NCBI GenBank assembly: GCA_024281995.1
Contig: JAMWZW010000005.1
Coordinates: 1 to 64,000, forward strand
From: Nitrosomonas sp.
GTDB taxonomy: Bacteria; Pseudomonadota; Gammaproteobacteria; Burkholderiales; Nitrosomonadaceae
DNA length: 64,000 bases
Direction of reading: 5' to 3'
In this document: positions 1 to 64,000 of the stretch, in pieces
Numbering within the stretch: position 1 is the first letter of the stretch
Layout: each line of letters opens with the position of its first letter
Made by a program: the position numbers and the translations under genes
Notes under the pieces: model-generated
Told to the model about the DNA's origin: nothing
The model's database searches: none
What the model saw: only the letters and a program-made list of their open reading frames with translations

Positions 1-90
1 CGATAAAATTACCTCATTGAATAACTGAATTTGATCTAACAGACACATCGTTAAATCGGGTAACTGTCAGATCGGGTTTGAACTACTACA
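1..90 (+). mobile_element. IS481-like element, right end only (continues left of window)
   Basis: Bases 1-about 76 are the reverse complement of 10859-10934, the 3' end of the intact IS481-like element in this window. Bases 2-28 encode the last eight transposase residues (DKITSLNN) and a TGA stop on the plus strand. The terminal repeat runs to the final CTACTACA at 83-90, as at the outer end of the intact copy. The rest of this copy lies outside the window. It is inverted relative to the copy at 10846-12064, with both transposase 3' ends facing inward. Confidence 0.85.
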
Positions 91-196
91 ATTTCATTCA
101 TTTACTACACTCTTTTCCTATGGTTTGTCATGGAATTCATGGTGGATATTCGGGGTAAGGTTGGTATTCTGACTATTGGGTTCACGCCATGAATTA
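91..196 (+). other. Short open stretch between IS end and terminator, possible gene tail
   Basis: No convincing gene. One plus frame is open from the IS junction to a TGA at 190-192, just before a terminator-like hairpin. This is what the 3' tail of a gene cut off by the IS insertion would look like. The reading is too short (about 34 codons) to identify and may be chance. Confidence 0.2.
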
Positions 197-251
197 GAAC
201 CGTCCACCGTCATGTAGATAAACATGGTTGCAGCGGTTCTTTTTTATTTTT
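197..251 (+). terminator. Rho-independent terminator-like hairpin
   Basis: An outer GAACCG (197-202) pairs with CGGTTC (234-239). An inner CATGT/ACATG arm extends the stem, with some unpaired bases between. A T-rich tract (240-250) follows directly on the plus strand. The orientation fits a plus-strand transcript ending here, but no intact plus-strand gene lies upstream in the window. It may belong to a gene removed by the IS481 insertion. Confidence 0.55.
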
Positions 252-346
252 AGTAAGCGTTAATTTTCGCGTTATTTGGTACTGTTTTGCGGGTTGAAAT
301 GGCTTTATGGTCATTTCGAATTATTTGTCAAATACTGTTATAAGAG

Positions 347-658
347 TTAGTGAATCGTAGCAGCTAATTCATTTGCTATTAATTGGTGAAATGCATCTTT
401 ATTATATATAACTGAACGATTTGTATAATATGCTGCCCGTTCATACTGTTTTTTTCCAACTGATGCTTGATTTTCAGCAACAGCCAAAACAAACCCTTTC
501 TTTTGCTGTGCCCGATACTGCATGTAAATGACTTCCGCTTCAAGCAATCGAGTAGCAGAAGTAGCTGCAATGATGATTAACGGTGAATCTGTTCCAAGCA
601 TATGATCTGCCTTTAGTCCTCCAGATATAGGCAATTCAATATCATTTTGCAATGTCAT
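347..658 (-). CDS. Hypothetical protein or 3' part of a decayed gene
   Basis: This 103-residue reading frame is not recognised. It has no signal peptide or membrane helix. The middle contains a hydrophobic strand (SPLIIIAATSA) followed by a charged, Tyr- and Gln-rich half, which suggests a soluble alpha/beta protein. The ATG at 658 has only a weak upstream purine tract. In the same frame the sequence reads sensibly for about 11 codons before the ATG (VIEEIAKETN) and then meets a TAA. This may therefore be the C-terminal third of the frameshifted gene at 669-1308 rather than an independent gene. Confidence 0.4.
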   Translation of the reverse strand: MTLQNDIELPISGGLKADHMLGTDSPLIIIAATSATRLLEAEVIYMQYRAQQKKGFVLAVAENQASVGKKQYERAAYYTNRSVIYNKDAFHQLIANELAATIH

Positions 659-668
659 ATTAGTTTCT

Positions 669-1308
669 TTAGCAATTTCTTCGATAACCTGTTATAACTA
701 TTTGATCATTACTTCCAGGGTATTCTATAGGTGTGACAATACGCTGCACGCCGCCTTCGTCAGTATGCACTTCGAAGAGCGAGCAGATTGCTTGTTTAAG
801 ATCGCGGTTTATCACCATAAAATAAAGACTCTGCTGTTGGGTTATTGTCTGGCGGTGAGATTCCGCATGCATCGCAAAAAATTAAAATCAACTCAAGTCG
901 GTCTTTATAAATTCTTGGATCAAGATTTTTGGTTTGCATTTTTATTTCTGGGGCCCCAGGAAGAAATCTATCGGTATAATCAATATTTGTTTTACATGGC
1001 GTTTTGCAATGAAATCCTTTATGACTAGGATGCCAATGAAATTCAAATAAAGGACTTAAATCGCCATTAGCGAGACGATAATGTAGATAGCCCAAAAAAG
1101 CGCTATCTGTCTGTGTATCTCCATCCTTCCAACACATTAAAACTACGTGTTTATCTGATACATCTAGCATGCCAGTAGTATGAATACGTGGCCCACCCAA
1201 CTTGTTAAAAGGTTTTGGTAGCTTGTTTCTTTTTTGAGGCTTAAATTCAGGAGCGCTTCTTAACTACTTTGGTAATAATTTATGTGCGCGTAAGTCCTTC
1301 GGAGTCAT
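669..1308 (-). pseudogene. Decayed hypothetical gene with internal stop and frameshift
   Basis: Reading starts at an ATG at 1308 (MTPKDLRAHKLLPK), meets an in-frame TAG, and continues in the same frame through LRSAPEFKPQKRNK into a 134-codon open segment ending at 796. A second frame overlaps that end and stays open to a TAA at 669-671 (RDLKQAICSLFEVHTDEGG). This suggests a frameshift near 800-870. The product is soluble, with a His-rich stretch (FEFHWHPSHKGFH). I do not recognise the family. The internal TAG and the frame change mark it as non-functional. The frame at 347-658 could be its last third. Confidence 0.5.
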
Positions 1309-1586
1309 TGGTCTTTATTTAGAAAAACGGATGACTATCGTATCATGCCAGGCAATCCAGACTCAGTGAATACAAAAATGGTACAGCTCTCGATTGCATA
1401 TGATAAAGTGGCTAAACACATTTTTTCACTGTCACATAAGCAACAAAACATCTACAGTCTTAACGTTGCCAAAAATAAATTTACTTCCGGGGTTGTTTCT
1501 TTTTTATTCCGGATTTATTTCCTTCCTTACACTTACGCTCGCTATATTTTGTATTCACTACTCTTGAAATTTCTGAATATAAATCC

Positions 1587-1623
1587 TATTATTAGCACTC
1601 ATGGCTAAAGAGTGCTAATAATA
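1587..1623 (+). promoter_or_regulatory. CIRCE operator (HrcA binding site) of groESL
   Basis: The canonical CIRCE sequence TTAGCACTC-N9-GAGTGCTAA is present without mismatch at 1592-1618. The arms extend outward to a 14-bp perfect inverted repeat (1587-1600 and 1610-1623). HrcA is known to bind this element and repress heat-shock operons. It lies about 100 bp before groES. A CTTGAAA at 1563 with a loose downstream match might be a sigma-32-type promoter, but that part is speculative. No hrcA gene is in the window. Confidence 0.95.
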
Positions 1624-1719
1624 GTTTTTTAATATTAGGTTTGGCTGTTTTGGAGATTCTTTTTTTAAATAAAGTGCAAGATATTGCATAAATTACTAAT
1701 TTTAACAGGAGATGGCAGT

Positions 1720-2010
1720 ATGAAGATTCGTCCTTTGCATGATCGTGTGATTGTCAAACGATTAGAAGATGAACGTAAAACCGCATCAGGCATTGTTATT
1801 CCAGATAGTGCAGCGGAGAAACCTGATCAAGGTGAAGTTTTGGCTGTAGGAAAGGGTAAAGTAGGGGATGACGGAAAGGTTCGTCCTGTAGAGGTTAAGG
1901 TTGGTGATAAAGTGTTATTTGGCAAATATGCCGGGCAAGCTGTAAAGGTTCAGGGAGAGGAACTTTTAGTTATGCGGGAAGAAGATATTATGGGTGTGAT
2001 TGAAGGTTGA
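1720..2010 (+). CDS. groES: Co-chaperonin GroES
   Basis: GroES is the 10-kDa heptameric lid of the GroEL folding chamber. The 96-residue product starts [10 protein letters not shown] and has the full Cpn10 fold, with the mobile loop around residues 17-32 and the conserved [10 protein letters not shown] segment near the C-terminus. Length is standard. The ATG at 1720 has an AGGAG about 8 bases upstream; an earlier in-frame start at 1684 would add 12 unrelated residues and is less likely. It is followed 54 bp later by groEL and lies behind a CIRCE operator, so HrcA-controlled heat-shock expression is expected. Confidence 0.98.
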
Positions 2011-2046
2011 AAAGTTTAATCCAATTACTTGCTAAAAATAATTTGA

Positions 2047-3714
<1,668 letters not shown>

Positions 3715-3753
3715 TATTTTGCATGTTGCGTATTGTAAGTGATTGATATCAAG

Positions 3754-3787
3754 CAGACCTCAGATAATCCTGGGGTCTGTTTTTTTA
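3754..3787 (+). terminator. Rho-independent terminator of groESL
   Basis: CAGACC (3754-3759) pairs with GGTCTG (3774-3779), extended inside by CAG/CTG pairs around a short AT-rich loop. Seven or more T residues follow on the plus strand. It lies 40 bp after the groEL stop and should end the groESL transcript. Confidence 0.9.
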
Positions 3788-3880
3788 TCGTACTGTTTGT
3801 TAGCTAGTGTTTGAGGAATAAGCGCGCTTATGAGGTTTTTTATCTCTTTTGAAAATATTTTAGCGTGATAAATTCGGGTT

Positions 3881-4654
3881 ATGGAAAAATTAGAAAACTA
3901 CGTGGCGCCGAAAGATCTTCTTAAAGATCGTGTTGTTTTTGTCACAGGCGCTGGTCAAGGCCTTGGACGTGTTGCGGCATTAGCTTATGCAAATCATGGT
4001 GCAACAGTAATTTTGCATGGACGCAAGGTAGAAAAATTAGAGCGTGTTTATGATGAAATTGAGGCTATAGGAAAGGCGCAGGCATTAATTTATCCACTTA
4101 ATTTTGAGAATGCTCAGGACAAGGATTTTGTGATACTAGCCCGAGCGATAGAGCAGCAACTCGGTCGGTTAGATGGAATTTTGCATAGTGCAGCTTTTCT
4201 TTATGGTTTGAGTCCTCTTGAAAATCAAACGATGGAACAATGGCAAGCTATTTTAAGGATCAACTTGATTGCTCCCTTTGCGTTGACCCGAGCGTGTATG
4301 TCATTACTAAAAGCGGCTCCGGATGCAAGTGTCATTATGACTTCGAGCTCTCATGGACATAGTCCTTCAGCGTATTGGGGAGGATTTACAATTGCGAAAG
4401 CTGGTATTGAAGCTTTAGTTAAAGTTCAAGCTGATGAATGGGAAGTGATACCAAGTTTGCGGATTAATGCTATCGTTCCAGGCATTGTTAATTCTCCACA
4501 ACGTGCTAGAACTCATCCTGGAGAAGTTAAGAAAAGCATAATGCAGCCTGAAAATTTAATGGCGACTTATCTATACTTGATGGGACCGGACAGTAGAAAG
4601 ATAAATGGCCAAATATTATTTTGTCAGAGTGATAAACGATCTGGCTGCGATTGA
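3881..4654 (+). CDS. YciK-like short-chain dehydrogenase/reductase
   Basis: This is an NAD(P)-dependent Rossmann oxidoreductase of the SDR superfamily, closest to the YciK group; its substrate is unknown. The cofactor motif TGAGQGLG is at residues 22-29, an HSAA-type motif (here HSAAFL) stabilises the sheet, and TSSS supplies the catalytic Ser. The expected catalytic Tyr of YxxxK is Phe169, with Lys173 present. The Tyr-to-Phe change may be common in the beta-proteobacterial branch or may alter catalysis. Length (257 aa) is normal. It stands alone between groESL and tRNA-Leu. Confidence 0.85.
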   Translation: MEKLENYVAPKDLLKDRVVFVTGAGQGLGRVAALAYANHGATVILHGRKVEKLERVYDEIEAIGKAQALIYPLNFENAQDKDFVILARAIEQQLGRLDGILHSAAFLYGLSPLENQTMEQWQAILRINLIAPFALTRACMSLLKAAPDASVIMTSSSHGHSPSAYWGGFTIAKAGIEALVKVQADEWEVIPSLRINAIVPGIVNSPQRARTHPGEVKKSIMQPENLMATYLYLMGPDSRKINGQILFCQSDKRSGCD

Positions 4655-4709
4655 GGAGATTAAAAGGTATAATTACAAAAGTAAGAGAATAATCTTGACA
4701 GATTAGGAT

Positions 4710-4794
<85 letters not shown>

Positions 4795-4886
4795 AAATTT
4801 TCTCAATGTTTAAATTTAAAAATACTATGTGTTAATGAGTTAATAGTGTCTATTATGTTGAAAAATATAATCAATCAGGAATTTTA

Positions 4887-6188
4887 ATGGAATCAATGAT
4901 AGAAAATCTTGGTACGCTGGAACGTCGTTTTGATATTACAATTTCTATTGAACAATTACAGAGAGAGGCTGAGGATCGCTTAAAAAAGTTGGTGAAGACG
5001 ACCAAACTACATGGTTTTCGTCCAGGAAAAGTTCCATTCAAAATGATTGTGCAGATGTATGGTGCACAAGTTCATAATGATGTGTTAAACGCTGCAGTGC
5101 AGAAGAAATTTTCCGATGCCATTAAAGAACTAAATGTACAAGTTGCCGGTTATCCCAAATTTGAAGCAAAACCAAAAACTGATGATGCATTTTATACATT
5201 TAGTGCCACGTTTGAAATTTATCCAGAAATAGTGATTGGTGATCTAAGTCAACAAAATATCGAGAAACCTAATGTAAAGATAGGTGATGCCGATATTGAT
5301 AAGACGTTAAATATGATCCGTAAACAGCGTGTTAAGTATGAGTTAGTGAACCGTCCAGCAAAGAAAAATGATCGAGTAAGAATAGATTATAGTGGTGCGA
5401 TAGCAGGCGTTATTTTTGAGGGTGGTGTAGCCAAAGACGTTCAATTGATAATCGGAGATGGAAAATTCCTCAAAGATTTTGAAGCTTCTCTGATTGATAT
5501 GAAAGTCGGAGATAACAAATCATTTGATGTTGTTTTTCCAGAGGATTATCATGGCAAAGAGATTGCTGGAAAGACCGTTACATTTGAAGTGAAACTGAAA
5601 GACGTGGAAGAGTCTATTTTGCCCAAAATAGATGCCGATTTTGCCAAGTTACTTGGTGTTTCAGATGGAGATATTCAAAAGTTACGCAAAGGAGTTCAGC
5701 AAGATCTAGAGCGTGAAGTTTCTAAACGAATTAGGACAAAACTTAAAGAACAAATTATGCAATCATTATTAGACGTGACACCGATTGCAGCTCCACGCTT
5801 CTTGATTAATCAAGAGGTGGAACGTTTAGTACAGAATGCGAAGAGTAATGTCGAGGCGCGTGGTATGAGTGTTCATGAAATAAATCTTGCACCAGATTTA
5901 TTTAAAGAAAAAGCAGAGTATCGAATTAAATTAGGCTTAATTCTCTCAGAGCTTGTCAAGATACATTCATTGAAGGCTACTCGTGAGCAAGTTAGAAGCA
6001 TAATAGAAGATGCAGCACAAAACTATGACAATCCCGAGCAAGTTATTAAGTGGCATTATGCTTCTGCAGAACGGTTACATGAAGTTGAATCATTGGTATT
6101 AGAAGAAAATGTAGTTGATTGGGCGCTCAATAAAGTGAATTTAGTTGATAAAACTGTGACATTTGATGAGTTGATGAGGATATCTTGA
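4887..6188 (+). CDS. tig: Trigger factor (ribosome-associated chaperone)
   Basis: Trigger factor binds L23 at the ribosomal exit tunnel and shields nascent chains. The 433-residue product has the ribosome-binding N-terminal domain with its signature GFRPGKVP at 43-50, an FKBP-type peptidyl-prolyl isomerase domain around 155-240, and the helical C-terminal chaperone domain. The ATG at 4887 follows a CAGGA at a suitable distance; a second ATG three codons later is possible. clpP begins 2 bases after the stop. The arrangement tig-clpP-clpX-lon is conserved in proteobacteria and couples folding to proteolysis. Confidence 0.97.
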
Positions 6189-6189
6189 A

Positions 6190-6828
6190 ATGATGCAACT
6201 ATCTAGAACAAATAGCCTTGAACCCAGGGATTTAGGATTGATTCCTATGGTAATTGAAACAAGTGGGCGAGGGGAGCGTGCGTATGATATTTATTCGCGA
6301 CTTTTAAAGGAAAGGGTGGTATTTTTAGTAGGGCCTGTTACAGAAGTGAGTGCAAATTTAATTGTTGCGCAATTTTTATTTTTAGAATCTGAGAATTCCG
6401 AAAAGGATATACATTTTTATATTAACTCGCCTGGCGGTATTGTATCTGCTGGCTTAGCGATTTATGACACGATGCAATATATTAAACCAGACGTAAGTAC
6501 TTTATGTATTGGACAGGCAGCAAGTATGGGGGCATTACTATTGACCGCTGGCACAAAAGGAAAACGTTATTGTTTGCCAAACTCGCGTGTAATGATTCAT
6601 CAACCATTAGGTGGTTTTCAAGGGCAGGCTTCTGATATTGAGATACATGCACGTGAAATCCTGTATCTTAAAGCTCGATTAAATGAGATTATGGCAAAGC
6701 ATACGGGTCGACCAGTATCTGATGTTGAAAAGGATACAGATCGTGATAATTTTATGAGTGCAACTGAATCAGTAAATTATGGTTTGGTTGATGCAGTATT
6801 GACGCATAGAGATGCTAATGCTAATTGA
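6190..6828 (+). CDS. clpP: ATP-dependent Clp protease proteolytic subunit
   Basis: ClpP forms the tetradecameric serine protease chamber used by ClpX and ClpA. The 212-residue product has catalytic Ser112 in [10 protein letters not shown], His137 in VMIHQPLGG and Asp186 in the DTDRDN segment, with the same spacing as in E. coli. It starts 2 bases after the tig stop, suggesting translational coupling. clpX follows 60 bp later. A short N-terminal propeptide would be removed on maturation. No anomaly is seen. Confidence 0.98.
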
Positions 6829-6888
6829 ATAAATGCATGCTTGATTTAATAATAAGTACCTTAAACTCGTTCACTATGGGATAAGAAT

Positions 6889-8166
6889 ATGCCAGACAAA
6901 GCTAGTAGTGAGAAACTTCTTTATTGTTCTTTTTGCGGCAAAAGTCAGCATGAAGTAAGAAAATTAATAGCAGGCCCATCTGTATTCATTTGTGATGAAT
7001 GTATTGATCTGTGCAATGACATTATTCGTGAAGAAATGCAAGGTGATGAATCTGCGAAGCTGGTTAAGTCAAATTTGCCTGTACCCCGTGAAATATGCCA
7101 GATACTTGATCAATATGTAATAGGACAAGAATCGGCAAAGAAAATATTATCAGTAGCAGTTTATAACCATTATAAGCGTTTGAGAAATGTTACCAAATCA
7201 GATGAAACAGATGATATCGAGTTGTCTAAAAGTAACATTCTGCTCGTTGGTCCAACGGGTTCAGGGAAAACATTGCTTGCACAAACATTAGCCCGACTGT
7301 TGGATGTGCCTTTTATAATGGCAGATGCCACAGCTCTGACGGAAGCTGGTTATGTAGGAGAAGATGTTGAGAATATTATTCAGAAATTACTCCAAAAATG
7401 TAATTATGATGCGGAAAAAGCGCAAAGAGGAATCGTATATATAGATGAGATTGATAAGATTTCGCGTAAATCAGATAATCCGTCGATTACACGTGATGTT
7501 TCTGGGGAAGGTGTACAGCAAGCACTACTAAAATTAATTGAAGGTACTGTTGCCATGGTTCCACCTCAGGGAGGACGAAAGCATCCTAATCAGGAATTTA
7601 TTCAGGTAGATACTACAAATATTTTATTTATTTGTGGGGGGGCATTTGATGGACTTGATAAAGTAATAAGGGCGCGCACCGAAAAAGGTGGGATAGGTTT
7701 TGGTGTTGATGTAAAAAGTAATACAAAAAAAGATATGAGTAAAGTTCTGCAGCGAGTTGAACCAGAAGACTTGGTTAAGTTTGGTCTGATTCCAGAATTT
7801 GTTGGGCGTTTACCAGTTGTTGCTACATTAGAAGAGCTAAATGAAACAGCTCTGATTCAGATACTAACAGAACCGAGAAATGCCCTTGTCAAACAATACT
7901 GGAAGATGTTCAATATGGAAGGTGGAGTTGATTTGGAATTTCGTGAACCTGCGCTCAAGGCAATTGCAAAAAGAGCCTTAACACGTAAAACAGGCGCACG
8001 TGGTTTACGCTCTATTCTAGAAGAAATATTACTTGACATCATGTACGATCTTCCATCATTGGAGAATGTTTCAAAAGTCGTCATTGACTATAATCTAGCC
8101 AATGACGACATTAAACCAATATTAATTTATTCGGACCAACCCAAGGTAGCTAAACGTTCCAAGTAA
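6889..8166 (+). CDS. clpX: ClpX unfoldase, ATP-binding subunit of ClpXP
   Basis: ClpX is the AAA+ hexamer that recognises, unfolds and feeds substrates to ClpP. The 425-residue product has the N-terminal zinc-binding domain with Cys13, Cys16, Cys35 and Cys38, Walker A GPTGSGKT at 121-128, and Walker [12 protein letters not shown] near 182. An IGF-type loop is expected between the AAA+ subdomains: [12 protein letters not shown] corresponds to the conserved sensor region. Length is typical. It follows clpP in the same operon and precedes lon by 139 bp. Confidence 0.98.
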
Positions 8167-8305
8167 TTAATAAAAACTATTTGTTACTATTATGAATATA
8201 TAAGGTTAAGTTTGCATTTATAAAACTAAGGTATTATCGGCGAATGACAATGAATTGCTAATTGTATATATTTTACAGTGGCGAGCTATATGAAAATAAG
8301 TAGAC

Positions 8306-10720
8306 ATGACTTTTTTAGATAAAAACTCTGAAGAATTAATTTTACCACTCTTACCATTGCGAGATGTGGTGGTTTTTCCACACATGGTTATACCATTATT
8401 TGTGGGAAGGCAAAAATCTATCAAAGCACTCGAACTGGCAATGGAGTCAAATAAAAATATTTTGCTAGTTGCTCAGAAAGTAGCATCAAAAGATGATCCT
8501 GCACCCGAGGATCTTTATGACGTATGTAGCGTTGCCAGTTTATTGCAAATGCTAAAGCTTCCTGATGGGACTGTAAAAGTCTTAGTAGAAGGTAATTATC
8601 GTGCTCGTATCCTCGAATTAATTGATTCTGAGACGCATTTCTCTGGTAGAGCAGTACAAGTTTTTTCTGATATAGAAAATAATTCTGAGGCAGAGGCGAT
8701 GCGACGTGCTATCCTGACTCAATTTGATCAATATGTAAAACTTAATAAAAAGATTCCGCCAGAAATAATTACCTCGCTGAGCGGTATAGATGACGCTGGG
8801 CGTTTAGCAGATACTATTGCTGCCTATTTACCACTAAAACTTGAGCAGAAGCAGGTAATACTTGAAATTTTTGAAGTATCTAAGCGTTTAGAGCATTTGT
8901 TGGGTCTCCTAGAGACTGAGCTAGATATATTACAAGTTGAGAAGCGTATTCGTGGCAGAGTTAAACGCCAGATGGAAAAAAGTCAGCGTGACTATTATCT
9001 CAATGAACAAGTAAAAGCTATCCAAAAGGAATTAGGTGAAGGTGAAGACGGGGCAGATTTAGAAGAAATCGAGAAGAAAATTATTTCTGCTCAAATGCCT
9101 AAAGAAGCTCGTATAAAAGCTGAATCGGAATTTAAAAAACTTCGCTTAATGTCTCCTATGTCTGCAGAAGCTACGGTTGTACGAAATTATATTGATGTAC
9201 TTGTGGCTTTACCGTGGAAGAGAAAAAATAAGATTAACCATGATCTTAAAGCTGCGGAAGAAATACTTGAAAAAGACCATTATGGCTTGGAGAAAGTTAA
9301 GGAACGAATCGTTGAGTATTTAGCAGTACAGCAGCGAGTAAGCAAAATGAAAGCACCAATTCTTTGTCTGGTTGGTCCCCCGGGCGTCGGAAAAACTTCG
9401 TTAGGTCAATCAATTGCTCGAGCTACAAATAGAAAATTTGTGCGTATGTCACTTGGAGGGGTTCGTGATGAAGCTGAAATTCGGGGTCATCGACGAACCT
9501 ATATAGGATCAATGCCTGGTAAGATCTTACATAATATGAGCAAGGTTGGTGTAAAAAATCCGCTTTTCCTGCTTGATGAGGTTGACAAAATGGGCATGGA
9601 TTTTCGTGGAGATCCATCATCTGCTTTATTGGAAGTGCTTGATCCAGAGCAAAATAATACATTTGTTGATCATTATGTTGAAGTAGAGTACGACTTATCT
9701 GATGTCATGTTTGTGGCAACTGCAAATACACTAAATATTCCTCCTGCGTTACTCGATCGCATGGAAATAATTCAATTATCAGGATATACAGAGGATGAGA
9801 AGCTGAATATAGCTACGCGTTATTTATTAACTAAGCAAATGCAAAATCATGGACTTAAAGATAAAGAACTAAGTGTTTCAGTTTCCGCTTTGCGGGATAT
9901 TGCTCGCTACTATACAAGAGAAGCTGGTGTACGCTCAATGGAGCGAGAAATTTCTAAAATCTGCCGAAAAGCTGTAAAAGCGATGTTACTTAAAAAAGAA
10001 AAGAATAGAATAACTGTTACATCACGTAATCTCGAAAAGTTTTTAGGAGTGCGGCGCTTTACATATGGTATTGCTGAAGAAAAGAATCAAGTGGGACAAG
10101 TTACCGGTTTGGCGTGGACAGAGGTGGGTGGCGAATTGTTGACTATTGAAGCTGTAGTATTGCCTGGAAAAGGAAAGACTATTACCACTGGTAAATTAGG
10201 TGAAGTAATGCAAGAATCTATACAAGCTGCTTTATCCGTTGTTAGGAGCCGCTTTCATTCATTGGGTATACCTGAAGATTTTTATCAAAAGAATGATATT
10301 CATATACATCTTCCTGAGGGAGCTACACCTAAAGATGGACCAAGTGCAGGTATCGGTATTTGTGTCGCGATAGTGTCAATTTTGACGAATATCGCTGTAA
10401 GAGCGGATATAGCTATGACGGGAGAAATTACTTTGAGAGGAGAAGTGCTCCAAATAGGTGGTTTGAAGGAAAAACTGTTAGCAGCACATCGCGGTGGAAT
10501 TAAAGGAGTTATTATTCCTGAAAGTAATGTCAAAGATTTGACTGAGATTCCTTTGAATGTGAGAAATCAACTCACTATATATCCTGTTAAATGGATTGAT
10601 CAAGTACTTGATCTCGCACTAGAGCACAAACCAGAATTAGTTTCTATTCCACTCGCGCAACAATCGACTATTCAGCCAAAAGCTGAAGAAACATTAATAG
10701 AAAATGTAATCAAGCATTAA
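8306..10720 (+). CDS. lon: Lon protease, ATP-dependent (LonA)
   Basis: Lon degrades misfolded and regulatory proteins. The 804-residue product has the N-terminal substrate-binding LON domain, an AAA+ module with Walker A GPPGVGKT at about 357-364 and Walker [12 protein letters not shown], and a C-terminal peptidase domain with catalytic Ser680 in GPSAGIG and the downstream Lys of the Ser-Lys dyad. The ATG at 8306 has only a weak ribosome site. The 139-bp gap after clpX could hold its own promoter, but I could not identify one with confidence. The IS481-like element begins 125 bp after its stop. Confidence 0.98.
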
Positions 10721-10845
10721 CTGAAGATGGGTATGCAGACGCTGCTGTAGTGGCTTATAAATAGTCGTCCCTGCAAAACGCTAGGGAACCCTATAAATGT
10801 TGGAATTCATGCGAATTAGCAAACGCTGAAATCCCGGGGAAAATA

Positions 10846-12064
10846 TGTAGTAGTCTCGACCCGATCTGACAGTTACCCGATTTAACGATGTGTCTGTTAG
10901 ATCAAATTCAGTTATTCAATGAGGTAATTTTATCGTCCCACACCCCCTTTGCGTCAATTAAAGTTTGCATCGGTGTACGCCCACAACACATTTTTCCTTG
11001 GTGAGTACGTGTGTTGTTGTAATACACCATCCAGTCATCCAGATCGTGCTGTAACTCTTCGATCGATTGGTAAATCTTACGCCTGAATGCTACTTGGTAG
11101 AATTCCTGCAAGATGGTTTTGTGGAAACGCTCGCAGATACCATTTGTTTGTGGATGATTGGCTTTCGTTCTGGAATGCTCAATGTCATTGAGTGCCAGAT
11201 AGAGCTGGTAATCGTGACTCTCCGGCTTACCGCAGTATTCGGTACCGCGATCGGTCAGGATACGGATGACTCCCATACCTTGTTCGACAAAGAACGGAAG
11301 CACCCGGTCATTAAGCAAATCAGCTGCTGTGATCGGCGTTTTGGTGGTATACAACTTCGCTGCAGCCCACTTGGAATAAGTATCGACGAATGTTTGCTGA
11401 TAAATTCGACCCACGCCCTTGATGGTGCCAACGTAAAATGTGTCTTGGCTGCCGAGATAGCCTGGATGAGCCGTCTCGATTTCGCCATGAGCAACATCGT
11501 CTTCTTGTTTCTTCTCCAGGGCCTGCACTTGCGCTTCGGTCAGCACTGCTCCGGTCTCGGCGATATGTTTCTCCAAGGCTGACAAACGCTTCTTGAACGA
11601 CTCCAGATTCTGACGCAGCCACACCGAACGAACGCCAGATGGAGAAACAATGATTCCGCGTTTGCGTAGTTCATTAGAAACACGAACCTGACCAAACGCA
11701 GGTTGCTCCAGCGCAAAAGCTTTGATCGCTGCTTCCGTCGCTTCTTCTACGCGATTCTTGATATTGGGTTTACGCCGGTTCTCATCAATCAGTGCCTCAA
11801 CGCCTCCTGCCTCCACGGCAGCCTGATAGCGATAGAAAGTATCGCGTGAAAAACCCATTACCTTGCAGGCTCGGGATACATTTCCAAGCTCGGCTGCCAG
11901 ATTAAGCAAACCAATCTTGTGTTTGATGATAGTTCGTTGAATACTACTCATGGGATTACTCCTTTGCGCTTGCGCGCTTCGTTGATAAAGATTCACACCT
12001 CTATCAAACCGGGTAATCCCACCTTTGGCAAGACCTACTGTCAGATCAAGTCTGAACTACTACA
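10846..12064 (-). mobile_element. IS481-like insertion sequence, complete
   Basis: The element is 1,219 bp. Its ends are imperfect inverted repeats of about 28 bp starting TGTAGTAGT and sharing GATCTGACAGT (10846-10873 and 12037-12064). It carries one intact transposase on the minus strand. No short direct repeat is visible at the flanks (AAATA before, CATCAG after). The lack of a target duplication suggests recombination after insertion or an old insertion. A second copy, inverted, ends at position 90. Its base composition is visibly more GC-rich than the surrounding genes. Confidence 0.92.
10908..11951 (-). CDS. IS481 family transposase
   Basis: The product moves its IS by a DDE reaction. 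The 347-residue protein has an N-terminal helix-turn-helix region (around residues 10-55, RACKVMGFSRDTFYRY) and an rve-type integrase core, with acidic residues in TFVDTYSKW, ILTDRGTEY and NGICERFHKT. The chosen ATG at 11951 has AAGGAG 8 bases upstream; the longer frame beginning at 11996 lacks a comparable site. The frame is intact, so the element may still be active. Its last residues are identical to those encoded at the window start. Confidence 0.93.
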   Translation of the reverse strand: MSSIQRTIIKHKIGLLNLAAELGNVSRACKVMGFSRDTFYRYQAAVEAGGVEALIDENRRKPNIKNRVEEATEAAIKAFALEQPAFGQVRVSNELRKRGIIVSPSGVRSVWLRQNLESFKKRLSALEKHIAETGAVLTEAQVQALEKKQEDDVAHGEIETAHPGYLGSQDTFYVGTIKGVGRIYQQTFVDTYSKWAAAKLYTTKTPITAADLLNDRVLPFFVEQGMGVIRILTDRGTEYCGKPESHDYQLYLALNDIEHSRTKANHPQTNGICERFHKTILQEFYQVAFRRKIYQSIEELQHDLDDWMVYYNNTRTHQGKMCCGRTPMQTLIDAKGVWDDKITSLNN

Positions 12065-12113
12065 CATCAGCACTTGCAATACGGGCTGGTGTTCATGTGG
12101 GCGTTTTGTTTTC

Positions 12114-12653
12114 TTAATGATGCCAAGGAGCAATATCATGCGCTGTTACTAACCTATGCTTGCTGATATTATTATCGTCAAAATCAACTTGTTCAAGTGC
12201 ATTAATTTGGTAAACCCCAGATGCCACATGAATCTTAACGTATCCCTCCGCAACCGCAATATTATTATTACCGTCTTTATGCATACGAATGCTAAAGCGC
12301 GTACCCGTATCTCTAATGATCACATTGCCTACCTTTACCTCTAGGGTATTGCTAGTACTCTTTTTGATGTCAAAGTATATACTTCCCTTAAGTAATTCTA
12401 CCTGTAAAGGCTGACTGTTTTTTACAGCAACAAAGCTACTAGTATCAAGAGCTAAATCAATACCAGAAGTAATGGAAGTAGTTAATTGTTGTTCTTTAGT
12501 TTCATAAAAACGTATACTTTGGGGTTTAGAAAAATACCATGTCAACAAACCAAGGATCACACAAAAACCCATAATAGCGCAATGCAGCGAAAAACGCCGC
12601 CAACTAAAAACAAAAGTAAAAGGTTGAATAACCGGTGGCTCAGGTTTTTTCAT
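12114..12653 (-). CDS. FecR-like anti-sigma/transducer protein, truncated
   Basis: The product resembles FecR, the inner-membrane regulator that passes a signal from an outer-membrane receptor to an ECF sigma factor. A membrane helix lies near residues 24-42 (SLHCAIMGFCVILGLLTWYF). It is followed by the periplasmic FecR domain with the pattern leading to GSIYFDIKK and VIIRDTGTRFSIRM. The 179-residue frame ends in APWHH, where normal family members continue for over 100 residues, and the IS481-like element begins 50 bp downstream. No FecI-type sigma gene or receptor gene is adjacent. It is probably a remnant. Confidence 0.65.
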   Translation of the reverse strand: MKKPEPPVIQPFTFVFSWRRFSLHCAIMGFCVILGLLTWYFSKPQSIRFYETKEQQLTTSITSGIDLALDTSSFVAVKNSQPLQVELLKGSIYFDIKKSTSNTLEVKVGNVIIRDTGTRFSIRMHKDGNNNIAVAEGYVKIHVASGVYQINALEQVDFDDNNISKHRLVTAHDIAPWHH

Positions 12654-12998
12654 CTAATCGAAATATCGTTAAAATTTAAATTATAACCGACTACAATCGT
12701 TCTTTTGTACCGGAACGGAATCACGAAAACTTATAAGAGAGAGTAGGTTTTTTTTTACTATTCTCAAATGCGGTGTATGGAGAGTTAAGTAGCTTCCTTT
12801 TTTGATTTCCATGTTGTTTAAATTCGTTAATCGAATTTTGCATCTCTACACAACAGCCGCTAACAGTCTGTAGCCCCTTAACCAGATCGATTATTACAAT
12901 ATTTACAACTCATAAGAGCACAATTTGCAATGGAAAACTCCTATGGAGACTTTACTCAATGGGAAAGAATTTGGAGCAGCAAAAATCTAAACCAAATT
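12654..12998. other. AT-rich intergenic stretch, no gene seen
   Basis: No coding frame of note. A FecI-type sigma factor would be expected upstream of a FecR gene on the minus strand, but the reverse complement of this stretch is full of stops and shows no sigma region 4 pattern. Confidence 0.5.
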
Positions 12999-13056
12999 TA
13001 ATCTGACAGGAACCCAGTCAATTCGGTAACTGTACGATCGGCTCTGAGTTAGTACA
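12999..13056 (+). repeat. Degenerate IS481-like terminus (relic)
   Basis: The segment aligns with the inner end of the IS481-like element: TAATCTGACAGGAACC, then TCGGTAACTGT, then GATCGG, TGAG and a final AGTACA. It has several substitutions and one small gap compared with positions 33-90. No transposase is attached. A related relic with the same TAATCTG-CAGG start lies at 27409-27453. Confidence 0.6.
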
Positions 13057-13108
13057 AATTAAACTATGTGATAAAACCATAGGTTAGCTTCTCAGTTAAG
13101 AATCGCTA

Positions 13109-13477
13109 CTATTGTTGATTGACAACTTCTAAGCTAACACGAGCTCGTCCACTTTTTACAAAACCAAGCTCTTCGGCAGCACGTCTTGTCACATCAATTA
13201 CATTGCGATTGCGAGTGCGCATGCGATCATTTATTTTTACGGTTACACTACGATCATTTTCTAAGTTGGTTACTTTTACTTGTGTTCCGTAGGGGAATTT
13301 CTTGTGAGCTGCCGTAAGACCATTTTGATCAAAGATTTCACCATTTGCTGTTTTTTTGCCCTGGAATTTGTTGCTGTAATGAACTGCATAACCAGTTTCT
13401 GCTAAAACTAAACCACAAAAAAATAACGTATAAGCTGTAATGCTAACTGCCAATATTAAGTTTATTTTTTTCTTCAT
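13109..13477 (-). CDS. Small RlpA-like double-psi beta-barrel protein, secreted
   Basis: The 122-residue product has an N-terminal signal peptide (cleavage probably after VLAE near residue 27) and a DPBB/RlpA domain. The family hallmarks are visible: GKKTANGEIFDQNGLTAAHK, FPYGTQVKVTNLEN, and VKINDR followed by VIDVTRRAAEELG. RlpA proteins act on denuded peptidoglycan at the septum. This one lacks a SPOR domain and lipobox, so its substrate is uncertain. The ATG has a good AAGGAG. It stands alone, downstream of tyrA on the same strand with about 110 bp between. Confidence 0.82.
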   Translation of the reverse strand: MKKKINLILAVSITAYTLFFCGLVLAETGYAVHYSNKFQGKKTANGEIFDQNGLTAAHKKFPYGTQVKVTNLENDRSVTVKINDRMRTRNRNVIDVTRRAAEELGFVKSGRARVSLEVVNQQ

Positions 13478-13589
13478 AATATTTTCTCCTTTGAATTTTA
13501 TAATAGAGTTAGGACACTGAATTTATTGCCATTAATTTTATTGGTTGTAAAAAATTAATACAAGAGTGCATCAAAAATAACGGAGTAAA

Positions 13590-14477
13590 TTAGTCATTAT
13601 TTTTCAGCCAGTTTTTTCGAGCACTTTGTGCTTGAGAGAAAAAATTCTCTAGTGATTGACCATCACTACTTTCTAGTAATTCTTGTAAGGATTTGAGCTC
13701 ATGGTGATATCTATCGATTTGTTTTAGCAAAGGTTCGCGATTCGCCAGGCAAATGTCGCGCCACATTTCCGGGGAACTGCTGGCGATGCGCGTGAAGTCG
13801 CGCAGGCCACTGCCCGCGAAACGTAGCAGATTTACTAGATCGCTGCTGCTGTGACAGAGGTGATTCATCATTGTAAAGGCCAAAATATGCGGCAAGTGGC
13901 TTGTGGCGGCGAGTATTTCGTCATGCTCATCGGCACTCATAATAGAAACCTGCGCACCACAGGCTTGCCATAATTGGCGGATTTTTTGGGTGGCATCAGT
14001 ACTGGTTTCTGGTAACGGGGTCAAAATGATATGCTTGCTGGCATACAAAGTTGCTTGTGCAGCTTGAGCGCCGCTTTCCTCCGTTCCGGCGATAGGGTGA
14101 CCGGGTACGAAATGGTGGCGATTTTGCATCGGTAGATGATGGCGTGCTGCGGCTATGATTTCTTGCTTGGTGCTGCCGGCATCAGTGATGATTGTATTGG
14201 CTTGCAGATGCATGGCGATTTGTGCCATGACATGGGCAGTCTGGCCAACCGGCATTGCCAACAACACTACGTCTGCATTATGCAAGGCGGTTGCGAGATC
14301 AACGCCTATTTCGTCGATGATGCCATGCGTCAAGGCAAATTGCAGATTCTGTTGGCTGCGGCCAATGCCAACGATGTGTCGGACCAGTCCGGCGCTGCGC
14401 AACGCCAGGGCAAATGATCCACCGATTAAACCGACCCCGAAGATAACTAACTTGGTAAGTACTGTAGTTTTTTCCAT
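13590..14477 (-). CDS. tyrA: Prephenate dehydrogenase (tyrosine synthesis)
   Basis: TyrA oxidatively decarboxylates prephenate (or arogenate) on the way to tyrosine using NAD(P). The 295-residue product has the N-terminal Rossmann motif FGVGLIGGSFA, a conserved HPIAGTEESG segment containing a catalytic His, and the helical C-terminal dimerisation domain. No chorismate mutase or ACT domain is fused. It is the last gene of the minus-strand aromatic cluster, 20 bp after the DAHP synthase stop. In many betaproteobacteria aroA-cmk-rpsA follow; here they do not. Confidence 0.93.
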   Translation of the reverse strand: MEKTTVLTKLVIFGVGLIGGSFALALRSAGLVRHIVGIGRSQQNLQFALTHGIIDEIGVDLATALHNADVVLLAMPVGQTAHVMAQIAMHLQANTIITDAGSTKQEIIAAARHHLPMQNRHHFVPGHPIAGTEESGAQAAQATLYASKHIILTPLPETSTDATQKIRQLWQACGAQVSIMSADEHDEILAATSHLPHILAFTMMNHLCHSSSDLVNLLRFAGSGLRDFTRIASSSPEMWRDICLANREPLLKQIDRYHHELKSLQELLESSDGQSLENFFSQAQSARKNWLKNND

Positions 14478-14497
14478 AGGTTGTTTGATATGGTGTG

Positions 14498-15514
14498 TTA
14501 CAGGCTGCGTCCGATGACTTCCGCAATGCCTTGTAATGAGCCCATCAGATCCTTAAATTCAGGCGGATTGAGTGCCTGATCGGCGTCGCACCAGGCTTCG
14601 CATGGATTTGGATGCATTTCCACCAGTAGGCCATCTGCTCCCGCAGCAATGGCCGCACGCGCTAATGAGGGTACCATCCAAGCTTTCCCGCCGGCGTGCG
14701 AGGGATCAATGATGACCGGTAAATGGGTCTCGCGTTTGAGTACGGGCACGCAAGTGACATCCATGACGTTGCGGTAAGCGGTTTCAAATGTGCGGATGCC
14801 ACGTTCGCAGAAAATAATATTGTGGTTGCCACCTGCTGCGATGTATTCAGCAGCCATAAGCCATTCGGAAATGGTGGCGGATAAGCCGCGCTTGAGAATC
14901 ACCGGTTTATTGATGCGTCCGACTTCTTTCAACAGATCAAAATTCTGCATATTGCGCGTGCCGATTTGGATGACATCGACGTCATGTTTGAGGAAGGTAT
15001 CGAGCATGCGCACATCCATCAGCTCGGTGACAATCGGCAAGTTATATTTGTTTGCTGCCTTACGGAAAATGCTCAGGCCATCGACACCTTTACCCTGGAA
15101 TGTGTACGGACTAGTGCGCGGCTTGAAAGCGCCGCCACGCATCAGGCGGCAACCGGCGGCTGCAATCTGTTGTGCCGCCAGATCCATTTGCTCCTGCGTT
15201 TCCACCGAGCAGGGGCCACCGATGACTTGTACTTGTTTGCCGCCAATCGGGATATTGCCAACTTCAATGATCGAATCTTGTTTGTGTGATTCACGCGAAA
15301 CGATCTTGTATTGCTTGACGATGTGCATCGAGTATTCCACACCCGGCAAAGAGTCAAATATCTCCGGGTCGAGCTTGCTTTCATCGCCAATAGCGCCAAT
15401 TACGGTGCGTTTGGTTCCGCGTGATATGTTAACTTCATGTCCAAGGTCTTGGATTTTTTTCACAACGGTATCGATTTGTTCTTCGGTAACGTCTCTATTC
15501 ATGACAATAATCAC
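14498..15514 (-). CDS. aroF: DAHP synthase (3-deoxy-7-phosphoheptulonate synthase), AroA-beta type
   Basis: The enzyme condenses erythrose 4-phosphate and phosphoenolpyruvate, the first step of the shikimate pathway. The 338-residue product has a ferredoxin-like N-terminal regulatory domain (about 1-70) followed by the KDO8P/DAHP synthase barrel, with GGPCSVE, the metal/substrate motifs [22 protein letters not shown], and IDPSHAGGK. This is the Thermotoga/Bacillus-like architecture, not the E. coli AroG type. The N-terminal domain usually senses Tyr or Phe. Its start overlaps the hisC stop by 4 bases, indicating coupled translation. Symbols differ among genomes. Confidence 0.93.
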
Positions 15515-16629
15515 GCTAATTCTCCTAGTGCGTTTTCAAGTGATTCCAAGAATTGTTTGTTTTCGGATTCCAATCCAACGGTAACCCGTAGATGGTTCGG
15601 CATTTCGTAAATACCAAGCGGTCGCACGATGACGCCTTGCCGCAACAGGCTTTGATAGACTTTCAAAGTGTTGATTGCATCGCCTGGTACTTGGAAACTG
15701 ATGAAATTACCATATGAAGGAATGTACTCAATGCCAAGTTTGCGAAAACCGTCGCTCAGTTGCAGCATGCCTGCACGGTTTAATGCATAGGATTTTTGCA
15801 CAAATTCAGCATCTTGTAATGCAGCTAGCGCACCGACTAAAGCAATACTGCTGACATTAAATGGTTGGCGCACGCGATTCATTAGGTTGGCCACATCAGG
15901 GTGCGTTAATCCAAATCCGGCACGTACGCCGGCAAGTCCATAAATTTTTGAAAAGGTACGTGTAATTAATAGGTTAGGAAATTTTGTCAGCCACTCGATG
16001 CTGTCAGGCTTATTGGCTTCCGGCAGATATTCATAATAGGCTTCATCCATGACGACAAGAACATCTCGCGAGACGCGTTCCATAAATTGAAATAGTTCAT
16101 TTTCACTGGAAAGTGTTCCGGTAGGGTTATTGGGACTCGCAATAAATACAATGCGTGTTTCCGGCGTGACGGCATCGAGCATTGCTGGCAAGTCGTGACC
16201 GAAATCCCGCGCGGGAACCGATATGCCGTTGGCCCCGATCATTTGCACCACCAGCGGATAAACCGCAAAAGCGTGCTGCGAATACACTGCGGTGGCGCCA
16301 GGTTTCAAAAATACACGGGCGGCAAGATCCAAAATATCATTGGAGCCGTTTCCGAGAATGATTTGTTCTGAAGTAACGTTGTAACGACCGGAAAGTGCGG
16401 TTTTTAATTCATAGCCACTGCCATCCGGATAAAGTGCGACATCATGTAACGCATTGATCATGGCATCCAATGCGAGTGGACTGGTTCCCAGAGGATTTTC
16501 ATTGGAAGCCAGTTTAATGACATACGCTTCATCCAGTCCCATTTCCCGCGCTAGCTCAGCAATTGGCTTGCCGGGTTGATAGGGTTGGATTGAGCGGATA
16601 TATTCCGGGGCAAAGTCACAGAGATTCAT
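15511..16629 (-). CDS. hisC: Histidinol-phosphate aminotransferase
   Basis: HisC transfers an amino group to imidazole-acetol phosphate in histidine synthesis. Copies embedded in aromatic clusters often also act on aromatic keto acids. The 372-residue product is a class I/II PLP aminotransferase with an N-terminal LASNENPLG, the SPNNPTG segment, the cofactor Lys in [12 protein letters not shown], and the Arg in a C-terminal LRVTVG. It sits between pheA and the DAHP synthase gene, so a broad aromatic aminotransferase role is likely. It is probably the second hisC in the genome, but that cannot be seen here. Confidence 0.92.
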
Positions 16630-16711
16630 AAGAAAAATTTTTTAGCAATTGAAATAAAATACAAAAAGTTGGGTAAATTTAATAGTGCAGATTTGATGAC
16701 AATAAATATAA

Positions 16712-17782
16712 TTATGTCGCAGGATAAGATCCTAGGATTTTCAAGAAAGCTGCTTTGTTGCGTAATTCTATCAATGCAGCAGCGACGTTTTCATCATCCT
16801 GATGTCCCTCGATATCCACGAAAAATACATATTGCCATAGGCCGGTGCGTGATGGACGTGACTCAAGGCGACTCATGCTGACACCGTGCTGCGCTAACGG
16901 TTCGAGCAATTTATAAATAGCGCCGGAGCGATTATTGGTCGACATAATTAGCGAAGTTTTGTCCTTGCCTGAGGCATCGACCATTTGTTTGCCAAGTACC
17001 AGAAAACGCGTGGTATTTTTTGGATCATCCTCAATATTTTCAGCGCAGATAGCTAAACCGAACAACTCGCCCGCTCTTTTCCCCGCTACAGCAGCCGCTT
17101 CAGAGTCGTTTGCTGCTTGCCGGGCGGCATCAGCATTGCTGGCAACATTGATGAGCGCGGTATGGGATAGATGTGGTAGGTTACTCGATAACCAATGATG
17201 GCATTGTGCCAACGATTGCGAATGTGAATATATTTTGTTGATACGAGCTAATTCGGTTTGCTGAGCTAGCAGAAATTGGTGAATAGGCAACTGTAGCTCA
17301 CCGCAAATAATTAATGGGGTTTGCAGCAACAAGTCCATAGTTCTGCCAACCGCACCTTCAGTCGAATTTTCCACCGGTACTACGCCATAATTGACCGTAT
17401 CGGATTCGACTGTGCGGAATACGTCGTCGATTGAATCACACGCAATTGTCGTGATGGCACTGCCAAAACGCTTCAATGCTGCTTCTTCAGAAAAAGTACC
17501 ACTCGGTCCAAGAAAAGCTACACTCATTGGTTTTTCCAGAGCGCGGCACAATGACATGATTTCGATGAATAGTTGTTTGATATGTTCGTTGCTGATAGGA
17601 CCAGGGTTTTGTTCCTGCATGCGTGCCAATATTTGTGCTTCGCGTTCGGGACGATATACGATACCACTTTTTTTGATTTTGCCGATTTGTCGCGCGAATT
17701 CAGCACGCTTGCTAACCAATTGAAGCAATTCATTGTCAATGCCATCAATTTGGTCGCGTAATTGTTTGAGTTGTTCTGACAT
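16712..17782 (-). CDS. pheA: Bifunctional chorismate mutase/prephenate dehydratase (P-protein)
   Basis: PheA converts chorismate to prephenate and then to phenylpyruvate. The 356-residue product has an AroQ chorismate mutase domain (about 1-85; LRDQIDGIDNELLQLVSKRA), a prephenate dehydratase domain (FLGPSGTFSEEAAL to NTTRFLVLG) and a C-terminal ACT domain with the ESRPSR motif used for phenylalanine feedback. All three domains look complete. It follows serA by 20 bp on the same strand, so it is likely part of one transcript from gyrA or serC. Confidence 0.96.
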   Translation of the reverse strand: MSEQLKQLRDQIDGIDNELLQLVSKRAEFARQIGKIKKSGIVYRPEREAQILARMQEQNPGPISNEHIKQLFIEIMSLCRALEKPMSVAFLGPSGTFSEEAALKRFGSAITTIACDSIDDVFRTVESDTVNYGVVPVENSTEGAVGRTMDLLLQTPLIICGELQLPIHQFLLAQQTELARINKIYSHSQSLAQCHHWLSSNLPHLSHTALINVASNADAARQAANDSEAAAVAGKRAGELFGLAICAENIEDDPKNTTRFLVLGKQMVDASGKDKTSLIMSTNNRSGAIYKLLEPLAQHGVSMSRLESRPSRTGLWQYVFFVDIEGHQDDENVAAALIELRNKAAFLKILGSYPAT

Positions 17783-17802
17783 GGGCAGTAATAAATTTTG
17801 GC

Positions 17803-19020
17803 TCAGCGGTAATTTATTAAAATATGTCCGGGAAGAGGTAGATATCGTGCCATGAGCACACCATCGATCGAGCCAATTTCATCTAATACTTGCTGTGGCA
17901 CCAGACTATCTACATCAACCAGCGTATAAGCCATTTCTCCACGGGATTTGTTAATCATGTTGTGAATATTCAATCCCGCTTTAGCCATGCTGGTGGAAAT
18001 TTGCCCGAGAATATTGGGGACATTGGCATTTGCAACTGCTACCCGGTAAGGAGATTCTCGTTCCATCTGTATGTCAGGAAAATTGACTGTATTAGTGATA
18101 TTGCCGTTTTGCAGATAATCGATCAGTTGGTTTACTACCATGGCGGCACAGTTTTCCTCTGCTTCCAGTGTAGAAGCTCCCAAGTGTGGCAATGTGATTA
18201 CTCCCTTCTGATGTTGTAATTTTTGACTGGGAAAATCACTCACATAAGTTTTGATTTTATTAGCGGCTATACCGGCTAGGATAGCGTCTTCATCGACAAT
18301 AGCACTGCGCGAGAAATTCAATAAGATGGCATTGTGTCTCATTAGTTGGACATTTTGATCATTGATGAGATGATGGGTTGAATCTAATAACGGAACATGT
18401 ACACTGACAAATTCACTACGGCGTAGCAAATCTTCTAGGCTATGCGCTTTTTTGACTTCTGCCGACAAGCTCCAGGCTGATTCGACAGTAATTTTGGGAT
18501 CATAACCGATGACCTTCATGCCTAATTTGATAGCGGCATTGGCAACTAGTCGGCCAATTTCCCCCAACCCAATAATGCCCAATGTTCTTCCTGGTAATTC
18601 AATGCCGGAAAAGTGTTTTTTGCCATCTTCGGCCTGTTTGTTCAGAGCCGCATCATCACCCTGTAGGCTTTCGACAAACCGTAATGCTGGCGTAAGATTG
18701 CGTGCGGCTAAAAACATACCGGCCAGAGTTAGTTCCTTAACTGCATTGGCGTTGGCACCTGGTGTATTGAACACGGGGATACCACGGCTATTCATGTTGA
18801 GCACCGGAATATTATTGGTTCCCGCACCTGCACGTCCGATTGCTTTGACACTATCGGGAATCACACTGTCAAGCATATTGTGTGAGCGCACTAGAATCGC
18901 ATCCGGATCGGTAATATCATTACCTACTTGATAATCATCCGCGGGAAAACGATTGAGACCTTGCGACGATATCTGATTAAGTGTCAGAATTTTTAAGATT
19001 TTGTGGTTTTTTTCAGGCAT
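17803..19020 (-). CDS. serA: D-3-phosphoglycerate dehydrogenase
   Basis: SerA oxidises 3-phosphoglycerate, the first step of serine synthesis. The product (about 405 aa from the chosen ATG) has the split substrate-binding domain, the NAD motif GIIGLGEIG, a catalytic His in LPHLGASTLEAEEN, and a C-terminal ACT domain (LNIHNMINKSRGE to LVDVDS) for serine feedback. The ATG at 19020 overlaps the serC stop by 8 bases; an in-frame TTG 12 bases upstream is possible but less likely. Pairing with serC makes two consecutive steps of one pathway. Confidence 0.94.
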   Translation of the reverse strand: MPEKNHKILKILTLNQISSQGLNRFPADDYQVGNDITDPDAILVRSHNMLDSVIPDSVKAIGRAGAGTNNIPVLNMNSRGIPVFNTPGANANAVKELTLAGMFLAARNLTPALRFVESLQGDDAALNKQAEDGKKHFSGIELPGRTLGIIGLGEIGRLVANAAIKLGMKVIGYDPKITVESAWSLSAEVKKAHSLEDLLRRSEFVSVHVPLLDSTHHLINDQNVQLMRHNAILLNFSRSAIVDEDAILAGIAANKIKTYVSDFPSQKLQHQKGVITLPHLGASTLEAEENCAAMVVNQLIDYLQNGNITNTVNFPDIQMERESPYRVAVANANVPNILGQISTSMAKAGLNIHNMINKSRGEMAYTLVDVDSLVPQQVLDEIGSIDGVLMARYLPLPGHILINYR

Positions 19021-20104
19021 GCTGACTGGCAAACTTATTCATGAATGCAACCAATTTTGCCACACCTTCCATCGGCATGGCATTATATATCGATGCACGC
19101 ATACCCCCCACCGAGCGATGACCTTTCAGTTGAATGAGTCCATTGGCTTTTGCTTGTTTGAGAAATTCATCATCCAGTGTGGAGTCTTTTAACGTAAAGG
19201 CGACATTCATGCGTGAACGGTCGGATTTAGCTACCGGACAATGATAAAAATCGGTGCTGTCCAGCAGATCATAGAGCAAATTGGCTTTAGCGATATTAAT
19301 TTTTTCCATCGCTGCTAATCCACCCTTTTGTTTTAGCCAAGCGAATACCAGTCCGGTGATATACATGGCATAGGTGGGTGGAGTGTTGTACATTGAATCA
19401 TTGTTTGCATGAATCTGATAATCGTAGAGTGTTGGCGTGCCTGCAAGTGGCATGCCCAGCAAGTCTTCACGAACAATAACTAGCGTCAATCCAGCTGGGC
19501 CAAGGTTTTTTTGCGCACCTGCATAAATTAACCCAAAACGAGTAACGTCCAGTGGGCGTGACAAAATATTCGATGACATATCGGCAACCAGTGGGATGTG
19601 ATTATCTACGTTTATTTGCGGAGTACAGTGAAATTCAACACCGCCAATAGTTTCATTACTGGTGTAGTGGACATAAGCTGCTTGCGGATCTAGGCGCCAC
19701 TTGTCTTGTGCCGGTACATAGGAAAAATTGGCATCAACCGCAGTAGCGGCGATATTGACAGTGCAATATCGGTTAGCTTCTTCAATGGCTTTGGTGGACC
19801 ATTGACCTGTATTAATATAGTCTGCTTGTTTTTTGCCACGCAGCAGATTCATTGGTACCATAGAAAACTGGCTGGAAGCGCCGCCTTGCAGAAATAACAC
19901 TTTATAATTATTAGGGATGCCAACCAGCTCGCGTAAGTCGCTTTCGGTTTTTTCCGCAATGGACATAAATTCTTTGCCACGATGACTCATTTCCATGACC
20001 GACATGCCGCTGCCATGCCAGTCGAGCATTTCGTCGCGAGCTTGCAGCAATACTTCTTTGGGAAGCACCGCAGGTCCGGCACTGAAATTATAAATTTGAT
20101 CCAT
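19013..20104 (-). CDS. serC: Phosphoserine aminotransferase
   Basis: SerC makes phosphoserine from phosphohydroxypyruvate (and acts in PLP synthesis). From the ATG at 20104 the product is 363 residues and starts MDQIYNFSAGPAVLP, the usual N-terminus. The PLP Lys is in AGAQKNLGPAGL. An upstream in-frame start at 20158 would overlap gyrA and adds residues unlike the family. With the chosen start, 28 bp separate it from the gyrA stop. The gyrA-serC-pheA order is conserved in beta- and gammaproteobacteria. Confidence 0.96.
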   Translation of the reverse strand: MDQIYNFSAGPAVLPKEVLLQARDEMLDWHGSGMSVMEMSHRGKEFMSIAEKTESDLRELVGIPNNYKVLFLQGGASSQFSMVPMNLLRGKKQADYINTGQWSTKAIEEANRYCTVNIAATAVDANFSYVPAQDKWRLDPQAAYVHYTSNETIGGVEFHCTPQINVDNHIPLVADMSSNILSRPLDVTRFGLIYAGAQKNLGPAGLTLVIVREDLLGMPLAGTPTLYDYQIHANNDSMYNTPPTYAMYITGLVFAWLKQKGGLAAMEKINIAKANLLYDLLDSTDFYHCPVAKSDRSRMNVAFTLKDSTLDDEFLKQAKANGLIQLKGHRSVGGMRASIYNAMPMEGVAKLVAFMNKFASQHA

Positions 20105-20132
20105 TGAATGTTTCCGCTGAGTGGACTCGACG

Positions 20133-22691
20133 TTAACTGTCACCATCACTATCTTCACTTTCGACTACGCGTTCCAAGCCGGCTAATTTTTCACCTGCAT
20201 CCAGGTTAATCAACGTGACGCCTTGCGTGGCCCGGCTCATTTCGCGCACTTCATTGACGCGGGTACGAATCATCACCCCGCCGGAAGTGATTAACATGAT
20301 TTCATCATCGGGTTTCACCAGCTTGGCGGTAACCACCTTACCGTTACGCGGACTGGTGATAATCGCGATCATACCTTGTGTACCGCGATTATGACGTGTG
20401 TATTCACTGATCGGAGTGCGTTTACCGTAGCCATTTTCTGTGGCTGTTAGTACTGCAAGTTCTTCGTTTTCAGCCACTAACATCGAAATTACTTTTTGCC
20501 CGGAACCGAGCTTCATACCACGAACGCCGCGGGCGGTACGCCCCATTGGCCGGACATCGTTTTCATTAAAGCGCATAGCTTTGCCGTTATCTGAGAACAG
20601 CATGACATCATGTTTACCTTCGGTCAGTTCGACACCAATCAAATAATCACCTTCATCTAGTCCAATGGCGATGATGCCATTATTGCGCGGGCGTGAAAAT
20701 TCCGACAGTGGTGTTTTTTTAACCGTGCCAAAGGCCGTTGCCATAAAGACAAAGCGATTTTCATCAAAAATTTTGACGGGAAGGATTGCATTGATTTTTT
20801 CACCTTCTTCCAGTTGAACCCAGTTGATGATGGGTTTGCCACGCGATTGCCTGCCACCTTGCGGTACTTCGTAGACCTTGATCCAATATACACGGCCCAA
20901 ACTTGAGAAACACAAAATATAGTCGTGCGTGTTGGCAATGAACAATTTGTCGATAAAGTCATCTTCCTTGGTACTAGTTGCCAGTTTGCCGCGGCCACCG
21001 CGCTTCTGAGCGCGATAGTCATCGAGTAATTGCGATTTGATATAGCCGCTATGCGACAACGTGACCACAACATCAGCGGGTGCAATCAGATCTTCTACAC
21101 TTAAATCTTGTGTATCGACAATGATTTCACTGCGGCGCTTGTCTCCGAATTGCTGTTTGATGGTATCGAGTTCTTCGGTAATAATGCAGGTGATGCGCTC
21201 CGGATTTGCCAGAATATCGAGATAATCAATAATTTTGTCAATGACTTCTTTGTATTCTGCGACGATTTTTTCCTGCTCCAAACCCGTTAAACGTTGCAGG
21301 CGCAATTCCAGAATCGCTTGCGCTTGTGCATCCGATAAGAGGTAGCCCTGTGCTTGTAAACCAAATTTTTCATCTAAGCCTTCCGGGCGCAGCGCATGAG
21401 CGTCTGCTATGGCACGTGACAACATTTCTTCAACCAATTGCGAACGCCAAGTTCGTGCCATCAGTGCGGCTTTGGCATCAGCCGGTGTTGGAGCGGCTTT
21501 GATTAAAGCTATGATTTCATCGACATTGGAGAGCGCGACGGCCAGTCCTTCTAATAAGTGACCGCGCTCCCGTGCTTTCTTTAGCTCAAAAACCGTGCGG
21601 CGTGTGACGACTTCACGGCGATGACGCAGGAATGCATCTAGAATCTGCTTCAAATTGAGCAGCCGGGGCTGACCGTCCAGTAACGCCACCATGTTCATGC
21701 CGAAAGTGTCTTGCATCTGCGTTTCTTTATACAAGTTATTCAGAATGACTTCCGGCATTTCGCCGCGCTTCAGTTCAATCACGACACGCATACCCGATTT
21801 ATCGGATTCATCGCGTAAGTCGGAAATGCCTTCAATTTTTTTGTCTCTAACCAATTCTCCAATACGGATTAATAAATTAGCCTTGTTAACTTGATACGGC
21901 AGTTCATCGATAACGATGCTTTGGCGGCTGCCTTTTTCCAAATCTTCAAAATGTGTGCGTGCACGCATGACGACGCGGCCACGGCCGGTACGATAACCAT
22001 CTCTCACACCGGCAACACCATAAATAATGCCAGCGGTGGGAAAATCCGGTGCCGGAATGAAGTCAATTAGTTCATCAATGCTGATATCAGGATTTTTAAG
22101 TAACGCCAGGCAAGCTTCCACTACTTCGTTCAAATTATGCGGTGGAATATTGGTTGCCATACCAACGGCGATGCCGGATGACCCATTGATTAGCAGATTG
22201 GGGATTTTGGCCGGAAGTATCAGTGGCTCTTTTTCTGAGTCATCGTAATTGGGACCAAAATCTACTGTTTCCTTGTCAAGATCAATCAATAATTCGTGCG
22301 CAATGCGCGACATACGAATTTCTGTATAGCGCATGGCTGCAGCATTATCACCATCTACCGAACCAAAATTGCCTTGTCCGTCGATTAACATATAACGCAA
22401 GGAAAAATCTTGCGCCATGCGGACGATGGTGTCATAGACGGCGGTATCCCCGTGCGGATGGTATTTACCAATGACATCGCCCACAATACGTGCGGATTTT
22501 TTGTAAGGCCTATTCCAATCATTTGAGAGTTCATGCATGGCAAACAATACACGCCGATGAACTGGCTTTAAACCATCGCGGACATCTGGTAGGGCTCGAC
22601 CCACAATGACGCTCATTGCATAATCGAGATAGGAACGCCGCATTTCTTCTTCAAGGCTGATTGGCAGGGTTTCCTTGGCAAACTGATTCAT
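20133..22691 (-). CDS. gyrA: DNA gyrase subunit A
   Basis: GyrA cuts and rejoins DNA in gyrase, which introduces negative supercoils. The 852-residue product has the N-terminal winged-helix breakage domain with the active Tyr in [10 protein letters not shown], a quinolone region reading [11 protein letters not shown] (Thr at the position corresponding to E. coli Ser83, a natural state in many species), the coiled-coil gate, the GyrA box QKRGGRGK, and the C-terminal beta-pinwheel blades. It heads the minus-strand gene chain. The sequence here is less AT-rich than the ribosomal region. Confidence 0.98.
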
Positions 22692-22828
22692 ATTTTATTC
22701 TTATCAGAAATAACAGGTTACGATAGAAGACACATTTTCTTAAAAGGGGATGAAATCTGTAAATTCGCTCATTCTAACATGTTGCGATCATTTCTCAGTT
22801 AACTTTGCGATAGCAAGGAGCGTGCCGG

Positions 22829-23181
22829 TTAGTCACTGAGAAATAGCGGGTAGATAAGGTTCTCTTTATCGTTTTGATCTTGATAGCTGACAATATACAC
22901 TTTGTCAATGGCAATCTCTTTTCCTTGTGTAGTATATGTAACTGAATTATAAAAAATTATTACGGAATTGCCGCTTCCTCTCGTGTGATATTGGGGTTAA
23001 AACCATCGTCTGGCGCTGGGAAAATACCCGTGCATTCGGGGCTAATCTTCTGCATGAAGTTCCAGATGGTAATGCCCAATTGTTTGAATACCATCCCAGA
23101 TTTCCAGGCGAATACTTCTGTTTAGGTTGTTTTTAGATGGTTTTTCGGTAATGTTGATACCGTTGTTCAACAGCGTGAACA
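22829..23181 (-). pseudogene. Decayed unidentified gene between gyrA and argD
   Basis: Three readable pieces lie end to end on the minus strand in different frames. The first begins with an ATG at 23181 (MFTLLNNGINITEKPSK). The second contains GITIWNFMQKISPECTG and FPAPDDGFNPNITREEAAIP. The third runs from VIIFYNSVTYTTQGKE through IAIDKVYIVSYQDQN to PLFLSD and a TAA at 22829. The pieces join smoothly if two single-base shifts are allowed, giving about 115 residues. I do not recognise the family. The reading may be chance in part, but the peptide-like composition argues for a real, broken gene. Confidence 0.4.
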
Positions 23182-23326
23182 TATAGCTGAATTAACGATT
23201 ACTAAAGAAAAAAGCTTGAAAAAGCTGATTAAATAGGTGAACATAATTATTTTTGCGAATTTCTCATACCTTGCCTGGTATAACAATTGCAATTGAATTT
23301 TCCATCTTAAATGTAGGTGTTTTGTT

Positions 23327-24499
23327 GTGTCTAATTTGATGAATACTTATTCTCGTTTGCCTGTTACTTTTGTTAAGGGCGAGGGTGTATGGTTGTGGGA
23401 TGATTGTGGCGAGCGGTATCTCGATGCATTGGCAGGTGTCGCTGTATGTGGATTAGGGCATTGTCATCCAAGATTAACTAAAGCAATATGTGAGCAAGCT
23501 GGAAAATTGATCCATACTTCTAATTTGTACCATATTGAGAAACAGGAACAATTGGCGGAGCGATTGACTGGATTATCCGGAATGGATAATGCTTTTTTCT
23601 GTAATTCTGGGGCAGAAGCTAATGAAGCTGCAATCAAACTTGCGCGGTTATATGGACACAATAAAGGAATCTCCCTTCCAACTATTATTGTTATGGAGCG
23701 TTCATTTCATGGGCGAACTATGGCAACACTGACGGCAAGCGGTAATCGCAAAGTGCAAGCTGGCTTTGAGCCATTATTGACAGGCTTTGTGCGTGTGCCA
23801 TACAACAATATGGAGGCGATTACACAAGTCGCTGTCAATAATAAAGATATCGTTGCTGTATTGGTAGAGCCTTTCCAGGGAGAGGGTGGTGTGAATATCC
23901 CTGAAGCACATTATCTCCAGGCATTACGCAACCTGTGCGATCAATATGGATGGCTTCTAATGCTTGATGAGGTGCAATCAGGTATTGGGAGAAGCGGAAA
24001 ATGGTTTGCATTCCAACATAGTAATATTATACCCGATGTCATGACGCTGGCTAAAGGCTTAGGAGCGGGGGTGGCAATTGGTGCTTGCTTGGCAAAAGGT
24101 ATTGCGGCTGAAGTTTTTAAACCGGGAAATCATGCTTCTACATTTGGTGGCAACCCATTAGCTTGTGCTGCAGCACTCGAAACACTGATGGTAATTAATG
24201 AAGAGGATCTTTTGAATCATGTCACGAAATTAGGCGATTTCATGCGAGATGGATTGAGACATCAATTGCAAGATGTTTCAGGTGTCGTGCAAATTAGAGG
24301 TCAAGGTTTAATTATAGGTATTGAACTTTCTATGCCATGTGGTGAATTGGTAAAAAAAGCCTTGGAAAAGAAGTTATTGATTAATGTGACATCGGATAAA
24401 GTGATACGTTTATTACCGGCATTTGTCATGCAACAAGCAGAAGCCGAGCAAGTGATTGATATTACTTGTTCGTTAATAAGGGAGTTTTTGAATGGCTGA
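23327..24499 (+). CDS. argD: Acetylornithine aminotransferase
   Basis: ArgD transaminates N-acetylglutamate semialdehyde to N-acetylornithine (and often acts as DapC). The 390-residue product is a class III PLP aminotransferase with FCNSGAEANEAAIKLAR, SFHGRTMATL, the LDEVQSGIGRSG segment, and the PLP Lys in LAKGLGAGV. The start is probably GTG at 23327; an ATG lies four codons inside. argF begins 50 bp later and argG follows, so three arginine genes run in series. Confidence 0.96.
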   Translation: MSNLMNTYSRLPVTFVKGEGVWLWDDCGERYLDALAGVAVCGLGHCHPRLTKAICEQAGKLIHTSNLYHIEKQEQLAERLTGLSGMDNAFFCNSGAEANEAAIKLARLYGHNKGISLPTIIVMERSFHGRTMATLTASGNRKVQAGFEPLLTGFVRVPYNNMEAITQVAVNNKDIVAVLVEPFQGEGGVNIPEAHYLQALRNLCDQYGWLLMLDEVQSGIGRSGKWFAFQHSNIIPDVMTLAKGLGAGVAIGACLAKGIAAEVFKPGNHASTFGGNPLACAAALETLMVINEEDLLNHVTKLGDFMRDGLRHQLQDVSGVVQIRGQGLIIGIELSMPCGELVKKALEKKLLINVTSDKVIRLLPAFVMQQAEAEQVIDITCSLIREFLNG

Positions 24500-24549
24500 A
24501 ATAGCCAACAAAAGCTATCTGATTGTTAAATGGCTATTTATCAAAATTT

Positions 24550-25476
24550 ATGCAATTTAAGCATTTTCTGAAATTTAGTGATTTTAGTCGTGAAGAATAT
24601 GAGTATTTATTTCAACGTGCGCGTTGGATAAAGCGGGAGTTCAAGCAATACCGACAATATTGGCCTTTGTCCGATCGCACGTTGGCAATGATATTTGACA
24701 AAAGCTCCACGCGCACTCGTTTGTCATTTGAAGCGGGTATGCATCAATTGGGGGGGGCGGCTATTTATCTGTCTACGCGCGATACACAATTGGGGCGTGG
24801 GGAACCAGTTGAAGATGCAGCGAGAGTCATATCACGTATGGTAGATATAGTTATGATTCGTACTTATGAGCATGACATCGTTAAACGCTTTGCAGAAAAT
24901 TCACGTGTGCCGGTCATTAATGGGTTAACTGACAAATATCATCCGTGTCAAATAGTAAGTGATATTTTTACCTATATCGAATATCGGGGAAGTATTACTG
25001 GAAAAATAGTAGCGTGGATTGGTGATTCCAATAATATGTGTAATACATGGTTGCAGGCAGCCGAGATTTTTGATTTTAAAGTTCATGTTGCAACACCACC
25101 AGGTTATGATATTGATCCAGAACAAATAGGATTAATTAATACAGCACATTATGAGAAATTTCTCAATCCACGTAAAGCTGTGCTCGATGCAGATCTTGTT
25201 ACTACTGATGTTTGGACAAGTATGGGATTTGAAGAAGAGACGGAGCAAAGAAAAAATGATTTTGCTGAGTTTTGTGTCAATTCGGAGATGATGTCTTTGG
25301 CTAAAAAAGATGCATTATTTATGCATTGTTTGCCCGCTCATCGCGGTGAAGAGGTAAGTGCAGAAGTTTTAGATGGACCGCAATCCGTAGTATGGGATGA
25401 AGCTGAGAATCGACTACATACTCAAAAAGCATTGATGGAATATCTGCTATTGGGTAAAGTGACTGCTGGAAATTAG
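24550..25476 (+). CDS. argF: Ornithine carbamoyltransferase
   Basis: ArgF makes citrulline from ornithine and carbamoyl phosphate. From the ATG at 24550 the product has 308 residues. The carbamoyl-phosphate motif SSTRTRLSFE lies near residue 49, and the ornithine-side motifs DVWTSMG and MHCLPAHRG are present. A TTG nine codons upstream is in frame, but MQFKHFLKF matches the usual family start. It lies between argD and argG on the same strand. Confidence 0.95.
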   Translation: MQFKHFLKFSDFSREEYEYLFQRARWIKREFKQYRQYWPLSDRTLAMIFDKSSTRTRLSFEAGMHQLGGAAIYLSTRDTQLGRGEPVEDAARVISRMVDIVMIRTYEHDIVKRFAENSRVPVINGLTDKYHPCQIVSDIFTYIEYRGSITGKIVAWIGDSNNMCNTWLQAAEIFDFKVHVATPPGYDIDPEQIGLINTAHYEKFLNPRKAVLDADLVTTDVWTSMGFEEETEQRKNDFAEFCVNSEMMSLAKKDALFMHCLPAHRGEEVSAEVLDGPQSVVWDEAENRLHTQKALMEYLLLGKVTAGN

Positions 25477-25543
25477 AGATAACATTTATAACAATGAGTT
25501 AAGTGCTTGTGCGCCATAAAATAGTACAAAGGTATTAACTATA

Positions 25544-26770
25544 ATGAAAAAAATTAATAAAGTGGTTTTGGCTTTTTCCGGAGGTCTGGATACATCGGTA
25601 ATCTTAAAATGGTTACAAGATACTTATCAATGTGAGGTTGTCACATTTACTGCGGATATTGGTCAAGGTGAAGAGGTCGAGCCAGCGCGCGTTAAAGCAA
25701 AACAATTGGGTGTCAATGAAATTTATATTGAAGATCTATGCGAAGAATTTGTACGAGACTTTGTGTTTCCGATGTTTCGTGCTAATACAATTTATGAAGG
25801 CGAATATTTGCTGGGTACTAGTATCGCGCGCCCATTAATTGCAAAAAGGCAAATTGAGATTGCTCAAGAAACGAAAGCAGATGCAGTTTCACATGGTGCT
25901 ACAGGCAAGGGCAATGATCAAGTGAGATTCGAGCTTGGTTACTATGCCTTGCAACCAAATATCCATGTGATAGCGCCGTGGCGGGAATGGGATCTAACTT
26001 CACGTGAGAAATTGTTGCAGTATGCCGAGCGGCATGGTATTCCGGTTGAAATGAAAAAGAAGGTTGGTTCGCCCTATAGCATGGATGCCAATTTATTGCA
26101 TATTTCTTATGAGGGCAGAATTCTTGAGGATCCTGCTATAGAACCTGAAGAATCAATGTGGCGTTGGAGTGTGTCACCGGAGAGTGCACCTGATCAGCCA
26201 GAATATCTGGATATCACATTTAAGCGAGGCGATGCTGTGGCTTTGAATGGAAGCTCACTATCACCGGCGGGTATCCTAGAGAAACTCAATCAGTTGGGTG
26301 GAAAGCACGGCATTGGAAGATTGGATTTGGTCGAAAATCGTTATGTTGGTATGAAGTCGCGAGGGTGTTATGAGACACCTGGCGGAACAATTTTGTTACG
26401 GGCGCACCGGGCCATTGAATCGATTACATTGGATCGAGAAGTAGCCCATTTGAAAGATGATTTGATGCCTCGCTACGCCGCACTAATATACAATGGATAT
26501 TGGTGGAGTCCTGAGCGTAAGATTTTACAAGCCATGATTGATGCGACTCAGGAAAAAGTTAATGGATGGGTCCGGTTGAAGTTATACAAGGGAAATGTTA
26601 TCGTTGTAGGAAGGGATTCTGCAACTGATTCATTATTTGATTCTCATATTGCTACCTTTGAAGATGATGCGGGTGCATATAATCAGGCCGACGCAGCTGG
26701 GTTTATAAAGCTTAATGCATTAAGATTGCGTATTGCAGCCGCATTTGAGGAAACTAGGCATAACAAATAG
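25544..26770 (+). CDS. argG: Argininosuccinate synthase
   Basis: ArgG joins citrulline and aspartate with ATP. The 408-residue product has the N-type ATP pyrophosphatase P-loop [10 protein letters not shown] (about residues 9-18), the [13 protein letters not shown] segment, and the [16 protein letters not shown] region. Its length is standard for this family. It follows argF by 67 bp, giving consecutive pathway steps in one probable operon. Confidence 0.97.
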
Positions 26771-26836
26771 ACAGTGTTGAATTCAAATTATTTTAATCGA
26801 TAATTAACCATTGGTTGCTTAGTTCAAAAATTAATT

Positions 26837-27322
26837 ATGCCATCATTTGATATTGTCTCAGAAGTTGACAAGCAGGAAATTAAAAATGCAGTTGATCAAG
26901 TTAATAAAGAACTAGATACTCGATTTGATTTCAAAGGATCTGACGCACGAGTAGAGCAAACTGACTATCAGTTGGCCGTGTATGCTGATGATAAATTTAA
27001 ATTGGAGCAAGTCTTAGATATTTTAAGAATCAAATTAACCAAAAGAAATATTGACGTGCGGTGTTTGGATAATGGTCAAATCGATAAAATAAGCGGTAAT
27101 AAAGTTAAACAAATTGTGACGGTGAGAACTGGGTTAGATTCGGAATTGGCCAAGAAAATTGTCAGAAATATAAAAGATAGTAAGCTCAAGGTTCAAGTAT
27201 GTATCCTAGGGGTGGCGGTTCGGGTTACAAGCTCTAAAAAAGATGTATTGCAAGAAACTATACAATTTGTAAAAAAGTTGATAAATGATTTTCCGCTGCA
27301 ATACCAGAATTTTAGAGATTAA
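26837..27322 (+). CDS. YajQ family nucleotide-binding protein (UPF0234)
   Basis: The 161-residue product matches the YajQ family: [21 protein letters not shown] at the start, RFDFKGSDA near residue 32, and [12 protein letters not shown] near the end. Two ferredoxin-like domains are expected. Some members bind cyclic di-GMP or other nucleotides, so a regulatory role is possible but not shown here. It is the last intact gene before the transposon pile at 27409-29659. Confidence 0.92.
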
Positions 27323-27408
27323 GTATAAAATTTATGGTGTTCTTGGTGTCAAGCAGGTGATGTTTTTTAATTTTTAGTAATTTTATATTAGTTGTTCAGG
27401 AGCTTTTC

Positions 27409-27453
27409 TAATCTGGCAGGCACCAAATGTATGATCAGGTTTGAGCAAGTACA
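27409..27453 (+). repeat. Degenerate IS481-like terminus (relic)
   Basis: The segment reads TAATCTGGCAGGCACC, then ATGTATGATCAGGTTTGAG, then AAGTACA. It resembles the relic at 12999-13056 and, more distantly, the inner end of the IS481-like copies, with a gap of about 9 bases. No transposase remains. Confidence 0.5.
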
Positions 27454-27463
27454 TCACTGGATT

Positions 27464-27494
27464 CCATATAAAACCGGATAGGTCATGCACTACA
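27464..27494 (+). repeat. Solo terminal repeat of IS1202/ISNCY-like element
   Basis: CCATATAAAACCGGATAGG and the following TCATGCACTACA match the right end of the larger element (29630-29659) in the same orientation, with about seven differences. The similarity continues outward beyond the terminal CTACA: 27502-27508 and 29667-29673 are both ACAGTTT, followed by TTG and TC at matching spacings. It is a remnant of a second copy. Confidence 0.55.
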
Positions 27495-27662
27495 AATTAA
27501 AACAGTTTGGTTGCTCACAACATTCGCTTTATCTGTTAGCAATAAATAAAATTGTCCGGTTTTGTAGCAAATAAATTATCCGCTTTGAAACGTATTGAAT
27601 TGTCTATTACTTCATTGCGCAGTTGTGGCGACGGATTTACGCGACAACTGTTTTGTTTGGTA

Positions 27663-27899
27663 TTATTTCCTTGCTAAGGGCATCAAAAAAGTAGCAAGCT
27701 TTCTTGGATCGTGCAAAATAGCCATTTGTCCGTTTGGATAGTGCAGCACAGTGACTTTTGCTTTCACATAATGACAGTGATGGCGATCTACTAGGATTTG
27801 AAGCTTTAAGCCTTCAAAACTAACACAATTCCACCACAACGCGCTCATGGCACTCACAGAGGATGTCTGCAAGTTGCCCTCCGATCCAGGGCACAAAAG
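27663..27899 (-). pseudogene. C-terminal fragment of IS1202/ISNCY-like transposase
   Basis: The minus-strand frame reads FEGLKLQILVDRHHCHYVKAK and then VTVLHYPNGQMAILHDPRKLA. This is the typical C-terminal beta-rich tail of this transposase group. It is cut at 27899 by the end of an IS256-type fragment. The rest of the gene continues at 29277-29610 after the inserted DNA, with a central part lost. Confidence 0.6.
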
Positions 27900-28132
27900 G
27901 GTAGTGTCAATAATTCTGTGTCTGAGGAACGGCAAATAAGATCTTCTCCATGTGTTGTTTGAAGGGATAGAAACTTGTAATGGGTATTCGATAGGTTTTT
28001 TCCTCCATTTGTTTGGTAACCATAAATATCAAGTTTAGTGCGGCATCCGGATTGGGAAAGCGGGAAAGCTATTGACATGTTGTGTGGTTTTTCGAATCTC
28101 CTTGTTAAAGCGCTCAATCCAATTGGTGGTAT
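27900..28132 (-). mobile_element. IS256-type element fragment, 3' end only
   Basis: The segment is the inverted counterpart of about 29040-29276: GGTAGTGTCAATAATTCTG at 27900 is the outer end, and the minus strand encodes the transposase C-terminus with a TGA at 27907-27909. It contains a tandem 8-bp duplication (GCTTTCCC) that shifts the frame. It stops exactly where the plus-strand IS256-type copy begins (28133), within the codons for TTNWIERF. Confidence 0.75.
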
Positions 28133-29276
28133 GGTAGTGTAAATTTAATTGTGTCTAGAGTAGACATGTAGGATCTGATTTTGACAAGAAATCGCGTAAT
28201 TGAAACGCAAAGGATCGAACATGCCTATAAAGCAAGCATACCAAGAATTTTTAGATGAAACGATAAAGAATTTGCATCAAGGACAAAGACTGGATGTACA
28301 GACGATACTCTGTCAGGTATTTGAAAGTCTGATGGAATCGGAGCGAGCAGTATTTCTGAGTGAGTCGTTGGATAACAAAGGAAATGGGTTTTACAGTCGT
28401 TTTATCAATCACCTGCAAGGACGCTTTGAAATTAAGATTCCAAGAGATCGGCGCGGCCAGTTTTATCCATTGACTCTGGAAGTCATCAAGCAAGATAGCG
28501 TCCGCATGGATCAACTGGCACTGTTATACAGTCAGGGCGTTTCACATCACGGCGTCAGTCATATTTTAAGGATCTGTTTTGTTCCCATTATAGTCCTGGG
28601 AAACTATCGCAATTGGTTAAGGCATTTGAACCATTACGATTATCCCTGGCAGCAACGCTTGCTTTCGTCACACTATCACGTCATTTTAATTGACGCGCTT
28701 TATCATGCGGTGAGACGTGACGATGTTGCGCAAGAGGCAACCTATATCGTAATGGGGGATTGAAAAAAGATTAGAGCCGTGAAATATTGGGGTTATACCA
28801 TTTACCCAGAGAATCAGCCGAAGGCTGGAAACAAGTGTTTCAAGATTTCAAGCAACGTGGCTTCCAGCAGGCAGGATTGGTGCTTTGTGACGAATTATCC
28901 GGCATCGAAACCGCACTGCAACAACATTTGCCACATCGGGCCATCCAATGTTGCCTGGTACACAAAGTGCGGCGCTTGATTGCTCATGTTCGTACAAATG
29001 GCGTTATTACTACCAATACTTAAACTATCCTGTGCAACTGCGCCGTATGTTATATACCACCAATTGGATTGAGCGCTTTAACAAGGAAGTACGAAAAACC
29101 ACACAACATGTCAATAGCTTTCCCAATCCGGATGCCGCACTAAATGATATTTATGGTTACCAAACAAATGGAGGAAAAAAACTATCGAATACCCATTACA
29201 AGTTTCTATCCCTTCAAACAACACATGGAGAAGATCTTATTTACCGTTCCTCAGACACAGAATTATTGACACTACC
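28133..29276 (+). mobile_element. IS256-type insertion sequence, internally deleted
   Basis: The left end GGTAGTGTAAATTTAATTG (28133) and the right end, which reads GGTAGTGTCAATAATTCTG on the other strand (29276), form imperfect inverted repeats. At 1,144 bp it is shorter than typical members (about 1.3 kb), and its transposase is frameshifted. No 8-bp target duplication is seen; GGTGGTAT precedes it and GTACGTTC follows. It abuts an inverted fragment of the same element type. Confidence 0.75.
28221..29269 (+). pseudogene. IS256 family (mutator-type) transposase, frameshifted
   Basis: The ATG at 28221 starts MPIKQAYQEFLDETIKN. The N-terminal part runs through FEIKIPRDRRGQFYPLTLEV and is open to about 28763. 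Beyond about 28560 its residues no longer resemble the family, so a shift or deletion lies there. The next piece holds VLCDELSGIETALQQHLPHR and CCLVHKVRRLIAH. A third piece carries MLYTTNWIERFNKEVRK. The true C-terminus (KNYRIPITSFYPFKQHMEKI) is in yet another frame, ending with TGA at 29267. At least three frame changes rule out function. Confidence 0.8.
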
Positions 29277-29610
29277 GTACGTTCAATCAGTCCGGCTTTC
29301 TGTAGCCGGTTTTAACCTACGTATAACTGCGATTACCACCTCCAGAACGATACCAGGCATAGAAGTTCTTGGCATTCCAGCTCATGTGGCGATTACGATA
29401 GTGTTAGATCAACCACATGACTTCATTTACGGGTGCCCGTCGGTGTGATATCTGCACAAGACGCCTATTTATTAACGCATCCAAACCACCCTCATCATAC
29501 CGGTTCAAATAATGCACGGAATGTGCGATCATATACTCCAAGCAATAACTCCGCTTCCGGTTGCGTAAGACTTCTTTTTCTATAGCCTTCATACGCTTTT
29601 TTCGTTTCAT
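29277..29610 (-). pseudogene. N-terminal fragment of IS1202/ISNCY-like transposase
   Basis: Translation starts at an ATG at 29610 with GGAGG upstream (MKRKKRMKAIEKEVLRNRKR). It contains a helix-turn-helix-like tail, LNRYDEGGLDALINRR. An in-frame TAA follows MWLI, after which the frame reads on sensibly (HYRNRHMSWNAKNFYAWYRS) to a TAG after RSYT. Each stop replaces an expected sense codon, and the sequence is cut at 29277 by the IS256-type copy. Confidence 0.55.
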
Positions 29611-29693
29611 CTGAAATCCTCCCAAAATTCCATATAAATCGGACAGATCATTTGCTACAAGTCTGTACAGTTTTTTGTTCGCTACAGTTTATC

Positions 29694-29722
29694 TTGACAG
29701 ACAATAATAAACCCCATAGAAT
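29694..29722 (+). promoter_or_regulatory. Sigma-70 promoter of the str operon
   Basis: A perfect -35 box TTGACA (29694-29699) and a TAGAAT -10 box (29717-29722) are separated by exactly 17 bp. It lies 158 bp before rpsL and 35 bp outside the end of the IS1202/ISNCY-like element. It is the only strong promoter seen before the long ribosomal gene series. Confidence 0.8.
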
Positions 29723-29879
29723 CCGCTCTCTTTTTTGTTGCATTAGTATTTATTTGCGAATAGGTAAATTGGAACAAACAGTAAATAAGATAACAATTAA
29801 TAATATGGAATAAGCGCTTGTTACTTGTAAGTGTAAGTAATTGGACGGGTAAAGCCGTTTCTGTTTTTAGGACATAGAA

Positions 29880-30257
29880 ATGCCAACAATCAGTCAGTTA
29901 GTTCGTAAGCCGCGAGTTGCTAAGCGCATTAAAAGTACAGTTCCTGCGTTGGATGACTGCCCACAGAAAAGAGGGGTATGCACCAGGGTATACACAACCA
30001 CTCCTAAAAAACCGAATTCTGCTTTGCGTAAAGTAGCAAGAGTTCGATTAACTAATGGATTTGAAGTGTCAAGTTATATCGGCGGGGAAGGTCATAATCT
30101 TCAGGAGCATTCTGTAGTGTTGATACGTGGCGGTCGCGTTAAAGATTTGCCTGGCGTTAGATATCATACGATCAGGGGTAGCTTGGATACTGCAGGTGTT
30201 AAAGATCGTAAACAAGGGCGCTCAAAGTATGGTTCAAAAAAACCTAAGAGTGTTTAA
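29880..30257 (+). CDS. rpsL: 30S ribosomal protein S12
   Basis: S12 controls decoding accuracy at the A site. The 125-residue product has the conserved [10 protein letters not shown] loop with Lys43 and the [13 protein letters not shown] loop with Lys88. Both are the streptomycin-sensitive wild-type residues. It opens the str operon (rpsL-rpsG-fusA-tuf). In most relatives rpoB-rpoC lie directly upstream; here the upstream neighbour is transposon debris. Confidence 0.98.
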
Positions 30258-30303
30258 GAACTAGGAAATTTTCTTAAGTATAAACAAAAAATGAGGTTAC
30301 GAA

Positions 30304-30774
30304 ATGCCTAGACGGAGAGAGGTTCCGAAGCGAGAAATACTGCCAGATCCAAAGTATCATAATGTTGAATTAGCAAAATTTGTAAATGTCCTTATGACAC
30401 GTGGAAAAAAGTCTGTGGCAGAGAGAATTATTTATGGAGCGTTAGAACATATTGAGAAAAAAAATGGCGGCGATCCATTGGAAGTTTTTACACAGGCTCT
30501 GACTAATGTAAGGCCGATAGTGGAAGTGAAAAGTCGGCGTGTGGGTGGCGCAAACTATCAGGTGCCAGTAGAAGTAAGATCGGTACGACGCAATGCTTTA
30601 GCTATGAGATGGTTACGTGATGCGGCAAGAAAACGAAGCGAAAAATCAATGGATGCTAGATTGGCAGGTGAATTAACCGAGGCGGCTGAAGGACGAGGTG
30701 GTGCGGTTAAAAAGCGAGAAGAAGTGCATAGAATGGCAGAATCGAATAAAGCATTTTCGCATTTTAGATTTTAA
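30304..30774 (+). CDS. rpsG: 30S ribosomal protein S7
   Basis: S7 nucleates assembly of the 30S head and binds 16S rRNA near the E site. The 156-residue product starts [20 protein letters not shown] and contains the typical [11 protein letters not shown] and [10 protein letters not shown] segments. It lies 46 bp after rpsL. In E. coli S7 represses its operon by binding mRNA between rpsL and rpsG; a similar site cannot be confirmed here by eye. Confidence 0.98.
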
Positions 30775-30836
30775 TCAATTTCAGTAAGTTAGAAATAAAT
30801 ACTGGATTTTAATTAAATTAATGTAAGGCATAAGCT

Positions 30837-32927
30837 GTGGCAAGAAAAACTCCCATCGAACGTTACAGAAATATCGGTATAATGGCTCATATTGATGCTG
30901 GTAAAACGACAACTACCGAACGTGTACTTTTTTATACTGGCGTATCACATAAGCTTGGTGAGGTACATGATGGTGCGGCTACGATGGATTGGATGGAGCA
31001 AGAGCAAGAGAGAGGAATTACAATTACTTCTGCGGCAACAACTTGTTTTTGGAAGGGGATGGCCGGAAATTATCCTGAGCATAGAATAAATATCATAGAT
31101 ACACCGGGTCACGTAGATTTTACTATTGAAGTTGAACGCTCGTTGCGAGTTTTAGATGGTGCCTGTACCGTATTTTGTGCAGTTGGTGGTGTGCAGCCTC
31201 AGACTGAGACAGTCTGGAGGCAAGCAAATAAATATAAAGTTCCAAGATTAGCGTTTGTTAATAAAATGGATCGATCAGGTGCGAATTTCATGCGTGTGTA
31301 TGATCAAATCAAAACACGTCTTAAAGCAATGCCTGTTCCAATTCAGTTGCCAATTGGCGCAGAAGATAAATTCGAAGGCATTGTCGATTTGATAAAAATG
31401 AAAGCAATATACTGGGACGATGAAAGTCGTGGTATGAAGTTTGAAGAACGTGATATACCACCGCATCTCGAAAATGAAGCAAAGAATTGGCGTGAAAAAA
31501 TGCTGGAGTCGGCGGCAGAGGCAAATGAAGATTTAATGGATAAGTATCTTGAAAATGGGGATCTGGATTTTTTTGAAATAAAGAATGGCTTGCGGGTACG
31601 TACAATCAATAACGAAATTGTACCTATGATGTGTGGGACTGCCTTTAAAAATAAAGGGGTGCAGGCAATGCTGGACGCTGTCATCGATTATATGCCATCA
31701 CCTACCGACATTTTGGCAATTGAAGGTGAAAATGAGAATGGAGAAACAGATAAGCGGGTAGCTGATGATAGCGAGCCATTTTCTGCATTAGCATTTAAAA
31801 TTGCAACAGATCCATATGTGGGGCAGTTGATATTTTTTAGAGTGTATTCAGGTGTCGTGACTTCGGGTGACACTATTTATAATTCAGTTAAAGGAAAAAA
31901 AGAAAGAATTGGTAGATTGTTGCAAATGCATGCAAATCAACGAGATGAAATCAAGGAAGTGCGTGCTGGTGATATTGCGGCTGCTGTAGGATTAAAGGAT
32001 GTGGTTACTGGGGATACTTTATGCGATCCACAAAGAATTATTACGTTAGAAAGGATGGATTTTCCAGAACCGGTAATTCATGTTGCTGTTGAGCCTAAGA
32101 CTAAGATTGATCAAGAAAAGATGGGTATCGCACTGAATAGACTTGCCCAAGAAGATCCGTCATTTAGAGTTAGAACTGATGAGGAATCTGGTCAAACAAT
32201 TATTTCTGGTATGGGTGAGTTGCATTTAGAAATAATTGTTGATCGTATGAAGCGTGAATTTGGGGTGGAAGCTAATGTCGGGGCGCCTCAAGTAGCATAC
32301 CGGGAAGCAATTAGAAAACAGATTGAAATAGAAGGAAAATTTGTGAAGCAGTCAGGAGGTCGTGGGCAATATGGTCATGTCTGGCTCAAAATGGAGCCTA
32401 ATGTAGCTGGAAAAGGCTTTGAGTTTGTTGATGAAATTAAAGGCGGCGCAGTACCGCGCGAATATATTCCTGCAGTTGAAAAAGGATTGCTTGAAACATT
32501 ACCAAACGGTGTATTGGCAGGATATCCAGTCGTTGATGTAAAGGTAACCCTTTTTGACGGCTCATATCATGATGTTGATTCAAATGAGAATGCATTCAAA
32601 ATGGCTGCCTCTATAGCATTTAAAGATGGTATGCGAAAAGCAAATCCAGTTTTATTAGAACCAATGATGGCTGTTGAAGTAGAAACCCCGGAAGATTTCA
32701 TGGGCAATGTGGTTGGAGATTTATCTTCAAGACGAGGCATGATACAAGGAATGGAAGATATTCCCGGGTTAAAAGTCATTCGAGCCGAAGTTCCACTTGC
32801 TGAGATGTTTGGCTATTCTACAGCACTGAGATCAGCAACACAGGGTAGAGCTACGTATTCAATGGAGTTCAAGCATTATGCTGAAGCGCCTAAGAATGTA
32901 GCAGAAGCGATAATAAATAAAAAGTAA
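30837..32927 (+). CDS. fusA: Elongation factor G
   Basis: EF-G drives translocation using GTP. The 696-residue product starts with GTG and has G1 [10 protein letters not shown] (17-26), G3 DTPGHVDF, and G4 NKMD, followed by domains II-V with the typical GGRGQYGHV segment. It is the third gene of the str operon, 62 bp after rpsG. Nothing is missing. A second fusA paralogue, if any, is not in the window. Confidence 0.98.
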
Positions 32928-32958
32928 TGAACTGTTTTTGAATGTAAAAGGATGGATC

Positions 32959-34149
32959 ATGGCAAAGAGTAAATTTGAGAGGTCGAAGCCACACGTAAAT
33001 GTAGGGACGATAGGACACGTGGATCATGGGAAGACGACGTTGACGGCGGCGATTACGACGATATTGACGAAGAAATTTGGTGGTGAAGCGAAGAGCTATG
33101 ATCAAATTGATTCTGCGCCGGAGGAGCGTGCTCGTGGGATCACAATAAATACTGCGCACGTAGAATATGAGACAGCCAGTCGTCACTACGCACATGTGGA
33201 CTGTCCTGGGCATGCGGATTACGTGAAGAATATGATTACGGGTGCGGCGCAGATGGATGGGGCGATATTGGTTGTGTCTGCTGCGGATGGGCCGATGCCG
33301 CAAACGCGTGAGCATATATTGTTAGCAAGGCAGGTAGGTGTTCCGTACATTATTGTGTACATGAACAAAGCTGATATGGTTGATGATGCGGAATTAATTG
33401 AGCTGGTAGAGATGGAAATACGGGAATTGTTATCGAAGTATGATTTTCCTGGGGATGACACACCAATCATTGTTGGTTCGGCATTAAAGGCATTGGAAGG
33501 AGATCAAAGCGATATTGGTGAGGCCTCTATTCTGAAACTGGCGGAAGCATTGGATAGTTATATTCCACAGCCGGAGCGTGCTATAGATGGTGCATTCATT
33601 ATGCCAGTAGAAGATGTATTTTCAATTTCAGGCCGTGGGACGGTTGTGACGGGTCGTGTAGAAAGAGGGATAATTAAGGTGGGCGAGGAGATTGAGATTG
33701 TTGGTCTAAAGCCTACATTAAAGACAGTATGTACGGGTGTCGAAATGTTTCGCAAGCTGCTTGATCAGGGTCAAGCAGGCGACAATGTGGGTATATTGTT
33801 GCGTGGTACGAAGCGAGAAGAAGTAGAGCGGGGTCAGGTATTGGCGAAGCCTGGTAGTATCTCACCGCATACGAAATTCTCGGCGGAGATATATGTTTTG
33901 AGTAAAGAAGAAGGTGGAAGGCATACGCCATTTTTTCCGGGTTATCGACCACAGTTTTATTTTAGGACGACGGATGTGACGGGGGCGATTGAATTGCCGG
34001 CCGGAACGGAAATGGTGATGCCTGGAGATAATGTGTCGGTCACAGTGAATTTGATAGCACCAATAGCTATGGAAGAAGGACTGCGCTTTGCGATACGTGA
34101 AGGTGGAAGGACTGTAGGTGCGGGTGTCGTTGCTAAAATTATTGAGTGA
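32959..34149 (+). CDS. tuf: Elongation factor Tu
   Basis: EF-Tu delivers aminoacyl-tRNA to the ribosome. From the ATG at 32959 the product has 396 residues with [31 protein letters not shown] and the two C-terminal beta domains. An upstream in-frame start (32938) would add seven residues foreign to the family. Codon use is unlike its neighbours: Thr is mostly ACG, Gly often GGG or GGT, Ala often GCG, while flanking genes prefer A- and T-ending codons. This suggests gene conversion with a second tuf copy or strong translational selection. Confidence 0.98.
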
Positions 34150-34232
34150 TTTTTTCTGTAGCGTATTAATTATTAAGAGATCCAACTTTTATGCAGATGG
34201 TATAAAGATTGGGTATATCGGACTGAGTGTAA

Positions 34233-34541
34233 ATGCAAAATCAAAAAATTAGAATTCGACTTAAAGCGTTTGATTATCGATTAATTGATAAGTCTGCTAT
34301 TGAAATTGTTGAAACTGCCAAAAGAACGGGGGCAGTAGTTAAGGGTCCAGTTCCACTGCCAACTCGTATCGAGCGTTTTGATATATTGAGATCGCCCCAT
34401 GTGAATAAAACCTCACGAGATCAGTTTGAAATTAGAACCCACTTAAGATTAATGGATATAATTGATCCGACTGATAAAACAGTTGATGCACTTATGAAAT
34501 TAGATTTGCCAGCTGGAGTCGATGTAGAGATTAAATTGTAA
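34233..34541 (+). CDS. rpsJ: 30S ribosomal protein S10
   Basis: S10 is a 30S head protein and, as NusE, a transcription antitermination factor. The 102-residue product has [14 protein letters not shown], the PLPTRIERF loop and the [17 protein letters not shown] segment. It opens the S10 cluster directly after tuf, the standard order. Confidence 0.98.
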
Positions 34542-34651
34542 AATCTCTATTGAAAAAAACTTATTTTTACTTGCATTTGTAACTTGTGAATAGCAATTAA
34601 ATTCAACAATAATAAAATTAGTCTGTGTAGACTCTCTCAGAAGGAAATAAA

Positions 34652-35308
34652 ATGAGTTTAGGATTAATCGGCCGTAAGATCGGCATGATGCGTTTTTTTA
34701 CAGAGAATGGCGATAGTTTGCCAGTAACGGTAATAGACGTATCAAATAACTGTGTGACTCAGATTAAGACCATAGAAATAGATGGATATAATGCAGTTCA
34801 ATTGTCTTATGGAATAAGAAAAACAAATAGAATAGGAAAATCCATTGTTGGTCATTATTCAAAAGCTGGTGTGCAATTATGTAGCGTCATGAAGGAATTT
34901 AGGATTCGAGAAGATAGTTCGTTTGAGGCCATGCAAATGGGTGTCGTGGTAAAAATTGATATTTTTAAAGCTGGCCAATTGGTTGATGTAGCTGGAACTA
35001 CAATAGGCAAAGGTTATGCAGGAACAATTAAGCGACATAATTTTTCTTCAAATAGGGCAAGTCATGGTAATTCAAAAGCACATAATAAGCCTGGTTCGAT
35101 AGGAATGGCTCAAGATCCCGGACGTGTTTTTCCGGGTAAACGTATGTCCGGTCATATGGGAAATGTGAAAAGAACTACGCAAAATTTAATGATTCTGAGG
35201 GTAGACAGTGAAAAAAATTTATTATTGCTTAAAGGTGCTGTGCCTGGACCCAAAGGTGGTACAGTTATAGTACGACCAAATATTAAAAAAAGACTTATTC
35301 ATAAATAA
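34652..35308 (+). CDS. rplC: 50S ribosomal protein L3
   Basis: L3 initiates 50S assembly and reaches toward the peptidyl transferase centre. The 218-residue product contains [10 protein letters not shown] at the start and [20 protein letters not shown] in the central extension, the usual site of glutamine methylation near GSIG. The 110-bp gap after rpsJ is longer than others in the cluster and contains a small AGTCT/AGACT hairpin of unknown use. The coding sequence is noticeably AT-rich. Confidence 0.97.
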
Positions 35309-35343
35309 ACAAGTGTGATAAATAGTAATAAGGTGAATAATTG

Positions 35344-35961
35344 ATGGAACTTAAGCTTATCAGTAACAACAATCAGATAGAAAAAATTACTGTTTCTGAT
35401 GTGCTTTTTAATAAAGAATATAATGAAGCGCTTGTTCATCAGGTTATAACTTCATATTTATCAAATGCACGTAGTGGAACGAGAGCACAGAAAGGGCGTT
35501 CGGAAGTCGCTAAATCTACCCGTAAGCCATGGAGACAAAAAGGCACTGGCAGAGCAAGAGCGGGAATGGCGTCAAGTCCAATTTGGCGAGGTGGAGGAAA
35601 GATTTTTCCTAATACTCCTGATGAAAATTTTAGAAAAAAATTGAATAAGAAGATGTATCGTGGAGGAATTTGCTCAATTTTATCACAACTTATTCGTGAT
35701 GGGAGATTGTTAGTTATTGATACATTTGATATAGATACACCCAAGACTAAAGTGCTTGTAGAAAAATTAAAACAAATTGAATTAAATGAAGTTTTAATAA
35801 TTACAAATGAAATAAGTAGTAATTTATATTTGTCAGCTAGAAATATTCCGAAGGTAGCAGTTTTGGAAGTTAAAAATATCGATCCAGTTAGTCTTCTAAA
35901 ATTTAATAAAATATTAATTACAATGGGTGGCTTAAAAAAAATTGAGGAGCTTTTCGCATGA
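35344..35961 (+). CDS. rplD: 50S ribosomal protein L4
   Basis: L4 binds 23S rRNA and lines the exit tunnel; in E. coli it also represses the S10 operon. The product starts at the ATG at 35344 ([10 protein letters not shown]); a TTG just before it is in frame. The 205 residues include the loop [19 protein letters not shown] and [16 protein letters not shown]. Its stop overlaps the rplW start by 4 bases (ATGA), so translation is coupled. Confidence 0.97.
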
Positions 35962-36296
35962 CGAATCATAATATTAATCATGAACGGCTTCTAAAAATAA
36001 TATTAGCACCGTATGTATCTGAAAAAGTGACTTTTTTAGGAGAGAAAAATAATCAAGTTGTTTTTCATGTTTCATCGGATGCCACAAAGTTTGAAATAAA
36101 GGCTGCAATCGAGTTATTGTGGAGAGAACAAAAAATTGAAGTTGCAAGAATTCAAACTATCAATGTTAAAGGTAAACGGAAAAGATTTGGTCGCTATCAA
36201 GGTTATAGAAGTGATTGGAAGAAGGCAATAATAAGCACCAAAAATAATCAAGAAATGAATTTTGCTAATTTTGCAAATTTAATAGAGGCAAAATGA
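35958..36296 (+). CDS. rplW: 50S ribosomal protein L23
   Basis: L23 sits at the tunnel exit and docks trigger factor and SRP. The 112-residue product has [19 protein letters not shown] and [18 protein letters not shown], then the VNVKGKRKR-type loop (here [15 protein letters not shown]). The trigger factor docking surface comes from the N-terminal part. It overlaps rplD and lies 1 base before rplB. Confidence 0.97.
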
Positions 36297-36297
36297 T

Positions 36298-37131
36298 ATG
36301 GCATTAGTAAAAACTAAACCAACATCTCCGGGGCGTAGATCAATAGTTAGATTTTTGAATGCAAACTTATATAAAGGTAGACCAGAAAAAAGGCTTGTAG
36401 AGAAGCAATCGAATAAAGCTGGAAGAAATAATTATGGCCGTATAACTACAAGACATCGCGGAGGTGGTCATAAGCAGCATTATCGGCTTATTGATTTTAA
36501 ACGTGATAAAATTAATATTTTAGGGGTTGTTGAGCGTATAGAATATGATCCTAATAGAACTGCGAATATTGCATTGATATGTTATAGAGACGGAGAAAAG
36601 AGATATATCATTGCTCCTAAAGGCATAAGTACAGGATCAGAAATTTGCAGCGGTAAGGACGCGCAAATTAAACCAGGTAATGCGTTGCAATTGCGTAATA
36701 TTCCTATGGGTACAGTTATTCATTGTGTAGAATTGTTGCCAGGTAAAGGAGCGCAGTTAGCTCGTTCTGCTGGTACATCAGTACAACTGCAAGCTAGAGA
36801 AGGGAATTATGCTCAGCTAAAGCTTAAGTCAGGCGAAATACGAAAGGTTCATATTGATTGCTATGCTACGATTGGAGAAGTAGGGAATGCTGAGCATAAT
36901 CTTAGATCAATTGGAAAAGCAGGGGCAGTGCGTTGGCGTGGAATTAGACCAACTGTTCGAGGAGTTGCTATGAATCCGATTGATCATCCGCATGGAGGGG
37001 GTGAGGGTCGAACGTCATCAGGCAGACATCCAGTTAGTCCATGGGGGACGCCAGCCAAAGGGTATAGAACGAGAAAAAATAAGAGAACTGAAGTGATGAT
37101 AATTCGACATAGATACTCAAAGAAAGGATAA
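36298..37131 (+). CDS. rplB: 50S ribosomal protein L2
   Basis: L2 is needed for subunit association and supports peptidyl transferase. The 277-residue product has [18 protein letters not shown] early, the [20 protein letters not shown] segment, and the conserved [19 protein letters not shown] containing the His associated with activity. Length and motifs are standard. Confidence 0.98.
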
Positions 37132-37135
37132 TTGA

Positions 37136-37417
37136 ATGGCACGTTCTATTAAAAAAGGTCCTTTTGTAGATGCACATCTGCTTGCAAAAATAGAAAAAGC
37201 GCGACAGGCTAATGACAAAAGGCCAATTAAAACGTGGTCTAGACGATCTACGATATTACCCGATTTTATTGGAATGACAGTAGCGGTGCATAATGGGAAA
37301 CAGCATATACCGGTTTTTGTTACAGAAAATATGGTTGGGCACAAATTTGGCGAATTCTCACTAACGCGAACTTTTAAAAGTCACGCTGGTGATAAAAAAG
37401 CTATTGTGAAGCGATAG
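37136..37417 (+). CDS. rpsS: 30S ribosomal protein S19
   Basis: S19 lies in the 30S head close to S13. The 93-residue product starts [16 protein letters not shown] and includes [19 protein letters not shown] and [14 protein letters not shown]. The start is 4 bases after the rplB stop, and rplV starts 7 bases after its stop. Confidence 0.98.
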
Positions 37418-37424
37418 GATAAAT

Positions 37425-37781
37425 ATGGAGACAACTGCTATATTGCGAGGTGTGCGACTATCAGCTCAGAAAAGTCGTTTAGTGGCAAATCAAATTCGAG
37501 GATTAACTGTTGAAAAAGCATTAAACATTCTTACATTTAATTCTAAAAAAAGTGCAAATATTATCAAGAAGCTTCTTGAGTCAGCTGTAGCGAACGCCGA
37601 ACATAATAACGGGGCAGACATTGATGATCTGAGGATATCAACAATTCTCATTGACCGTGGCACTTTGATGAAACGCACCAGTGCGCGAGCAAAAGGACGT
37701 GGTAATAGAATTACAAAGCCTACTTGTCATATAAAGCTTACACTTGACGATGGTAGTCATATTAAAAAAGGCACTAAATAA
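37425..37781 (+). CDS. rplV: 50S ribosomal protein L22
   Basis: L22 lines the polypeptide exit tunnel with L4. The 118-residue product begins [20 protein letters not shown]. Its beta hairpin ([20 protein letters not shown]) is the part that contacts the tunnel and macrolides. A few residues at each end differ from better-known species, but the core is complete. Confidence 0.97.
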
Positions 37782-37783
37782 AT

Positions 37784-38605
37784 ATGGGTCAAAAAATTCA
37801 TCCGATAGGCTTTCGTCTTTCTGTTCAAAGAAATTGGCTTTCAAAGTGGTATGCAAATTCTAACAATTTTGCAACTATGCTTAATGAAGATATTAAAGTG
37901 CGAGAATTTCTAAGTAATAAACTAAAAAACGCATCAGTTGGTAAAGTTCTAATTGAAAGACCTTCTAAGAATGCGAGAATCACTATTTATAGCTCTAGGC
38001 CAGGTGTGGTTATTGGGAAAAAAGGTGAAGATATAGAAGTATTGCGAAGTGAATTACAAAAAAGAATGGGGGTTCCCGTTCATGTAAACATTGAAGAAAT
38101 ACGTAAACCTGAGCTGGATGCTCAATTAATAGCTGATAATATAGCGCAGCAGCTAGAAAAAAGAATTATGTTTCGTCGAGCGATGAAACGTGCAATGCAA
38201 AATGCAATGCGTTTAGGCGCTCAAGGAATCAAAATTATGAGCTCTGGTAGATTAAATGGAATAGAAATTGCTCGGACTGAATGGTATCGAGAGGGGCGCG
38301 TACCTTTACATACATTAAGAGCTGATCTTGATTACGGCACAGCAGAAGCAAAAACAACTTATGGCATTATCGGAATAAAGGTATGGATATTTAAAGGAGA
38401 AATGCTTGGTAAAAGTGATGAAATTAGCATTACAACTTCTAATATCTCTACTGTAGATAATGAGAAAAGGAAATTTGTTAAGAAAGCTTCTTCTACTTTC
38501 AGCAAGATAGAAGGGCCAAAAAGTAGGAAAATAGATGATGCTGGTAATAATGAGAATATGATTGACATTACATTCGGTAATATAGAAGCTGAAAAAAACG
38601 AATAA
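37784..38605 (+). CDS. rpsC: 30S ribosomal protein S3
   Basis: S3 forms part of the mRNA entry channel and has helicase activity with S4 and S5. The 273-residue product has the KH domain ([20 protein letters not shown]) and the C-terminal domain [13 protein letters not shown]. It is about 40 residues longer than E. coli S3. The additional tail after residue 212 is rich in Ser, Asn, Lys and acidic residues, without the Gly/Arg pattern of many extended S3 proteins. Confidence 0.97.
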
Positions 38606-38620
38606 TTTCTGGAGATAAGT

Positions 38621-39037
38621 ATGCTTCAACCAGCTAGAACAAAATATCGAAAACAACAAAAAGGAAGAAATGTAGGCATAGCTGCTCGCGGGGTTAAAGT
38701 TAGCTTTGGAGAATTTGGTCTTAAAGCAATTAGCCGAGGGAGATTAACTGCCCGTCAAATAGAAGCTGCGAGAAGAGCCATGACGCGATATATAAAAAGA
38801 GGGGGGCGTATTTGGATTAGGATTTTTCCCGATAAACCAATTTCGCATAAACCAGCTGAAGTTAGAATGGGAAAAGGAAAAGGAAATCCAGAATACTATG
38901 TAGCTCAAATTCAACCTGGAAAGGTATTATATGAAATGGATGGTGTCAATGAAGAATTGGCACGTGAAGCTTTTAGACTTGCTGCAGCTAAATTGCCAAT
39001 TAGAACAGCATTTACAACAAGACAAATTGGTAGTTAA
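38621..39037 (+). CDS. rplP: 50S ribosomal protein L16
   Basis: L16 organises the A-site tRNA region of the 50S subunit. The 138-residue product begins [17 protein letters not shown] and has [40 protein letters not shown] and a C-terminal [11 protein letters not shown]. Length is standard. It is 2 bases before rpmC. Confidence 0.98.
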
Positions 39038-39039
39038 TA

Positions 39040-39240
39040 ATGAAAGCAGAAGATTTAAGGAATAAACAGATACATGAGCTCAATACAGATTTGATATCTC
39101 TATTGAAGATGCAATTTGGAATAAGAATGCAGTTAGCATTACAGCAGCCAATTAACATTAATAAACTAAAATCAATTAAAAAAGATATAGCAAGAATAAA
39201 AACTGTTCTAACTGAAAAAGCAAATAATTATGGAAAATGA
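39040..39240 (+). CDS. rpmC: 50S ribosomal protein L29
   Basis: L29 is a small helical protein at the tunnel exit next to L23. The 66-residue product shows the typical pattern: [18 protein letters not shown], then a middle FGIRMQLAL, and an ending [14 protein letters not shown]. Its last 11 bases overlap the start of rpsQ in another frame, a close coupling common in this cluster. Confidence 0.95.
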
Positions 39241-39487
39241 TAAAGCTAATCGTATTTTAAGCGGAAGAGTTATAAATAATAAAACAGATAAAACATTAAT
39301 CGTTTTAGTAGAACGGAAAATTAAGCATTTGCTATATGGCAAGATCATTAAGCGTTCAAAGAAATACCATGCACATGATGAAACAAACCAATACTCTATA
39401 GGAGATATTGTTTTAATTCAGGAATGCAGGCCAATTTCTAAGACCAAAAATTGGAAAGTTATAAGAAGCAGCACAGAATGTAACTAA
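39230..39487 (+). CDS. rpsQ: 30S ribosomal protein S17
   Basis: S17 is an OB-fold protein that stabilises the 5' domain of 16S rRNA. The 85-residue product has [20 protein letters not shown] and, further on, KYHAHDE and the [20 protein letters not shown] segment. Its ATG lies inside the end of rpmC. Confidence 0.97.
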
Positions 39488-39540
39488 TTGAATTTTTTGA
39501 AATATAAACATCTTTTTTAAGATATTGCGAGTTTAGTAAA

Positions 39541-39909
39541 ATGATTCAAACACAATCGACACTGAAAGTAGCTGATAATACCGGGGCTAAATCCATAATG
39601 TGTATAAAAGTTCTTGGTGGATCGAAGAGGCAATATGCGAAAATTGGAGATATTATTAAAGTAAGTATCAAAGAGGCAGTACCAAGAGGGCGTGTTAAGA
39701 AAGGAGAAATTTACAATGCAGTAGTAGTTCGAACAGCAAAAGGAGTACGACGAATTGATGGTTCACTTTTGAAATTTGACGATAATGCCGCAGTTTTGCT
39801 AAATAATAAGCTCGAACCTATAGGAACTCGAATTTTTGGTCCTGTCACTAGAGAACTAAGAAATTCTCGTTTTATGAAAATTGTATCTTTAGCGCCTGAA
39901 GTATTATAG
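39541..39909 (+). CDS. rplN: 50S ribosomal protein L14
   Basis: L14 forms an intersubunit bridge and binds the silencing factor RsfS. The 122-residue product begins [20 protein letters not shown] and contains [20 protein letters not shown] and [13 protein letters not shown]. It opens the spc part of the cluster after a 53-bp gap. Confidence 0.98.
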
Positions 39910-39924
39910 TAAATAGGAAAAAAT

Positions 39925-40242
39925 ATGCGAAAATTGAGAAAAGGAGATGATGTTATAATACTGAGTGGTAAAGATAAAGGCAAAATTGGATCAATATTGA
40001 ACTTTTTAAATTATGACTATGTTCTTATTCAGGGCATAAATATAGTTAAGAAACATCAAAAACCTAATCCTGCAAACGGAAATGCAGGTGGTATAATTAA
40101 TAAAGAAGTGCCTATACATATATCAAATATTGCAATTTATAATTATAACTTAAAAAAATCTGATCGAGTTGGTTTTAAGACTGATGTCGATAAAAGCAAA
40201 GTTCGTATTTATAAATCTACAGGCGAAGTAATAGAATCATAA
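39925..40242 (+). CDS. rplX: 50S ribosomal protein L24
   Basis: L24 starts 50S assembly and lies near the tunnel exit. The 105-residue product has a KOW motif ([19 protein letters not shown]), then [20 protein letters not shown] and the C-terminal DRVGFKTD segment. Typical length. Confidence 0.97.
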
Positions 40243-40261
40243 TAATATCGGATTTAAATTT

Positions 40262-40801
40262 ATGGCACGATTGTTAGAATACTATCGAAGTGCAATTACT
40301 GATCAATTGATTAATCAATTTAATTATAAATCAGTGATGGAAGTACCTCGTATTACTAAAATTACCCTGAATATGGGTTTAGGTTTTGCAACTACAGATA
40401 AAAAAATAATAGAACATGCATTGTCTGACATGAAGATGATTTGTGGACAACAGCCAGTAATAACACGAGCAAAAAAATCTATTGCGACTTTTAAAGTAAG
40501 AGAAGGTTATCCCATTGGATGCATGGTTACATTGAGACATGTGAGAATGTACGAATTTTTAGATAGATTAATTACAATTGCAATTCCAAGGATACGCGAT
40601 TTTCGTGGATTTTCTGGAAAATCCTTTGATGGAAGAGGTAATTACAATATAGGAATAAAAGAACAAATAATATTTCCTGAAATAGATTACGATAAAATCG
40701 ATACACTGCGTGGAATGAATATTTCAATAGCAACTACTGCTAAAACTGATAGTGAAGCTAAAGCTTTACTAGCAGCTTTTAATTTTCCCTTTAAGAATTG
40801 A
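40262..40801 (+). CDS. rplE: 50S ribosomal protein L5
   Basis: L5 binds 5S rRNA and contacts S13 and the P-site tRNA. The 179-residue product has [20 protein letters not shown] near the start, [20 protein letters not shown], and [20 protein letters not shown]. All core segments are present. Confidence 0.98.
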
Positions 40802-40808
40802 GATAAAA

Positions 40809-41114
40809 ATGGCTAAGTTGGCAATCATTAATAGAAATATTAAAAGACAAAAAGTGGTTTATAAGTATTCTGAACAGCGTATGCTATTAAATAACATAAT
40901 AAATGATTATAGTCTTAGCGAAGAAGAAAGATTTAATGCACGATTAAAGTTACAAAAATTACCTAAAGATTCTAGCCCAGTTCGTTTAAGAAAGAGATGC
41001 GCATTAACTGGAAGATCGCGGGGAGTCTATTCAAAATTTGGATTAGGCAGATGTAAGCTGAGGGATATCGCAATGAGTGGTAAAATACCTGGAATGGTTA
41101 AAGCAAGTTGGTGA
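40809..41114 (+). CDS. rpsN: 30S ribosomal protein S14, zinc-free type
   Basis: S14 is in the 30S head. The 101-residue product is the long form without zinc-binding CxxC pairs, ending [19 protein letters not shown] and [20 protein letters not shown]. It begins 7 bases after rplE. The zinc-free form fits proteobacteria. Confidence 0.97.
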
Positions 41115-41180
41115 TTTTTATATGGATAATATTTAAATCTTAGTAACAAAAACTTAGTCATTAATAGTATAGGTGTAAAT

Positions 41181-41576
41181 ATGAGTATGAGTGATCCAAT
41201 TGGTGATATGTTAACGCGAATACGTAATGCACAATTGGCCAGAAAAAAATCTGTCTGTATTCCAAGTTCTCGAGTCAAATTAGCCATTACAAATGTATTA
41301 AAAAATGAAGGATACATAGAAAATTACCTTATAAAAAACGATAAAAATAAAAAATCTTTTGAAGTATTTCTCAAATACTATTCTGATGTACCTGTTATTG
41401 AAAGCATAAGACGAATCAGTAAACCTGGCTTGAGAATATATAAATCGAGTGATAATTTACCAAAAATCATGAATGGATTGGGCATAGCTATAGTATCAAC
41501 ATCAAAAGGTGTAATGACAGATCGACAAGCTCGACAAGCTAGAGTAGGTGGCGAGTTATTATGTGTTGTTGTGTAA
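41181..41576 (+). CDS. rpsH: 30S ribosomal protein S8
   Basis: S8 binds helix 21 of 16S rRNA and in E. coli represses the spc operon. The 131-residue product has [20 protein letters not shown] and the C-terminal [20 protein letters not shown], with the [11 protein letters not shown] end. The start is taken at 41181; a second Met two codons later is equally possible. rplF starts 8 bases after its stop. Confidence 0.97.
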
Positions 41577-41584
41577 GGAATTGT

Positions 41585-42118
41585 ATGTCACGAGTAAACA
41601 ATAATCCAATAACTATACCTTCAAATGTTGATATTAATATTTTATCAACAGCGGTTATAGTTAAAGGACCATTAGGGTTGTTAAAGCAAAATATAACAAG
41701 CGATACATTTTTGGAATTAAATGATTGCTTTTTAAGAATCAAAATGACGAATAATTCAAAATATGCAAATGCTATTGCTGGTACTATACGTGCATTAATA
41801 GCTAATATGGTGCATGGTGTCTCTATAGGATTTGAGAGAAAATTACTCCTAGTTGGTGTAGGATACCGAGCGCAAGCTGATAAAAATAAAATTAATTTAG
41901 CACTCGGATATTCTCATCCGATAGATTATATCCTTCCTGAAGGCGTTACCGTTGAAACTCCAAATCAAACTGAAATAATAATAAAGGGAATAGATAAGCA
42001 AAAAGTAGGTCAAGTGGCTGCAGAGATACGATCTTATAGAAAGCCTGAACCTTATAAAGGAAAAGGTATTAGATATGCTGATGAAATTATTAATTTAAAA
42101 GAAACTAAGAAAAAATAA
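41585..42118 (+). CDS. rplF: 50S ribosomal protein L6
   Basis: L6 lies near the sarcin-ricin loop. From the ATG at 41585 the product is 177 residues: [19 protein letters not shown] at the start, [20 protein letters not shown] in the middle, and [16 protein letters not shown] at the end. A longer frame from 41561 overlaps rpsH and begins with Cys-rich residues foreign to L6. Confidence 0.96.
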
Positions 42119-42137
42119 CTTGATAAAAATTTACCTT

Positions 42138-42491
42138 ATGAATTTAAAAGAAAAACGAATTAAACGTTCTCAAAAAACAAGAAAAAAAATATTGTCAGCT
42201 GGCGCAATACGATTATCAGTACATCGTACTAATTTGCATATTTATGCTCAGTTAATTGATGATAAAAATAATAAAATATTGGCAAGTGCATCAACTTTGG
42301 AACCTGACGTGCGGAAAGAATTATTGTGTGGAAGTAATGTAAAAGCAGCTTTTATTGTTGGAAAACGCATAGCTGAAAAAGGCAAAAAAAACGGAATTTC
42401 AGATATCGCTTTTGATAGAGCGGGATATAAATATCATGGGAGAGTAAAAGCATTAGCGGAAGCAGCACGTGAAAGTGGACTTAAATTTTAA
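42138..42491 (+). CDS. rplR: 50S ribosomal protein L18
   Basis: L18 binds 5S rRNA. From the ATG at 42138 the product has 117 residues: [19 protein letters not shown], then [17 protein letters not shown], and the end [24 protein letters not shown] six codons upstream would give a longer protein, but the chosen start matches family length. Confidence 0.95.
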
Positions 42492-42514
42492 TTTTAAAGA
42501 GGATTATATTTATA

Positions 42515-43045
42515 ATGACTCGGATTGGTAAGTCAATTGAGAAGATACTAAACGCTGATGAGAGAAGCGATGATCTTCATGAAAAAATGGTAGCAATAAA
42601 CCGAGTAACAAAAGTCGTTAAAGGTGGTCGTATTCTTGGTTTTGCAGCTCTCACAGTAGTTGGTGATGGTGATGGCAGCGTTGGTATGGGTAAGGGGAAG
42701 TCACGCGAAGTTCCTGTAGCAGTTCAAAAAGCTATGGACGAAGCTCGTAGAAAAATGTTTACTATAAAATTGAAAAATGGAACTATTTATCATCCAGTCA
42801 ATGGTTCACACGGCGCCGCTAAAGTATATATTCAACCGGCCTCAGAAGGAACAGGTATTATAGCGGGAGGTCCTATGCGAGCCATTTTTGAAGTTATGGG
42901 AATGACTAATATACTTGCTAAATGCATTGGATCAACAAATCCATATAATGTTGTTAGAGCAACATTTAATGCATTAAAGTCAATGAATACACCGGCATAT
43001 ATTGCTGCTAAGCGTGGAAAAACAATTAAAGAAATTCTTGGATAA
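42515..43045 (+). CDS. rpsE: 30S ribosomal protein S5
   Basis: S5 affects accuracy and, with S3 and S4, lines the mRNA entry. The 176-residue product has the N-terminal double-stranded RNA-binding part ([20 protein letters not shown]), the [16 protein letters not shown]-type segment ([14 protein letters not shown]) and [18 protein letters not shown]. Complete. Confidence 0.98.
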
Positions 43046-43050
43046 GAATT

Positions 43051-43239
43051 ATGAATGAGAAGAAAGATCGATTTATCAGAATAAAACTTATCAAAAGTGT
43101 AATAGGAACAAAAAAATCGCATCGTGATACTATAAAAGGTTTGGGATTAAAAAAATTAAATAGTTCTTCAATGCTAGATGACACCCCAGAAATACGCGGA
43201 ATGATTCATAAAATACATTATTTAATAAAGTTCATTTAA
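43051..43239 (+). CDS. rpmD: 50S ribosomal protein L30
   Basis: L30 is a small ferredoxin-like 50S protein. The 62-residue product has [40 protein letters not shown] and the closing [10 protein letters not shown]. Position between rpsE and rplO is canonical. Confidence 0.95.
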
Positions 43240-43244
43240 TTACT

Positions 43245-43682
43245 ATGTATCTAAATTCAATAAAACCAGCTGTTGGAGCAAGACGTAATAAACTAAGAGT
43301 TGGTCGAGGCATTGGATCAGGTCTCGGAAAAACATGTGGTCGTGGTCATAAAGGGCAAAAATCAAGAGCTGGTGGTTTTCATAAAGTTGGTTTTGAAGGT
43401 GGACAAATGCCAATTCAAAGGCGATTGCCAAAGCGAGGTTTTGTTTCCTTAAACAAATATAAATTTTCAAAAATTAGGCTTTCTGACTTGAATTTTATTC
43501 CGACTAATGAAAGTAATCTTGACCTTTTAAAACTAAAGAAAATAAATCTTGTTTCTCATAAAACAAAGAAAGTTAAAATTTATTTATCAGGTGGATTCAA
43601 TAGAAATATTAATATAAGCGGGATATCTGTGAGTGCTGGGGTAAAAAAAGCAATTGAATCAACAGGTGGATCTGTTATCTAA
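43245..43682 (+). CDS. rplO: 50S ribosomal protein L15
   Basis: L15 acts late in 50S assembly. The 145-residue product has [20 protein letters not shown], then [18 protein letters not shown] and a C-terminal domain ending [16 protein letters not shown]. Start at 43245, 5 bases after rpmD. Confidence 0.97.
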
Positions 43683-43719
43683 CCTATCAATGGATGTATT
43701 TTAATAGGCTTTAGAATCG

Positions 43720-45039
43720 ATGACAAATAAAATAGTAGATAGATTTTATGAACTTAAGCGCCGTTTATGGTTTTTGCTGTTTGCGCTGATAGTATATAGG
43801 ATTGGTGCACATGTACCAGTTCCTGGCATAGATCCAATAATTTTGAAAGAGCTATTTGAATCGCAAGAAAATAGTGTATTAGGAATGTTCAATATGTTTT
43901 CAGGGGGAGCGCTTTCTAGATTTTCAATTTTTGCGCTCGGCATTATGCCTTATATTTCTGCATCTATTATTATGCAACTAGGTACGGTAGCGGTGCCATA
44001 TCTCGAATCGCTAAAAAAAGAAGGAGAAACTGGAAGACGCAGAATTGCACAATATACTAGATATGGCACTTTATTGCTTGCATTAATACAAAGTTATGGA
44101 ATTTCTATAGCTTTGCAATCTCAGTCAGGATTAGTGTTAGTTCCTGGTTCGTTTTTTATTTTAACGACGATTGTTACGTTAGTTACCGGAACAATTTTTT
44201 TGATGTGGCTTGGTGAGCAGATTACCGAGCGCGGAATAGGAAACGGAATCTCTTTGATTATTTTCGCTGGCATCGCTGCAGGATTGCCTAGCGCGATTGG
44301 AGGAACATTAGATTTAGTTAGTACAGGATCAATGCATTTTATGGTAGCATTGGGAATTTTTTTAGCAGTTGCTGTGATTACAGGGTTTGTTGTTTATGTA
44401 GAAAAAGGACAAAGACGAATATTGGTTAATTATGCCAAACGTCAGATTGGTCAAAAAATTTATGGTGGTCAAAGTTCTCATTTACCGCTAAAACTAAATA
44501 TGGCGGGCGTTATTCCTCCTATTTTCGCGTCTAGTATAATTTTGTTTCCTGCAACACTTGCAGGCTGGTTTGCTAGTACCGAAACTATGACGTGGCTAAA
44601 AGATCTTAGTTCCGCTTTATCACCAGGGCAACCAATTTATGTATTTTTTTATGCGGTTATGATTATATTCTTTTGTTTTTTTTACACCGCGTTAGTGTTT
44701 AATCCTAAGGAAACATCTGATAATCTAAAAAAAAGTGGAGCTTTTATTCCTGGTATAAGGCCAGGCGATCAAACTACACGCTATATTGAAAGAATTATGT
44801 TGAGATTAACTTTAACAGGATCAATATATGTAATGCTTGTATGCTTATTGCCTGAGTTTTTAATTCTTAAATGGAATGTGCCATTTTATTTTGGTGGAAC
44901 TTCTCTTTTAATTATAGTTATAGTGACCATGGATTTTATGTCTCAAGTTCAATCTCATGTCATGTCTTCTCAGTATGAGAGCTTATTAAAAAAGGCTAAT
45001 TTTAAAAGTAATAATGTAAGAATTCCAATAAATAAATAA
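43720..45039 (+). CDS. secY: Protein translocase subunit SecY
   Basis: SecY is the channel of the SecYEG translocon. The 439-residue product has ten predicted membrane helices. Visible landmarks are the N-terminal [18 protein letters not shown], the plug-region [37 protein letters not shown], and the cytosolic loop around [13 protein letters not shown]. It follows rplO in the spc cluster. Confidence 0.98.
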
Positions 45040-45056
45040 GCTTTAATAATTGTTAA

Positions 45057-45275
45057 ATGGGTAAAGAAGAAACAATACAAATGCAAGGTGAGATATTAGA
45101 AACTCTGCCGAATGCAACATTTCGAGTTAAACTTGAGAATGGTCATATCGTGCTTGGTCATATTTCTGGAAAAATGAGAATGCATTATATAAGAATATTA
45201 CCCGGCGATAAAGTTACTGTCGATTTAACACCTTATGATTTAACACGTGCTAGGATAACGTTCCGTGCTAAGTAA
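45057..45275 (+). CDS. infA: Translation initiation factor IF-1
   Basis: IF-1 is an OB-fold protein that blocks the A site during initiation. The 72-residue product reads [20 protein letters not shown], then [20 protein letters not shown], and ends with [18 protein letters not shown]. It lies between secY and rpmJ, as in many betaproteobacteria. Confidence 0.97.
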
Positions 45276-45303
45276 AAAATAATTTCAAAAAAAGGATTGT
45301 CAT

Positions 45304-45417
45304 ATGAAAGTAAATGCATCTGTGAAAAAACTATGCAGAAATTGTAAGATTATTAAAAGAAATAGAATAGTGAGAGTGATTTGTAATGATCCACGGCATA
45401 AGCAACGTCAAGGATAG
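45304..45417 (+). CDS. rpmJ: 50S ribosomal protein L36
   Basis: L36 is a 37-residue zinc-ribbon protein of the 50S subunit. The frame from 45304 reads [20 protein letters not shown] and ends [12 protein letters not shown]. Cys11, Cys14, Cys27 and His32 form the zinc site, so this is the zinc-dependent form. Position between infA and rpsM is canonical. Confidence 0.96.
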
Positions 45418-45477
45418 ATTGTGAGTTATCATTAATAATTCTTTTTAATTGTACTAACTACAAACTGGATAAAAAAT

Positions 45478-45837
45478 ATGGCGCGAATCGCAGGTGTGAA
45501 TATTCCTAATCATCAAAGTGTTAATATTGCTTTGACATCTATATACGGTATTGGTAGATCATGTTCAAAAAATATTTGTGAATCTGTTGGAATTGAAATA
45601 ACTAAGAAAATTAGAGATTTATCAGAAGAGCAAATCGATCTTTTACGTGATAATATTTCAAAACTTACAACAGAGGGTGATTTGCGTCGTGAAATTTCAA
45701 TGAATATAAAAAGATTAATGGATTTAGGATGTTATCGTGGATTGAGACATAAGAGAGGTTTGCCTGTTCGTGGTCAAAGAACACGAACTAACGCTAGAAC
45801 GCGAAAAGGGCCTAGAAAAGCAATACGTGCAAAATAA
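45478..45837 (+). CDS. rpsM: 30S ribosomal protein S13
   Basis: S13 contacts the P-site tRNA and L5. The 119-residue product starts [20 protein letters not shown], has the helix-hairpin [16 protein letters not shown], and ends with the basic tail [20 protein letters not shown]. It opens the alpha operon (rpsM-rpsK-rpsD-rpoA-rplQ). Confidence 0.98.
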
Positions 45838-45882
45838 TTAACATACTTCATAACTATAAAATTTAAAAACAGGAATTATTTA

Positions 45883-46272
45883 ATGGCAAAATCCGCTCCG
45901 CGCATACGAAAAAAAATTAAAAAAAATATTGCTGAAGGCATAGCTCATATTCATGCTTCATTTAACAATACGATTGTGACGATAACTGACAGACAAGGTA
46001 ATGCTTTATCTTGGGCAACAGCTGGAGGAGTGGGTTTTAAAGGATCGCGAAAAAGTACGCCATTTGCGGCACAGGTTGCTGCGGAAACGGCAAGCAAAAT
46101 AGCAGTTGAATGCGGTGTTAAAAACATAGAAATTAGAATAAAAGGACCTGGGCCGGGAAGAGATTCGGCTGTGAGAGCTCTTAATAGTTCAGGTTTCAAG
46201 ATAACAAGTATTGCAGATGTGACACCTGTGCCACACAATGGATGTCGACCACCAAAAAAACGTCGTATTTGA
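45883..46272 (+). CDS. rpsK: 30S ribosomal protein S11
   Basis: S11 lies on the platform next to the E site. The 129-residue product has [40 protein letters not shown] and the conserved end [18 protein letters not shown]. rpsD begins 10 bases after its stop. Confidence 0.98.
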
Positions 46273-46282
46273 GGAGAAACTA

Positions 46283-46909
46283 TTGGCTAGAAATCTTGAA
46301 CCAAAATGTAAACAGTGTCGACGAGAAGGCGAAAAATTATTTTTAAAGGGTGAAAAATGCTTCTCAGATAAGTGTGCAATTGAAAGGAGAAACTACCCCC
46401 CTGGTCAACACGGTCAAAAAAGAGGGCGACTATCAGATTATGGTAAGCAACTTCGTGAGAAACAAAAAATTCGGAAAATATATGGCGTTCTAGAAAGACA
46501 GTTTAGGAATATTTATAAAACCGCAGACAAACGGAAAGGTGTTACTGGTGATACATTACTACAACTATTAGAATGCCGCTTAGATAATGTTACTTATCAT
46601 ATGGGATTTGGGACTTCACGTAATGAAGCTCGACAAATAGTGCGACATAACTGTATTCTTGTTAATGGTAGGCGCGTAAATATACCTTCATATTTGGTTA
46701 AATCTGGAGATACAATAGAAGTAATCGAATGTGCCAAGAAGCAATTACGAATTAAGGCTTCAATAGAAGCAGCAGACAATAGAAGATTTCCATCGTGGTT
46801 AGAAGTCGATGTTAAAAGCATGAAAGGCATTTTTAAAGCTAAGCCAGACCGCTCGGAACTACCTGCGACAATTAATGAGTCTCTGGTAGTGGAATTGTAT
46901 TCTAAGTAA
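46283..46909 (+). CDS. rpsD: 30S ribosomal protein S4, TTG start
   Basis: S4 starts 30S assembly and in E. coli represses the alpha operon. The likely start is TTG at 46283 with a strong GAGGAG 7 bases before it, giving the usual N-terminus (M)[18 protein letters not shown] and a 208-residue protein. The upstream ATG in this frame would lie inside rpsK. Four Cys (about 9, 12, 26, 31) fit the zinc-binding form. The S4 domain [20 protein letters not shown] is complete. Confidence 0.95.
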
Positions 46910-46951
46910 TAAATTTTTTACTGGTTTGCTTTACGAAAAAAGGATCTTGTT

Positions 46952-47956
46952 ATGCAAGGTAATGAATTGTTAACACCTCGTATTATAGATGTTCAAAATA
47001 TCTCTCCACTTCACGCTAAGGTTATAATGGAACCTTTCGAGCGAGGATATGGCCATACTTTGGGAAATGCACTACGTCGAATACTTTTGTCATCTGTTAT
47101 GGGATATGCTGCTACAGAAGTAAAAATAGCTAGTGTAGTTCATGAATATTCATCGCTTGACGGCGTTCAAGAAGATGTTGTTGATATCCTATTGAATATT
47201 AAAGGAATTGTTTTTAAGCTTCATGGTAATAATGATGTTATTTTGTCATTAAAAAAAATAGGTAAAGGAGTAGTTACAGCCGGTGATATAGAAGTTGGAC
47301 ATGATATAGAGGTAATAAACCCTGATCATATCATCGCACATTTGGCAGCCGATGGCAAAATTGATATTCAATTAAAAGTAGAAAAGGGATATGGTTATGT
47401 TCCCGCATCTTTGCGAAAAAGCAAGTTATCAGATAAAACCATCGGCACTATTTTCTTGGATGCATCATTTAGTCCTATTAGGCGAGTTAGTTATATAGTA
47501 GAAAGTGCTCGTGTTGAGCAAAGAACGGATCTTGATAAGCTCATCATAGATCTTGAAACAAATGGAGTTGTTGAACCGGAGGAAGCAATTCGCTTTGCAG
47601 CGCGAATTTTAGTTCAACAGTTAACAGTATTTGCTGATTTAGAAAGTACTCCAATCACAAAAGAACAACCTTTAATTCCACAAATTGATCCAATTTTACT
47701 TCGCCCCGTTGATGATTTGGAGCTCACTGTAAGATCAGCTAATTGCCTTAAAGTTGAAAATATATATTATATTGGTGATTTAATACAACGAACAGAAGCT
47801 GAATTATTACGCACACCTAATTTGGGAAGAAAATCTCTTAATGAAATAAAGGAAGTATTGGCTGCAAGAGAACTCACCTTAGGTATGAAATTAGACAATT
47901 GGCCACCTGCTAATCTTGATAATATTGCAAAGGATATAAATCATGCGTCACAATAA
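46952..47956 (+). CDS. rpoA: RNA polymerase alpha subunit
   Basis: RpoA is the assembly platform of RNA polymerase and the target of UP elements and activators. The 334-residue product has the N-terminal dimerisation domain ([20 protein letters not shown]) and the C-terminal DNA-binding domain with [20 protein letters not shown] and [16 protein letters not shown]. Its end overlaps the rplQ start by 14 bases. Confidence 0.98.
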
Positions 47957-48335
47957 TGCCTTTAGGAAATTAAATCGATCAAGTAGTCATCGTAAGGCTA
48001 TGTTTAGAAATATGAGTAATTCATTGTTACGACATGAAATAATAAAAACCACTTTACCAAAAGCTAAAGAACTCAGAAAATTTGTAGAACCAGTAATTAC
48101 TTTAGGAAAAAGACCATCACTAGCTAATCGTCGCTTGGCTTTTAGTAGACTCCGCGATAGAGAGATTGTTGTAAAATTGTTTTCACAATTAGGTCCTCGC
48201 TATCAAACTCGACCTGGTGGTTATTTGCGAATTTTGAAAAACGGCTTCAGAAAAGGAGATAATGCTCCGATGGCACTTGTTGAGTTATTAGATAGACCAA
48301 CTGAGACAAAAGTGACAGATTCTAACAGCAAATAA
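47943..48335 (+). CDS. rplQ: 50S ribosomal protein L17
   Basis: L17 is near the tunnel exit. The 130-residue product begins [20 protein letters not shown] and has [20 protein letters not shown] and the end [14 protein letters not shown]. It is the last gene of the ribosomal series. No clear terminator was found in the 124 bp before birA. Confidence 0.97.
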
Positions 48336-48459
48336 CACCAAGTATATCTTTTAAAATGCTTATTTTTCATATAAATGAGTGCATTGCATAGTTCGCTTTT
48401 ATACTTTTTTTATTTTTAATGCGAAATACACTTAGCCATCAGTTTTATATTTTGACCGG

Positions 48460-49455
48460 TTGAATATTAGAATAATATCTATATTGCGATTACTGAGTGA
48501 TGGAGAAATTTACTCAGCATCTTATATTGCAGCATATTTTCAATGCTCAACAACAGAAATTCATAAGATATTAAAATACACAGAGATTCCTGGCATTATT
48601 TTAATAAGATTTGCTAATAAAGGATATTTGTGGAAGAATCCTTTTAATTGGCTAAATGCAGATTTAATTTTTAAAAATTTATCTGCAAGTATTAATGATA
48701 AAGTTATTGATTTGAGAATCATAGATTGTATTGATTCTACGAATAATTTTCTATTGCTTAATGATTTAAAGAATTTAAAAAAAAACAAAGATTGCCTTTC
48801 CGTAATTGCTGCAGAATTGCAAACAAGTGGACGGGGACGACGGGGTCGTTCATGGTGCAGTGGATTAGGTGAAAGCCTTACATTTTCTGTAGGTTGGCAT
48901 GTTAGTCTTAATATTTCTTGTTTAACAGGCTTAAGTTTAACTATCGGTATTGCAATAATTCGTGTTCTCAATTCACTTGCTATAAAAAATCTATACCTTA
49001 AATGGCCTAATGATATTCTTTTTAATCATAAGAAATTGGGTGGTGTTCTGATTGAGCTTCGTAAAACTAAACCTGATTCCTCAACTTATTGTGTAATTGG
49101 TATTGGTATTAATTTTAAGCTTTCAAGTCATACTAAGCGTTTGATAGGGCAAAATATAAGTGATCTATTTACTATTACTGGAGAAAGCGTTGATCGTAAT
49201 TTGATCTTAGGAAGGTTATTGTCGGAATTGTGTAATGTTTTAATTCTATTCGAAAAATATAGTTTTAATTATTTTATGAAAGAATGGATAAGTTATCATG
49301 GTTTTGAAGGCAAGAAAGTTAATTTATTTCTTCCTAATAATTCTGTAATTGAAGGAATAGCAAGCGGTGTTGATCATAATGGAGCATTAATTTTAATAAC
49401 TGAAGAAGGAAAAAAAATTTACAATGTGGGGGACATTTCTCTACGCTTGAAGTAA
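48460..49455 (+). CDS. birA: Biotin-protein ligase/biotin operon repressor, TTG start
   Basis: BirA activates biotin and attaches it to acetyl-CoA carboxylase, and in many species represses biotin genes. The 331-residue product has an N-terminal winged helix (about 1-60), the ligase motif SGRGRRGRSW near residue 125, KWPNDILFNHKKLGGVLIEL, and the C-terminal SH3-like domain. No ATG fits; the frame is open only from a TAG 27 bp upstream, so the TTG at 48460 is the probable start. coaX follows 6 bp later, a common pair. Confidence 0.92.
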   Translation: MNIRIISILRLLSDGEIYSASYIAAYFQCSTTEIHKILKYTEIPGIILIRFANKGYLWKNPFNWLNADLIFKNLSASINDKVIDLRIIDCIDSTNNFLLLNDLKNLKKNKDCLSVIAAELQTSGRGRRGRSWCSGLGESLTFSVGWHVSLNISCLTGLSLTIGIAIIRVLNSLAIKNLYLKWPNDILFNHKKLGGVLIELRKTKPDSSTYCVIGIGINFKLSSHTKRLIGQNISDLFTITGESVDRNLILGRLLSELCNVLILFEKYSFNYFMKEWISYHGFEGKKVNLFLPNNSVIEGIASGVDHNGALILITEEGKKIYNVGDISLRLK

Positions 49456-49461
49456 TCGTAT

Positions 49462-50208
49462 ATGTCTTATATATTAGCCATTGATTCTGGTAATACTTTT
49501 ATTAAATGGGGGTTATACGCTGACGGACTTTGGATTAAATATGGAATAATTTCTTACGAAGGAGTTCTTGTACTAAATGAAGAATTCTCTCACTTACCTG
49601 AGCCTGATATAGTAATTATATCTCATGTAGCGCGCGCCATTACTAGAGATCAATTGGTTGCACTCATATCAATTTGGGATGCTAGATATTATTGGGTCGA
49701 TGCACAAGAATTTCAGTGTAATGTTTCAAATAGTTATTCAATTCCACAGCAATTAGGTAGCGACCGATGGGCTAGTTTAATAGCGGCCTGGAATATTTCT
49801 CAGCAAGCTTGTTTGGTAATTAGTGTCGGTACCGCTATGACTATTGATGCATTAACAGATTCGGGAAATTTTTTAGGCGGCATTATCATACCCGGTATCG
49901 AACTTATGCATAATAGCTTATTCTCTCATACTCAATTAACGACTATTAGTCATAGTAGCGGTAACTATCGAGTTTTTCCACAAAATACCAATGATGCAGT
50001 TGAAAGTGGTGTAATTCAATGTATGATGGGAGCTATTGATCGAATGTATAATTTTCTTTCTTTGCAAGTTAATCATCCTATTGAAGTCTGTTTTATTACG
50101 GGCGGTGGAGCATCTAAATTAATCCCTTACATCAAAATTCCAGTGACAGTTATAGAAAATTTAGTGTTAAGGGGATTAATTATCATCGCAAATGATCTTC
50201 TTCAATAA
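49462..50208 (+). CDS. coaX: Type III pantothenate kinase
   Basis: CoaX phosphorylates pantothenate, the first step of CoA synthesis. The 248-residue product has the phosphate-binding LAIDSGNTFIKWGLY with Asp8, the GSDRWASLIAAW motif, SVGTAMTIDAL, and the C-terminal GGGASKL. These are the three conserved motifs of the type III family. It is likely co-transcribed with birA. Confidence 0.93.
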   Translation: MSYILAIDSGNTFIKWGLYADGLWIKYGIISYEGVLVLNEEFSHLPEPDIVIISHVARAITRDQLVALISIWDARYYWVDAQEFQCNVSNSYSIPQQLGSDRWASLIAAWNISQQACLVISVGTAMTIDALTDSGNFLGGIIIPGIELMHNSLFSHTQLTTISHSSGNYRVFPQNTNDAVESGVIQCMMGAIDRMYNFLSLQVNHPIEVCFITGGGASKLIPYIKIPVTVIENLVLRGLIIIANDLLQ

Positions 50209-50283
50209 GACTTCTGCAACAACTCCCCCTTCGTCCAATAACCGACTAAAATAGAGTCTGTTAAAAGACAGCTGATGTAAACG

Positions 50284-50959
50284 ATGCAGATGAGTTTTGG
50301 AACATTGGAATTGTCACAACGATTGAAGCGAGACAGTGTGCTGATGAAAATTGATGCCCTGATTGAATGGGAGGCGTTGCGACCGAAGCTTACGGGTTTA
50401 TATAAGCGGGAGTTATCGCATGGTGGACTAGACAGGAACCGTTTGACGCGTTGTTGATGTTCAAAGCGACGCTACTGGGTCAGTGGCACAGTTTGTCGGA
50501 TGCCGCGTTGGAACAAGCGCTGAGTGTGCGCATTGATTTTCTGCAATTTTGCGGTTTGTCGTTATCGGATGAGATGCCGGACGAAAGCACGTTGTGCCAC
50601 ACATAGGACAAATCCGCCTTCAATTTGCTTTATTGTGCAGATTGAAGGTAAAAATCGCTGTTTTAGGCATAATTCACGAATAATTTTACAAATTGGCGGG
50701 TACACGTCATCAGAATTTTCAATTCATACGGAAATATTTGAATTTCCCGACAGACCCATTGCCGAATAGTGTGTTTCGGCGCAATCAAACGCCTATTCGG
50801 AATGAGACGCGCCAGCTACTTCGGCACGGCAAAAGTCAACGCTCAATTCATGCTGAAAAGCATCTGTATGAGTCTGAAAAAAGCTGCCAACAAAATTCTT
50901 GTGGACAGGCTGCCAAGGGGAGCAATCCGTCCAAATGTTACATAAGGGGGAAAACTCCC
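50284..50959 (+). pseudogene. IS5-type transposase remnant
   Basis: Three pieces of one transposase are visible. Frame one starts with an ATG at 50284 (MQMSFGTLELSQRLKRDSVL) and carries LIEWEALRPKL. A second frame encodes ALLMFKATLLGQWHSLSDAA and IDFLQFCGLSLSDEMPDEST. Near the end, RRASYFGTAKVNAQFMLKSI with SLKKAANKIL is the family C-terminus (stop at 50957-50959). The catalytic middle is missing. No clean terminal repeats were found, so element borders are uncertain. This explains the 900-bp gap between coaX and engB. Confidence 0.7.
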
Positions 50960-51116
50960 TAAAAAAGGGAAGAAACTTCACTTATTTACCAAAATAATGC
51001 ATGACAACTGTCATTTGAATATTTTTCTTTGTAACTGCTGGAAGATTCACGCGGTTGTGCAGCGGCTTTTCAATAATTAAATTACTTTCCTTTCTTTAGG
51101 ATATATAATTTATTCT

Positions 51117-51710
51117 ATGTCCAAATTCCAAAGTGCTTCTTTTTATATTTCTGTTAATGATCTTGGAGATTTGCCGCAGCATTCTGGTATCGAGATTGCT
51201 TTTGCTGGTAGATCTAATGCTGGAAAATCGAGCGTCATTAATACGCTAACTAATAGAAATCGCTTAGCTTTTGTTAGTAAGACACCTGGACGTACTCAGC
51301 AAATTAATTTTTTTAGATTAAATTCTAATCATTTTTTTGTTGATTTACCAGGTTATGGATATGCAAAGGTTCCTTATTCTGTAAAAAATCATTGGGAAAA
51401 ATTACTGAGTACTTATTTACAAACACGAGAATCGCTCAAGGGATTAATATTAATAATGGATGTTCGACATCCATTTAAATCTATAGATATTCAAATGCTT
51501 GATTGGTTTATACCTACAGGGAAAGCTGTACATATCTTGTTAACAAAAGCTGACAAGCTAAGTAAATTACAAGCAGCCCATAGATTAAATGAAGTAAGTT
51601 TGTATGTGCAGAATTCTTACCCACAATGTAGCGTTCAATTGTTCTCTAGTTTAGCTGCGGAAGGCATTGAAGATGTAAGCAATGTTATCCATACTTGGTT
51701 ACAAAAATGA
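51117..51710 (+). CDS. engB: Ribosome biogenesis GTP-binding protein EngB (YsxC/YihA)
   Basis: EngB is a small essential GTPase of 50S assembly. The 197-residue product has G1 GRSNAGKSS (31-39), a G2 [11 protein letters not shown] region, G3 [10 protein letters not shown] and G4 LTKADK. Length is normal. It is isolated between IS5-type remnants on both sides, so its original neighbours have been lost. Confidence 0.95.
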
Positions 51711-51779
51711 AATAGTATCAAGATCTTTTTATAGTCGGTAGAAAAAAGCTGGGCTGCTTATTGCGAAGAGAATTTAAAT

Positions 51780-52337
51780 GTGCTGGCCTAAATGGCTGTT
51801 GAAAAACTTCCTGATAGTACTTTGAGTTGATGATAGAATTGAAATTTTACTTCGACCACCGCAAAAGTCCGAGCAATGCTAAACAACTGCATCAGCATCA
51901 ATAGGGACCACTTCAAGCATGGGTTGACTAAATTCTGCAGAAGGCAAGGCTTATGACCTTGTGTCATCTTTCTTCTCCATTAAATAGAGCAGAATCTGGT
52001 CATTCAAGGGAAAGGCAGCTCCATCAGCTTTCGTGTGCCCAATGGTCGACTAGATGGCGCTGCGCCACTTGATCATCGCTTTCAAGCTTTTAGTTACCCC
52101 TCGGTGCTGACATGAACGTAATATTCGTGTACCGGGTACAGCAACACCACGGTAACCGCGATCTACAATCGCTGAGTGTATGACTGTGTCACTTAGCATA
52201 CTCGCTTGCTCCAGGGCTTCGGGCAACGTATGACCATCATACGGATTCCCGGCATTGATCGGGCGCCCAGCACAAAACCTTCCTTCAACGTGGTGGTGAT
52301 CGACACCTTCACGCCAAACAGCTACGCAAACGTGCAA
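51780..52337 (-). pseudogene. IS5/IS1182-type transposase, C-terminal remnant
   Basis: The minus strand encodes GRPINAGNPYDGHTLPEALE, then SAIVDRGYRGVAVPGTRIL and MIKWRSAI, which is the catalytic C-terminal half of an IS5-like transposase. The glutamate-containing region that should follow WRSAIE is broken by a TAG. Beyond it, other frames still show HTKADG and, further on, LMQLFSIARTF-like and FHQLKVLSGSF-like tails. The N-terminal half is absent. It differs in sequence from the remnant at 50284-50959. Confidence 0.65.
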
Positions 52338-52544
52338 TTATTGGGGCTAGACAGGGATTAATTCTTTGCATGGATCTCTACCTCATCAGAAATTTGATTT
52401 GTGCGGTATTTCGGAGAAGGAATGGTGATTAGATCGCAATGGTAATGCAAGGGCAAGCTACTTTGCAGCTGATGCGGATTTTTAGAAAACAATCCGCGTC
52501 AGCAGATTCGAACCCTTTTATACGGAAAATTCTCGTGGTACTCG
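52338..52544. other. Intergenic stretch, no gene seen
   Basis: The stretch between the transposase remnant and the DUF1579 gene has no open frame worth reporting. It contains a possible AATCCGC-type short inverted repeat near 52470-52495 of no clear use. Confidence 0.4.
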
Positions 52545-53144
52545 TTACTGTTTCCTTGTATAGATTATCTCCAGCATTTTCATTTCCTCGCCACCATGGT
52601 GAGTTCCGTACATGATGAATTCCTGGTTATTGCTATCCACGATCTTCCAGATAGCGCGATGGGACATGTGTCCTCCACCCACTTCGGCATGCCGTCCAGT
52701 CAGAGTAATGGTCTTGCCGTCGGCGCTTGGTGTGCCTTCCATCATGAAAATGCCTGTGCTCATGCTATCGATCCATGTCGAAACATACTGTTTGAGCAAG
52801 TTGTCGTATGCGATAGTCCAAACACCGGTATGGGGTTTGCCGTGCATGCTGCCGGTAATTTCTTGCTGGAGAAATCGACCTTCTAGTAACATTTTGATGT
52901 TTACTGAACCTGTTGACTCCACCGGTGGTTTCTGGGGATTCATCCATTCTTTCGTTTTTGTTGTCCAACTGCCTGTGAGACTTGCCAATAACTTGTGTTG
53001 TTCTCCAGGTGTAGCCAATTTTGTATAAATTTCCATCAGTTCTTCAGGATTCATAGGCTTGCCGCTTTTGGGGTCGTCGGCAATAGCGCTCGTTGTTAGC
53101 ACTATCGAAAACAAAATAACTAAAGCAAAATGTGAATACTTCAT
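52545..53144 (-). CDS. Exported DUF1579 family protein
   Basis: The 199-residue product has a signal peptide (about residues 1-22, MKYSHFALVILFSIVLTTSA) and a DUF1579 beta-barrel-like domain with the pattern LLASLTGSWTTKTKEW, GRFLQQEITGSMHGKPHTGV and YVSTWIDSMSTGIFMMEG. Its biochemical function is unknown. The ATG at 53144 has a strong AAGGAG; an earlier in-frame start (53246) is not supported. It is the last gene of the ECF module, 49 bp after a broken DUF1428 gene. Family members often accompany DGPF and VOC proteins. Confidence 0.75.
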   Translation of the reverse strand: MKYSHFALVILFSIVLTTSAIADDPKSGKPMNPEELMEIYTKLATPGEQHKLLASLTGSWTTKTKEWMNPQKPPVESTGSVNIKMLLEGRFLQQEITGSMHGKPHTGVWTIAYDNLLKQYVSTWIDSMSTGIFMMEGTPSADGKTITLTGRHAEVGGGHMSHRAIWKIVDSNNQEFIMYGTHHGGEEMKMLEIIYTRKQ

Positions 53145-53193
53145 GACTTTCTCCTTGTAAAAATTTTTAATATACAAATTACCGATAGGATTA

Positions 53194-53556
53194 TTAGAAA
53201 CTAACAATTGTCTTAAAACCACCATATGCCATTCGTTTACAGTCAAAAGGCGGTGAACTGGGATTCATCATTTTTTCCAGTCTCGGATCAGCCATGACAG
53301 CCTGATTAACGCGATCACGACGTTCTCTTGACTCGAAAACGATCCATGCAAAAATGACTGTCTCGTTTCCAGTGGCCCCAGCCAATTTATTGAACGATAC
53401 CCATTCTTTTTGATCGAGATCATTCCCTGCGCCCTCAATATACTCCAGAGCGCCATGCTCTTTTCAAACCGAACCGGCCAATTCGGCCATTTTCTTATAT
53501 TCATCCAGCTTATTCTGAGCAATTGGAATCACATAGCCATCAACATATTTTTCCAT
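53194..53556 (-). pseudogene. DUF1428 family protein, broken by in-frame TGA at codon 31
   Basis: One frame runs from an ATG at 53556 (MEKYVDGYVIPIAQNKLDEY) to a stop at 53194, with normal family length (120 aa). The only fault is a TGA at 53464-53466, exactly where the family has Trp in the W-KEHGALEY segment. The rest is conserved (GNETVIFAWIVFESRERRDR, MMNPSSPPFDCKRMAYGGF). A single TGG-to-TGA change explains it. DUF1428 proteins are small alpha/beta-barrel dimers of unknown function. No SECIS-like element is apparent, so recoding is unlikely. The inactivation looks recent, unless it is a sequencing error. Confidence 0.82.
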
Positions 53557-53604
53557 AGTGTTTTCCTTTAAATTTATTATTTAGATGTTAGATGCAGTGA
53601 AGCA

Positions 53605-54070
53605 TTACCCGGCACATTCCACTGCTGCAGCTTGACGAATTTCCTCAGGACTGACATCCTGGATATGCGTTGCTATCGACCACTGATATCCGAAAGGATC
53701 TCTCACGCTACCGTAACGGTCGCCCCAGAACATATTATCAATCGGCATCGTTACGGTTGCACCGGCTTTAACGGCCCGATTAAAAACCATATCGACATCC
53801 TCAAATTGTAAGTGAATCGTGACAGGTGAACCTTTTAGCGTGAGCGGACTAAGACAATCCCATTATGGATTTTCGTCGACCAGCATCACGAGCGAATCGC
53901 CAATTCGGACACAGGCATGAATCAATTTTCCACCAGGACCTGGAACACGGATCATTTCAGTGGCATTGAATGCTTGCCGGTAAAATTCGATTGCCTTGGC
54001 GGCATCTGAACAAACCAAGTGTGGCGTAACGCTGTGCATGCCTTCAGGAATAGGGTTTACTATGCGACAT
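53605..54070 (-). pseudogene. VOC/PhnB-like glyoxalase-fold protein, broken
   Basis: The frame reads NPIPEGMHSVTPHLVCSDAA and KAIEFYRQAFNATEM early, then LVMLVDENP followed by TAA (53863-53865) where Glu would be expected before WDCLSPL. It continues to FWGDRYGSVRDPFGYQWSIA and a stop at 53605. The ATG with AAGGAG at 54070 is out of frame with this, so a second lesion lies near the N-terminus. VOC proteins bind a metal and act on varied small molecules. At least two lesions make function unlikely. It follows the third DGPF gene by 66 bp. Confidence 0.8.
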
Positions 54071-54136
54071 AGCAGTCTCCTTATTTTTTAAGATTAATTA
54101 AGACAATGACTTGATTACTATAGCAATCGATATTAT

Positions 54137-54553
54137 CTAACTGGCTCGCGTGTGTTCAAGCACACGGAACCGCTCGATAGCTTCGCCGGGTTCAAAATCA
54201 TCGAGCTCAAACAATTGCCGTACTTCAATTTCACAATCCTTTCCTTCTCCCGCAGGATTAGGGAAACGTTTGCTCCATTCAATAGCTTCGGCTTTTGATG
54301 CAACCTGAATTAAGGTATAGCCGGCGATAAGTTCTTTAGTTTCGGTAAAGGGGCCATCGATCAACGTTCGTTTATTTCCGTTGTATTGGATACGCCAGCC
54401 TTTTGAACTGGCTTGTAACCCGGATGCATCTAGTAACACACCTGCTGTGGCTAATTCTTCATGAAATTTTGCCATCTCTGCGATGAGCTGCTCTCCGGGC
54501 ATGACGTCTGCTTCCGAATCTTGGTTTGCTTTGACTATGATCATGTAACGCAA
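54137..54553 (-). CDS. DGPF/YCII-related protein 3, TTG start
   Basis: The 138-residue product is a DGPF-type YCII-like protein (dimeric alpha-beta barrel, function unknown). It starts RYMIIVKANQDSEADVMP, the usual family opening, when translation begins at TTG 54553, 7 bases after AAAGGAG. The nearest ATG (54544) is too far from that site, and the upstream ATG (54577) precedes it. The signature TLIDGPFTETKELIAGYTLI is complete. An ECF-type promoter (54626-54653) lies upstream. Broken VOC and DUF1428 genes follow. Confidence 0.85.
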   Translation of the reverse strand: MRYMIIVKANQDSEADVMPGEQLIAEMAKFHEELATAGVLLDASGLQASSKGWRIQYNGNKRTLIDGPFTETKELIAGYTLIQVASKAEAIEWSKRFPNPAGEGKDCEIEVRQLFELDDFEPGEAIERFRVLEHTRAS

Positions 54554-54625
54554 TTGATTTCTCCTTTGAATTGACATATGGAATCAAACGATCGATTGTT
54601 ATTCAGTAGTTTGATTCTGATGAGT

Positions 54626-54653
54626 AGTCGAATGACAACAAGGCAAATCGACA
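54626..54653 (-). promoter_or_regulatory. Predicted ECF42-type promoter (P2), before DGPF gene 3
   Basis: On the minus strand the sequence is TGTCGA (54653-54648), 17 bases, then CGACT (54630-54626). The same boxes with the same spacing occur at 55516-55543. Known ECF42 promoters have TGTCGA at -35 and a CGA-type -10, so this is a likely target of the sigma factor encoded at 55550-56806. It lies about 73 bases before the TTG start. Confidence 0.72.
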
Positions 54654-54676
54654 AGGTGGGCAAATATTTTTTCGGG

Positions 54677-55060
54677 TTATTTTTTGGAACGTCCATTTTC
54701 AGACAAATTCCCTATTATTTTCTCTGCCATTTCCCGGATCGGCCTTATCGGCCTGATTTCAATACTGCCAACCTGCGCGGGTGGAATTTTTGCGGCTAAT
54801 TGAATAGCTTCGTCCAGGTGCTGGGCTTCAATCAAATAAAAACCTGCTAGTTGTTCTTTGGTTTCAGCGAATGGCCCATCGGTAATGCTAACCTTACCGT
54901 CGCGAACTCTGACGGTGGTAGCGGTGTGCACCGGCTGCAGGGCTTCCGAAGCCAGGCAATGCCCGGATTTGCGGATCTGCTTGTCATAATTCAGGCAATC
55001 ACTATCGGGTATGGCGTCCAGAAGACTTTCCACACTATAAACGAGACACAGATATTTCAT
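54677..55060 (-). CDS. DGPF/YCII-related protein 2
   Basis: The 127-residue product begins MKYLCLVYSVESLLDAIPDS and carries VSITDGPFAETKEQLAGFYL, the DGPF signature, followed by EAIQLAAKIPPAQVGSIEIR. The fold is a dimeric alpha-beta barrel; reaction unknown. It follows DGPF protein 1 by 36 bp with a ribosome site AGGAGAAAG, so it is in the same transcript. It is clearly related to protein 1, suggesting a tandem duplication. Confidence 0.88.
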   Translation of the reverse strand: MKYLCLVYSVESLLDAIPDSDCLNYDKQIRKSGHCLASEALQPVHTATTVRVRDGKVSITDGPFAETKEQLAGFYLIEAQHLDEAIQLAAKIPPAQVGSIEIRPIRPIREMAEKIIGNLSENGRSKK

Positions 55061-55096
55061 AACTTTCTCCTGCTGAAAAGATCGTTAACGATTAAC

Positions 55097-55471
55097 TTAA
55101 CTCAGTCCAAGTACGTCCAAAGTTTGTGGATCATTGGCGATTGGCCGGATCTCTACACATCCTAATGCGGCTCCGGGAATTTTTGCTGCGACCTGAATGG
55201 CTTCATTCAAATCTCGCGCTTCGATCACGTAATAGCCGCCGAGCTGTTCTTTAGTTTCGATAAAAGGGCCATCGGTGCTTGAAATTTTCCCCTTACGTAG
55301 TCTGATGGTAATGGCTGCTGATGGCGGTAATAATCGATTGCAATCGACAAAATGTCCGCTCGCACGAATGTTGCTGGTAAATTCGCGATATTCTTCGTAA
55401 TGCTTATCGGCATCGGCTTGCGGCATTTGCTCCATGACTTTTTCGGCGCAAATCAAACAAAGATATTTCAT
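55097..55471 (-). CDS. DGPF/YCII-related protein 1
   Basis: The 124-residue product begins MKYLCLICAEKVMEQMPQAD and has the signature SSTDGPFIETKEQLGGYYVI, then EAIQVAAKIPGAALGCVEIR. It is the first gene after the sigma factor and has its own predicted ECF42-type promoter 45 bases upstream (55516-55543). DGPF genes are the hallmark neighbours of ECF42 sigma factors. Enzyme function is unknown. Confidence 0.9.
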   Translation of the reverse strand: MKYLCLICAEKVMEQMPQADADKHYEEYREFTSNIRASGHFVDCNRLLPPSAAITIRLRKGKISSTDGPFIETKEQLGGYYVIEARDLNEAIQVAAKIPGAALGCVEIRPIANDPQTLDVLGLS

Positions 55472-55515
55472 AGTGAATTCCTTATAACGGGTTGATTGAA
55501 ATGACTACACGCATT

Positions 55516-55543
55516 AGTCGATTGACAATAGCTAAAATCGACA
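55516..55543 (-). promoter_or_regulatory. Predicted ECF42-type promoter (P1), before DGPF gene 1
   Basis: On the minus strand TGTCGA (55543-55538) and CGACT (55520-55516) are separated by 17 bases. The downstream edge is 45 bases before the DGPF ATG at 55471. Bases around the -35 box (TTGTCGATTT at P2 and TGTCGATTT at P1) are also shared. Part of it lies in the short gap after the sigma gene stop, so it allows DGPF transcription independent of the sigma gene. Confidence 0.75.
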
Positions 55544-55549
55544 ATGAGC

Positions 55550-56806
55550 CTATTGATTTTGTAGTTCAGTCAGTCTTTTTTGCAGAAACCGGCGTTCAGG
55601 TTCTTGCTGAGTCAGTTGTAAGGCGTGTTGATAAGCTTCGATTGCTTCGTTGCGCTGTCCTAATCGGCGATGAAAATCAGCCTTGGTTGCATACATAAAA
55701 TGATAATCCGTGAGCTGACCTCTAGAAATCAACGCTTCAATCAGTTCTAATCCGATTGCCGGTCCATCACGCATGGCTATCGCGACAGCACGATTCAATT
55801 CGATGACGGGGGAAGGATAAATACGCAGTAATATGTTATACAGGCCGATAATTTCGCGCCAATCAGTCATTTCAGCGCTAGCGGCTTCGACATGAACGGC
55901 CGCAATAGCAGCCTGCAAAGTGTAGACTCCAAATCCTGGTAAACCAAGCGCGCGTTTTACCAGAACTACACCTTTATTGATCTGATCGCGATTCCAGAGT
56001 GTGCGATCTTGCTTGGCAAGCAATATCAAATCACCTTCGGCCGTGGTCCGAGCCTCGCGTCTGGAATCCTGTAACAACATCAATGCTAACAAACCTTGAA
56101 TTTCCGCTTGCGCGGGTAGCAACTCCAGTAGCAATCTGCCCAAGCGGATCGCTTCAGTGGAGAGATCGTGTCGCGTTAATGCTGTACCAGACGAAGCCGA
56201 GTAGCCTTCGTTAAAAACCAGATAGATAACTTGCAAAACGGTGTTGAGACGTTCGGCGAGTTGCCCGGGTGCAGGCACTTCATACGGTATTCTTGCTTCG
56301 CGAATTTTGGCTTTTGCGCGCACAATCCGCTGTGCGGCAGTTTTCGGCGCTATCAAGAAAGCACGGGCGATTTCCTCGGTGGTTAACGCGCAAATTTCAC
56401 GCAAAGTCAAAGCAATTTGCGCCTCTGCCGACAGGCTGGGGTGGCAGCACGTAAAAATCAATCGCAATTGATCGTCCTGCAGGTTGTCATCGTGTTCATC
56501 GTCAAAATTTACAGTAGCAGCGCCATGTTGCTCGGGAATTTCTTCCAATGCATCAAAGCGTTTATCGCGGCGAAATTTATCAATCGCTTTAAAACGCCCA
56601 ACAGAAATCAGCCAGGCACAAGGATTATCCGGCACGCCTTGCTGCGGCCATTGCTCCAATGCTGTTTGAAATGCATCATGTAAAGCTTCTTCAGCTTGAT
56701 CGATATCACCGATTAAACGTATCAAGGTTGCTAGTACACGTCTGTTTTCGTTGCGGTAAAGTAGCTCGAGGGCGGTAGAAAAATCTTGTTCGGGTACTTG
56801 AGTCAT
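55550..56806 (-). CDS. ECF sigma factor of the ECF42 type with long C-terminal domain
   Basis: This is a 418-residue alternative sigma factor. Region 2 (LYRNENRRVLATLIRLIGDI, EEALHDAFQTALEQW, WLISVGRFKAIDKFRRDKRF) and region 4 (LTLREICALTTEEIARAFL, TAAQRIVRAKAKIREARI) are clear. They are followed by about 240 residues (DUF6596/TPR-like) ending with a helical repeat region (FHRRLGQRNEAIEAYQHALQ). No anti-sigma gene lies nearby. In ECF42 factors the C-terminal extension is needed for activity and replaces an anti-sigma factor. The adjacent DGPF genes support this subtype. No TGTCGA motif precedes its own start, so autoregulation is not evident. Confidence 0.92.
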   Translation of the reverse strand: MTQVPEQDFSTALELLYRNENRRVLATLIRLIGDIDQAEEALHDAFQTALEQWPQQGVPDNPCAWLISVGRFKAIDKFRRDKRFDALEEIPEQHGAATVNFDDEHDDNLQDDQLRLIFTCCHPSLSAEAQIALTLREICALTTEEIARAFLIAPKTAAQRIVRAKAKIREARIPYEVPAPGQLAERLNTVLQVIYLVFNEGYSASSGTALTRHDLSTEAIRLGRLLLELLPAQAEIQGLLALMLLQDSRREARTTAEGDLILLAKQDRTLWNRDQINKGVVLVKRALGLPGFGVYTLQAAIAAVHVEAASAEMTDWREIIGLYNILLRIYPSPVIELNRAVAIAMRDGPAIGLELIEALISRGQLTDYHFMYATKADFHRRLGQRNEAIEAYQHALQLTQQEPERRFLQKRLTELQNQ

Positions 56807-57142
56807 GCTGATTACTTTTTTGTCATGGGTAGATTAATAGAGGCATATATTTGTTTTCTACATCTATTACCTTGTTGCCATTTGCATTATGTGTAGTATC
56901 TTTTTGAATATAAAATCAGAACTACCGAGAGTGATCATAAAATATTTCTACTAACGTATTTATGGATAATGCAGATATCTATGTATTCTAATGTGCAATC
57001 AATGTGATATCTAATCCTGTTACCTTTGGGTAAACTTGCTCTTCCGCGCCAATCTGATTGCAAGTATAATTCGATCACTTTTTCCCATATTAATACCGCC
57101 AATTTTCTCAGCCTATTGGTGGCTCTCTGAGGATTGGAAAAA
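56807..57142. other. Divergent intergenic region between ECF sigma gene and mdh
   Basis: This 336-bp stretch must hold promoters for the sigma gene (minus) and mdh (plus). It is AT-rich and has several weak candidate boxes, none near consensus. It contains no ECF42-type TGTCGA motif on the relevant strand and no gene. Confidence 0.5.
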
Positions 57143-58132
57143 ATGAAATCTCCTATTCGTATTGCCGTTACAGGGGCAACTGGACAAATATGTTATAACC
57201 TGTTATATCGCATAGCAGCAGGTGACATGTTTGGCAATGACCAACCAGTAATATTGCAATTACATGATATTACTGATGCACAACCAATGTTCGATGGTAT
57301 CGTCATGGAACTGTATGATTGTGCTTTTCCCCTATTAACAGAAATTATCACGACTGATAATTCAGAAGTTGCATTTAATGATGTTGATATAGCTTTGCTG
57401 GTGGGCGCGCGTCCACGTGGTGAAAATATGGAACGTAAGGATCTTTTGGCAGCCAATGGTCCAATTTTCATTGAACAAGGCAGAGCGATAAATGCAGTTG
57501 CTAAACGTAGCGTTAAGGTACTAGTTGTTGGTAATCCGGCGAATACCAATGCATATATTACTATGAAAAATGCCCCCGATATCGATCCCAACAATTTTTC
57601 AGCTATGCTACGATTGGATCATAACCGGGCATTGTCACAAGTCGCATTAAAACTCCGAGTTCCTGTAGCTGACGTAAAAAAGATGATTATCTGGGGTAAT
57701 CATTCGACTACCCAATTTCCTGATTTAAGCCACGCTACTGTTGGAAACAATAAAGTAACTTCGTTACTAAAAGATTCTGCATGGATAGAAAACCATTTTA
57801 TTCCAGTCGTACAGAAACGTGGCGCAGCTATTATCGAAGCCCGGCGAGGTAAATCTAGTGCTGCCAGCGCGGCCAATGCCATTATCAATCATATGCAGGA
57901 TTGGGTTTTTGGTACTGCTGAAGACAACTGGGTATCAATGGGAGTGCCTTCCAACAACAGTTATGGGATTCCGAATGGAGTGATTTATAGCTTTCCTGTC
58001 ACTTGTCAAAATGGCCAGTATAAAATTGTACAGGGGCTGGATCTCAGCCAACTGGATAAGGAAAGGATGCATAACAGCTATCAAGAATTAATTGCTGAGC
58101 AAGAAGCGATCAAACACTTATTAACTGCATAG
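57143..58132 (+). CDS. mdh: Malate dehydrogenase
   Basis: Mdh interconverts malate and oxaloacetate in the TCA cycle. From the ATG at 57143 (GAGGA 8 bases before) the product has 329 residues. The NAD motif VTGATGQI is at 9-16, [11 protein letters not shown] is in the cofactor domain, the substrate Arg lies in [12 protein letters not shown], and the catalytic His is in [12 protein letters not shown]. This is the MDH type 2 form found in betaproteobacteria, not the E. coli form. A TTG three codons earlier is less likely. Confidence 0.95.
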
Positions 58133-58148
58133 TTCTTAAGTAAATTTT

Positions 58149-59432
58149 CTATTGGGATAAAGTACTGGCTGCTTCACGGATTGCAATCAACAATGCTGCA
58201 TCCAGATGTCCGTCTGCAATACGTTGCGTTCTTTGCTGAAAACGACTGATCGCATGGCGGGTTGTGGAACCCATAACACCGTCAGCTTCGCCGGCATCAA
58301 TGCCAAGAGCTAATAAATCCAATTGAAGTTGCCGCACTTGTTCGCGGGTAATTTTTAAGGTATCCGCTGGCGGTGCGCGCTGTAGCGTGGAGGCGCCCGC
58401 TATGCGATCTGCCAAATGTCCTACGGATAATGCATAAAATTCAGACCGATTCCAACGCATAATGATATAAAAGTTTTTTGTGACGAGAAATGCAGGGCCC
58501 TGATGGCCGCCGGGAACAAGCAACGCAGCGGGTTGTGTTAAGGGCTCTAATGCAGTACCTGTAGCAGCAGTGACACCAAGTTTTGCCCATTCAACCATGC
58601 TTAACATATGATCCTTTCTTGCTAATGAATAGTCAAAATTAAGCGGTAGTCGAACTTCATAACCCCAATTTAATCCAGGAGTCCATCCTAAATCGCGCAG
58701 AAAGTTGGCGGCAGATCCCAATGCATCGGCGACACTACCCCATAGATCGCGACGCCCATCTCCATCTATGTCTTTAGCATATTGCAAAAAAGTAGACGGC
58801 ATGAATTGCATGTGTCCCATGGCACCAGCCCATGAGCCAATCATGCGTTCAGGTGAAATATCCCCAGCATCAGCTATACGCAATGCATTGAGCAATTCTT
58901 GTGTAAAGAAATTACTGCGACGAGGATTGCAGGCAAGTGTTGCAAGTGAATCAGTTACTAGCCAGTCCCCAAAATAACTCCCATAATTTGTTTCTAGCCC
59001 CCAAAATGAAACCAAATATTGCGCAGGAATGCCACTTTCCTGTTGGATTTTATTGAGCAGGGGGCGATGTCTGGCCAGTAATTCACGGCCACGTTGAACA
59101 CGCTCTTCATTGATACGAGAATTAAAGTAATTAGTAAAAGTTTGTGTAAATTCAGGTTGGCGCTGATCCAGTTCAATAACGCGCTGATTATATTTGGCAT
59201 TACCTAGTACTTGTTGAATGGTTTTATCGGAAATGCCTTCAGATTTCGCTTGGATTCCTATTCTGGTTATACACTCACTAAATTTCTGATTATCTGCGTA
59301 GACTACTTGCATATAAGAGGAGGCAATCCCGCTAAATAGCACAAAAATTCCTATGAATTTATACCTGTAATTGAATCTATACAGTAAAAAAAGTTTAACT
59401 TTTGTTGTGTAATTGAATGTACGTATACACAT
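58149..59432 (-). CDS. MltB-like lytic murein transglycosylase with peptidoglycan-binding domain
   Basis: The enzyme cleaves peptidoglycan strands with formation of anhydro-muramyl ends. The 427-residue product has an N-terminal membrane/signal segment (about 25-45), an SLT_2 domain with the catalytic Glu147 in FWGLETNYG and AGAMGHMQFMPSTF, and a C-terminal PG_binding_1 domain (REQVRQLQLDLLALGIDAGE to DGVMGSTTRHAISRFQQ). It lacks a lipobox, so it is probably periplasmic. The real start may be a little downstream of 59432. It is 3 bp after the fur stop on the same strand. Confidence 0.9.
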   Translation of the reverse strand: MCIRTFNYTTKVKLFLLYRFNYRYKFIGIFVLFSGIASSYMQVVYADNQKFSECITRIGIQAKSEGISDKTIQQVLGNAKYNQRVIELDQRQPEFTQTFTNYFNSRINEERVQRGRELLARHRPLLNKIQQESGIPAQYLVSFWGLETNYGSYFGDWLVTDSLATLACNPRRSNFFTQELLNALRIADAGDISPERMIGSWAGAMGHMQFMPSTFLQYAKDIDGDGRRDLWGSVADALGSAANFLRDLGWTPGLNWGYEVRLPLNFDYSLARKDHMLSMVEWAKLGVTAATGTALEPLTQPAALLVPGGHQGPAFLVTKNFYIIMRWNRSEFYALSVGHLADRIAGASTLQRAPPADTLKITREQVRQLQLDLLALGIDAGEADGVMGSTTRHAISRFQQRTQRIADGHLDAALLIAIREAASTLSQ

Positions 59433-59435
59433 TTG

Positions 59436-59876
59436 CTATTTTCGATGGGGGCAAGCTGGTTTAATGCAATCTGCATAAAGAGACAATGAATGCTCTTGTA
59501 GTTTGAATCCACGATCCATAGCAATAGATATTTGACGTTGCTCTATTTCTGAATCATAAAATTCTTCTACGCGGCCACACTGCAAACAAACCAAATGATC
59601 ATGATGACCATCGCGTTTGAGCTCAAACACAGCTTTACCACTTTCAAAATGATGCCTTTCCAGTAAGCCGGCTTGTTCAAATTGCGTCAAAACTCGATAG
59701 ACTGTTGCAAGTCCAATATCTTCACCTTCATTAAGTAGCTCTTTGTAGACATCTTCGGCGGACAAATGACGTACACTACTTTGCTCAAATAAATTTAATA
59801 TCTTAAGTCGTGGTAAAGTAGTTTTAAGTCCACTATTTTTAAGATCAATGTTTTTTAGATCGCCGGAGTTACTCAT
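59436..59876 (-). CDS. fur: Ferric uptake regulator Fur
   Basis: Fur represses iron-uptake genes when bound to Fe(II). From the ATG at 59876 the product has 146 residues with a winged helix ([35 protein letters not shown]), the [16 protein letters not shown] metal region and a C-terminal [10 protein letters not shown]. The upstream in-frame start (59948) lies inside the bamE promoter zone. It is divergent from bamE, the usual arrangement in proteobacteria. Confidence 0.95.
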
Positions 59877-59952
59877 GGTTGTCTCTGTAGAAAAATGATT
59901 TGTTGTATCATATAGCGCTCTGCTTACTTTGAAAATATATAATATCAATAAA

Positions 59953-60354
59953 ATGGCTGTAAAGACCGCCTCATTGCTTATTTTTCTTGCCTTAGCAGGT
60001 TGTTCATATCTTCCTCATATCCTATACCGGATTGATGTTCAGCAAGGTAATGTAGTCACCGAGGACATGCTGGAAAAGCTAAAATCGGGAATGACTAAAT
60101 CACAAGTTCTTTTTGTATTGGGATCACCATTAATTGTCGATACGTTTCACAATAATCGCTGGGACTATGTGTATATTTTGCGTGAAAAAGGTGATCTGGT
60201 CGAACAAAAACGGTTGACTATTTATTTCGAAGACGACAAATTGGTTAATATTGAAAACTATCTTAGTTTTTCCAAGAGTCCGATTAAACCCAAACCAGCA
60301 GAAACTAACCCAGAGTCAGAAAAAACTCAAGTCGATACATCGCCTGAAAAGTAA
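59953..60354 (+). CDS. bamE: Outer membrane assembly lipoprotein BamE
   Basis: BamE is part of the BAM complex that inserts outer-membrane proteins. The 133-residue product has a lipoprotein signal peptide with lipobox LALAGC (lipidated Cys17), the signature [19 protein letters not shown], and [20 protein letters not shown]. The tail (after SFSKSP) is Pro/Glu/Thr-rich. An in-frame TTG upstream (59929) would extend the signal peptide and is less likely. Divergent from fur. Confidence 0.93.
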
Positions 60355-60382
60355 ATGCGCAATCCTTACTGATTCCTTTTAA

Positions 60383-61213
<831 letters not shown>

Positions 61214-61251
61214 CAGCCTTCCTCCGGGTATTTGTCAAGCAGCGATTTACT

Positions 61252-62055
61252 ATGGCAACTTATGCAATCGGAGATCTTCAAGGCTGTTACACGGCATTTC
61301 GGCGTTTGCTTGATATCATTCAGTTTAACCCAACGAGCGATAAGTTATGGCTGGTTGGAGATATCGTCAATCGCGGCCCGGATTCGTTATCCTTATTGCG
61401 GTATATCAAGCAGGTAGGCAGCTCGGTAGTTATGGTGTTGGGTAATCATGATCTGCATTTATTGGCAGTTGCAGCAGGTATAACAAAAAGCCGTTACAGT
61501 GATACGCTCCAGCCCATTCTGAATGCACCTGATCGCAGTGAGCTATTAGATTGGTTGCGGCACCAAAAATTATTTTATGCCGAAGATGAATATGCCATGG
61601 TGCATGCAGGTTTATTGCCATCTTGGCCAGTCGCGCAAGCACAGCAATTGGCTTACGAAGTTGAGAACGCATTGCGTGATGACAACGCTGCTGAATTTCT
61701 TACGCACATGTATGGCAATGAACCTGATTATTGGCAGGCCGCATGGACTGGTTATGCTCGTTTACGGGTCATCATTAACGCCATGACACGAATGCGTGTT
61801 TGTACGCTCGACGGACGGATGAATTTCGAATTCAAAGCTGATTTGCAATCTATTCCATCCGGTTTTCTGCCGTGGTTCAAACATCCTCAGCGAGCCAGCA
61901 AAACCCATACTGTTATTTTCGGGCATTGGTCGGCATTGGGGTTACACCTAAACGGCAATTTGATTGCGTTAGATACAGGATGTGTATGGGGAAGGCAGTT
62001 AACTGCTATCCGATTGGAAGATCGGAAGGTTTTCCAGTTTGCTTGTGCGAAATAG
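61252..62055 (+). CDS. apaH: Bis(5'-nucleosyl)-tetraphosphatase, symmetrical (ApaH)
   Basis: ApaH hydrolyses Ap4A to two ADP and also removes NpnN caps from RNA. The 267-residue product has the metallophosphatase motifs GDLQGC (7-12), GDIVNRGPDS, and GNHDLHLLA. It ends inside the oppositely oriented plsC gene: the two coding regions overlap by 50 bases at their 3' ends. Confidence 0.95.
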   Translation: MATYAIGDLQGCYTAFRRLLDIIQFNPTSDKLWLVGDIVNRGPDSLSLLRYIKQVGSSVVMVLGNHDLHLLAVAAGITKSRYSDTLQPILNAPDRSELLDWLRHQKLFYAEDEYAMVHAGLLPSWPVAQAQQLAYEVENALRDDNAAEFLTHMYGNEPDYWQAAWTGYARLRVIINAMTRMRVCTLDGRMNFEFKADLQSIPSGFLPWFKHPQRASKTHTVIFGHWSALGLHLNGNLIALDTGCVWGRQLTAIRLEDRKVFQFACAK

Positions 62056-62800
62056 GTAGCGACAAAGTATCAGCAATTGCTTTTTCCGCTAATCGCGCAA
62101 GCTCTCTACGGTTCTTCATGCCACATTGAATCGGTTCGGTAAAAGTTAATTCGGCGGTAATGCTAGTTTGGCACAGTATAGCTTGCAGCGACATAATCAA
62201 TGAAGAATCAACATACGCAGCTTCCTCGCAAATGCCGCCGAGAGTATTGCGGTAGCAAATGGCTACTGGATACAATAATGCATCCGCAGTAATTGCCGAT
62301 TGCAACAACGATGCATGAAAGTGATTCAATTGCTTGCCGTTGGTCGTCGTCCCTTCTGGAAATACAGCAACTCGCTCACTAGCTTCCAGAACATCACTGA
62401 TTTGTTGGTTAATGCGGATGGTATCGCTACGTTTTGACCGTTCAATAAATAATGTATTTGCATTTCTGCAAAGTGTTCCTAATATTGGCCAACGACTAAT
62501 TTCTGCTTTAGCCACAAAGCGAGTCGGGCAGGCGGCCATTAATACGCAAACATCCAACCAAGATACATGATTGGCAGCAAGTAATACGCGTGGTACTTCC
62601 ATGCTTGGCAGCTTGCCATGACAATTTAATTTAATATTGAGAATAGCTAGCAAACCCGTAGCCCAATGTTGCATCATTTGCCGTTGGATATGTAGCGGAA
62701 CGTATGGGTAAACAATTGATTTCAGTAATCCTGAAACAACATGTGAAAGCAAGCGAATAAAGCGAATAAAGCGTAGTAGTGACGGAGCTTCTTTCTGCAC
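62006..62800 (-). CDS. plsC: 1-acylglycerol-3-phosphate acyltransferase (PlsC-like)
   Basis: The enzyme acylates lysophosphatidic acid to phosphatidic acid at the inner membrane. The 264-residue product has an N-terminal hydrophobic segment (about 12-35), the catalytic H-x4-D in ANHVSWLD (His78, Asp83), and FPEGTTTNG near 147. It may alternatively act on other acyl acceptors, since the family is broad. Its 3' end overlaps apaH by 50 bases in convergent orientation. Confidence 0.85.
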   Translation of the reverse strand: MQKEAPSLLRFIRFIRLLSHVVSGLLKSIVYPYVPLHIQRQMMQHWATGLLAILNIKLNCHGKLPSMEVPRVLLAANHVSWLDVCVLMAACPTRFVAKAEISRWPILGTLCRNANTLFIERSKRSDTIRINQQISDVLEASERVAVFPEGTTTNGKQLNHFHASLLQSAITADALLYPVAICYRNTLGGICEEAAYVDSSLIMSLQAILCQTSITAELTFTEPIQCGMKNRRELARLAEKAIADTLSLPISHKQTGKPSDLPIG

Positions 62801-63145
62801 GGGAAGGATTGTATTTGCTAGTAGGAATAAATGAAACGTAGAGATTATACTTGTAATTCTATCAGTAAGTTATGTGGTGTCTGTTGATAAATATTCTTAA
62901 TAAATATATATAACCTTTTATAAACAAACATTTTGTCATAATTAAATTTTATTAAAATTGATTCAAAACTATAGTAAAATAAAAAGTGTTGCGAATATTT
63001 AGTGTTTTGAGTGTAGTGATTATATAGCAATGATCTGGAATTCTAGTTATTTAATAACGGGAACGGTTTCTGCTGAAATTTATGAAATCGCTAAAATTAC
63101 ATATTGATTTAATAGCAAGGTCACTCAACTATTGGATAAACTAGC
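62801..63145. other. Intergenic region upstream of PBP7-like gene
   Basis: This 345-bp stretch is very AT-rich and lies between the divergent plsC and the endopeptidase gene. It contains no gene and no clear hairpin. Several AT-rich boxes could be promoters, but none is close to consensus. Confidence 0.5.
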
Positions 63146-63973
63146 ATGAAACAAACGATCCTGATGCTTTGCCTCATTTTTTTTTATTCCAATGATATTC
63201 TCGCCAAAAACAATAATCCGGATATTAAATCTCACGCTGCAGTAATCTTTAATGCGCAAAATGAGCGTATTATTTACGATAAGAATGCCGACCAGGTGTT
63301 GCCTATTGCTTCCATTACCAAACTGATGACTGCCATGGTTACCCTGGATGCGGGTCTATCTCCTAGTGAAATAATTAGCATTACACAGGCAGATGTCGAT
63401 AAATTAAAGCGTACCTCTTCTCGCTTGCCTGTGGGTAGCAGCTTTCCCCGTTATGAATTATTGAAACTAGCGCTTATGTCTTCCGAGAATCGTGCTGCTG
63501 CTGCACTTGGGCGTACATATCCGGGTGGCACGAAAGCTTTCGTCAATGCAATGAATCTTAAAGCTAAGAAACTTAATATGCTGAACAGTCGTTTTGTTGA
63601 TGCTACCGGTTTGAATAGTGGTAATGTGGCTACCGCTCGCGATTTGACAAAATTAGTAAAAGCTTCTAACAACTATACGATTATTCGCGAATTTTCAACC
63701 GCTTCAAAACATTTTGTATCTGCTGGAAACAGGCGCGGCCAGTTGCAATATGTTAATTCCAATAGTTTGGTTCATAATCAAAATTGGGCAATTGATGTTT
63801 CCAAAACCGGCTATCTCAATGAAGCTGGACGTTGTTTAGTGATGCAAGTCAATATTTCAGGTCAGCCCGTTGTCATTGTGTTATTAAACTCATGGGGCAA
63901 GAATACACGCATTGGTGATGCCAATCGTGTAAAAAAATGGCTTGAGAATAATCAAGGACGGAAGCACGTATAA
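63146..63973 (+). CDS. pbpG: D-alanyl-D-alanine endopeptidase (PBP7/8-like)
   Basis: A periplasmic penicillin-binding protein of the S11 family that cuts peptide cross-links in peptidoglycan. The 275-residue product has a signal peptide (about 1-20, ending ILA), the active-site SITK (Ser56-Lys59), the SEN triad (113-115) and VSKTGYLNEAG. It lacks the extra C-terminal domain of PBP5. Length fits PBP7. Annotated by motif; a D,D-carboxypeptidase activity is the alternative. Confidence 0.88.
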   Translation: MKQTILMLCLIFFYSNDILAKNNNPDIKSHAAVIFNAQNERIIYDKNADQVLPIASITKLMTAMVTLDAGLSPSEIISITQADVDKLKRTSSRLPVGSSFPRYELLKLALMSSENRAAAALGRTYPGGTKAFVNAMNLKAKKLNMLNSRFVDATGLNSGNVATARDLTKLVKASNNYTIIREFSTASKHFVSAGNRRGQLQYVNSNSLVHNQNWAIDVSKTGYLNEAGRCLVMQVNISGQPVVIVLLNSWGKNTRIGDANRVKKWLENNQGRKHV

Positions 63974-64000
63974 AAGCGGTAAATCAGGATAAAGCCACTC

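Follow-up and report, generated by a model that had tools for sequence, protein, structure and literature searches.

The window, that is, the whole stretch of 64,000 nucleotides analyzed here, carries a sigma factor gene followed on the same strand by genes for DGPF proteins. The locus raises the question of which promoters this sigma factor serves and whether its own gene is among the targets. ECF42 sigma factors are linked to DGPF (YCII-like) genes and use a TGTCGA -35 element and a CGA-type -10 element. A preliminary description of this DNA proposed that the sigma factor is of this type and transcribes two units from two matching promoters, but not its own gene. Our comparisons make it very probable that the locus is an ECF42 cassette in which the sigma factor directs RNA polymerase to two promoters, P1 and P2, and in which its own gene is read from another promoter. 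The features are listed in Table 1.

Table 1. Sigma factor gene, predicted promoters, and target genes, in the order in which they are read
Feature	Coordinates	Strand	Evidence or remarks
ECF42-type sigma factor, 418 aa	55550..56806	minus	Pfam domains, predicted model, dN/dS
P1, predicted promoter	55516..55543	minus	TGTCGA-N17-CGACT; -35 element begins 6 nt past the sigma stop codon
DGPF1, YCII family, 124 aa	55097..55471	minus	Pfam YCII, 3e-19
DGPF2, YCII family, 127 aa	54677..55060	minus	Pfam YCII, 2.2e-21
P2, predicted promoter	54626..54653	minus	TGTCGA-N17-CGACT, upstream of DGPF3
DGPF3, YCII family, 138 aa from the likely start TTG 54553	54137..54577	minus	Pfam YCII, 3.5e-15
VOC-like gene, broken	53605..54070	minus	tblastn, open 154-aa relative, 92% identity
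DUF1428-like gene, broken	53194..53556	minus	tblastn, open 120-aa relative, 92% identity
DUF1579 protein, 199 aa, open, final gene of the second unit	52545..53144	minus	Pfam, 1.3e-48

The sigma protein has a region 2 (residues 16 to 83), a region 4 (117 to 168), a DUF6596 domain (186 to 286), and a TPR-like C terminus in Pfam comparison. Sigma70_r2 and Sigma70_r4_2 score above the Pfam cutoffs, and other sigma regions are absent from the matches listed. The TPR models match weakly, under their cutoffs. The predicted structure, built from 36 aligned sequences including that of the window, is all helical (mean pLDDT, 82; pTM, 0.71), with helices spanning residues 180 to 417. The top five Foldseek matches among solved structures are TPR proteins (E values of 1e-4 to 1e-3), with low TM-scores of 0.3 to 0.5. 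The nearest solved chain to the sigma factor is M. tuberculosis SigL (E = 5.7e-4). DUF6596 has one match in the entire host genome. The closest named relative among the matches listed, from Nitrosomonas sp. Bin_38_1, is 93% identical, and the dN/dS is 0.12 against relative locus L168 and 0.16 against L169. No ECF42 model occurs among the Pfam and NCBIfam matches to the window proteins. By its sequence features, the sigma factor is of ECF42 type, as had been claimed: it has regions 2 and 4 only, a TPR-like extension that is about 200 residues long and includes DUF6596, YCII/DGPF neighbors, and two sites that match the ECF42 target promoter. It is probably governed via its own TPR-like C-terminal part, by analogy with other ECF42 members, for which the available part of a review reports control through the C-terminal extension (PMC8999054).

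The host genome has four YCII genes, three of them within the cassette directly behind the sigma gene. DGPF3 probably starts at TTG 54553, behind AAAGGAG, and its 138-aa relatives in L173 and L175 begin MRYMIIVKAN. Two further genes of the second unit carry the names VOC and DUF1428 from the preliminary description, and for VOC our own reading of the sequence gives the same name. The layout behind P1 and P2 fits the two proposed units, DGPF1-DGPF2 and DGPF3-VOC-DUF1428-DUF1579; however, the VOC and DUF1428 genes carry in-frame stops. In the VOC-like gene, the frame shifts close to the start and a stop lies at 53865-53863; the DUF1428-like gene has a stop at 53466-53464. Both genes are intact in three close relatives (L168, L169, and L182). 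Because both are broken here, DGPF3 and the DUF1579 protein are probably the only products of the second unit. The two broken genes suggest that this unit is decaying. The DUF1579 gene has a dN/dS of 0.22 against L168 and 0.09 against L169.

Several other observations concern this region and its surroundings. ECF42 sigma genes are expected to have no adjacent anti-sigma gene; the genes flanking this cassette, read by eye, look malate dehydrogenase-like and EngB-like. Behind the cluster lies a fragment of an IS5-family transposase (52050-52337, minus strand; NCBIfam, 6e-12, 45 bits against a cutoff of 275). The uneven synonymous divergence from L168 (DGPF1, 0.04; DGPF3, 0.10; DGPF2, 0.22; sigma, 0.29) is a hint of recombination inside the cassette (54137-56806). 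DGPF2 of genome G082 (L169, 4969-5349) is 68% identical, with a dN/dS of 0.53 and no open frame listed, and may be decaying there.

The motif TGTCGA-N17-CGACT occurs twice on the minus strand of the window, exactly where the preliminary description had placed it, in the gaps upstream of DGPF1 and DGPF3. When spacers of 16 to 18 were allowed, the same two sites were the sole matches in the 64 kb. Such a pair could in principle be a product of chance. The shorter form TGTCGA-N17-CGWC gave 6 matches in the host genome versus 4 in the control, and with up to two mismatches at spacer 17 the window held 16 matches versus 9.5 expected. The strict form alone is therefore informative. The mean number of strict matches in the shuffled window was 0.07, and none of 100 shuffles held two matches. 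Relatives have the motif in like placement, and the named loci described below hold 85 sites versus none in the control. The shuffles and reversed controls led us to reject chance, to which we assign next to no probability.

The host genome that we searched comprises 2.88 Mb and is 97.6% complete. It holds four matches to TGTCGA-N17-CGACT, versus none in the control. The expectation that hits would sit before DGPF genes held for P1 and P2, but the other two matches lie inside long open frames, which presumably encode a succinylglutamate desuccinylase-like protein (with the site antisense) and a DsbA-like protein. A refined pattern, TGTCGAW-N14-WWCGAC, matches only P1 and P2 across the genome and nothing in the reversed control. 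With one mismatch, this pattern gave 21 matches versus 28 in the reversed control; therefore, no further targets stand out in the host genome. The downstream element had been described as CGACT, which is present at both sites, but comparative base counts favor the fuller reading CGACTA.

We then compared the 125 genomes of the family. The sigma gene is patchy, being present in 25 of them (15 of 85 in the genus of the window and 10 of 23 in genus g3). Its incomplete copies are the fragments in G107, one of the two matches in G036, also a fragment, and a copy with a stop in G066. The 25 genomes with the sigma gene hold 70 motif matches (control, 13), and the 100 lacking it hold 43 (control, 79). 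The motif thus accompanies the sigma gene. Among 25 relative loci from 24 genomes (L097 to L121), TGTCGA-N16/17-CGWY lies within about 1.5 kb of the sigma gene in 20, and it occurs twice in 16. In these 20 loci it is always behind the sigma gene and on its strand, and in all but L106 and L110 the first site is upstream of a DGPF match. No motif occurs in the flanks of five loci: L107, where sites lie 3.5 to 4.7 kb behind the sigma gene; L118 and L119, which are only 46 to 47% identical; and L120 and L121, which are fragments.

Within the Nitrosomonas genus, both sites are kept at fixed spacing in nine other loci. In a gapless alignment of these loci with the window, P1 and P2 each show 15 invariant positions among the 27 of the motif, versus 5/68 and 6/68 outside, although 10 of the 15 are set by the search pattern and the lack of gaps lowers the outside figure. 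The informative points are therefore that both sites occur in all ten loci and that the TTT after TGTCGA is invariant. The first motif begins 6 nt past the sigma stop in the window and in L168 to L176, and 8 nt past it in G088 (L179). The 6-nt spacing was computed by script for the window, L168, L169, L172, L173, and L175 and read from a table for L170, L171, L174, and L176; in these last four, and also in L177 and L180, no sigma frame was recovered by the script. Neighbors of the cassette vary within the genus, as judged from loci including L168 to L170, L172, and L173: malate dehydrogenase adjoins it in the window, G082, and G046, and other genes do so elsewhere. Together with the patchy presence, this suggests that the cassette moves between places. 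Two sites match on both strands (L178, 4664-4691; L183, 183-210) and are possible two-way promoters.

The preliminary description found no motif before the sigma gene, and neither did we. In the 400 nt upstream, the best candidate has 3 mismatches in 10 and lies inside the malate dehydrogenase-like gene, and we rejected it as a self-directed promoter. The motif is likewise missing before the sigma gene in the 20 motif-bearing relative loci (flanks of about 1.5 kb). The exception in the family is G107, in which only fragments of the sigma gene occur, with a site about 1.85 kb upstream. The sigma gene itself is most likely read from a different promoter. In an alternative reading, the whole cluster is read mainly from that upstream promoter, with P1 and P2 playing a minor part. 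P1 is only 6 nt past the sigma stop, with no terminator-like site between, and the sigma transcript may extend into DGPF1-DGPF2 as well. However, the conservation of P1 and P2 at fixed spacing in nine other loci is hard to explain if they are unused. In addition, sigma-70-like matches in the region number 5, fewer than in shuffles (10.2); therefore, such matches do not pinpoint the promoter of the sigma gene. We regard transcription mainly from upstream as improbable and retain P1 and P2 as the main predicted start sites of the two units.

A survey of named loci covered the best 80 of at least 594 matches listed, from 1.5 kb before to 4 kb after each sigma gene. TGTCGA-N16/17-CGAC occurs on the sigma strand in 71 of these 80 loci. 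In all, the sigma strand carries 85 sites and the opposite strand 2, against 0 in reversed sequence; of the 85, 69 have a spacer of 17 and 16 have a spacer of 16. Nine loci are motif-less (L012, L018, L023, L032, L048, L052, L066, L070, and L083), and in L023 and L066 a site lies 1.8 to 2.3 kb before the sigma gene, outside the survey range. The base after CGAC is T at 71 of the 85 sites, and the next base is A at 81. Spacer 16 is found in the Nitrospira and Acidobacteria loci L015, L021, L026, L028, L036, and L042, and spacer length changes 6 times on the sigma tree.

These counts bear on another reading of P1 and P2, namely, as a near-palindromic operator (TGTCGA...TCGACT) of a dimeric DNA-binding protein, with no sigma promoter involved. 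TGTCGA and TCGAC are indeed inverted, and G106, G107, and G109 are among the relatives with both-strand matches. However, a perfect repeat needs an A after CGAC, and A is found there at 5 of the 85 named-locus sites and 0 of 33 family sites, versus T at 71 and 27. The repeat also needs a T before CGAC, and the 69 spacer-17 sites have T 34 times, A 31 times, G 3 times, and C once. Furthermore, the sites keep one orientation, and spacers of both 16 and 17 occur. The bases around CGAC and the fixed orientation led us to reject the operator, which we consider slightly less probable still than transcription mainly from upstream. The comparative tests in relative loci, the 125 genomes, and the 80 named loci support the ECF42 assignment, the target motif, and its association with DGPF genes.

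The position of the motif follows that of the YCII gene. In the 37 loci whose YCII genes all lie behind the sigma gene, the motif is only behind in 35, on both sides in 1, and absent in 1. In the 30 loci with the reverse arrangement, the motif is only before in 27, on both sides in 1, and absent in 2. YCII lies on both sides in 2 named loci and was not detected within 1.5 kb in 11. About half of the 80 best matches have the sigma-first order, which the missing self-control appears to accompany. A rapidly built tree of 81 sigma proteins requires 7 changes of position, but support is weak for 32 of its 78 inner branches, and the well-supported ones force only 1 or 2 changes. Such changes would mean that the wiring has switched within the ECF42 family. 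We tentatively suggest, at somewhat below even chances, that ECF42 has two wirings by gene order, YCII-first with possible feedback and sigma-first with feed-forward, and that self-activation is a changeable trait. A motif before the sigma gene is no proof of self-activation, and one YCII-first case speaks against this suggestion: in the accessible text on Sinorhizobium meliloti, the YCII-sigma operon is not raised on RpoE10 overexpression despite a motif overlapping its start site (PMC6180224).

Some sites are unlinked to the sigma gene. Six were selected as promising (in G095, G099, G102, G109 C23, G022 C33, and G052). The first three genomes, all of genus g3, have a common site, CGACTA included, far from the sigma gene (L186, 4613-4639; L188, 3099-3125; L189, 2819-2845, minus strand). 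The small gene behind it, within about 100 nt of CGACTA, shares about 70% identity with the cluster-end gene of L172/L175, and from reading we take it to be VOC-like. G109 C23 is a weaker case (43% identity, gene 220 nt away), and the site in G022 C33 lies 127 nt before a DUF1428-like gene. The distal site of G052 is inside an oppositely read frame, and no cassette gene follows it. Of the 13 sites from sigma-bearing genomes among the matches listed, 8 lie upstream of a cassette-type gene, each within the sigma cluster. Sites that no cassette gene follows in such genomes include those of G029 C24, G046 C8, G066, G068, G082 C47, and the distal one of G052. In sigma-less genomes, 1 of 22 sites (20 loci, among the matches listed) precedes a cassette-type gene (G021). 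A site before a cassette-type gene is seen in G021, G081, and G106, in which no sigma gene was detected, and those of G081 and G106, before a DGPF gene, lie near contig ends.

In the mechanism that we propose, the sigma factor, controlled by its TPR-like extension, would start transcription at TGTCGATTT-N14-CGACTA promoters. P1 would drive DGPF1-DGPF2, and P2 would drive DGPF3, the two broken genes, and the DUF1579 gene. With the sigma gene read from another promoter, the circuit would run forward only. We infer the use of P1 and P2, the start points, and the C-terminal control. With the backing of these comparisons, this work adds nitrifying bacteria to the range of a known sigma-promoter pair and sharpens the ECF42 motif to TGTCGAWTT and CGACTA. 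Relatives appear to carry unlinked targets of the same gene kinds, and loci with the promoter on one or the other side of the sigma gene would represent natural variants of one circuit.

We found no publication on a Nitrosomonas ECF42 in the openly licensed literature. The ECF42 sigma factors of Streptomyces venezuelae, which is of a different phylum, were reportedly the subject of Liu et al. 2018 and Wu et al. 2019. Their promoter has TGTCGA and CGA-type elements. Pseudomonas ECF42 loci share TGTCGA-N17-CGAC near the sigma and YCII genes, but most of them have both the motif and the YCII gene ahead of the sigma gene. According to the part of the review available, the extension of S. venezuelae ECF42 is TPR rich and spans about 200 residues, and a YCII gene is a conserved neighbor; the Nitrosomonas system shares both features, and Ecf-10 of P. 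putida is another ECF42 sigma factor (PMC8999054). S. meliloti RpoE10 has promoters of the form TGTCGG-N17-CGTC, as counted from sequences listed in the accessible text (PMC6180224). It shares the 17-base spacer, the YCII neighbor, and the small number of targets; however, its YCII gene lies before the sigma gene, its -35 element ends in G, and its -10 element is CGTC. The Nitrosomonas cassette is an ordinary example of the already known ECF42 system, with two of its target genes broken.
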